From NCBI GenBank assembly GCA_017854775.1, contig JAFMHC010000024.1, positions 1 to 33,535 of the forward strand: 33,535 nucleotides of DNA, given 5' to 3'. Source of the DNA: Gammaproteobacteria bacterium (GTDB lineage: Bacteria > Pseudomonadota > Gammaproteobacteria > Arenicellales > Arenicellaceae). Of the stretch, positions 1 through 33,535 are shown piece by piece. Position 1 is the first letter of the stretch; each line of letters begins with the position of its first letter. The notes under the pieces were generated by a model that ran no database searches, had not been told where the DNA came from, and was given only the letters and a program-made list of their open reading frames with translations. Made by a program: the position numbers and the translations under genes.

Positions 1-1
1 A

Positions 2-577
2 ATTCCCGGTACCGCGAAACGTGGTTGGAGTGCAGAAGCTAACCGGCTTAAAAAACGAGGTAAGTCGTTCTGGAGCGCGGATAACCATATTTTGCAATCC
101 TACGCCATGACGCTGGTATTCCAAGGTGGTTTGATCGCGTTATTTGGCTGGATACTATTACCGTTTCTTCTCATTCATAACGCCTTCGCCTGGTTTCAGC
201 TCACCAGTGCAAACTACATTGAGCACTACGGTTTATTGCGCGAAAAAAAGCCGAACGGTAAATATGAACGCTGCCAACCGCACCATTCATGGAACGCCAA
301 TCATATCTTTAGTAACCTAATGTTGTTTCAATTAGAGCGTCATTCTGATCATCATGCGAACCCATCAAGACGATACCAAAGCCTCAGAAGTTTCGATAAT
401 TTACCTGAGCTACCAAGCGGCTACTTTGGTATGTACGCCTTAGCCTATATGCCGCCACTTTGGTTCAAAGTGATGGACAAGCGAGTGATGGCCGTGCCGC
501 ATATCAATGGCGATCTGAGTAAGGTCAATATTGATCCTAAAAGTGAAGCGAGGCTGAGGGCTAAGTGGGCGGTGTAG
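2..577 (+). CDS. alkB: Alkane 1-monooxygenase, C-terminal part (left edge truncated)
   Basis: The reading frame is open from the left edge (nt 2) to a TAG at 575-577, giving about 191 C-terminal residues; the start lies outside the window. AlkB-type enzymes are integral-membrane di-iron hydroxylases that oxidise the terminal carbon of n-alkanes with electrons from rubredoxin. Two hallmark motifs are readable: NYIEHYGL (the HYG motif) and the last histidine box LERHSDHHA, followed by the family's conserved RRYQSLRSFDNLPELPSGY segment. A hydrophobic helix precedes the HYG motif (GGLIALFGWILLPFLLIHNA). The first two histidine boxes must lie upstream and cannot be checked. No rubredoxin gene follows. 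The family call is firm; substrate chain length cannot be read from the sequence. Confidence 0.93.
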   Translation: MPGTAKRGWSAEANRLKKRGKSFWSADNHILQSYAMTLVFQGGLIALFGWILLPFLLIHNAFAWFQLTSANYIEHYGLLREKKPNGKYERCQPHHSWNANHIFSNLMLFQLERHSDHHANPSRRYQSLRSFDNLPELPSGYFGMYALAYMPPLWFKVMDKRVMAVPHINGDLSKVNIDPKSEARLRAKWAV

Positions 578-662
578 GAAAATTTGCTGTCAGATCGCAG
601 ATCGTAGATTTCACTGGGTTGTACCACAAAGGCGGCTCGGTAGTTTGCTAATAAAACTAATT

Positions 663-688
663 TAAGTCAGCGCTAACGCGCTGACTTA
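663..688. terminator. Perfect hairpin between convergent genes, possible bidirectional terminator
   Basis: An 11-bp perfect stem (TAAGTCAGCGC with GCGCTGACTTA) closes a TAAC loop. It lies between the alkB stop at 577 and the convergent membrane-protein gene ending at 766. No long T-run follows on the plus strand, although five Ts occur at 702-706; the minus-strand side is A/T-rich. Terminator function is an inference. Confidence 0.5.
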
Positions 689-765
689 GGCTTCACTCGG
701 CTTTTTATTCGAGAGGTATCCATATATGTCCAAAATAAGTTCTTCTTCAGTGAACTTAGGCATGA

Positions 766-1446
766 TTAAACTAGCCCAGTTACAGAAGCCAAAAAGCCGA
801 TAACAAGCACTACGAAGAATACTCCCAAAGCGATGGCATAGATCTTGATAATCTCTGAATTGGTAGACGTCTTTGTACTAAAATATTTCTGTAAAAAAGG
901 AATCGCTAATACCGCGCCAAAAAAAAGTAATAATGTAAATGGTAAGGCCCTTATAAAAGCAGCAGGCTGATTCGTCTTTTTCACCACTACGGCCCTCGCT
1001 GCATAGTGACACAGCAATGGGTGCGCAATGAGTAGTCCGCCAAAGGCGACAAACTCGCCAAGGGCGACAAACTCGCCAAGGGCATAAAAGATATGCTGAC
1101 CATCGTCGCTTGCACCTTCAACCAAAGAATAAGAAAGAGTGTAAAGTAGATACACTAGCAATAGCGCGAAGGCCATATGAAGCCAACGCAGCGACAGGCC
1201 CAATTTGATTTTATCTACAGAATTAACAGCACTGTGAAACCAAGCGGAATACAGCAGAATCATTGCGACTAAAAAGAAAAAGAGAACACCTGAAATGATA
1301 TTCGCAAACCATTCATTGGTCGGAGATGTTACTGAAAATATGAAATTAATCACATAAAAAAGCAGCAGTATGGACGGGCTTAGAATTAAATAAATAGCTA
1401 ATCTTTTTGGAGATAGATCTAAAATGGTGTCTATTATTTTTTGCAT
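766..1446 (-). CDS. Hypothetical six-helix membrane protein with internal duplication
   Basis: A 226-residue protein with about six hydrophobic segments (residues near 15-38, 46-70, 88-108, 122-150, 167-186 and 199-224), so it should sit in the inner membrane. I recognise no family. Residues 122-133 are a perfect duplication of the hexapeptide ALGEFV, encoded by an 18-bp tandem repeat at 1046-1081, at the start of the fourth helix; a related AFGG follows. No convincing Shine-Dalgarno sequence precedes the ATG at 1446, so the start is uncertain. It is convergent with alkB and has no operon partner. The gene looks intact, and an in-frame duplication in a membrane helix suggests a tolerant or recently changed sequence. 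Function unknown. Confidence 0.7.
   Translation of the reverse strand: MQKIIDTILDLSPKRLAIYLILSPSILLLFYVINFIFSVTSPTNEWFANIISGVLFFFLVAMILLYSAWFHSAVNSVDKIKLGLSLRWLHMAFALLLVYLLYTLSYSLVEGASDDGQHIFYALGEFVALGEFVAFGGLLIAHPLLCHYAARAVVVKKTNQPAAFIRALPFTLLLFFGAVLAIPFLQKYFSTKTSTNSEIIKIYAIALGVFFVVLVIGFLASVTGLV
1046..1081. repeat. 18-bp tandem duplication inside the membrane-protein gene
   Basis: Two identical adjacent copies of GCGACAAACTCGCCAAGG at 1046-1063 and 1064-1081. The length is a multiple of three, so the gene stays in frame and the protein gains one extra ALGEFV. Confidence 0.95.
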
Positions 1447-1616
1447 CAGTTTGGTGAGTGCTTAATGTGTATGACCTATGATAACTTCAGAGCCGGGGCG
1501 CGACAGGAGTGTTTTTCTTTTTTTACGAGGATGGATGATAGGCGATTGTCTTGGTTATATTTGCTTGGGCTAAAGATCAACTAGAAGAGATATAGTAGGA
1601 ATAGAAGGAGTAACCT

Positions 1617-1644
1617 TAACTAGACACCCATCGTAAGAAGCATG
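1617..1644. repeat. 28-bp direct repeat, left copy
   Basis: Identical over 28 bases to 2265-2292 (starts TAACTAGACACC, ends AAGAAGCATG). The two copies are 648 bp apart start to start and bracket the lipoprotein gene at 1682-2206. The match ends sharply on both sides. Its nature is unknown. Confidence 0.9.
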
Positions 1645-1681
1645 GGAGATTCGATAAATATTATGAATGGATGGGATTTTT

Positions 1682-2206
1682 ATGATTCAAAATAGGTTTA
1701 TTTCTCTATCAGTTTTGATTTTTTTTTCGCTAGTTGTTGTGGGGTGTAGTGCTGGGGAGGGGGTTCCTAGGATTTTAGGTGATGATACGGATAAACCCTT
1801 AGATGAAGATGTGAGAATTTTGTTTGTCGATAACAAAATGATAGTGCTTAGCCTTCTTGATTTTTGTAAGAATAATGTTGGTGTCAAATGGCTGGGATTT
1901 GAGTTAGATGCTGTGGATTTAGCATCTACTGTAACCACGATTCCAACTTCAAATACTTTAAATCTAGCTAGAGAAAAGTTAGAAGTGTTGGGGGCAGAGG
2001 CGTTAATGTGCACTAGGGATTGGAGTGTAACTGACTCCCCCTTGGTCTCGGTTACACTACCGCTGCACGGTGCGGGTTTATCAGTCTCTGGTGCCGGTAA
2101 AGGGATTCGGTATTTGAAAGATTCAACTAGTGTTGTAAAAGATAAAATAGAGAAAGGAGAGCTAAAAGCTCTGGATTCGAAGGGTTGGTATATTTATTCT
2201 TCCTGA
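1682..2206 (+). CDS. Orphan predicted lipoprotein
   Basis: A 174-residue protein starting MIQNRFISLSVLIFF with a signal peptide and lipobox VVGC (Cys22), so it should be lipidated and membrane-anchored. I chose ATG 1682 over the in-frame ATG at 1667 because it gives an ordinary lipoprotein signal length and a GGGA lies five bases upstream; 1667 would add five residues. The mature part is mixed alpha/beta in composition, with two further cysteines (in DFCKNN and LMCTRD) that could pair. I recognise no family. The gene is A/T-rich compared with its flanks and is bracketed by a 28-bp direct repeat (1617-1644 and 2265-2292), which suggests it could be a unit that was inserted or duplicated. Function unknown. 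Confidence 0.7.
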   Translation: MIQNRFISLSVLIFFSLVVVGCSAGEGVPRILGDDTDKPLDEDVRILFVDNKMIVLSLLDFCKNNVGVKWLGFELDAVDLASTVTTIPTSNTLNLAREKLEVLGAEALMCTRDWSVTDSPLVSVTLPLHGAGLSVSGAGKGIRYLKDSTSVVKDKIEKGELKALDSKGWYIYSS

Positions 2207-2230
2207 GTCAAATGGTCGGAGTAACTAGCA

Positions 2231-2270
2231 ACTAACTCTAACTAGAACTAACTAGAACTAACTCTAACTA
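2231..2270. repeat. Degenerate 10-bp tandem repeat array
   Basis: Four successive decamers: ACTAACTCTA, ACTAGAACTA, ACTAGAACTA, ACTCTAACTA. The array runs directly into the right copy of the 28-bp direct repeat. Confidence 0.85.
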
Positions 2271-2292
2271 GACACCCATCGTAAGAAGCATG
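2265..2292. repeat. 28-bp direct repeat, right copy
   Basis: Identical to 1617-1644. It follows directly on the decamer array and ends in AAGAAGCATG, after which the sequence diverges from the left copy. Confidence 0.9.
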
Positions 2293-2726
2293 CAATTAGC
2301 TTGCCTGCATTCGATTATTCATTCGTGCGGAGTTTGTTTTTTGGAGTTAATAGCAGGCCTAGCGAAATCTTTGTCATCGAGTTAACGCTGACTCAAAGAG
2401 TGGATTACTTGGGCACCCATCACAATAGTTTTGAATTTGCTTATAGCGGTAAAATACTCTAAACCCGAAGACAATCCGTAATTTTGAAGCAAAACCGGTT
2501 GATCGTTTTCGTGAAGGAGGGGGGTGTTAGTTAGAGCTCTTTAGACCGTTCTAATGATGGTTGCTGTTATTAGTATTAGTGCTTATTAGTGCTACTCCCA
2601 AAAAACTCCCGCGAGACTTGATCCAGATCATTTGCCCACGGCCGCTCAAGCGTATGCTCAGCTAAAAGCACCCTAATAATAGAGCGCGTCAACTCTTTTT
2701 CATGCCAACCTCAGAGGAAAAATAAC

Positions 2727-3113
2727 ATGACCAATGACAATATGAGTTTGTACCAACGAGTAGGCGGTGAAGAGGCTATCGTTAAATTGGTTGATGCCTT
2801 TTACTTGAGAGTATTCCAAGATGACAGTCTTGTTGATTTTTTCGATAATGTGCAGGTTGATCGACTAAAGAAGATGCAGAAGGAGTTCTTTACAATTGCC
2901 TTGGATGGTCCAAGCGATTATTCAGACATGAATTTAGCGCACGCACACCAAGGTAGAAAGATCAATACTAAGCATTTTCACGCGTTTTCCAAACATCTGT
3001 TTGATACGTTGGCGGAATTTAATTTCACTAATGATGAGTGCTTTCAGGTCATTTCCAAAATCAATACGTTTGTCGACGATATCGTAGAAAACAGTGAGTC
3101 TGGAATTGATTGA
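2727..3113 (+). CDS. glbN: Group 1 truncated (2/2) haemoglobin
   Basis: A 128-residue protein matching truncated haemoglobins: SLYQRVGGEEAIVKLVDAFY at residues 7-26, a tyrosine in AFYLRVF at the B10 position (Tyr26), a two-Phe DFFDNV segment in the CD region, and the proximal haem histidine in AHQGRKI (His74). Length is typical of group 1. These cytoplasmic proteins bind O2 and NO and usually serve NO detoxification or oxygen handling; the sequence alone does not say which. The start is supported by AGAGGAA upstream of the ATG. It stands alone among unrelated accessory genes, with no flavohaemoglobin reductase or NO-responsive partner in view. Family call firm, role unknown. Confidence 0.92.
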   Translation: MTNDNMSLYQRVGGEEAIVKLVDAFYLRVFQDDSLVDFFDNVQVDRLKKMQKEFFTIALDGPSDYSDMNLAHAHQGRKINTKHFHAFSKHLFDTLAEFNFTNDECFQVISKINTFVDDIVENSESGID

Positions 3114-3423
3114 TATGGCACAACGTATTGGTACATCTAAGCCTCATACTCTAGACATTTTTTAATGCTACCGTGTTTTAATTTGCAAACCTAAGTTGCC
3201 AAGATTTCATGGTTCAAGACATAATATCGCTCTTTTGGCTGAGGAAGTTATAAGGACAGTCATGCTAATCAACTCTCCAATTAAGTGAAAAATGTACATA
3301 GCAATAGGCGCGACGCATTGAGTCTTGGAGCTAATTAGATGGGGTGTTATTGAATGGGTTAACTTATCCAAACCATCCGAAAAATAAAACACGTAGTGAC
3401 TGTGGCATGTCGGGTCCGAAATT
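3114..3423. other. 310-bp gap, nothing recognised
   Basis: No coding frame with a credible start, no strong hairpin with a T-run, and no RNA gene seen. A minus-strand open frame here (to 3207) overlaps the next gene's start and has no family features. Confidence 0.55.
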
Positions 3424-3894
3424 ATGAAAATCACATTAAAGACAACTAGTCTCATTGGTTATTGTGTTTCATTTTTTTTGATTTTATTGATGGCTGTCTG
3501 GTTTTTAACCTTGAGCCATCGAATACATGGCGTTCGGGTTTTACTCTTTCCCTGGAAAGCCGCGCCGTCCCTTCAGTTAGAGGAGCGCTTTGAAAACCCT
3601 GAAGGTAAATGGACTGTAAAAGAAGTAGATAAGCAAAAAATAACTCGACTGCTAAATAAAAAAGTAAGAGAAGCGAAAGTTTTAATTCCAAGTTATAGGC
3701 TTCAGTTAGTGGCCTATGAAAAAAAAGGAGGTAGGTTTATATATTTTAGTGGTTTTTGCTTTTTCTATTACCATCAAACAAGTTCGTACTGGCAGACAGA
3801 ACTTGTTGGTATAAATGATGGTGGAAAGTGTTTTTTTGATGGCGAATACAATATCGAAAAAAGCGAAATTGAATCTTTTCACTTCGGCGACTAG
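3424..3894 (+). CDS. Hypothetical single-helix membrane protein
   Basis: A 156-residue protein with one N-terminal hydrophobic segment (about residues 10-30, IGYCVSFFLILLMAVWFLTL) and a basic, aromatic-rich remainder, so probably a one-pass inner-membrane protein with the C-terminal part outside the membrane. Short aromatic runs such as FIYFSGFCFFYYH are unusual. I recognise no family. The Shine-Dalgarno match is weak. It ends 22 bases before the next lipoprotein gene, with an AAGGAG between, so the two are probably co-transcribed. A/T-rich codon use matches the neighbouring accessory genes rather than the sugar genes to the right. Confidence 0.55.
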   Translation: MKITLKTTSLIGYCVSFFLILLMAVWFLTLSHRIHGVRVLLFPWKAAPSLQLEERFENPEGKWTVKEVDKQKITRLLNKKVREAKVLIPSYRLQLVAYEKKGGRFIYFSGFCFFYYHQTSSYWQTELVGINDGGKCFFDGEYNIEKSEIESFHFGD

Positions 3895-3916
3895 AAAGGA
3901 GTTATGAATTACGCGT

Positions 3917-4522
3917 ATGAAATTTAGTTATCTATTTTTATCGATGGCCTCCTTATTTTTAAGTGGTTGTATATCTGTATGTGAGATTGAAATAAAAAGA
4001 CAATCCGTTAAATATATTAAAAGAGCTGATATAGGCTCTTTTATCGGAGCCGATGTGAATTTACCCTTGGAGTCCAAATGGGCTAACGGTGATTTTATTG
4101 TTCTAGAATTTTTTTCAAATGAAAACTTAGTTGAGTTTGTTCGTAAACATGGAGTGAATTTATTTGTGGACATGAGCTTTTGTGATCAGCCAGAGAAGGA
4201 AGTCATTCTTGGTGCTACTGATGTTTATTTTAATGGTAAAAGTATTATCGATCTAAAATTAAGTGGTGATTACCCTAAAGAGAGTAGTGAAGATAATCGC
4301 TATGAAATTGTGATTTTCTTGATATGGGATAAGGACAGAAAGTTACCTGAATCATCAAGCAAGGTTGATGGGGGGATTTATTATTTGAAATTTGATTTAG
4401 ATAAACAACCCAAAGATATTTGTTTGTCACTTAAAGGCGGAAATCCAGCTAAAACGGTTCGATCCAATCAACTGAAGCTAACCCAAACGGAAATTGAAAC
4501 AGTTATTAGAGAATTTAAGTGA
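3917..4522 (+). CDS. Hypothetical lipoprotein
   Basis: A 201-residue protein with an N-terminal signal and lipobox LSGC (Cys18), so probably a lipid-anchored envelope protein. The mature part is polar, without recognised motifs; two more cysteines follow near the N-terminus and in FCDQPEKE. The nearest Shine-Dalgarno (AAGGAG, 3896-3901) is about 15 bases upstream of this ATG, which is long; an ATG at 3904 is closer but in another frame and opens only a seven-codon frame (3904-3927) that overlaps the true start. An in-frame stop at 3905-3907 rules out a longer N-terminus. Probably co-transcribed with the gene ending at 3894. Function unknown. Confidence 0.65.
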   Translation: MKFSYLFLSMASLFLSGCISVCEIEIKRQSVKYIKRADIGSFIGADVNLPLESKWANGDFIVLEFFSNENLVEFVRKHGVNLFVDMSFCDQPEKEVILGATDVYFNGKSIIDLKLSGDYPKESSEDNRYEIVIFLIWDKDRKLPESSSKVDGGIYYLKFDLDKQPKDICLSLKGGNPAKTVRSNQLKLTQTEIETVIREFK

Positions 4523-5206
4523 GTGTTTATTTGGTAAAATAAATAGGCAAAACCCACCAATGAGATCACCCTTTAGCCAAACTGAGTTAATAGGTAGCAC
4601 TCTAATGGGGTTAGGTCGTAGCGTCTTGCCAGTAATCGTTCGAATAACCGCAGTTTCTAAATTTACCGGTGTCAAATTCATTTGATACGCAAAGTTACAC
4701 CTAGGATGGTGGAGGCTTGATCTTACTTTTAGGCCCTATGCTATTAAACCGCCTGCCGTCAGTAGCAATACAAAGTGTCCATTTCAATCAGACAGGAACA
4801 GTTAACTGCCGTTAATATTTCCTATATTAACTCTTAGCTTGAATTTGATATAAAACGCGAAAAAAAGCGATCAAATTTAAATAAAATACGGGAAAATAAG
4901 GTAATTAGAAATTAAATCTTGTTTTATTGTAGGGCGTGATTTATTTCATGCTAGCTCGTTCGCTTCGAATGAATACATCGCCGGCCTAAATTTGATTCTT
5001 ACTGGTTTGTTTGTATACTAATGTCGTTGTAATAGGCCTCACATTTACACTAGATTTCGCAAGGGCATGTCGTTGTGTTGGGAATTAGTTTGACGACATG
5101 TGGACGATGGATGCGAGATATCAAAGGATATGAAGCTTAGTTTTTCAAACTTAATCTGGGGGTTTCGTATGCAAAAACCTCTAAACCAATCAAAGGAGTC
5201 TTTTCT
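4523..5206. other. 684-bp gap upstream of the subtilase
   Basis: No credible gene. The stretch 4523-4690 is open on both strands but neither frame has a good start or a recognised family. An imperfect long hairpin lies at 4842-4877 (AATTTGAT pairing with ATCAAATT, and an inner CGC/GCG), within A/T-rich DNA. A promoter-like pair is at 4992-5019. The remaining leader of about 190 bases before the subtilase shows nothing I recognise. Confidence 0.6.
4992..5019 (+). promoter_or_regulatory. Sigma-70-like promoter for the subtilase
   Basis: TTGATT (4992-4997), 16-bp spacer, TATACT (5014-5019). It would leave a leader of about 180 bases before ATG 5207. Based on consensus only. Confidence 0.45.
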
Positions 5207-8200
5207 ATGAAGACGCATTTCAGTAAATTTAAGCTGGCAGCAAATGTCAGCTCTATTGCCTTCATTATAGGCATAACATCTGTGAACGCAGCGCAAAACC
5301 AGCCTGTAAATTCTGCTCAATTTGACGCCAATAGTTTCAGTTTGTCTGGTAAGCAGGCAACCGTAACTGGCGAATTGAAAAGCGACACAGATGGCATCTA
5401 TATCGTTCGACTGGAAGACCAACCGATCGCAACGTATGACGGCAACTCTGACGCTGCGGCGCAGGGCTACGCTGCCACTAGCGCACGTGCGAATGGCAAA
5501 ACAAAACTCGATACCAAAAGCAAATCGGCAAAGGAATATCGAAAATATTTAAAGCAAAAGCAAAGTAAAGCCTTAGACAAAGCAAGTGCTGCCTTTGGTC
5601 GAACCTTAAACAGCAAATACGATTACCAGCATGCGATAAACGGTTTCGCAGTGGCCTTAACGGTCGATGAAGCCAAAGCACTGGCGACTATGGACGGAGT
5701 CGTGAGCGTACAAGCCGAGCGCAATGAACGCATGCTAACCGATGTTGGGCCTGCATGGATCGGTGCTCCTGAAATTTGGAATGATCACAAAATTGGCTCT
5801 AAAGGTGAGGGCATGGTTATTGCGGTCTTTGATTCCGGCATCAATAGCGATCACCCATCTTTCGCTGATATCGGTGGTGATGGATATAATCATACTAACC
5901 CGCTCGGTTCAGGTAACTATCTTCCCGGCAGCCATTGTGATGCTGTCGATGCTAGTTTTTGTAATGATAAATTGATTGGCGCATGGGATTTCCTTGCGAG
6001 TGATGGCACTGTGCCTGAAGATGATGATGGACACGGTAGCCACACAGCTTCAACCGCAGCCGGTAATGTCGTGTTAGGTGCTGAATTGGTTGCTCCAACA
6101 ACAACCGCGTCCTTTGATATCTCTGGTGTTGCTCCGCATGCAAATATTATTGCCTACGATGTGTGTGAGGAAACTTGCCCCGGTGCCGCCTTGGTAGCTG
6201 CGGTAAACCAAATCATTATTGATGCAGGCAACTTGCCAAACGGCATTGCTGCGCTAAACTACTCAATCTCAGGTGGTGGCGATCCATACAACGATGCAAT
6301 TGAACTGGGCTTTCTAGCAGCGGTTGAAGCGGGTATCTATGTTTCAGCATCGGCTGGTAACTCTGGCCCGGCAGCTAGTACGGTCGCGCACCTAGGACCT
6401 TGGGTAGCAACCACTGCTGCGTCTACACACAATCGCGCAATTGCAAATAGCTTGGTTGATATCAATAGCGACGGCGGAACTTTAGCCGATCGCAACGGCT
6501 CTAGCTTCAGTGCTGGTTATGGCCCTGCAACGATTATTCATGCTAATACAACGGCGTTTGACCCAGCCGGTCAATGCTTAGACCCATTCCCAGCAGGAAC
6601 CTTTAACGGTGAAATTGTCGTTTGTGATCGCGGCTCAATAGCTCGTACAGAAAAAGGTCAAAACGTGCTTGCTGGTGGTGCTGGCGGTTATGTATTGGCA
6701 AACCTTGGCCAAGGCGAAGGTACCTCAGCGGATGCGCATTTTCTTCCAGCAATTCACTTAGGTGATACGCTGGGTGCTGAGCTGCGTGATTATCTAGCGG
6801 CAAACACCAATGCAGTGGCAACTATCACAGCCTCTGGTTTTGATCTTTCTGATTCAAACGGCGACGTTATGGCTGGTTTTAGCTCACGCGGACCACAACT
6901 AGCATTCGACGTATTGAAGCCGGACCTTACCGCTCCTGGTGTTGATATCATGGGTGCAGAGGCCGATGGCCAAGCAGCACAAGCGCCTGAGTACCAAATT
7001 ATTTCAGGTACTTCAATGTCTAGCCCGCATAATGCAGGCGCCGGCGCGTTGATGGCAGCGGCTCGACCTGACTGGACTCCGACTGAAATTAAATCAGCGA
7101 TCATGATGACCGGTGTGACCGAAAATACGTTTAAAGAAGATGGTGTTACCCCAACCGACCCGTTTGATTTAGGCGCGGGCCGCGTAACTCTAGGCGACGC
7201 AGTTGACTCTGGTTTAGTTCTAAGTGAAACGGCGGCAAACTTTCTTGCGGCTAATCCTGAAACTGGTGGTGACCCAAGCATGCTGAATCTACCGAGCATG
7301 ATGGACAGCAATTGTGTTGGTACTTGTTCGTGGACACGAACTGTGACCAATAAGACCAAGAAAAACGGCAAATGGGAAGTAACAGTTTCAGGCGTCGGTT
7401 TCGATGCCGACGTGAGCGTTTCTCAACCAGGTAAACATCATAAGCACAAGAAAGCCAAACATAGCCATAAGGGTAAGCATGGCAAGAAAGATAAGAAGAT
7501 TAAACTGAAGCTCAAAAAGGGCCAAAGTGCGACTATTACTGTTACCGCTACCAACTTTTCATCTGAGCAAGGCTGGCAGTTTGGAACCCTAAATCTCGAG
7601 CGTAAGGGTAAGGGGCCAGATTTACATATGCCAATGGCGGTTTTTGCTTCTAAAGCTTCTAATGCAACTTTATTCACCAAGACTGTAGATGCTGAACTGG
7701 CTTCTGCTGGTGATACTTTGACTTATGAGTTAAACGTAACTAACGGCCCATTAACTGGCCCAATTACAGTTACGGATGAACTACCTGCGGGGACGACGTT
7801 TGTTGCTAACTCAGCGACAGAAACTGTTAACAATGGTTCAACGACATCTGCTTGGTCATACGACGCAGGTACTAATGCTTTGTCATGGACTGGTGAGCTG
7901 GATCCAGGTGGTTTAGAAGTTGCGCCTAATTTCCCTGTCACTGGTTACATACCGATGTCTGGTTTTGCGGCTCCATTTGCATTGCCAGCTGACTGCGATG
8001 ATGGTGCTATAACTTTAAATGTTCCTTCATTCACATATAATGGCGCGAGTTACACTCAGGTTATTTGGTCGATGAACGGTACCATTGAAGCGGGATCGGC
8101 GAGCGGCGTAGGTACCAGTTTTCAGAACCAGCAATTTCCGGATGCGACGCCGCCGAATAATGTTCTAGCCCCTTTCTGGCGTGATCTAAACCCATGCGCA

Positions 8201-8632
8201 GGTGGTAATCTTTATGTTGCCATTCTCAACTCAGGTCCTTTTGAGTGGACTATCTATGAATGGGAAGATATCCAACATTTCGGTAGTACTGATGCGGCAA
8301 CATTTCAAGTATGGGTCTTAAACGATGGTTCTCCAGTAGGAGTATTACCACAGGCTCACTTCACCTATGGCCGTTTAGATAACACTACTGTTGGTGCAAC
8401 TGTTGGTGCCGAGAACATGGATGGCACAGTCGGTGATGCGATGTTTTACAACGGCGCAGGCATTCCTCCTCAAGTTGGTGTCGACGTTCATGTGAATACA
8501 TTAGACGGTGGTTCGGCAACCTTAGGTTTTCAAGTTGAAACTGATTGCAGCGTTGATACTGTTGTGAATCAAGGAGACCTATCAAATAGTGGTGCCAATG
8601 AAGTAGCTATTGCAGCGACTTCATGTGAATAA
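5207..8632 (+). CDS. Secreted S8 (subtilisin-family) serine peptidase with PA domain and long C-terminal region
   Basis: An 1141-residue exported protease with AAAGGAG before the ATG. Order: signal peptide (about 1-29, ending VNAAQ); I9-type inhibitory propeptide (about 60-175); S8 catalytic domain with Asp209 (VFDSGIN), His276 (DGHGSHTA), oxyanion Asn385 (SAGNSGP) and Ser603 (GTSMSSPHNAG); a protease-associated domain inserted at about 450-540 (GEIVVCDRGSIARTEKGQ); a beta-rich region with a Lys/His-rich segment at 743-771; a DUF11-like repeat at about 820-900 (TLTYELNVTNGPL, VTDELPAGTTFV); and a C-terminal region (about 905-1141) I do not recognise, with several cysteines. All catalytic residues are present. 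It stands alone, between a promoter-like site and a strong terminator. Probably degrades extracellular protein; substrate unknown. Confidence 0.93.
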   Translation: MKTHFSKFKLAANVSSIAFIIGITSVNAAQNQPVNSAQFDANSFSLSGKQATVTGELKSDTDGIYIVRLEDQPIATYDGNSDAAAQGYAATSARANGKTKLDTKSKSAKEYRKYLKQKQSKALDKASAAFGRTLNSKYDYQHAINGFAVALTVDEAKALATMDGVVSVQAERNERMLTDVGPAWIGAPEIWNDHKIGSKGEGMVIAVFDSGINSDHPSFADIGGDGYNHTNPLGSGNYLPGSHCDAVDASFCNDKLIGAWDFLASDGTVPEDDDGHGSHTASTAAGNVVLGAELVAPTTTASFDISGVAPHANIIAYDVCEETCPGAALVAAVNQIIIDAGNLPNGIAALNYSISGGGDPYNDAIELGFLAAVEAGIYVSASAGNSGPAASTVAHLGPWVATTAASTHNRAIANSLVDINSDGGTLADRNGSSFSAGYGPATIIHANTTAFDPAGQCLDPFPAGTFNGEIVVCDRGSIARTEKGQNVLAGGAGGYVLANLGQGEGTSADAHFLPAIHLGDTLGAELRDYLAANTNAVATITASGFDLSDSNGDVMAGFSSRGPQLAFDVLKPDLTAPGVDIMGAEADGQAAQAPEYQIISGTSMSSPHNAGAGALMAAARPDWTPTEIKSAIMMTGVTENTFKEDGVTPTDPFDLGAGRVTLGDAVDSGLVLSETAANFLAANPETGGDPSMLNLPSMMDSNCVGTCSWTRTVTNKTKKNGKWEVTVSGVGFDADVSVSQPGKHHKHKKAKHSHKGKHGKKDKKIKLKLKKGQSATITVTATNFSSEQGWQFGTLNLERKGKGPDLHMPMAVFASKASNATLFTKTVDAELASAGDTLTYELNVTNGPLTGPITVTDELPAGTTFVANSATETVNNGSTTSAWSYDAGTNALSWTGELDPGGLEVAPNFPVTGYIPMSGFAAPFALPADCDDGAITLNVPSFTYNGASYTQVIWSMNGTIEAGSASGVGTSFQNQQFPDATPPNNVLAPFWRDLNPCAGGNLYVAILNSGPFEWTIYEWEDIQHFGSTDAATFQVWVLNDGSPVGVLPQAHFTYGRLDNTTVGATVGAENMDGTVGDAMFYNGAGIPPQVGVDVHVNTLDGGSATLGFQVETDCSVDTVVNQGDLSNSGANEVAIAATSCE

Positions 8633-8655
8633 TTACTACTAAAGAAGTATGATTT

Positions 8656-8690
8656 AAAGGAGTAGAGAGAAATCTCTACTCCTTTTTTTT
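8656..8690 (+). terminator. Strong intrinsic terminator of the subtilase gene
   Basis: A perfect 13-bp stem (AAAGGAGTAGAGA with TCTCTACTCCTTT), GAAA tetraloop at 8669-8672, then a run of Ts to 8690. It starts 24 bases after the stop codon. Confidence 0.95.
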
Positions 8691-8825
8691 GAATTTACCA
8701 ATCTATTATCGATTTAGCTCGCGCCGGCTATTTCCTTGTCTAAGCCTCATTTTTTCGACCTTATTGTCTCAACTTCTTTGTCCAACCTCTTTGTCTCAAC
8801 GTAAGACCTGTGATCAGTGAATATT

Positions 8826-8859
8826 ACTCAGATGTCGCTTCTACTCAGATGTCGCTTCT
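8826..8859. repeat. 17-bp tandem duplication across a stop codon
   Basis: ACTCAGATGTCGCTTCT occurs at 8826-8842 and again at 8843-8859. The right copy encodes the last codons and stop of the minus-strand gene ending at 8845; the left copy repeats that end downstream of the stop. Confidence 0.93.
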
Positions 8860-9336
8860 AGAAGTGGCTGGGGTTTCTGCTCGATTAGACGGGCAGTAGT
8901 TCGGCTTGCCACTGACACTGCCATGGTAACGATAGTGTTTACCCTCGGCCCCGAGTACAATTAGCATCCCGGGAACCAATGCTTGGGTGTACTGATGTCC
9001 TGGCTTAGGGCAGCCCATAGCACCTGAGCGCCAAGTAACCTGTGACGCTGATAGTGGTGTGATATCGCTTGTCTCAATACTGAGTCGTTGCGCTAGATCT
9101 TCCATCGCATTTTGAATTTGCGCATTTCTGCTAAGCTTTGGTGGCACTGCTTCAGGTACTTTTTTCTCCCCAATTGTTTTTTGTTCAATTTCAACTTCGC
9201 TGACTTCAGCTTTCACTGGTGTGTCGCTCTTGGCGGCAAGGGCATTGGATGTACTGTTAATCGCAAGTAGGCCAAGACCCATGTAAAGAGGGAACTTATT
9301 AAAGTATGAGGAAGTGGAGCTATGGTTATATTTCAT
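8845..9336 (-). CDS. Small exported protein with conserved Cys-Pro-Gly/Tyr-rich C-terminal domain
   Basis: A 163-residue protein with a signal peptide (about residues 1-35, ending NALAA), a charged linker, and a C-terminal domain holding VTWRSGAMGCPKPGHQYTQA and ALVPGMLIVL followed by HYRYHG and Cys148. I recall similar short W-x-G-x-x-G-C-P-x-P-G-x-x-Y-T-Q-A patterns in uncharacterised exported proteins of several phyla; no function is known to me. Cys109 and Cys148 could form a disulphide. I chose ATG 9336 rather than 9345 because AAAGGA sits eight bases before 9336 but touches 9345. It ends in a 17-bp duplication. Probably periplasmic or membrane-associated. Confidence 0.7.
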   Translation of the reverse strand: MKYNHSSTSSYFNKFPLYMGLGLLAINSTSNALAAKSDTPVKAEVSEVEIEQKTIGEKKVPEAVPPKLSRNAQIQNAMEDLAQRLSIETSDITPLSASQVTWRSGAMGCPKPGHQYTQALVPGMLIVLGAEGKHYRYHGSVSGKPNYCPSNRAETPATSRSDI

Positions 9337-9528
9337 GGTTTGCATCCTTTGGTGTCACAAAATTTGAGCATAACCTGAATATTAAGACGAGCGTCCTTAG
9401 TTTGTCAAAAGGTAACGTTATGCGTAATATTTGCTCATGGACACCAACAAGACCCTACGACAAATGAGCTCTATTGCTCTGCCGTATCGTCTGCAGTAAA
9501 AGAGATAATAAACACCTCAAAAGCTTGT

Positions 9529-10269
9529 CTAGCTATCTTCTGCCGAGTTTTTAACGATGGTTTTTTGCGTGGCGGTTAAAATGCCTCGAAGAATATTTAG
9601 TTCTAATACGTCGGGTTCAGCTCGGCTGTAGAGGTGGCGTAGACGTTGTAATGTCTCGCCTTGATGAGACCTTAGGAAGGATATATCTTGTAGTACGGTT
9701 TCGAGGTGTTGGTAAAATAACTCAAGTTGATTTGACGTCGGCAATTGGCGCTCGGTTCGAGCACTTTTAGCGGGATTTTCGGCTTGTGATGATTTGAATA
9801 TCTCGTAACTAAGCGTTTGCACCGCCGAGGCCATATTCAAGGAACTGTATTCAGGATTTGCCGGAATAGTGACACGATATTTTGCGTACTGAATATCGTC
9901 GTTGTGTAGACCCATTCTCTCGGGGCCAAAGATTAATGCAACTGGGTTTGTCTTGGCCGAGCTAAGTAGTATTTCAGCCGCTTCACTCGGGTTTACTTCT
10001 GGTAGGTCATAGCCGCGAGGCCGTGCGGTACTGGCGATTACCGCGGTACAATCTTTGATTGCCTCAGTGATTGAACCATGAACAGAGGCATTGGCTAACA
10101 CATCACTGGCGCCAGCAGACATTTTAGTGGCTTCATCTGAAGGGTAGTCCTTAGGCGATACCAGTGCCAAGTCGGTAAGTCCCATCGTTTTCATCGAGCG
10201 CGCCGCCGAGCCTATATTGCCGGGATGAAAGGTGCGCACCAACACAATGCGAATATTGTCTAGACTCAT
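9529..10269 (-). CDS. trmJ: tRNA (cytidine/uridine-2'-O-)-methyltransferase TrmJ
   Basis: A 246-residue SPOUT-class methyltransferase, the same length as E. coli TrmJ, which methylates the 2'-OH of nucleotide 32 in the anticodon loop of some tRNAs using S-adenosylmethionine. The three SpoU motifs are present: HPGNIGSAARSM (residues 15-26), ALIFGPERMGL (111-121) and PEYSSLNMASAV (139-150), which build the trefoil-knot cofactor site. The C-terminal helical extension expected of TrmJ is complete. It lies 74 bases downstream of hexR on the same strand and could be read from the hexR promoter, although the functions are unrelated. Confident call. Confidence 0.94.
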   Translation of the reverse strand: MSLDNIRIVLVRTFHPGNIGSAARSMKTMGLTDLALVSPKDYPSDEATKMSAGASDVLANASVHGSITEAIKDCTAVIASTARPRGYDLPEVNPSEAAEILLSSAKTNPVALIFGPERMGLHNDDIQYAKYRVTIPANPEYSSLNMASAVQTLSYEIFKSSQAENPAKSARTERQLPTSNQLELFYQHLETVLQDISFLRSHQGETLQRLRHLYSRAEPDVLELNILRGILTATQKTIVKNSAEDS

Positions 10270-10343
10270 TTAACGACCATCAAATTGAATAATAGAGTGT
10301 GAAGCAAGTAAGGGTTTGCTTGATTATAGCGCCTCTACTGATT

Positions 10344-11201
10344 CTAGTATCGATCTATTCGCGTGGCGGCTAAATTCTTCTTGATAGATTTGAAGTTGTC
10401 TTCTACCGAGCTGCCCATCTTCAGGGCAACGCTGGTCGCCAGCATATCGACCACTGCAAGATGCATGATGCGTGAGGTCATCGGGGTGAATAAATCAGTG
10501 TCTTCAGCGGTGATCGCATTTAACACGAAGTCGCATTGGCCAGACAGCAATGAACCCTGCGAAGTAATGCCAATAACCGTGGCGCCTCGTGCTCGGGCTA
10601 TTTCGGCATTTACGATCATCGCGTCGGTCCGGCCTGTATAGGAGATGAAAACGCCAACGTCTTCTTTATCGAGCATCGAGCACATCATGCGTTGATTAAT
10701 GAAATCTGCATGGGCAATAACGGGCATGCCAAAGCGGAAAAATTTGTGTTGCGCGTCCAGCGCCACCGAGCTAGATGCGCCCATACCAAAGAAGTTGACA
10801 CTCTTGCACTTTGCAATCGCGCTGGCCGCTGCGTCTAATGATTCTGGGCGAATGGTATTGCCTAAGGATTGAATGCTGCTTTGAATCGAGTTCATGATCT
10901 TACTAATGACCATGCTGGTGCTGTCGTCACGGTCCAAGTTTTCTACGAATAGTCGTCCGTTTGATGATATTTCTTGAGCCAAGCGTAATTTGAAGTCTGG
11001 GTAGCCGTCACAGCCCAATTTGTGACAGAAACGATTGACCGTCGGTTCACTGACTTCAGCCTGTGTCGCAAGCGATGCAATGGACTTATGGATCACCAGG
11101 CTGGGTTGTTCTCGTATGATTGCGACTAGCTTTTTATCAGACTTACTTAAGCGTATTTGATCACTACTCATTAGTTGCAATAGAGAGGCTTGTGCGTGCA
11201 T
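10344..11201 (-). CDS. hexR: RpiR-family transcriptional regulator HexR
   Basis: A 285-residue regulator with an N-terminal RpiR helix-turn-helix (IASLATQAEVSEPTVNRFCH, residues 41-60) and a C-terminal SIS sugar-phosphate domain (about 123-255; FFGMGASSS and SYTGRTD are the ligand loops). In gamma-proteobacteria HexR controls zwf, edd, eda, gapA and sugar-uptake genes from 15-bp palindromes and responds to the Entner-Doudoroff intermediate KDPG. The context fits: it is divergent from gapA, and HexR-like palindromes lie in front of itself, gapA, zwf and between lacI and gluP. CGGAG precedes the ATG. The family and role are well supported; the exact regulon and sign of control here are inferred. 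Confidence 0.92.
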   Translation of the reverse strand: MHAQASLLQLMSSDQIRLSKSDKKLVAIIREQPSLVIHKSIASLATQAEVSEPTVNRFCHKLGCDGYPDFKLRLAQEISSNGRLFVENLDRDDSTSMVISKIMNSIQSSIQSLGNTIRPESLDAAASAIAKCKSVNFFGMGASSSVALDAQHKFFRFGMPVIAHADFINQRMMCSMLDKEDVGVFISYTGRTDAMIVNAEIARARGATVIGITSQGSLLSGQCDFVLNAITAEDTDLFTPMTSRIMHLAVVDMLATSVALKMGSSVEDNFKSIKKNLAATRIDRY

Positions 11202-11268
11202 GGTCTGGCTCCGACGGTATTTCTAATGGGGAGATCAACTGTCACCTCAAAAGTGTATTTTCTATTTT

Positions 11269-11283
11269 TGTAATTAAGTTTCA
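11269..11283. promoter_or_regulatory. HexR-like operator, hexR side
   Basis: TGTAATTAAGTTTCA differs at two positions from the published gamma-proteobacterial HexR consensus TGTAATTAAATTACA. It lies 68 bases upstream of the hexR start, suggesting autoregulation. Confidence 0.55.
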
Positions 11284-11365
11284 ATAATAGTCAATTATTC
11301 TAAAAACTCTAGTCAATTCTCACTTTAGTCAGATATTGAGCTATTAGAGCTCTAATTGACCTTAC

Positions 11366-11382
11366 TTGTATTTATCATACAA
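11366..11382. promoter_or_regulatory. Inverted repeat of unknown binding partner
   Basis: TTGTAT - TTATC - ATACAA, a perfect 6-bp dyad in the hexR/gapA gap. It does not match the HexR consensus. It may be a second regulator's site, or chance in A/T-rich DNA. Confidence 0.3.
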
Positions 11383-11433
11383 AGTGAGAAAATGTAGCGT
11401 AGTTACAATAACCGCAATAACGGCGTTCTTTAT

Positions 11434-11448
11434 TGAAATTTAATTACA
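11434..11448. promoter_or_regulatory. HexR-like operator, gapA side
   Basis: TGAAATTTAATTACA fits the HexR palindrome TGTAATTAAATTACA with one arm mismatch and a change at the central base. It lies 143 bases upstream of the gapA ATG at 11591. Confidence 0.65.
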
Positions 11449-11590
11449 TTTTATGCTAACATTTGACCATATTAGAGCATCAACTTGAATAATCAATAAT
11501 TCGATTAGTCGCTCGGTACAAAATCAGTCTAACTATTTTGTATTGCTGATGCCCTCAACCCTAATTAGTAAACTTCGAGAAGATAACGTT

Positions 11591-12622
11591 ATGTATAAGA
11601 TAGCAATTAATGGTTTTGGACGTATCGGTCGTAACGTGTTACGTGCCATGTACGAATACAATAAAAACGAGCATATTCAAGTGGTTGCTATCAATGATTT
11701 GGGTGAGGCTGCGATCAATGCACACCTTCTAAAATATGACACTGTGCATGGTGAGTTCGCTAAAGATGTCAGTGTTGACGGCGATTTTTTGCTGGTAGAT
11801 GGCGATAAGATCAAAGTTCTTTCTGAGCGCAACCCTGCTGATTTACCGTGGGCAGAATTAGGCGTCGACTTGGTTCTTGAATGCACAGGTTTCTTTACAA
11901 CACGCGAGACGGCCGGTGCTCACCTAACTGCGGGTGCCAAGAAGGTGCTGGTTTCGGCTCCAGGCAAAGACCTAGACGCGACTATCGTTTACGGTGTTAA
12001 CGACAACGTGCTTAAAGCTAGCGATGTATTAGTGTCAAACGCATCATGTACAACAAACTGCTTAGCGCCTATCGCAAAAGCGCTGCATGACGAACTGGTG
12101 ATCGAGAAAGGGCTAGCGAATACGGTACATTCTTACACTAACGATCAACGTTTAAATGACGTTTATCACACCGACTTACGTCGTGCTCGAGCGGCTGCTC
12201 ACTCGATGATTCCTTCAAAAACTGGCGCGGCCGCAGCAATCGGTTTAGTTGTTCCAGATCTCATCGGAAAATTAGATGGCTTGTCTATTCGCGTGCCAAC
12301 CTTGAACGTTTCGTTATTGGATTTAACCGTCAATGTCGGACGTGAGACCACGGTTGAAGAAGTGAATAGCATTCTACAAGCGGCCGCTGATAAATCGATT
12401 GGCGGTGTATTTAAAATTAATACCTTACCGTTAGTATCAAGTGACTTTAACCACAACCCCGCCTCTAGCATTGCCGATGTGACTCAAACTCGAGTGCTGG
12501 GCAACATGGTTAAAATTCTTGCTTGGTATGACAATGAGTGGGGCTTCTCTAACCGGATGATCGACACCGCCAGCCGTATGCTTGAGCTTGGCGATCAAGT
12601 TGAGATGTCGAAAGCGAGCTAA
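11591..12622 (+). CDS. gapA: Glyceraldehyde-3-phosphate dehydrogenase
   Basis: A 343-residue GAPDH that oxidises glyceraldehyde-3-phosphate to 1,3-bisphosphoglycerate with NAD. Seen: the Rossmann start [15 protein letters not shown], Asp36 in AINDLG (fits NAD preference), catalytic Cys153 in [12 protein letters not shown], His180 in TVHSYTNDQ, and the C-terminal [13 protein letters not shown] set the start at ATG 11591; an in-frame TTG at 11543 would add 16 residues that family members lack. It is divergent from hexR with HexR-like sites between, consistent with control by Entner-Doudoroff flux, whose product is this enzyme's substrate. It is convergent with the GH13 gene that ends at 12809. 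Confidence 0.95.
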
Positions 12623-12623
12623 G

Positions 12624-12649
12624 GTTTAAGCCATTAGCTAGGCTTTAAC
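12624..12649 (+). terminator. Weak hairpin after gapA
   Basis: GTTTAAGCC pairs with GGCTTTAAC with one mismatch around an eight-base loop, directly after the gapA stop. There is no T-run, so termination is doubtful. Confidence 0.3.
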
Positions 12650-12808
12650 AGAAAAATATGTTGTAAGAAGTGTACTCAGAACTAGTTCGAAGCAGATAAG
12701 CGCTATTGAGTTAGCGCTGCAAAAGATTTCGTGGAATGGACGTGTTGTTAGCAAGGATGCTATTTTTATTTTTTCATTTAATTACTGCGGATTTAAGGTC
12801 GACGATCG

Positions 12809-14572
12809 CTATGAAAAATAAGCGAACCCATATGGTTCTAAACTGATACTAAGGCCTTCGGTCGTGGTATCTAATGTCACGCCTAAGCCCTGCAGGGGGA
12901 TTGGTGTATTAATCACTGGAGCGGCAAAGGTAACGGGCTCAGCGCTGAGGTTGAAGCAAGCAGTTATGTGTTCGCCATGATGACTTCGATGGATGATTAA
13001 AACTTGTTCGGGTGAATCGAGAAATTCAATTGCGCCTTCGATGAGCACGCGTTGAGTCGTACGCCAGCGTAAAAACTGTTTATAAAAATTTAGCACCGAA
13101 TCATTGTCTTCGACCTGTGCAGCGACATTATGGCGACGATGTTCGTCGGCCACGGGTAGCCAGCTATCATGACTTGAAAAACCGGCATGGGGCTGGTCAT
13201 CGTTCCAAGCTATTGGCGTGCGGCAACCGTCACGACCTTTAAATTCTGGCCAGAATTCAATGCCAAAAGGGTCTTGTAGCTGGTGTTGTTGAATATTCGC
13301 TTCAGTGAAACCAAGCTCTTCACCTTGATAGACACATAGGGTGCCACGCAGCGAGGCGGCAAGCGCTAACGCCATTTTAGCAAACTGCGTGTTGTGTATG
13401 CCATCGCCCCACCGACTGACGACTCGAATTACGTCATGATTACTTACCGCCCAACAAGGCCAGCCTTCACCGATAACAGACTCAAGTGAGTTGACCGTTT
13501 TACGAACATGTTCGGCTGAGAACTCGTCAGCCAATAACTCAAAGTTGTAGCCCATGTGCAGTCGTTGATCACCTTGAGTGTATTCAGATAAAGTCTTTAG
13601 CGAATCTTCTGAATTGATCTCACCGAGCGCGACGGTTCCAGGGTAATTATCTAATAAGCTACGTACCTCTTCGAGAAAGCCCAAGTTTTCGTCTTGAGTA
13701 TTATCGAAATAATGATATTGAGCGGCATATGGGTTTTCCGGCGAAAAGCCTCGGCCGGTGCGTTCTTCAAGCGGTTTGAATGGGTTATCGCGTAGCAACT
13801 TGTCGTGATAACAAAAGTTGATTGCATCAAGTCGAAAACCATCAACTCCTCGTTTCAGCCAAAATTCTATTTCTTCAAGAATCTGTGCACGAAGCTCATC
13901 GCAATGAAAATTCAGATCTGGTTGAGAGGATAAAAAATTATGCAGATAGTATTGACCGCGTTTTTCGTCCCACTGCCAGGCACTACCACCAAAGATCGCT
14001 ATCCAATTATTTGGCGCAGAGCCATCCGGTTTTGCATCGGCCCAAACGTACCAATCAGACTTATCATTGGTTTTTGATTTTCGGCTTGTTTTAAACCATT
14101 GGTGCTGATCAGAGGTGTGGCTTAATACTTGATCAATCATTATCTTGATGCCACGTATCTTCGCCTGAGCGACTAATTCGTCGAAGTCGCTTAGTGTTCC
14201 AAAGATAGGGTCGACGTCTCGGTAGTCGCTGATATCGTAACCAAAGTCGTTCATCGGCGATTTGAAAAACGGCGAAACCCACAGAGCGTCGACGCCTAGG
14301 TCGCTGATGTAATCGAGCTTACTGATCACTCCTTGCAAGTCACCGATGCCATCCTCGTTGGTATCGCAGAAGCTACGAGGATAAACTTGGTAAATCACCG
14401 CACCACGCCACCAATCGAGTGAGTGGTCTGAGTCGTGTTGGCCGTCGTCTTTAGCTTGTACTAGCTTGAGTTTTAAATTTGTCGCTTGAGTCACTTCTGA
14501 TTCACTACTTAATATTAGATCGTTGATATGACCAAATGGCGCGAAACTATGTTTACCAACTATGTTTATCAT
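12809..14572 (-). CDS. GH13 alpha-glucosidase (oligo-alpha-glucosidase type)
   Basis: A 587-residue glycoside hydrolase of family GH13 (counting from ATG 14572). WWRGAVIYQVYPRSF begins the TIM barrel; catalytic Asp249 (GFRLDAIN), acid/base Glu318 (ALGEIN) and transition-state Asp380 (SNHDV) are present, with GDLQGVISKLDYI and QVLSHTSDQH. The pattern resembles the GH13_23 alpha-glucosidases, which release glucose from maltose and short maltodextrins or isomaltose. No signal peptide is visible, so it should be cytoplasmic. About 50 residues precede the usual N-terminus; they contain no clear domain and no obvious Shine-Dalgarno precedes the start, so translation could begin further in (a GTG codon exists near residue 27). 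It is divergent from the exported GH13 gene at 14970 across a gap holding two TACGTA operators. Confidence 0.9.
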   Translation of the reverse strand: MINIVGKHSFAPFGHINDLILSSESEVTQATNLKLKLVQAKDDGQHDSDHSLDWWRGAVIYQVYPRSFCDTNEDGIGDLQGVISKLDYISDLGVDALWVSPFFKSPMNDFGYDISDYRDVDPIFGTLSDFDELVAQAKIRGIKIMIDQVLSHTSDQHQWFKTSRKSKTNDKSDWYVWADAKPDGSAPNNWIAIFGGSAWQWDEKRGQYYLHNFLSSQPDLNFHCDELRAQILEEIEFWLKRGVDGFRLDAINFCYHDKLLRDNPFKPLEERTGRGFSPENPYAAQYHYFDNTQDENLGFLEEVRSLLDNYPGTVALGEINSEDSLKTLSEYTQGDQRLHMGYNFELLADEFSAEHVRKTVNSLESVIGEGWPCWAVSNHDVIRVVSRWGDGIHNTQFAKMALALAASLRGTLCVYQGEELGFTEANIQQHQLQDPFGIEFWPEFKGRDGCRTPIAWNDDQPHAGFSSHDSWLPVADEHRRHNVAAQVEDNDSVLNFYKQFLRWRTTQRVLIEGAIEFLDSPEQVLIIHRSHHGEHITACFNLSAEPVTFAAPVINTPIPLQGLGVTLDTTTEGLSISLEPYGFAYFS

Positions 14573-14744
14573 GGTTACCAACTTTGGCTACCATAGTGTG
14601 TCTTACAACATACTAATAGTTTTTGCTTAGAATCGCTGCTATGCACTTTACCTCAATGCATTATTGCCATTTGGGCGGAACTGCTATCACGGTTACCTGA
14701 CAATCTTAAAGTGAGTCGATGTAAATTTGCAGTCACTCGAGCTA

Positions 14745-14758
14745 TGAATACGTATGCA
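14745..14758. promoter_or_regulatory. TACGTA operator 1 (distal, exported GH13 promoter)
   Basis: TGAATACGTATGCA, with the palindromic core ATACGTAT typical of LacI-family operators with a central CG. The likely binder is the LacI-type regulator at 24969-26015 (inference). Confidence 0.65.
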
Positions 14759-14775
14759 CAGGTGCGCGAGCGGTA

Positions 14776-14789
14776 TGAATACGTATGTA
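14776..14789. promoter_or_regulatory. TACGTA operator 2 (proximal, exported GH13 promoter)
   Basis: TGAATACGTATGTA, 31 bp (about three helical turns) from operator 1. It ends 29 bases before a -10-like TACGAT (14819-14824) embedded in GGGCTTGAAATACGATG, which recurs almost exactly before the receptor gene. Confidence 0.68.
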
Positions 14790-14969
14790 GTTGCTAACGT
14801 CGTCGATCGGGCTTGAAATACGATGAGTGACACGGCTAGCCAGACAATTACTTACACAGTAATTTATAAGTTGCTAGGCCGTTGATGGTATCGATTAAGG
14901 TGATTTTTATGCGCATTACTTTTATGTGCTCTACTTTTTATACGCACTACTTAAGGTTAGATTTTTATT

Positions 14970-16859
14970 ATGTTCAAGTACTTCAAAGTGGCGGTTTTTC
15001 TACTTACGATTTTACTCAGCGTTGTCTCCGTTCAGTCCGCTTATGCGAATCTGTCTGTGGACAGAGTCGAGCCACCATTTTGGTGGTCGAATATGGCGCA
15101 GTCTAATTTGCAATTGATGGTTTACGGTCAAGGTTTGTCCGATGTTCAAGTTGAGTCATCGACACAGATGGTGACGGTGCGAAAAGTAACCGCTGCGGAA
15201 AACCCGAATTATGTCTTTGTCGATCTAGAGATATCCAGTCAATTTAAGGCTGACTTAATCGAGCTGACCTTTATCGGGCAGAGCGGTCGGTCACAGGTCT
15301 ATCCCTACCAGATCAAACCGCGCGAGGCAGGCTCACGCCAACGCGTAGGTTTTTCGTCTAAAGACGTTATTTACTTGGTCACCCCTGATCGCTTCGCCAA
15401 CGGTGATATATCAAACGACAACGTAGATGGCCTAACAGAGCTAAGCGACCGCAGTAAACCGGGTGGGCGCCATGGTGGTGATTTGGCTGGGCTGTCGGAT
15501 AATCTCGAGTATTTGGCAGAACTAGGAATTACCAAGGTTTGGTTGAATCCATTGCAACAAAATAACGAGCCACAATATTCATACCACGGATACTCGATTA
15601 GTGATCTTTATCAGATCGATGCGCGTTATGGTGGTAATCAGGCATTGATTGAGTTTTCACAGCAAGCGCAGGATCTCGGGATTGGTTTAATCATGGACAC
15701 GATTCCGAATCATATTGGTGTCAACCATTGGTGGATGAACGATTTACCAAGCTCTGACTGGATCAATAATGATGGCAAGTTTAGTCAAACATCGCATAGT
15801 CATGAGGCTATTCAAGACCCGTACAGTTCTGAGCAAGACCGTGTTGAGTTTAATGACGGTTGGTTTGTGCCGACCATGCCGGATCTAAACCAGCGCAATC
15901 CTTATTTAGCTAATTACTTAATTCAAAATAATATCTGGTGGATAGAGTTTGCTGGCTTAGTCGGCTTGCGGGTTGATACCTTGCCCTATGCTGATAAGCA
16001 TTTCACCACTGAATTTAATGCTCGTATCTTGGCCGAATACCCAAACCTTAATATTGTCGGTGAGGAGTGGACAACCAATCCCGCCGTAGTTTCATACTGG
16101 CAAAGCGGTAAGTTGAACCAAGACGGTTATGACGGTGGAGTGCCAAGTTTAATGGATTTTCCGCTACAAGAGGCCTTAGTCCTTGCATTAACTGAGCCGG
16201 AGAATAAACAAGATCGTAACGGTTTACGGCGCTTGCACACGCTCCTCGCCAATGATTTTCAATACCCGGATGCCAATAATTTAGTTGTGATTGGCGACAA
16301 TCATGATATGAGCCGTTTGCACACGCAGCTGAATGATGATGCGGCGCTAACCAAAATGGCACTCACCTTTTTGATGACTACTCGGGGTATCCCTCAATTG
16401 TTTTACGGTACCGAAATTTTGATGAGCAACACGGGGACAGAAGACCACGGCATTATTCGATCTGATTTCCCTGGCGGCTGGAGTGGTGATAAAAGTAATG
16501 CTAAGACAGGCGAGGGTCTGTCGGTCGACGCATTAGAAATGCAGGCTTACCTGCGAACACTATTAAATTGGCGCAAGGCTGCCCCTGCGATCCACCATGG
16601 CAAACTAATGCACTATCTACCCAAGGATGGCGTCTATACTTTTTTCCGCTATCTAGACGATGTTGGGGGGGCAGGCGATAGCGTGGTAATGGTGATTATG
16701 AATAATAATCAGTCGGCCGTGAGCCTCGATTTGTCACGCTTTGCCGAGCGCATCAAGGGTAAGCAAACAATGCTGAATGTGATTACTAAAGAATCGTCGT
16801 CGATCTCGAAACCCTTGTCGTTACCGGCTAAGTCAGCGCAAGTATTCGAATTAAACTAG
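14970..16859 (+). CDS. Exported GH13 cyclomaltodextrinase / neopullulanase-like enzyme
   Basis: A 629-residue enzyme with a signal peptide (about 1-27, ending SAYAN), so periplasmic or outer-membrane facing. An N-terminal beta domain of the cyclomaltodextrinase type (about 28-118, VDRVEPPFWWSNM) precedes the GH13 barrel: VIYLVTPDRFANGD, GGRHGGDLAGL, IMDTIPNHIGVNH, nucleophile Asp336 (GLRVDTLPY), acid/base Glu365 (NIVGEEWTT) and Asp446 (GDNHDMSR); a C-terminal beta domain follows. The pattern matches cyclodextrin- and maltodextrin-degrading enzymes of SusA type. Likely role: cut imported maltodextrins or cyclodextrins in the periplasm. Two TACGTA operators lie upstream, and the halogenase gene begins 61 bases downstream, probably in the same transcript. 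Confidence 0.92.
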   Translation: MFKYFKVAVFLLTILLSVVSVQSAYANLSVDRVEPPFWWSNMAQSNLQLMVYGQGLSDVQVESSTQMVTVRKVTAAENPNYVFVDLEISSQFKADLIELTFIGQSGRSQVYPYQIKPREAGSRQRVGFSSKDVIYLVTPDRFANGDISNDNVDGLTELSDRSKPGGRHGGDLAGLSDNLEYLAELGITKVWLNPLQQNNEPQYSYHGYSISDLYQIDARYGGNQALIEFSQQAQDLGIGLIMDTIPNHIGVNHWWMNDLPSSDWINNDGKFSQTSHSHEAIQDPYSSEQDRVEFNDGWFVPTMPDLNQRNPYLANYLIQNNIWWIEFAGLVGLRVDTLPYADKHFTTEFNARILAEYPNLNIVGEEWTTNPAVVSYWQSGKLNQDGYDGGVPSLMDFPLQEALVLALTEPENKQDRNGLRRLHTLLANDFQYPDANNLVVIGDNHDMSRLHTQLNDDAALTKMALTFLMTTRGIPQLFYGTEILMSNTGTEDHGIIRSDFPGGWSGDKSNAKTGEGLSVDALEMQAYLRTLLNWRKAAPAIHHGKLMHYLPKDGVYTFFRYLDDVGGAGDSVVMVIMNNNQSAVSLDLSRFAERIKGKQTMLNVITKESSSISKPLSLPAKSAQVFELN

Positions 16860-16920
16860 AATACCCTGATTCTGGTGGGTGGTTATGTAGGATACCGAGG
16901 TAGTAAAAACTGAAATAGGC

Positions 16921-18492
16921 ATGGCTAGTAATTATAAAATACTCATTCTTGGCGGTGGCACAGCGGGTTGGATGGCGGCAAATTTATTCGCTAAGAACTG
17001 CGCTGGGACAATGGTCAATGGCCGACGCATTGAGATAAATGTGGTCGAATCAGCCGAGATCGGCATAGTCGGTGTCGGCGAGGGATCAACACCTCAACTC
17101 AAGGCGCTGTTCGATCACTTAGAGATTGCTGAGTCAGACTGGATGCCGAAATGCAACGCAACGTATAAAAACGGAATAAGCTTTAAAGGCTGGTCTGGAA
17201 AAAAGGGCTTTGAAGAATATTTTCATCCGTTTCCAGCCAAGACCGATCGTGATACCGCGCAAGCGTTTGTTTACAATAGCTACCTTCGTCGACACAACAT
17301 TGATGTTGAGGTGCAGCCGAATAAATTTTTCTTGCCGGCCTATTTAGCCGCCTCAAAGCTTGGTCCTAAGCCTGATCGAAATTTTCCGTTTGCAGTGAGT
17401 TATGGATATCACTTCGATGCCTACCTTGTTGGAGAAGTGCTCAAAGAAAACGCGATCAAGTTAGGTGTGCGTCACATTCAAGCAACCATTGATGACGTTA
17501 TCGTTGACCCGACTGGCAACATCCAAAGCCTAAAGAGTAGCGATGGGCAGCAGCATCAAGCTGATTTTTTTGTCGACTGTTCAGGCTTTGCTGGCCTGTT
17601 AATTGGTAAGGCATTGAAGGTGCCGTTTAACAGTTTTGCCGAAAACCTATTTAATGATTCGGCGGTAGTTATGCCAACTGGCGATAGAGTTATGCCAACT
17701 GGCGATAGAGTTATGCCAACTGGAGATAGTCAGCAGGTGGCATCACAAACGACCGCAGTGGCAATGAATGCCGGCTGGGTTTGGAACATTCCGCTTACCA
17801 ATCGCACTGGAAACGGCTACGTCTACAGTAGCGGTCATATCGATTCAGATGCGGCCGAAACCGAGCTGCGGGCTAGTCTCGGGCTGCTAGATTCCGAGGT
17901 GCAAGCACGGCATTTGAAAATGAGAGTTGGTCAGCGACAGCAGCATTGGGCTGGCAATTGTCTCGCGGTTGGTCTGTCTCAGGGCTTTATCGAGCCGCTT
18001 GAAGCAACCGCGCTGCACCTCGCACAAGACACTATTCAAGGATTCATTAGCCTGTTTAATGCTGGCAAGCTCTCCGATTCAGATAAAGCCGAGTTTAATC
18101 AGTCAATCAGCGCAAAATTCGAGGGTATTCGCGATTACATCGTCTGTCACTACAAGGTTAATTCTAGAGCTGATCGCGTAAACGCAGGCCAGCACTACTG
18201 GCGTGACTGTGCTAACAACAATACCCTATCGCCGTCGTTGCAATCGTTGCTTAACGTCTGGAATGCAGGTGAAGATATATCACTTGAAATCGAGCGCCAA
18301 GGAATAGGGCGCTATTACCCGGTGATCTCATGGCATTGTTTGTTGTCTGGTTATGGTGTTTTTCCAAGCACTGAACGATTAATAAGTGATGACAGTCGTT
18401 CGCAAAGGTTTAACATGGCTGAGGTGGTTGAGTTCAATCGCTGTTGCGCTTTGAATTTCAAGCCTCACCATCAGCAGCTCAGCCATTTATAA
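16921..18492 (+). CDS. FAD-dependent tryptophan-halogenase-family protein 1
   Basis: A 523-residue flavoprotein of the tryptophan-halogenase family (PF04820 type). FAD-binding GGGTAGWMAA lies at 11-20, the family motif W-x-W-x-I-P is GWVWNIP (about 284-290), and Lys83 in TYKNGI aligns with the active-site lysine of PrnA/RebH. The active-site glutamate is present (GFIEPLEATA, Glu360) but the serine usually next to it is Ala361. No signal peptide, so cytoplasmic. Residues 249-269 are three copies of VMPTGD(R/S), an in-frame 21-bp triplication. Homologues beside TonB-dependent receptors are common in marine bacteria and Xanthomonas, and some halogenate indole-like compounds; the job inside a maltodextrin locus is unknown. 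It probably shares the transcript of the GH13 gene ending at 16859. Confidence 0.88.
   Translation: MASNYKILILGGGTAGWMAANLFAKNCAGTMVNGRRIEINVVESAEIGIVGVGEGSTPQLKALFDHLEIAESDWMPKCNATYKNGISFKGWSGKKGFEEYFHPFPAKTDRDTAQAFVYNSYLRRHNIDVEVQPNKFFLPAYLAASKLGPKPDRNFPFAVSYGYHFDAYLVGEVLKENAIKLGVRHIQATIDDVIVDPTGNIQSLKSSDGQQHQADFFVDCSGFAGLLIGKALKVPFNSFAENLFNDSAVVMPTGDRVMPTGDRVMPTGDSQQVASQTTAVAMNAGWVWNIPLTNRTGNGYVYSSGHIDSDAAETELRASLGLLDSEVQARHLKMRVGQRQQHWAGNCLAVGLSQGFIEPLEATALHLAQDTIQGFISLFNAGKLSDSDKAEFNQSISAKFEGIRDYIVCHYKVNSRADRVNAGQHYWRDCANNNTLSPSLQSLLNVWNAGEDISLEIERQGIGRYYPVISWHCLLSGYGVFPSTERLISDDSRSQRFNMAEVVEFNRCCALNFKPHHQQLSHL
17668..17730. repeat. 21-bp tandem triplication inside halogenase gene 1
   Basis: Three adjacent 21-bp units at 17668-17688, 17689-17709 and 17710-17730, each starting GTTATGCCAACTGG. 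The first two are identical; the third differs at two bases. Each encodes VMPTGD plus Arg or Ser and keeps the frame. Confidence 0.97.
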
Positions 18493-18522
18493 CGCTGGTA
18501 GCCCAGTTTTATAAGTGTTTCA

Positions 18523-18542
18523 TGCGCCATTACGCAGGCGCA
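18523..18542 (+). terminator. Hairpin after halogenase gene 1
   Basis: TGCGCC pairs with GGCGCA around an eight-base loop, 31 bases past the stop codon. No T-run follows, so it may be only a partial terminator before the receptor promoter. Confidence 0.35.
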
Positions 18543-18595
18543 CTAAAGCTAACTCTCTACGTTCAGTTACATCTTAAAGTTATGTTAGTTATGAA

Positions 18596-18609
18596 TGAAT
18601 ACGTATGTA
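18596..18609. promoter_or_regulatory. TACGTA operator 3 (distal, receptor promoter)
   Basis: TGAATACGTATGTA, identical to operator 2, 119 bases upstream of the receptor ATG. Confidence 0.65.
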
Positions 18610-18627
18610 ATAAGAATGCAGTGCTTT

Positions 18628-18641
18628 TGAATACGTATGCA
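18628..18641. promoter_or_regulatory. TACGTA operator 4 (proximal, receptor promoter)
   Basis: TGAATACGTATGCA, identical to operator 1, 32 bp from operator 3. It ends 28 bases before a -10-like TACCAT (18670-18675) within GGGCTTCAAATACCATG. Confidence 0.68.
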
Positions 18642-18714
18642 CCTTATATCCACCCAATAGGGCTTCAAATACCATGTACTTGACAAGAATACCTAATTAA
18701 ATACGAGGAGAAGC

Positions 18715-21501
18715 ATGAGACAGTCAAAATTTAATCGCGCCACACAGAAGCGCGTAGTAAGACCTCTATCAGAAAACACCATGGCTTTTAGAAAAACCGT
18801 CCTTTCCACTTGCGTCGCTGCGGCTATCGCTAGTACAGCAGCGCCGACTTACGCACAAGTCGACGATGTGGTTTTAGAAGAAGTTGTGGTGACGGCTACT
18901 GGTTACCGTAAGTCGATCATCGACTCAATTGATGCAAAACGCTATTCGTCATCGGTAGTTGAGTCCATCTCGGCCGAAGATATTGGTAAATTACCTGATT
19001 CAAGCATCGCCGACTCGATTGCTCGTTTGCCTGGCTTGGCGGCGCAGCGCTTAGACGGTCGTGCTAGCTCAATTTCAGTCCGAGGCTTCAACGAAGACTT
19101 CTCAACGACAACCTTCAATGGCCGCGAGCAAGTATCTATCGACGATAACCGTGGTGTTCAGTTCGACGTCTACCCATCAGAAATCATGTCCGGTGTCACG
19201 GTTTATAAAACGCCAAATGCATCGATTGTTAATCAGGGGATTGCTGGCACGATTGACCTACAGACGGTTCGCCCGTTAGATATCGACGAGCGTGTTCTGC
19301 AATTGAATGTATCGGTTGAGCAAAACGATCTAAGTAAGTTGAATGCCGATGGCGAAGACACCGGCTATCGTGGCACACTCTCCTTTGTCGACAAATTTGC
19401 TGACGACACTATAGGTGTTGCACTGGCAATCGCGACACTAGAGTCGCCGAATCAAGAAGAGCGTTGGAATGCATGGGGTTATGCAGGCGACGGCCAAGGC
19501 AATAGTGTTTTAGGTGGAGCAAAGCCATTTGTTCGTTCCTCGAACTTGCAACGTGACACGGTGATGGCGGTAGTGGAATACGCTCCGAACGATCGTCTAG
19601 TTTTGACCGCTGACGCATTGCATATCGACTTCCTGGATGAAAAAATTCTGCGAGGCATTGAAATTCCGGGCGCCTTTGGCGGCGGCTTCGGTGTCTCGAC
19701 TGACATAGCTACGGCGGCTGATGGCTTCGTAACCAGCGGCACGTTTAATAATGTACAAGGTGTTATTCGTAACGACTTTGAGCAGCGTGATGCGAAGTTA
19801 ACTAACTTTGGACTAAATCTTCAATACGCAATCAATGACACGGTGACTCTAGAATTAGACGCCAGTTCATCAAAAGCGGATCGTACAGTAAACAGTTTAG
19901 AAAGCTACTCGGGTACTGGACGAGGTACTGGCGTAGGTGCATCGGATAATATTGGTTTCTCTCAAGATGGCGACCAGTTCGGAGTGAATTTTGATTCGAA
20001 CTTGAACTACGCTGACCCAAATCTAATTCAATTAGGTGGCCCACTAAGTTGGGGTAACGGTTCAACGGTTGCGTCAAACGGACAAGATGGTTTCATTAAT
20101 ATTCCTGAAATCGACGATGAGCTAAGTGCTTTCAAGGCGGTGGTTAGCAAGAACTTTGACCAAGGCTTATTTACCAATGTGTCGGCAGGCGTTAATTACG
20201 CTGATCGAACTAAGTCGAAGCAAGACAATGGTTTCTTCTTAACATTGAAGGAATTCCCTGACCGCATTGGTGTTCCTGACGAGTTTCGTGTAGCAGATAC
20301 CTCGCTTGACTTCTTAGGCTTAGGTAGCATCCAGTCATACGATTCTTTTGCACTTCTGAATTCTGGTGCTTACATACTAACCGATGAAAACCAAACCAGT
20401 AATAATCGTGCGATTAACACCTGGAGTGTGACCGAAAAAATAACCACCGTATTTGTAAAAGGTGATTTCGAAACTGAACTGGGTGGCAAATTAGTGACTG
20501 GTAATGTTGGCGTTCAATACGTAGATACCGACCAAAGCTCAATCGGCAATGCGGTCACCAACGTCGATGGTTTTGTCAATGCTCAACGAGTTAATGGCGG
20601 TGCTAGTTTTAGCGATGTGTTACCAAGCCTGAACCTATCTATTGGCTTGACCGACAATCAGAAGCTCCGCTTTGGTCTAGCTCGAACATTGTCACGTTCG
20701 CGCATGGATCGAATGAATGCGGGCTTTGGCTTTACCTTCGACGCGGTCGCAAACGCGGTAGGCGCGCCTCCCTTTGGTGCAACCGGTGGTAACCCAGAAC
20801 TCCGCCCGAATGAAGCTGATCAGGTCGATTTTAGCTATGAGTATTACTTCAGTGACGACGGTTACATATCTGCCGCCTATTTCTACAAAGACCTACGCAC
20901 ATGGCAAGAACAAGTTATCACGCCAGGTGATTTTACCGGGGTGCAAGCGCCTGGCTTCACCGGCACGGTTAACTCAACACAAGGTTTCTTAACCGCGTGG
21001 ACTGACACCACTACCGGTAGTATCGACGGCTTTGAATTAACCGGAGTGCTGCCAGGTCGGTTAATCTCACCAGTGCTAGATGGTTTTGGCATTAGTGTTA
21101 GCGGCTCTTTCTTGGACAGTAGCTTAGATTCAGCCTCAGATAACAGTCCGATTGTAGTTCCAGGTTTGTCGGAACAAATTGTTAACGCAACGGTTTTCTA
21201 TGAAAAATCTGGCTTTCAAGCACGGGTAAGTGTTCGTGATCGTGACGATTTCTTAGGCGAGCGTTTCGGCACCTCGTTTACTCGAAATTTCACCACTGTT
21301 ATCGGCGCAACCCTCTGGGATGCTCAAGTAAGTTATGACTTTGGCGAAGCAGGTTTTGAAAGCTTGGATGGTTTAGCGGTTAGTTTTCAAGCTCAAAACT
21401 TGTCTGACGAACCCTACATCACGGTTGACGGCAGCGGCAATGTTCAAGACTTTCAACGTTTTGGCAGAACCTTCTTGTTGAACGCTCGCTATAAGTTCTA
21501 A
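18715..21501 (+). CDS. TonB-dependent outer-membrane receptor, maltodextrin type
   Basis: A 928-residue TonB-dependent transporter that should import an oligosaccharide across the outer membrane using TonB energy. A signal peptide ends near residue 48 (APTYAQ); the TonB box is EEVVVTATG (55-63); the plug domain follows (about 75-185, with DIGKLPDSSIADSIARLPG and SVRGFNED); the rest is a beta-barrel ending in a C-terminal Phe (LNARYKF). GAGGAG before ATG 18715 supports this start over the in-frame ATG at 18781; it gives a signal peptide with an extended basic N-region. The two TACGTA operators and the GH13 and permease neighbours argue for maltodextrins or cyclodextrins as cargo (inference). 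No SusD-like partner is present. Confidence 0.93.
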   Translation: MRQSKFNRATQKRVVRPLSENTMAFRKTVLSTCVAAAIASTAAPTYAQVDDVVLEEVVVTATGYRKSIIDSIDAKRYSSSVVESISAEDIGKLPDSSIADSIARLPGLAAQRLDGRASSISVRGFNEDFSTTTFNGREQVSIDDNRGVQFDVYPSEIMSGVTVYKTPNASIVNQGIAGTIDLQTVRPLDIDERVLQLNVSVEQNDLSKLNADGEDTGYRGTLSFVDKFADDTIGVALAIATLESPNQEERWNAWGYAGDGQGNSVLGGAKPFVRSSNLQRDTVMAVVEYAPNDRLVLTADALHIDFLDEKILRGIEIPGAFGGGFGVSTDIATAADGFVTSGTFNNVQGVIRNDFEQRDAKLTNFGLNLQYAINDTVTLELDASSSKADRTVNSLESYSGTGRGTGVGASDNIGFSQDGDQFGVNFDSNLNYADPNLIQLGGPLSWGNGSTVASNGQDGFINIPEIDDELSAFKAVVSKNFDQGLFTNVSAGVNYADRTKSKQDNGFFLTLKEFPDRIGVPDEFRVADTSLDFLGLGSIQSYDSFALLNSGAYILTDENQTSNNRAINTWSVTEKITTVFVKGDFETELGGKLVTGNVGVQYVDTDQSSIGNAVTNVDGFVNAQRVNGGASFSDVLPSLNLSIGLTDNQKLRFGLARTLSRSRMDRMNAGFGFTFDAVANAVGAPPFGATGGNPELRPNEADQVDFSYEYYFSDDGYISAAYFYKDLRTWQEQVITPGDFTGVQAPGFTGTVNSTQGFLTAWTDTTTGSIDGFELTGVLPGRLISPVLDGFGISVSGSFLDSSLDSASDNSPIVVPGLSEQIVNATVFYEKSGFQARVSVRDRDDFLGERFGTSFTRNFTTVIGATLWDAQVSYDFGEAGFESLDGLAVSFQAQNLSDEPYITVDGSGNVQDFQRFGRTFLLNARYKF

Positions 21502-21537
21502 GTCTTTACTAAGGTATCTACTTAGTTAAGTAGAATG

Positions 21538-21573
21538 AAAAGCCCCTGTAAGCTATGTTTGCAGGGGCTTTTT
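21538..21573 (+). terminator. Intrinsic terminator after the receptor gene
   Basis: AAAAGCCCCTG pairs with CAGGGGCTTTT around a 13-base loop (extendable by inner pairs), followed by another T. It lies 37 bases past the stop and 50 bases before halogenase gene 2, which therefore depends on read-through or its own promoter. Confidence 0.9.
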
Positions 21574-21623
21574 AGTGTCTAAATTAGCGCCTAAATTTTG
21601 AGTATTTTATTCCACAGCCAATA

Positions 21624-23123
21624 ATGAACAATACGATCAAACGAATAGCCATTGTAGGCGGCGGTACAGCCGGTTGGATTGCCGCTGCGTTACTTGTACG
21701 CCTGCTGGGTAAAAACCTAGAAATAACACTTATTGAATCAGAGGCAATCGGTACAGTCGGCGTTGGTGAGGCGACCATTCCGCCAATCCAAGCTCTAAAT
21801 CAAGCGCTTGGTATAGACGAAGCCGATTTTATCCGACAAACCAACGCCACGATCAAGTTAGGCATCCAGTTTGAAAATTGGAACCGAGCCGGCGACTCGT
21901 ATATGCACGCCTTTGGCGACATCGGCAAGGGCCTCGCCTTGTGTGGGTTTGAGCAATTATGGTTACGTGGCCTAGAGACCGGAGTCAGTACCGATTTCTG
22001 GGACTATTCGCTAAACTACCAAGCGGCTAAGCAGGGTCGCTTTGCCAAATTTGATAGCATCCCCAATACCGGTATGAATGGCCTCGTCTATGCATATCAT
22101 TTTGACGCCGGTCTTTACGCCAATTATTTACGGCGCTATAGCGAGCAAGCAGGGGTAAAGCGCGTTGAAGGCTTAATTGACGCGGTCAACTTAAGCCCGC
22201 ACGATGGAGCGATCGAGACCCTAGCCCTGCAAGATAAGAGCTTGATATCAGCCGACTTATTCATTGATTGCTCTGGTTTCAGAGGCTTGCTAATTAATCA
22301 AGCATTAGGCGTAAAGTATCAAGATTGGTCTCACTGGCTGCCTGCTGATAGTGCGGTAGCGGTGCAATCTGAATCGGTTAACCCAGCAGTGCCTTATACT
22401 CGATCGATTGCGCACGAGGCTGGCTGGCAATGGCAAATACCGTTGCAGAATCGGGTTGGCAATGGGCTTGTGTTTAGTAGTCAGTACATGACTGATCAAA
22501 CCGCCACCGAGCTACTATTGCAGAACATTGACGGAGCAGTTCGAACGGGCCCACGGGTGATCAAATTTAAAACAGGGCGACGTGAAAAAGCGTGGCACAA
22601 AAACTGTATTTCGCTCGGCCTAGCGTCTGGTTTTTTAGAGCCACTTGAATCGACCAGCATTCATATGGTCCAAACTGCGGTTACTCGACTGATAAAAATG
22701 TTTCCACATAAGGGCATTAAGGTGGCCGAGATTGATGAGTACAATCGTCAGACTAAAGATGAGATGGAGCATATTAGAGACTTCATTATCTTGCACTATG
22801 CCGCCAATCAACGACCAGAGCCTTTTTGGAGAGCGTGCTCCGAGATGCCAATACCTGAGTCGTTGTCGAACAAGATCAGTCTTTTCAAACAGGCGGGCAA
22901 AACTGCCAACGTTAGCGACGCATTGTTTAGCGATGTGGCCTGGCAACAAGTGATGATTGGCCAAGGTTTAGTGCCTGAGGATTATCACCCGCTAGCCAAT
23001 TCGATTAGCCTGACACAACTGTCTGAGTTTCATGGCAACATTAAAACGGTTATCAATCAGGTAGTCAGTAAGTTGCCGACGCATCAGTCTTTTATTGATT
23101 CGCTTGCTGCTAAGGAGGATTAG
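21624..23123 (+). CDS. FAD-dependent tryptophan-halogenase-family protein 2
   Basis: A 499-residue member of the same family as the protein at 16921 but clearly diverged from it. It has the full set of halogenase marks: GGGTAGWIAAA (12-22), GVGEATIPP, active-site Lys78 in NATIKLG, the W-x-W-x-I-P motif GWQWQIP (267-273), and Glu342-Ser343 in GFLEPLESTS. It therefore looks catalytically competent. No signal peptide; it would be cytoplasmic and needs reduced FAD, but no flavin reductase gene is in view. It follows the receptor terminator and has no clear Shine-Dalgarno, so expression may be low or depend on read-through. The substrate cannot be predicted. Confidence 0.9.
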   Translation: MNNTIKRIAIVGGGTAGWIAAALLVRLLGKNLEITLIESEAIGTVGVGEATIPPIQALNQALGIDEADFIRQTNATIKLGIQFENWNRAGDSYMHAFGDIGKGLALCGFEQLWLRGLETGVSTDFWDYSLNYQAAKQGRFAKFDSIPNTGMNGLVYAYHFDAGLYANYLRRYSEQAGVKRVEGLIDAVNLSPHDGAIETLALQDKSLISADLFIDCSGFRGLLINQALGVKYQDWSHWLPADSAVAVQSESVNPAVPYTRSIAHEAGWQWQIPLQNRVGNGLVFSSQYMTDQTATELLLQNIDGAVRTGPRVIKFKTGRREKAWHKNCISLGLASGFLEPLESTSIHMVQTAVTRLIKMFPHKGIKVAEIDEYNRQTKDEMEHIRDFIILHYAANQRPEPFWRACSEMPIPESLSNKISLFKQAGKTANVSDALFSDVAWQQVMIGQGLVPEDYHPLANSISLTQLSEFHGNIKTVINQVVSKLPTHQSFIDSLAAKED

Positions 23124-23140
23124 CTGGTTTGCTAATGGCA

Positions 23141-23154
23141 TGAATACGTATGTA
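23141..23154. promoter_or_regulatory. TACGTA operator 5 (permease promoter)
   Basis: TGAATACGTATGTA, identical to operators 2 and 3, here a single copy just after halogenase gene 2. It ends 29 bases before the -10-like TATACT at 23184-23189. Confidence 0.68.
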
Positions 23155-23159
23155 GCTCG

Positions 23160-23189
23160 TTGTGTGTACCTTTTGCCAAGCAATATACT
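23160..23189 (+). promoter_or_regulatory. Promoter-like pair for the sugar permease
   Basis: TTGTGT (23160-23165), 18-bp spacer, TATACT (23184-23189). The operator sits directly upstream of the -35 rather than over the promoter. Confidence 0.5.
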
Positions 23190-23244
23190 AAGAGACATCT
23201 GATTGTTTGAAAAATAATAAAAACTATAAATAAGGAGTAGCTCA

Positions 23245-24759
23245 ATGGGTTCAACATTGCGTCAAAAACCGGAGCTAAATTTTTGGCAAATCTGGAACAT
23301 GTGCTTCGGCTTTCTTGGCATTCAATTCGGCTTTGCCCTACAGAATTCAAACGTCAGCCGCATCTTTCAGACGCTCGGCGCCGACATGGCAATGATTCCA
23401 ATGTTGTTTATAGCGGCGCCATTAACGGGTTTGATCGTGCAGCCTTTGATTGGTCATTTTAGTGACAGAACCTGGACCAAGATGGGTCGTCGTCGGCCCT
23501 ACTTCTTTTGGGGGGCAATATTAACCACCGCGTCACTGGTCTTTATGCCAAGCTCGCCAACCCTGTGGGTGGCGGCGATAATGCTCTGGGTAATGGATGC
23601 CAGTATCAATCTGACGATGGAGCCGTTTAGAGCTTTCGTTGGCGACATGCTACCCAGTAAGCAACGGACTTTTGGTTACGTGATGCAAACCTTTTTTATC
23701 GGTGTTGGAGCCGTAGTCGCATCGATGTTGCCGTGGATCTTTACCAATTTTCTTGGTGTCGATAATACCGCCGCCGACGGCCTAATACCGGATTCAGTAC
23801 GGTATTCATTTTATCTCGGTGCCGCCGCTGTAGCGTTAACGGTCGGCTGGACGATTATCCGCACAAAGGAGTATAGCCCGCAGCAACTGGCCTCTTTTGA
23901 AGAGCCAGAAAATGCAAGTTTTGCCGCCGCAGAGCAAGCTGTGTTGGCTGGCCAGCCGGTTTTCTCCAGCACGTGGTCGATTATTTGGACTGCAGCGGGC
24001 TTGTTAGTAAGCCTCGCTATTTACCTTGGTGGCTGGGATTATCAGCTTTATATTCTTAGTGGTGGCGTGACGGTGGTTGGCTTATTACAGTTTTACGCCT
24101 CATCGAAAGAGAAGAGTGGTGATAAAAACACTTTCTATGAGGCATGTCGTAGCGTCGTATTGATGCCGAAAACCATGCGCCAGTTAGCAGTGGTGCAGTT
24201 CTTTTCGTGGTTTCCATTATTTGCTATGTGGATCTACACAACACCAGCAGTAACCAGTGTGCACTTCGCTAGCTCCGATGTAACCAGCGAGGCCTATAAT
24301 GAGGGTGCTAACTGGGTAGGGGTATTATTCGGCGCATACAATGGCTTTTCGATTATTGCCGCTTTACTGATCCCGATAGTAGTTCGACGTATTGGTCTGA
24401 AAGGAACCCACTCCATCAACCTTTTGATTGGCGCCGCAGGTTTAGCATCGATGATGGTATTTAAGGATCCGATGATGTTACTGCTGTCTATGCTTGGTGT
24501 TGGCTTTGCCTGGGCCTCGATTTTATCGGTACCCTACGCAGTACTTTCTGACTCGGTGCCGTCGGAAAACATGGGCCTTTATATGGGCGTGTTTAACTTT
24601 TTCATTGTCATACCGCAATTGGTAGCGGCCAGCTTACTTGGTTTAGCGTTGAAGTATTTGTTTGCTGGAGAAGCAATTTACATACTAGGCTTAGCCGCTG
24701 GTTTTTGGGTCTTAGCCGCGATTGTGATGATGTTTGTAAAGCATCAAACCGAGGTCTAA
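23245..24759 (+). CDS. GPH/SUT-like sugar permease (probable maltose or maltodextrin importer)
   Basis: A 504-residue, about 12-helix cytoplasmic-membrane transporter. The loop between helices 2 and 3, GHFSDRTWTKMGRRRPYFF, carries the R-x-G-R-R-R-P signature of the GPH/sucrose-permease-like group of the MFS superfamily, whose bacterial members carry sucrose, maltose or related disaccharides, usually with protons. AAGGAG precedes the ATG. The upstream TACGTA operator and the neighbouring alpha-glucosidases argue for maltose or short maltodextrins (inference). It is followed by a convergent LacI-type gene, with a minisatellite at the junction. Family is firm; substrate is moderately supported. 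Confidence 0.87.
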   Translation: MGSTLRQKPELNFWQIWNMCFGFLGIQFGFALQNSNVSRIFQTLGADMAMIPMLFIAAPLTGLIVQPLIGHFSDRTWTKMGRRRPYFFWGAILTTASLVFMPSSPTLWVAAIMLWVMDASINLTMEPFRAFVGDMLPSKQRTFGYVMQTFFIGVGAVVASMLPWIFTNFLGVDNTAADGLIPDSVRYSFYLGAAAVALTVGWTIIRTKEYSPQQLASFEEPENASFAAAEQAVLAGQPVFSSTWSIIWTAAGLLVSLAIYLGGWDYQLYILSGGVTVVGLLQFYASSKEKSGDKNTFYEACRSVVLMPKTMRQLAVVQFFSWFPLFAMWIYTTPAVTSVHFASSDVTSEAYNEGANWVGVLFGAYNGFSIIAALLIPIVVRRIGLKGTHSINLLIGAAGLASMMVFKDPMMLLLSMLGVGFAWASILSVPYAVLSDSVPSENMGLYMGVFNFFIVIPQLVAASLLGLALKYLFAGEAIYILGLAAGFWVLAAIVMMFVKHQTEV

Positions 24760-24822
24760 TGTCGCGCTCGTAGACCTTGTTGATCGATTAAATAAGTGAC
24801 TATAAATTGGCTGTAATGACTG

Positions 24823-24847
24823 AAGTCGCGACGGTTTAAGTCGCGAC
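24823..24847. repeat. Short direct repeat AAGTCGCGAC
   Basis: Two copies at 24823-24832 and 24838-24847, period 15, each containing the palindrome GTCGCGAC, immediately before the 28-bp minisatellite. Confidence 0.7.
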
Positions 24848-24987
24848 ATAAGAGTCTCAACCAGCGTCAGCGTTTATAAGAGTCTCAACCAGCGTCAGCG
24901 TTTATAAGAGTCTCAACCAGCGTTAGCGTTTATAAGAGTCTCAACCAGCGTCAGCGTCAAAAAGAGTCTCAACCAGCGTTAGTGCCA
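24848..24987. repeat. 28-bp minisatellite, five units, covering the lacI-type stop codon
   Basis: Units at 24848-24875, 24876-24903, 24904-24931, 24932-24959 and 24960-24987, sharing AAGAGTCTCAACCAGCGT. Units 1 and 2 are identical; unit 3 has one C-to-T change; units 4 and 5 diverge at their right ends. Unit 5 encodes the last residues and stop (24969-24971) of the regulator; units 1-4 repeat this end beyond the stop. It is not a CRISPR array because there are no spacers. Confidence 0.97.
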
Positions 24988-26015
24988 GCGCCACAAGAGT
25001 CGCGGACTATTAGCTTGGTTGGCAATAAAACCGACTGCACAGGTTCTTCGTTTATCGAGCGAATAACACTGTCAACCAATTCCTTTCCAGCCTCGAAAGT
25101 GTCTTGGCGGATTGTAGAGAGTGCCGGTGAAAGGTGTTCGGCGGTAGGGATATCATCAAAACCGACAATTGCTTTATCCAGTGGCACTCGAATACCTCGC
25201 TGGCGTAATGCTTTTATTGCGCCAATTGCAATCAGGTCACTGGCACAGAAAATACCTGAAAATTCTACGCCACTATCAAGTAATTCATTGGCCGCTTTGT
25301 AGCCGCTTTCTTCAGAGAAATTTGCCCGAAAGTGAAGTGGCTCTTGCACCTTAATTGAGTGTTTCTCATGAGCTCGTCGATAACCCGCGTAGCGGTCTCT
25401 GAGTTCTGGGTCGTCTTTTGATTCGTTACCTAAAAAGGCAATGTTTTTATGCCCGAGTGTTAGTAAGTGATCGGCCGCTAGAAACCCGCCTTGTTCGTTG
25501 TCGCAACCAACGAATAGCCCAGGTTGGTTTTCAATCACCGGCCCCCAGGTAACAAAATGAGCACCGGCTTCATCCAATTTCGAGATGCGCTTTATATAGC
25601 TAGTGTAATCGCCATAGCCTAAAAATATGATGCCGTCAGCTTTGTTAGCATCTTCATACTCGGCGTTCCAGTCATCACTCAATTGTTGAAATGAAATAAG
25701 CAGGTCATAACCTTGATTTGCGGTTGCGCGAGTGATGCTGCCAAGCATGGATAAAAAGAACGGGTTGATAAAAGCTTGGCTTTCACCAGATGACTCTTCA
25801 AATAAAAGCAGGGCAAGCGTGTTGGTCGTTTGCGAGCGCAAATTTCTGGCGTTCACATCAACTTTATAATTCAGTTCGCGAGCAATTTTTTGAACTCGCT
25901 GGCGTGTTTCCAAGCTGACTAAGGGGCTGTCGCGCAGCGCACGCGAGACAGTAGGTTGGGAAACCCCAGCCAAGTGTGCTATATCGACCGAGGTCGGTTT
26001 GTTCTTGCCTTTCAT
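24969..26015 (-). CDS. LacI-family transcriptional regulator of the maltodextrin genes
   Basis: A 348-residue LacI/GalR-type regulator: helix-turn-helix TSVDIAHLAGVSQPTVSRAL (8-27), hinge NARNLRSQTT (about 55-64) and a periplasmic-binding-protein-like effector domain (AFLGNES, IFCASDLIAIGAIKAL, VGFDDIP). AAGGG precedes the ATG. It is the only LacI-type gene in the window and lies in the sugar locus, so it is the natural candidate to bind the five TACGTA palindromes. The effector is probably maltose, a maltodextrin or glucose (inference). A HexR-like palindrome lies 15-29 bases upstream of its start. Its 3' end, encoding GTNAG and the stop, lies inside a 28-bp minisatellite. Confidence 0.92.
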   Translation of the reverse strand: MKGKNKPTSVDIAHLAGVSQPTVSRALRDSPLVSLETRQRVQKIARELNYKVDVNARNLRSQTTNTLALLLFEESSGESQAFINPFFLSMLGSITRATANQGYDLLISFQQLSDDWNAEYEDANKADGIIFLGYGDYTSYIKRISKLDEAGAHFVTWGPVIENQPGLFVGCDNEQGGFLAADHLLTLGHKNIAFLGNESKDDPELRDRYAGYRRAHEKHSIKVQEPLHFRANFSEESGYKAANELLDSGVEFSGIFCASDLIAIGAIKALRQRGIRVPLDKAIVGFDDIPTAEHLSPALSTIRQDTFEAGKELVDSVIRSINEEPVQSVLLPTKLIVRDSCGAGTNAG

Positions 26016-26029
26016 TTTTTTAGCCCTTA

Positions 26030-26044
26030 TGTAAATTTATTACA
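26030..26044. promoter_or_regulatory. HexR-like operator between lacI-type gene and gluP
   Basis: TGTAAATTTATTACA keeps both outer arms (TGTAA/TTACA) of the HexR consensus and differs in the A/T centre. It lies just upstream of the regulator start, where binding could block that gene, and 228 bases from gluP. Confidence 0.55.
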
Positions 26045-26079
26045 TTAACTGTTTTTAGTCACTTGTTTATTAGCTATCA

Positions 26080-26095
26080 TGTGACTATTCTCACT
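26080..26095. promoter_or_regulatory. CRP-like site upstream of gluP
   Basis: TGTGA-CTATTC-TCACT matches the CRP consensus TGTGA-N6-TCACA at nine of ten conserved positions. It lies in the divergent gap and could serve either gene. Confidence 0.5.
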
Positions 26096-26118
26096 TTTGG
26101 AGATGGCGTATTTAGTAC

Positions 26119-26134
26119 TTCAGCAATAGCTGAA
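26119..26134. promoter_or_regulatory. Small inverted repeat upstream of gluP
   Basis: TTCAGC-AATA-GCTGAA, a perfect 6-bp dyad. Function unknown; possibly an operator or leader hairpin. Confidence 0.25.
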
Positions 26135-26168
26135 TTATTACATAAACCAAACAAAGAGGAGCGGCTGA

Positions 26169-26198
26169 ATGTTACGAAGTTTGTATCCTGATGCCTAA
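26169..26198 (+). CDS. Possible nine-residue leader peptide upstream of gluP
   Basis: ATG at 26169 opens a nine-codon frame (MLRSLYPDA) ending in TAA, with AGAGGAG seven bases upstream, a better Shine-Dalgarno spacing than many genes here. It ends 73 bases before the gluP start. It could be a leader peptide or a chance match; no codon-repeat or paired hairpins typical of attenuation are evident. Confidence 0.25.
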   Translation: MLRSLYPDA

Positions 26199-26271
26199 GG
26201 AGAAGGCCGAGGCAGACTATTTATACTGCTCAGTGCTTTACTAAAAACTAATAAACATAAGAGATCAAATC

Positions 26272-27522
26272 ATGGCTCAAGCCCCAATGTCATCACCCGG
26301 TTCATCCCCCCAAGCTGCATCACCGTCTGATGGCAAAAACTACACCATTCCTCTGATTATTCTTACTTCACTATTTTTTATGTGGGGATTTTTAACCGTG
26401 CTAAACGACGTTCTCATACCTTATTTGAAAAACGTCTTTGAATTAAACTACACGCAAGCACTGTTGATTCAATTTTGTTTCTTTGCGGCCTATGGCGTTT
26501 GCTCGATCCCCGCCGGAGGTATTGTCAAGAGGCTTGGTTACCAGCGAGGTATTGTAGTAGGTCTAAGCATCGCAGCGGCTGGCTGCTTTATGTTTATTCT
26601 CGCTGCTAACTTGCTGTTGTACCCGGTTTTTCTTGGCGCGTTGTTCGTGTTGGCGGCCGGCATAACTCTATTGCAGGTTTCGGCCAATCCATATGTCGCT
26701 CTGCTCGGGCCATCTGAGACGGCTCCACGACGCTTAACACTAACTCAAGCATTTAACTCAGCGGGAGCATACCTAGGCCCAATTATTGGCGCTGCACTGA
26801 TTCTCGGAGCTGTGGCTGATTCGGCCTCAGGCGCCGACGCTGTAAAGATGCCCTATGCACGCTTAGGCATGGCCTTGTTAGTATTAGCGGTGATCTTTAT
26901 CTTCGTTAAACTGCCTAAAATTGATGAACCCGGAGCCGACAAAGGTAGTTATGGCGACGCGTTACAGTTCAAGCACCTAATTCTTGGTGTAATAGCAATC
27001 TTCGTTTACGTTGGCGCAGAAGTGTCAATCGGCAGCTTGATCATTAGCTTCTTGGGTGAGTCGCACATTGCTGGCATGGGCGAAGAGGAAGCGGCTAAAT
27101 ATGTTGCCAACTACTGGGGTTTAGCGCTAATCGGTCGCTTTATCGGGGTTGGCTTGATGTTTTACGTAGCGGGTAACATCATGCTAATGATCAACGGTTT
27201 AGCGGCGATTATTTTGCTGGCAGTGGTGATTACTACCGGCGGTGATTCAGCGTGGATGGCATTGATTGCAGTTGGCTTTTTTAATTCACTGATGTTCCCA
27301 ACTATTTTTAGCCTAGCGATCGCTAAACTAGGCCCTCTAGCTAGCCGAGGCTCGGGCTTGTTGTGCACCGCGATTATTGGTGGTGCGTTTATCCCGTTAT
27401 TACAAGGGGTTGTTGCCGACTCGGTTAATCTGCAAATATCCTTCGTGATTCCGATGGTTTGCTATGCCTACATAGCCTTCTATGGTTTTAAAGGCTGGAA
27501 GCCAAAAGGCCCAGGCCTCTAA
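26272..27522 (+). CDS. gluP: Glucose/galactose transporter, FucP-GluP family
   Basis: A 416-residue, about 12-helix MFS permease of the fucose/glucose-galactose proton-symporter family. Family marks: SLFFMWGFLTVLNDVLIPYL in helix 1, FCFFAAYGVCSIPAGGIVKR, and LLQVSANPYVALLGP with TQAFNSAGAYLGP. The N-terminal 22 residues are polar, rich in Pro and Ser. AAGAGA precedes the ATG. Adjacent glucokinase and the Entner-Doudoroff genes point to glucose as the main substrate, perhaps glucose released by periplasmic or extracellular GH13 activity (inference). Upstream lie a HexR-like site and a CRP-like site. It is convergent with glk and shares its terminator. Confidence 0.9.
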   Translation: MAQAPMSSPGSSPQAASPSDGKNYTIPLIILTSLFFMWGFLTVLNDVLIPYLKNVFELNYTQALLIQFCFFAAYGVCSIPAGGIVKRLGYQRGIVVGLSIAAAGCFMFILAANLLLYPVFLGALFVLAAGITLLQVSANPYVALLGPSETAPRRLTLTQAFNSAGAYLGPIIGAALILGAVADSASGADAVKMPYARLGMALLVLAVIFIFVKLPKIDEPGADKGSYGDALQFKHLILGVIAIFVYVGAEVSIGSLIISFLGESHIAGMGEEEAAKYVANYWGLALIGRFIGVGLMFYVAGNIMLMINGLAAIILLAVVITTGGDSAWMALIAVGFFNSLMFPTIFSLAIAKLGPLASRGSGLLCTAIIGGAFIPLLQGVVADSVNLQISFVIPMVCYAYIAFYGFKGWKPKGPGL

Positions 27523-27559
27523 TAGGGTTGCGGTTTATTGCAGGCCAAATTTTGATATA

Positions 27560-27597
27560 AAAAAAGCCCTGACAGATTGTTCTGTCAGGGCTTTTTT
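27560..27597. terminator. Bidirectional intrinsic terminator between gluP and glk
   Basis: A perfect 16-bp stem (AAAAAAGCCCTGACAG with CTGTCAGGGCTTTTTT) around a six-base loop. A-run on one side and T-run on the other, so it can end both converging transcripts. Confidence 0.95.
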
Positions 27598-27613
27598 AAT
27601 TACGGAACTTTGT

Positions 27614-28594
27614 TTACCCTTGCTCGATAATTTTGCGGGCGAATACGCTAGCACCCAATAGCCCTGGGTTTTTATGAGTGATCAGCCAGGTCGGTAAATC
27701 GGCCATTAAATGGCTATGTCTTCCCTTATTTTCGAATCCTTTCCTGAAGCGACTTGCCGCTAACTGATCAGGGTAGCGTTGGCATATTCCGCCACCGATA
27801 AACACACCGTTGTAGGCTCCTAGCGCTAATGCGATATCGCCAGCAACTTGGCCGAGCATTTCGAAGAAAAGGTCGAAGGTCTCTTCGCAAATAGGGTCGG
27901 TTTTGTTGATCCCTGCGACCGCAATATCAGCGGCGATAAGACCAGGGTTGTCTTGTCCGTGAATGGCGCATAACGCCTCGTGAATATTCACCAGACCTGG
28001 GCCAGACAATAGCCGTTCGCGCGAGATGCGATCATCAAACTTCTGATGAAGGTGGCTCAAGATTTCTCCCTGCAGCTGGTTCTCTGGTGAAAATCCGGCG
28101 TGACCGCCTTCGGTAACCAGCGGTATTAATTTGTTATCACGGCGCAATAATCCAGACATTCCTAAGCCGCTGCCAGGGCCAAGTGCGCCGACTGTATAGT
28201 CGCCATCAGGCAATGGCTGCCAATCGCCACCGATATTAATTACATCGTTTTCAGAAAGGCTGCTTAAGCTGTATGAAATTGCTTCCCAGTCATTGAGTAG
28301 GCTAACGTGTTCTATGTTGTAGCGTTCACGTAAATCGGCACAATCAATCGACCAATGGCTGTTTGGGAACACCACCTTTTCATTTTTAATCGGCCCAGCA
28401 ACAGCTAAGGCGATAGCGCCTAGTTGCTTGATATTGTGTGAGCTCAAATACCTATCTATGGCATCGCTTACATGCTCAAATTCAGCGGCCTCTAGCGTTT
28501 GCGCAGAGCTAAAATATTGAGGTGCGTCAGTGCTTAAGGCAAAGCGGGCATTAGTTCCGCCAATGTCTGCGATCAAGATTAGATGGTCATTCAT
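27614..28594 (-). CDS. glk: Glucokinase
   Basis: A 326-residue glucokinase of the E. coli Glk type, making glucose-6-phosphate from glucose and ATP in the cytoplasm. Seen: phosphate-binding ADIGGTNARFAL (9-20), catalytic Asp102 in LLNDWEA, GALGPGSGLGMSGL (136-149), the EGGHAGFSP motif (Glu162, His165) that contacts glucose, and the C-terminal FIGGGICQRY. Length fits the family (E. coli about 321). It is divergent from zwf, with a HexR-like site between, and supplies the substrate for Zwf. The Shine-Dalgarno is weak. Upstream of the start lies a degenerate 14-bp tandem repeat (28602-28650), in the untranslated leader or promoter. Confidence 0.95.
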   Translation of the reverse strand: MNDHLILIADIGGTNARFALSTDAPQYFSSAQTLEAAEFEHVSDAIDRYLSSHNIKQLGAIALAVAGPIKNEKVVFPNSHWSIDCADLRERYNIEHVSLLNDWEAISYSLSSLSENDVINIGGDWQPLPDGDYTVGALGPGSGLGMSGLLRRDNKLIPLVTEGGHAGFSPENQLQGEILSHLHQKFDDRISRERLLSGPGLVNIHEALCAIHGQDNPGLIAADIAVAGINKTDPICEETFDLFFEMLGQVAGDIALALGAYNGVFIGGGICQRYPDQLAASRFRKGFENKGRHSHLMADLPTWLITHKNPGLLGASVFARKIIEQG

Positions 28595-28601
28595 GCTAGT
28601 G

Positions 28602-28650
28602 CTCGGTTGATAAACTCGGTTGTTGAAACTCGGTTGCTAAAACTCAGTTG
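28602..28650. repeat. Degenerate 13-14-bp tandem repeat in the glk leader
   Basis: CTCGGTTG (last copy CTCAGTTG) starts at 28602, 28615, 28629 and 28643, joined by A/T-rich bases. It begins eight bases upstream of the glk start. Confidence 0.8.
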
Positions 28651-28860
28651 ATCGATAAGTGTGGTGATATGATCAATAGTGAACTGTTGAGTGATGTAGG
28701 CTTAAAGTTATGTCTATTTTAAAGGCTCTTCAACTCACTTTGGCGCTTTTTCGGCATATCAACCAGCTTTTCATTATTTTGCTGCAGAGCTGACTAAGTT
28801 GAGCCGTTTAATCGTGGGTAAAGCGAATAAAGTCATAATCAGTTTGTAATAATCTAACAT

Positions 28861-28879
28861 TTTACATAAAATATGTAAA
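28861..28879. promoter_or_regulatory. Inverted repeat overlapping the zwf HexR site
   Basis: TTTACATA-AAA-TATGTAAA, a perfect 8-bp dyad sharing its right arm with the HexR-like palindrome at 28874-28888, so two binding events here could compete. Confidence 0.4.
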
Positions 28880-28888
28880 TAAATTACA
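28874..28888. promoter_or_regulatory. HexR-like operator of zwf
   Basis: TGTAAATAAATTACA differs at one central base from the HexR consensus TGTAATTAAATTACA. It is 60 bases upstream of the zwf ATG and in the divergent glk/zwf gap. Confidence 0.75.
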
Positions 28889-28948
28889 TAATCGTACCGA
28901 GAGATGAGACCCAGCATTTCGACGGTCGGTATAAAGAGAGGAGCTTCG

Positions 28949-30409
28949 ATGCTTAATATATGCAATATCGTAATCGTTGGTGGTGAAGGCGATTTGGCCT
29001 TTCGTAAACTTTATCCAGCGCTTTACAGTCTACATAAAGAAAACTTATTGGCCGATAGCACTAAGATCGTCGGCTTTGGACGAGGCAAATACAGCTATGA
29101 AGACTTTCTCAATAACATGCGAAAGTGGACCGAAGAAAGTGACTATGTAAAATCGGTCGAAGATGAAAATTGGGATTCTTTCTCTAAACGCATCATGCAT
29201 TTCGACGGTGACGCTACCTCAGCGAAAGACATAAAGCGGCTACAAAAAAGTATGGGGCCTGAAGAGATTGTTTTTTACCTCTCTACACCGCCGTCAATTT
29301 TTGCCCCGATCTGCAAAGCCATGGGCGAAGCCGGTGTGGTGACGGCCAGTACCCGCCTTGTGGTTGAGAAGCCTTTGGGTGAATCATTGGCATCGTTTAA
29401 TGTAATTAACGACACTCTATTTGAAACATTTGAAGAGCACCAAATCTATCGAATCGATCATTATCTTGGTAAAGAAACGGTACAGAATTTACTCGCGCTA
29501 CGATTCGCAAATATCTTTTTTGAGCCGCTTTGGAATCGCAGCTATATAGACCATGTTCAAATAACCGTTGCTGAGAGTGTTGGCGCCGGTGGGCGCTGGA
29601 ATTATTACGATGAGTCTGGTGCCTTGCGTGACATGGTGCAAAACCATCTATTGCAGCTAGTTTGTATGGTGGCGATGGAGTTTCCCGCGCGTAATGAGGC
29701 CGATGATATTCGCGATGAAAAGCTCAAGGTTATTCGTTGCTTGAAGCCGATTGATGCCTCTAACGTGCAGACCCATACGGTGCGCGGGCAGTACACGCGG
29801 GGCTCAGTTAAGAACAAATTAGTGCCTGGCTATATCGAGGAAAAGGACGCCAAAGAGTCTTCCAAAACCGAAACCTTTGTCGCCATTAAAGCCGAGATTG
29901 AAAATAACCGCTGGCAGGGTGTGCCGTTTTATTTGCGCACCGGTAAGCGCATGTCTGAGCGATACTCTGAAATCGTGATTCAGTTTAAGCCGGTAATTTT
30001 TAAGTTTATCGACATTAATCCAAACGCCTTGAATAGCAATCAATTGGTGATTCGACTGCAGCCAAATGAAGGCATCGAAATGAAGATGATGAACAAGGTT
30101 CCGGGTTTGAATGAAAGCATGGACTTACAAAATGTCGGCCTTAATCTTTCCTTTGAAGAGGCTTTTGAAGATCACCGTAGCCCAAGTGCGTATGAACGGC
30201 TTATATTAGACGTGACTCGCGGCGACCAGACTTTGTTTATGCGATCCGATGAACTGCGTGGCGCGTGGTCATGGGTTGACGGTATGGTTGACGGTTGGGA
30301 AGCAGTTAAACAAATGCCACAGAAATACAAGGCTGGCTCTACTGGCCCCGACGATGCACTGGGCCTGTTAATTAAAGACGGCCGTAAGTGGCAAGATTTC
30401 GAAGGGTAG
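28949..30409 (+). CDS. zwf: Glucose-6-phosphate dehydrogenase
   Basis: A 486-residue enzyme that oxidises glucose-6-phosphate to 6-phosphogluconolactone with NAD(P). Substrate motif RIDHYLGKE (168-176, Lys175), the catalytic histidine in MVQNHLLQL, and VVEKPLGESL are present. The nucleotide loop reads GGEGDLAFRKL, with Glu where most family members have Ser or Thr. I chose ATG 28949 because AGAGGAG lies just upstream and the family N-terminus starts here; an in-frame ATG at 28904 would add 15 unlikely residues. First gene of zwf-pgl-edd-eda, with pgl six bases downstream. A HexR-like operator lies 60 bases upstream. Confidence 0.95.
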   Translation: MLNICNIVIVGGEGDLAFRKLYPALYSLHKENLLADSTKIVGFGRGKYSYEDFLNNMRKWTEESDYVKSVEDENWDSFSKRIMHFDGDATSAKDIKRLQKSMGPEEIVFYLSTPPSIFAPICKAMGEAGVVTASTRLVVEKPLGESLASFNVINDTLFETFEEHQIYRIDHYLGKETVQNLLALRFANIFFEPLWNRSYIDHVQITVAESVGAGGRWNYYDESGALRDMVQNHLLQLVCMVAMEFPARNEADDIRDEKLKVIRCLKPIDASNVQTHTVRGQYTRGSVKNKLVPGYIEEKDAKESSKTETFVAIKAEIENNRWQGVPFYLRTGKRMSERYSEIVIQFKPVIFKFIDINPNALNSNQLVIRLQPNEGIEMKMMNKVPGLNESMDLQNVGLNLSFEEAFEDHRSPSAYERLILDVTRGDQTLFMRSDELRGAWSWVDGMVDGWEAVKQMPQKYKAGSTGPDDALGLLIKDGRKWQDFEG

Positions 30410-30415
30410 GGTCTC

Positions 30416-31141
30416 ATGAACTCAAATTATACTTTCCATCAAGGTGCTGATGCCCAAAGCTTAGCTGAACATTTGGCTGGCGAAGTTGCACAGCAAATTT
30501 TTAAAGCGATCAGCGAAAAAGGCTCAGCGGTGCTTGCGCTATCAGGTGGTTCAACACCCAAGCCATTGTTTGAGGCACTGGCAGAGCATGACATTGAGTG
30601 GGGTAAAGTAATTATTACCCTAGTTGACGAGCGTTGGGTCGATGAAGAGCACGCCTTATCTAATGCCGCATTTATGAAAACCTATTTGCTTGATAAGTTA
30701 CCGGCCACGGTTCGATTCGTGCCTCTCTATCAGCAAGCTGACTCGGTTGAAGCGTCACTGCCATTTGTGATAGCCGACTATTTGCAAATCACCAACTCCA
30801 CCGTCGACGCGCCAAGGTCGTTTGATATTGTAATTCTTGGTATGGGGGGTGACGGCCACACTGCGTCATTCTTCCCCGATGCCGAGAATATTGCTGAGCT
30901 AATAGACATCGATTCAACTCAAGCCTTATTAAGCTGTAATTCGCCAAGCACGCAGGTGGAGCGAGTCACTTGGAGCTTACCAGTATTACTGAATACCAAC
31001 TTTCTGGCTTTGCATTTCACCGGTTTCGATAAGAGAGTGGTTTTTGAAACGGCTAGCGAGAACGGCGACGCCACATTGCTACCGATACGCAGTGTCTTGT
31101 TTCAAGACCGAGTTGCTTTGAATGTTTATTACGCGGACTAA
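30416..31141 (+). CDS. pgl: 6-phosphogluconolactonase
   Basis: A 241-residue enzyme that hydrolyses 6-phosphogluconolactone to 6-phosphogluconate. Family motifs: ALSGGSTPKPLFEAL (about 42-56), TLVDERWV, and GMGGDGHTASFFPDA (about 142-156), which form the sugar-phosphate site of this SIS-like fold. It starts six bases after zwf, so the two are translationally close in one transcript and catalyse consecutive steps. Length is typical. A 96-base gap with a degenerate repeat separates it from edd. Confidence 0.95.
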   Translation: MNSNYTFHQGADAQSLAEHLAGEVAQQIFKAISEKGSAVLALSGGSTPKPLFEALAEHDIEWGKVIITLVDERWVDEEHALSNAAFMKTYLLDKLPATVRFVPLYQQADSVEASLPFVIADYLQITNSTVDAPRSFDIVILGMGGDGHTASFFPDAENIAELIDIDSTQALLSCNSPSTQVERVTWSLPVLLNTNFLALHFTGFDKRVVFETASENGDATLLPIRSVLFQDRVALNVYYAD

Positions 31142-31154
31142 AGCATAAATAGAT

Positions 31155-31192
31155 GCTGTTAAAAATAAGCAGTTAAAACCTAAGCTGTTAAA
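31155..31192. repeat. Degenerate 14-15-bp repeat between pgl and edd
   Basis: GCTGTTAAA, GCAGTTAAA and GCTGTTAAA start at 31155, 31169 and 31184. No HexR palindrome is evident in this gap. Confidence 0.55.
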
Positions 31193-31237
31193 TTTATCAA
31201 TTGCTAGAACTTAACCATCGCCAAAATTGAATTAATT

Positions 31238-33040
31238 ATGAGTATTAAAGAAATTACCGATCGTATTATCGAACGAAGCAAAGATACCCGTGCAGAGTAT
31301 CTGGCCATGATTGAGCAGATGCGCAACGCGCCACCGGCTCCAGATCGATTGTCATGCAGCAATTGGGCGCACGTTGTTGCCGCCGAATCGGCGGAGGATA
31401 AAAAGTCGATGCCAGCCGGGCAGGGCGCTAATATCGGCATTGTCACTGCGTATAACGACATGTTGTCAGCACACCAACCGTTTGCCCAATACCCGAATAT
31501 CATTAAGCTGACGGCTCGCGATCTAGGCGCTACAGCGCAGGTTGCTGGCGGCGTTCCTGCCATGTGCGACGGCGTTACTCAAGGTCAGCCGGGTATGGAA
31601 CTGAGCCTCTTTAGCCGCGACGTGATCGCGCTAGCGACCGCTGTTTCGCTAAGCCACGATGTCTACGATGGTGTGATGTGTCTCGGCGTGTGCGATAAAA
31701 TCGTTCCAGGTTTGGTTATTGGTGCATTGCAGTTCGGGCACTTACCGGTGATGTTTGTACCAGCGGGCCCGATGCCATCGGGCATCCCGAATAAAGAGAA
31801 GGCACTTGCGCGGCAGAAATTTGCCACTGGCGAAATAGATAAAGCCAAGTTGCTAGAAAGTGAGTCAGCGTCATATCACAGCCCCGGAACCTGTACTTTT
31901 TACGGCACCGCCAACACCAATCAAACATTAATGGAAGCGTTAGGCTTGCAGCTGGCTGGAACCTCTTTTGTTAACCCTGGTACCTTGTTGCGAACTGAGC
32001 TAACAAGAGAATCTGTGCGTAAGTTGCTTGACCAAACATCTAAGGGCTCTAACTATCGCCCGTTAGCCGAAGTGATAACTGAAAAATCAATGGTCAACGC
32101 CATGGTGATGATGATGACCACCGGTGGTTCAACTAATTTGACCTTACATTTGATCGCCATGGCGGCGGCCGCTGGAATTCAAATTAACTGGCAAGATATG
32201 GATGATATTTCTCGTATGACGCCACTGTTAGCCAACGTTTACCCGAATGGCCAAGCCGATGTAAATCACTTCGAGCAAGCCGGAGGATTACCTTATCTAG
32301 TTAATCAACTTCGCTCGGTGAACATGCTTAACGAAGATGTAGTCAATGTCATGGGCGAGGGCTTAGATGCCTATACCAGAAAGCCACAAATCGATGCCGA
32401 TAGAAATATCTCCTGGGGCGAGCCAATTGTGGAGAGCGGTGATGACACAATATTAGCGACAACTTCGGCTCCATTTGCGGTTGAGGGCGGCATGCGAATT
32501 GTTGACGGTAATCTCGGCACCGGCGTAGTGAAAATATCCGCGGTCGATAAGCAGTACCAAATAATTGAAGCGCCCTGCAAAATTTTCGATACCCAAGATG
32601 GATTAAAAGCGGCCTTTGAAGCGGGTGACTTAAACTCAGATCATGTTGCGGTTGTACGATTTCAAGGCCCAGCGGCGAATGGCATGCCAGAGCTGCATAA
32701 ATTGACTCCCTACTTAGGTATTTTACAAGATAAAGGCTTCAAGGTTGCCTTGGTAACCGATGGTCGTATGTCAGGTGCCTCTGGCAAGGTACTCACCGCA
32801 ATGCACGTTAGCCCTGAAGCTAAAAAAGGGGGAATGCTAGCCTATTTGCAAGAGGGCGATGTAGTGCGGGTTAATTGTCATACTGGCGAGCTTTGCACTC
32901 TGGTCAGCGAAGCCGAGTTAGCTAAACGTGAGCCGGCTGACGAGCCAAAAATACTACAAACCTTAGGCCGAGGTCTATTTGAAAAAATGCGTGCTGTGGT
33001 CGGCGATTCAACGCTTGGCGCATCGTTCATTAGTAAATAA
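31238..33040 (+). CDS. edd: 6-phosphogluconate dehydratase
   Basis: A 600-residue IlvD/Edd-family enzyme that dehydrates 6-phosphogluconate to KDPG, the committing step of the Entner-Doudoroff pathway. The iron-sulphur ligands are visible as Cys110 (PAMCDGVTQG), Cys152 (CLGVCDKIVPG) and Cys219 (GTCTFYGTANTNQ). MMTTGGSTNLTLH and the C-terminal VTDGRMSGASGKV complete the family pattern. Length matches E. coli Edd (about 603). It is followed 12 bases later by eda. The Shine-Dalgarno before the ATG is poor. Confidence 0.96.
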   Translation: MSIKEITDRIIERSKDTRAEYLAMIEQMRNAPPAPDRLSCSNWAHVVAAESAEDKKSMPAGQGANIGIVTAYNDMLSAHQPFAQYPNIIKLTARDLGATAQVAGGVPAMCDGVTQGQPGMELSLFSRDVIALATAVSLSHDVYDGVMCLGVCDKIVPGLVIGALQFGHLPVMFVPAGPMPSGIPNKEKALARQKFATGEIDKAKLLESESASYHSPGTCTFYGTANTNQTLMEALGLQLAGTSFVNPGTLLRTELTRESVRKLLDQTSKGSNYRPLAEVITEKSMVNAMVMMMTTGGSTNLTLHLIAMAAAAGIQINWQDMDDISRMTPLLANVYPNGQADVNHFEQAGGLPYLVNQLRSVNMLNEDVVNVMGEGLDAYTRKPQIDADRNISWGEPIVESGDDTILATTSAPFAVEGGMRIVDGNLGTGVVKISAVDKQYQIIEAPCKIFDTQDGLKAAFEAGDLNSDHVAVVRFQGPAANGMPELHKLTPYLGILQDKGFKVALVTDGRMSGASGKVLTAMHVSPEAKKGGMLAYLQEGDVVRVNCHTGELCTLVSEAELAKREPADEPKILQTLGRGLFEKMRAVVGDSTLGASFISK

Positions 33041-33052
33041 GAAGGCAAAACA

Positions 33053-33535
33053 ATGATAAAACAAAGCAGCCTAAAAAGTAATACACAGGAAATTAGCGTG
33101 AATAAGAAAATGTTAGTGAGCGAGATGTTAGACGGCCAAAAAGTAGTGCCGGTAGTGGTTATTGAAAATCAAGAGCAAGCCATGGGCCTAGCGCAAGCGC
33201 TATTAGATGGCGGCGTTAATGTGATCGAAATCACCTTGAGAAACGCCTATGGAATTAAAGCCATCGAGCTCATTAAGCAGCGTTTTCCTGACATGGTAGT
33301 ACTCGCCGGAACGGTTAATTTGCCAGCGCAAATGGTCGCCGTAGTTAAAGCTGGTGTTGACGCGATCATTAGTCCAGGAATTACCGAAAGCCTCTTAAAA
33401 ACTGCCAAGCAACAGGGCATTCCATACTTACCAGGCGTGGCCACGGCGTCAGATTTAATGCTTGCGATGGAATACGGCATACGTGAATGTAAGTTATTCC
33501 CGGCCACGGTGGTGGGCGGAATCAGCGCACTCAAA
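33053..33535 (+). CDS. eda: KDPG aldolase, N-terminal part (right edge truncated)
   Basis: The frame is open from ATG 33053 to the right edge (161 codons). Eda splits KDPG into pyruvate and glyceraldehyde-3-phosphate. The catalytic set is present: Glu59 (VIEITLRN), Thr87 (LAGTVN) and the Schiff-base Lys147 (CKLFPA); all three sit 14 residues later than in the E. coli enzyme, so there is a short N-terminal extension. ATG 33110 is an alternative start that would remove it. GAAGG precedes 33053. It is the last visible gene of zwf-pgl-edd-eda; its C-terminus lies outside the window. Confidence 0.93.
   Translation, partial: MIKQSSLKSNTQEISVNKKMLVSEMLDGQKVVPVVVIENQEQAMGLAQALLDGGVNVIEITLRNAYGIKAIELIKQRFPDMVVLAGTVNLPAQMVAVVKAGVDAIISPGITESLLKTAKQQGIPYLPGVATASDLMLAMEYGIRECKLFPATVVGGISALK

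Follow-up and report, generated by a model that had tools for sequence, protein, structure and literature searches.

Sugar regulators of the LacI family are generally regarded as repressors. Among the closest described systems is the MalR regulon of Shewanella (Rodionov et al. 2010, PMC2996990), in which the regulator is, as here, a LacI-type MalR, and predicted sites precede operons for a TonB-dependent receptor, a permease and glycosidases; the likeness is to the published description, the available portion of which states neither an operator–promoter distance nor a mode of regulation. As here, the mal cluster of Caulobacter crescentus and the maltose CUT locus of Xanthomonas hold a TonB receptor, GH13-type enzymes, a sugar transporter and a regulator together (PMC3917699, PMC1790865). 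Xanthomonas XCC2469 is induced by maltose, and the regulator of the CUT locus, unlike the activator proposed below, is listed as a repressor (PMC1790865); the namesake MalR of S. pneumoniae is a repressor (PMC4451989). Enterococcus faecium MdxR, like the proposed MalR, is a LacI-family protein and a positive regulator of maltodextrin genes, whereas its host is Gram-positive and its regulon that of an ABC transporter (PMC3737153). CcpA of L. lactis and B. subtilis, a LacI-family protein that differs from MalR in being a global catabolite regulator, activates from upstream sites in a manner that depends on the helix face; in L. lactis, an operator centred -31 or -21 from the -35 element serves activation, and one at -9 or -4 repression (PMC2329647). 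The available portion of a primary-transcriptome paper on Alteromonas macleodii does not mention maltose, amylase or LacI (PMC5864184), and the seven papers that matched the operator strings hold the 10-base core alone, none being on the subject by title. With MalR regulons already known in Shewanella, the new part of this work is the fixed, activator-like geometry of the operators.

Operators in the window and the genome

The stretch analysed (the window; 33,535 nucleotides, contig JAFMHC010000024.1, from a gammaproteobacterium of the Arenicellaceae) is Arenicella-like and holds five exact matches to TGAATACGTATGYA (Table 1), as reported in a preliminary description; simple base counting gives an estimate of about 0.0005 exact matches per 33.5 kb. 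Allowing 0–2 mismatches otherwise returned just the opposite-strand readings of two of these sites, while three mismatches added two places, at 3061 and 20514. At up to three mismatches there were 12 matches in the window versus a shuffle mean of 5.64, and 2 of 100 shuffles reached 12. The 31 and 32 bp between paired sites were also borne out, as were the starts of -10-like hexamers 29, 28 and 29 bases after the operators of the GH13, receptor and permease promoters, and the presence of GGGCTT(G/C)AAATAC(G/C)ATG in the first two of these (at 14809 and 18660). As a general part of the promoters this last element was dropped, similar letters being seen, by eye, in some Arenicella promoters only.

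Table 1. Features of the window, with operator centres relative to the inferred start sites
Feature	Positions	Strand	Evidence or remark
GH13 gene, alpha-amylase catalytic domain	12809–14581	-	PF00128 5.8e-129
Candidate -10 TAAGAT, divergent GH13 gene	14703–14708	-	36 bases from reversed 14745 operator
Distal operator TGAATACGTATGCA, cyclomaltodextrinase-like GH13 promoter	14745–14758	+	exact match
Proximal operator TGAATACGTATGTA, same GH13 promoter	14776–14789	+	centre about -48.5
-10-like hexamer TACGAT	14819–14824	+	29 bases past proximal operator; position common to relatives
GH13 with cyclomaltodextrinase N and C domains	14970–16859	+	domain search
Tryptophan-halogenase-like flavoprotein	16921–18492	+	
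Distal operator, receptor promoter	18596–18609	+	exact match
Proximal operator, receptor promoter	18628–18641	+	centre about -47.5
-10-like hexamer TACCAT	18670–18675	+	28 bases past receptor proximal operator
TonB-dependent receptor	18715–21501	+	TIGR01782
Tryptophan-halogenase-like gene, second	21624–23123	+	
Single operator, permease promoter	23141–23154	+	centre about -48.5
-10-like hexamer TATACT	23184–23189	+	29 bases past permease operator
MFS/GPH-type sugar permease	23245–24759	+	MalT-like by context
LacI-family regulator (MalR)	24969–26015	-	proposed binder

The statement that the 14-mer has no other copies was correct for the window and did not extend to the genome, in which further exact copies lie at C98:1509 and C159:5604 and one-mismatch copies at C98:1478, C55:8191, C55:8223, C340:1738 and C367:20307. 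The C340 copy, which overlaps a reading frame at the frame's 3' end, and the C367 copy, which overlaps a 580-codon reading frame, were dropped. Copies in the genome also precede genes for a pullulanase, a CBM20 amylase and a CBM26/GSDH protein, and the five window sites are part of a larger, predicted maltose regulon. Regulator and operators occur with a receptor, a permease and maltodextrin-active glycosidases, as in the Shewanella-type MalR regulon. The regulator was assigned to the LacI family over 24969–26012 (PF00356 1.2e-14; PF13377 1.1e-34), and in the stretch before its gene (26016–26271) the best operator-like match was only 9/14.

Spacing between operator and promoter

Using TAnnnT as a loose proxy for the -10 element, we scored 74 non-redundant promoter-facing operators, taken from all rows and collapsed at 70% identity (a step that merged L037 and L117, judged by length to be the same contig), from Arenicella, Xanthomonas, Colwellia, Woeseia, Paraglaciecola and other lineages. 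The hexamer lay at a gap of 27–29 bases in 56 of the 74, where about 2.05 are expected per gap, and 15 of 18 lineage labels contributed to this spacing; for reverse-facing operators the count was 2 of 31, and for distal members of pairs 4 of 44. Given the -10 element so inferred, the operator centre in these 56 falls at about -46.5 to -48.5, upstream of the -35. A further sample, 28 copies drawn from 16 genomes beyond these and all below 70% similarity to the first set, had the hexamer at 27–29 in 18 (1.23 expected), with three-gap windows clear of this peak never exceeding 3. The operator position proposed from the window, upstream of the -35 with its centre near -48, thus generalises. Among 47 promoters hand-picked as likely sugar targets, with labels from N-terminal letters plus Pfam on one or a few members, 35 had TAnnnT at 27–29; this set excluded, among others, L124, L128, L130, L131, L136, L141, L154, L158, L162 and L163 and distal or reverse-facing rows.

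The -35 region was no better than shuffled spacers (a match of 2.54/6 versus 2.45 ± 0.12), and a TTG stood five bases past the operator in 14 of 56 cases. A second operator was found within 160 bp upstream of 28 of the 74 operators and within 160 bp downstream of none, the first ~45 downstream bases being excluded by construction. Sites, conserved spacing, weak -35 elements, pairing and co-occurrence with MalR (below) are features of the sequences themselves. The arrangement lacks the overlap of operator with core promoter or start site that marks a classical LacI repressor: the nearest operator ends near -41, as counted from the inferred -10, and none lay 45–160 bp downstream in the 74. The PurR consensus was included as a repressor-regulon control and matched in 0 of 369 genomes, so that it offers no comparison from a repressor regulon.

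Proposed role of MalR

The best explanation, and in our judgement a probable one, is that MalR, encoded next to them, uses these sites as its operators and acts as a maltose/maltodextrin-responsive activator; from the arrangement described above we infer that MalR binds, where transcription begins, what the effector is and that the outcome is activation. A MalR dimer would bind the 14-bp near-palindrome with its ATGYA arm toward the promoter and its centre near -48, and would contact RNA polymerase at sigma-70-type promoters whose -10 is usable and whose -35 is poor. Where sites are paired, about three helical turns from each other and mostly at 31–32 bp, a second dimer would lie on the same face near -79, where its role would probably be cooperative or stronger activation. 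We lean, somewhat more cautiously, towards a dedicated LacI-family sugar regulator that truly activates throughout the Gammaproteobacteria, from an oriented rather than symmetric operator at a near-fixed -48 and from tandem sites separated by some three helical turns.

Such a position had been called unusual for a LacI-type protein, which is fair as a generalisation, although CcpA (PMC2329647) and MdxR (PMC3737153) are precedents. Counted from the start of the inferred -35, the main class of sites is centred at about -12 to -13, which falls between the activating and the repressing CcpA positions and closer to -9, with the qualification that section 13 of the CcpA source does not give the reference point of its count (PMC2329647). 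If the proposal is true, a widespread starch/maltodextrin TonB regulon assumed to be repressed is in fact activated, and would provide a Gram-negative model for contact between a LacI-family dimer and RNA polymerase. Kept from Xanthomonas through to Colwellia, the near-fixed, oriented upstream geometry predicts for this widespread uptake regulon the opposite of the usual sign, and the spacing pattern supplies exact promoters for testing.

MalR could instead be an ordinary repressor, relieved by maltose, that binds upstream of the -35 and either blocks polymerase recruitment, by way of the alpha-CTD or of access to the -35, or forms a loop through paired sites, a reading that we consider unlikely. 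Most regulators of the LacI family repress (PMC4451989), in Xanthomonas SuxR is the repressor of a sugar locus with a TonB receptor (PMC1790865), and the operator centre is close to a position from which CcpA represses (PMC2329647); the TTG five bases past some operators (14/56) would make the operator nearly abut the -35, and the maltose induction of XCC2469 fits both modes (PMC1790865). The nearest operator nevertheless lies upstream of the inferred -35, second copies are upstream (28/74) and not downstream (0/74, partly by construction), the -35 elements are weak, and the distance is near-fixed across many genes and lineages, all of which speak against this reading.

The LacI-type protein had been put forward as the candidate binder, and co-occurrence backs this: among the loci fetched, those whose MalR is at least 50% identical had the operator in 49 of 50 cases, versus 8 of 30 for those without such a MalR in the fetched stretch. 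In the further sample, the 27–29 spacing was present in 16 of 17 copies from six genomes with a 53–55% MalR and in 2 of 11 copies from ten genomes without MalR (Fisher p 7e-5). No such operator was found at L071, L080 and L076 (two Marinicaulis MAGs and one alphaproteobacterial MAG), where the MalR homologs are 37–39% identical. The product of 24969–26015 is likely to be the binder. That another regulator binds the 14-mers, with the LacI-type neighbour a bystander, would account for the operators in the 8 loci and in three Arenicella genomes (G007, G009, G010) in which a MalR ortholog was not found, but these genomes are just 82–87% complete and both co-occurrence counts argue against it. LacI-family operators are typically palindromes with a central CG, which the sites fit, and we regard a different binder as very improbable. 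That the fixed distance arose by chance, or because duplicated promoters share an ancestor, is exceedingly improbable: the element common to the GH13 and receptor promoters of the window could mean a copied promoter, but the spacing survives removal of sequences at least 70% identical, across different genes and lineages, and recurs in the 28 dissimilar copies.

Departures from the main spacing

Eighteen of the 74 operators of the first set lacked TAnnnT at 27–29. A smaller peak, one helical turn beyond the main one, was seen at gaps 38 and 39 (7 and 5 of 74); four of these 12 operators are TGTAACAT, in Bowmanella/Lacimicrobium permease promoters, and three also have a hexamer at 27–29. This class would lie about -22 to -23 from the -35, if the -35 stays put, as compared with -21 and -31 for activation by CcpA. 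Pullulanase-type promoters mostly have a reversed operator with GACAAT or CACAAT at gap 24, off phase, and 6 of 9 lacked TAnnnT at 27–29. The hexamer was present at this distance in 0 of 4 VWA-side promoters and for 3 of 12 symmetric operators. By eye, the Alishewanella/Arsukibacterium permease promoters, which have symmetric operators, seem to have a gap of 25.

Divergent genes flank the 14745/14776 pair, and the second, minus-strand GH13 gene (12809–14581) also faces it. Read on the minus strand, the 14745 operator is the one nearest to this gene, and loci L117, L142, L129 and L146 have TAAGAT or TAACAT at a 36-base gap on the divergent GH13 side.

Operator sites in a maltodextrin-use cluster

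The genes of the window form a maltodextrin-use cluster. It comprises a divergent pair of GH13 enzymes, two tryptophan-halogenase-like flavoproteins beside the maltodextrin TonB-dependent receptor, an MFS/GPH permease (top match among those listed, uncultured Arenicella, 74%), the LacI-type regulator MalR, a glucose/fucose-type MFS transporter and glucokinase; genes for G6PDH and for 6-phosphogluconolactonase-like and 6-phosphogluconate-dehydratase-like proteins come next. Scanning the window for TGAATACGTATGYA, the operator that MalR would bind, recovered the five copies listed in the preliminary description, and no sixth exact copy. The fixed promoter spacing claimed there was likewise borne out: the proximal operators lie 29, 28 and 29 bases upstream of the -10-like hexamers at the three promoters, with operator centres at -48.5, -47.5 and -48.5 when the first hexamer base is taken as -12. 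The pair at 14745/14776 is located between the divergent GH13 genes, and TAAGAT lies before the minus-strand gene at gap 36 from the 14745 operator read in reverse. TAAGAT or TAACAT at this gap was also seen in four relatives (loci L117, L142, L129 and L146).

Coordinates of operators and associated genes
Feature	Location	Position	Strand
Operator, pair	window	14745, 14776	
Operator, pair	window	18596, 18628	
Operator	window	23141	
Tryptophan-halogenase-like gene	window	16921-18492	
Tryptophan-halogenase-like gene	window	21624-23123	
malR	window	24969-26015	-
Tryptophan-halogenase-like gene with its own reversed operator	L130 (other Arenicella genome)	1128-2636	
Operator-preceded CBM26-dehydrogenase protein	L028	1600-4461	
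Operator-preceded CBM26-dehydrogenase protein	L153	1147-4500	

Conserved spacing between operator and hexamer

Operators were taken at no fewer than 11 of 14 matching positions in 80 loci fetched by permease, and at up to two mismatches in Arenicella; the downstream frame had to stay open for no fewer than 200 or 150 codons, sites were split by orientation and sequences at least 70% identical were removed. Among forward-facing proximal operators, TAnnnT (a loose -10 proxy) was present at a gap of 27-29 bases in 56/74 (~2.05 expected per gap), with gaps 27, 28 and 29 holding 8, 29 and 20 promoters (one counted twice). The corresponding counts were 2/31 for reverse-facing, 3/12 for symmetric and 2/29 for other forms, and 4/44 for distal pair members. 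Fifteen of 18 lineage labels contributed (Arenicella 22/29; Bowmanella 3/6; Alkalimonas, Arsukibacterium and Catenovulum 0/1 each). The 18 misses included four Bowmanella/Lacimicrobium permease promoters with TGTAACAT at gap 38 or 39.

Exact operator copies were present in 20 genomes of a class-wide draw of 369; four of these are Arenicella, and all 28 copies from the remaining 16 were fetched. None of their downstream stretches was 70% identical to the first set (maximum 66%), while some share wider lineages. Here TAnnnT occurred at gap 27-29 in 18/28, versus 1.23 expected when each downstream 60-mer was shuffled. MalR of 53-55% identity was found in six of the 16 genomes, in which 16/17 sites fitted, versus 2/11 in the other ten (p = 7e-5). 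Five of the nine non-fitting sites in those ten lie inside a frame of at least 150 codons, a feature also flagged for some fitting sites in G+C-rich genomes.

Co-occurrence with MalR and extent of the regulon

Counted at 50% identity or more over at least 200 residues, MalR was present in 50/80 permease loci, 49 of which carried the operator, versus 8/30 loci without such a MalR (Fisher p = 4e-12, nominal because related loci are not independent). The operator was missing from a single MalR locus, a contig of 4.9 kb. Within the family, MalR of at least 72% identity was found in 8/21 genomes (own genome counted), all with 5-14 operator matches when one mismatch was allowed; counts in the remaining 13 were 0-3, except in G007 (8) and G009 (12). 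No MalR ortholog above 37% identity was found in genomes G007, G009 and G010, which are 82-87% complete.

With up to one mismatch allowed, the own genome gave 13 matches over both strands, versus 2 for a reversed control pattern. Operators there precede a CBM26/GSDH protein (31-bp pair), a pullulanase (one site) and a CBM20 alpha-amylase (32-bp pair). The protein encoded in L028 and L153 combines a glucose/sorbosone dehydrogenase domain with three starch-binding CBM26 stretches, suggesting a sugar oxidase that is bound to starch and belongs to this regulon.

Promoter type and proposed mode of action

In 48/56 aligned promoters the -10 hexamer matched TATAAT at four or more of six positions (three guaranteed by selection). 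Looking for a -35 at 16-18 bp gave a best match of 2.54/6 on average, versus 2.45 +/- 0.12 in shuffled spacers; T occupied position -35 in 64%, and TTG lay five bases beyond the operator in 14/56. Given this weak -35, a LacI-family dimer centred near -48 would most simply be an activator. Operator pairs were spaced 29-33 bp apart in 35/41 cases (31 or 32 bp in 25), several loci being close relatives. This three-turn spacing and the gap-38/39 variant, seen in few promoters, would fit a same-face requirement. Spacing was 39/40 bp in 6/41, five of which precede Colwellia-type malR genes. These genes (L045, L057, L059, L067 and L070) have their own upstream pair, 39 bp apart, unlike the window's malR, which has none upstream. 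The near-palindrome keeps a consistent orientation, which is surprising if the dimer is symmetric, perhaps because the arm facing the promoter (ATGYA) is adapted to contact polymerase or to bind less tightly.

Counted from the -35, CcpA activates at -21 and represses at -9 (PMC2329647); the main operator position here, roughly -12 to -13 on that count, falls between the two, a mixed comparison. A positive mode was inferred from site position for PckR (PMC4052901), and Shewanella MalR regulons and their sites are already published (PMC2996990). The literature searched yielded no statement of gammaproteobacterial MalR as an activator or of a fixed distance between MalR operators and the -10.

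Promoters departing from the layout

The proposed activator reading does not account for the pullulanase-type promoters with reversed operators and gap 24, or for the gap-25-like permease promoters. Among 47 hand-picked Arenicella promoters, TAnnnT occurred at gap 27-29 in 3/9 of the pullulanase type (L029, L127, L132, L138, L143, L147, L151, L156 and L161; Pfam basis for L029 only) and in 0/4 VWA-side promoters. The pullulanase-type promoters have an AT-rich stretch, a reversed operator in 8/9 and, replacing the 28/29 layout, a hexamer at gap 24, GACAAT in seven and CACAAT in two. Permease promoters of Alishewanella/Arsukibacterium look gap-25-like by eye. In L126, L137, L144, L157 and L160, a 30-bp inverted operator pair has a CBM20 alpha-amylase gene on one side (assigned by Pfam in L126); the other side holds a gene for a VWA-domain protein in L126 and L160.
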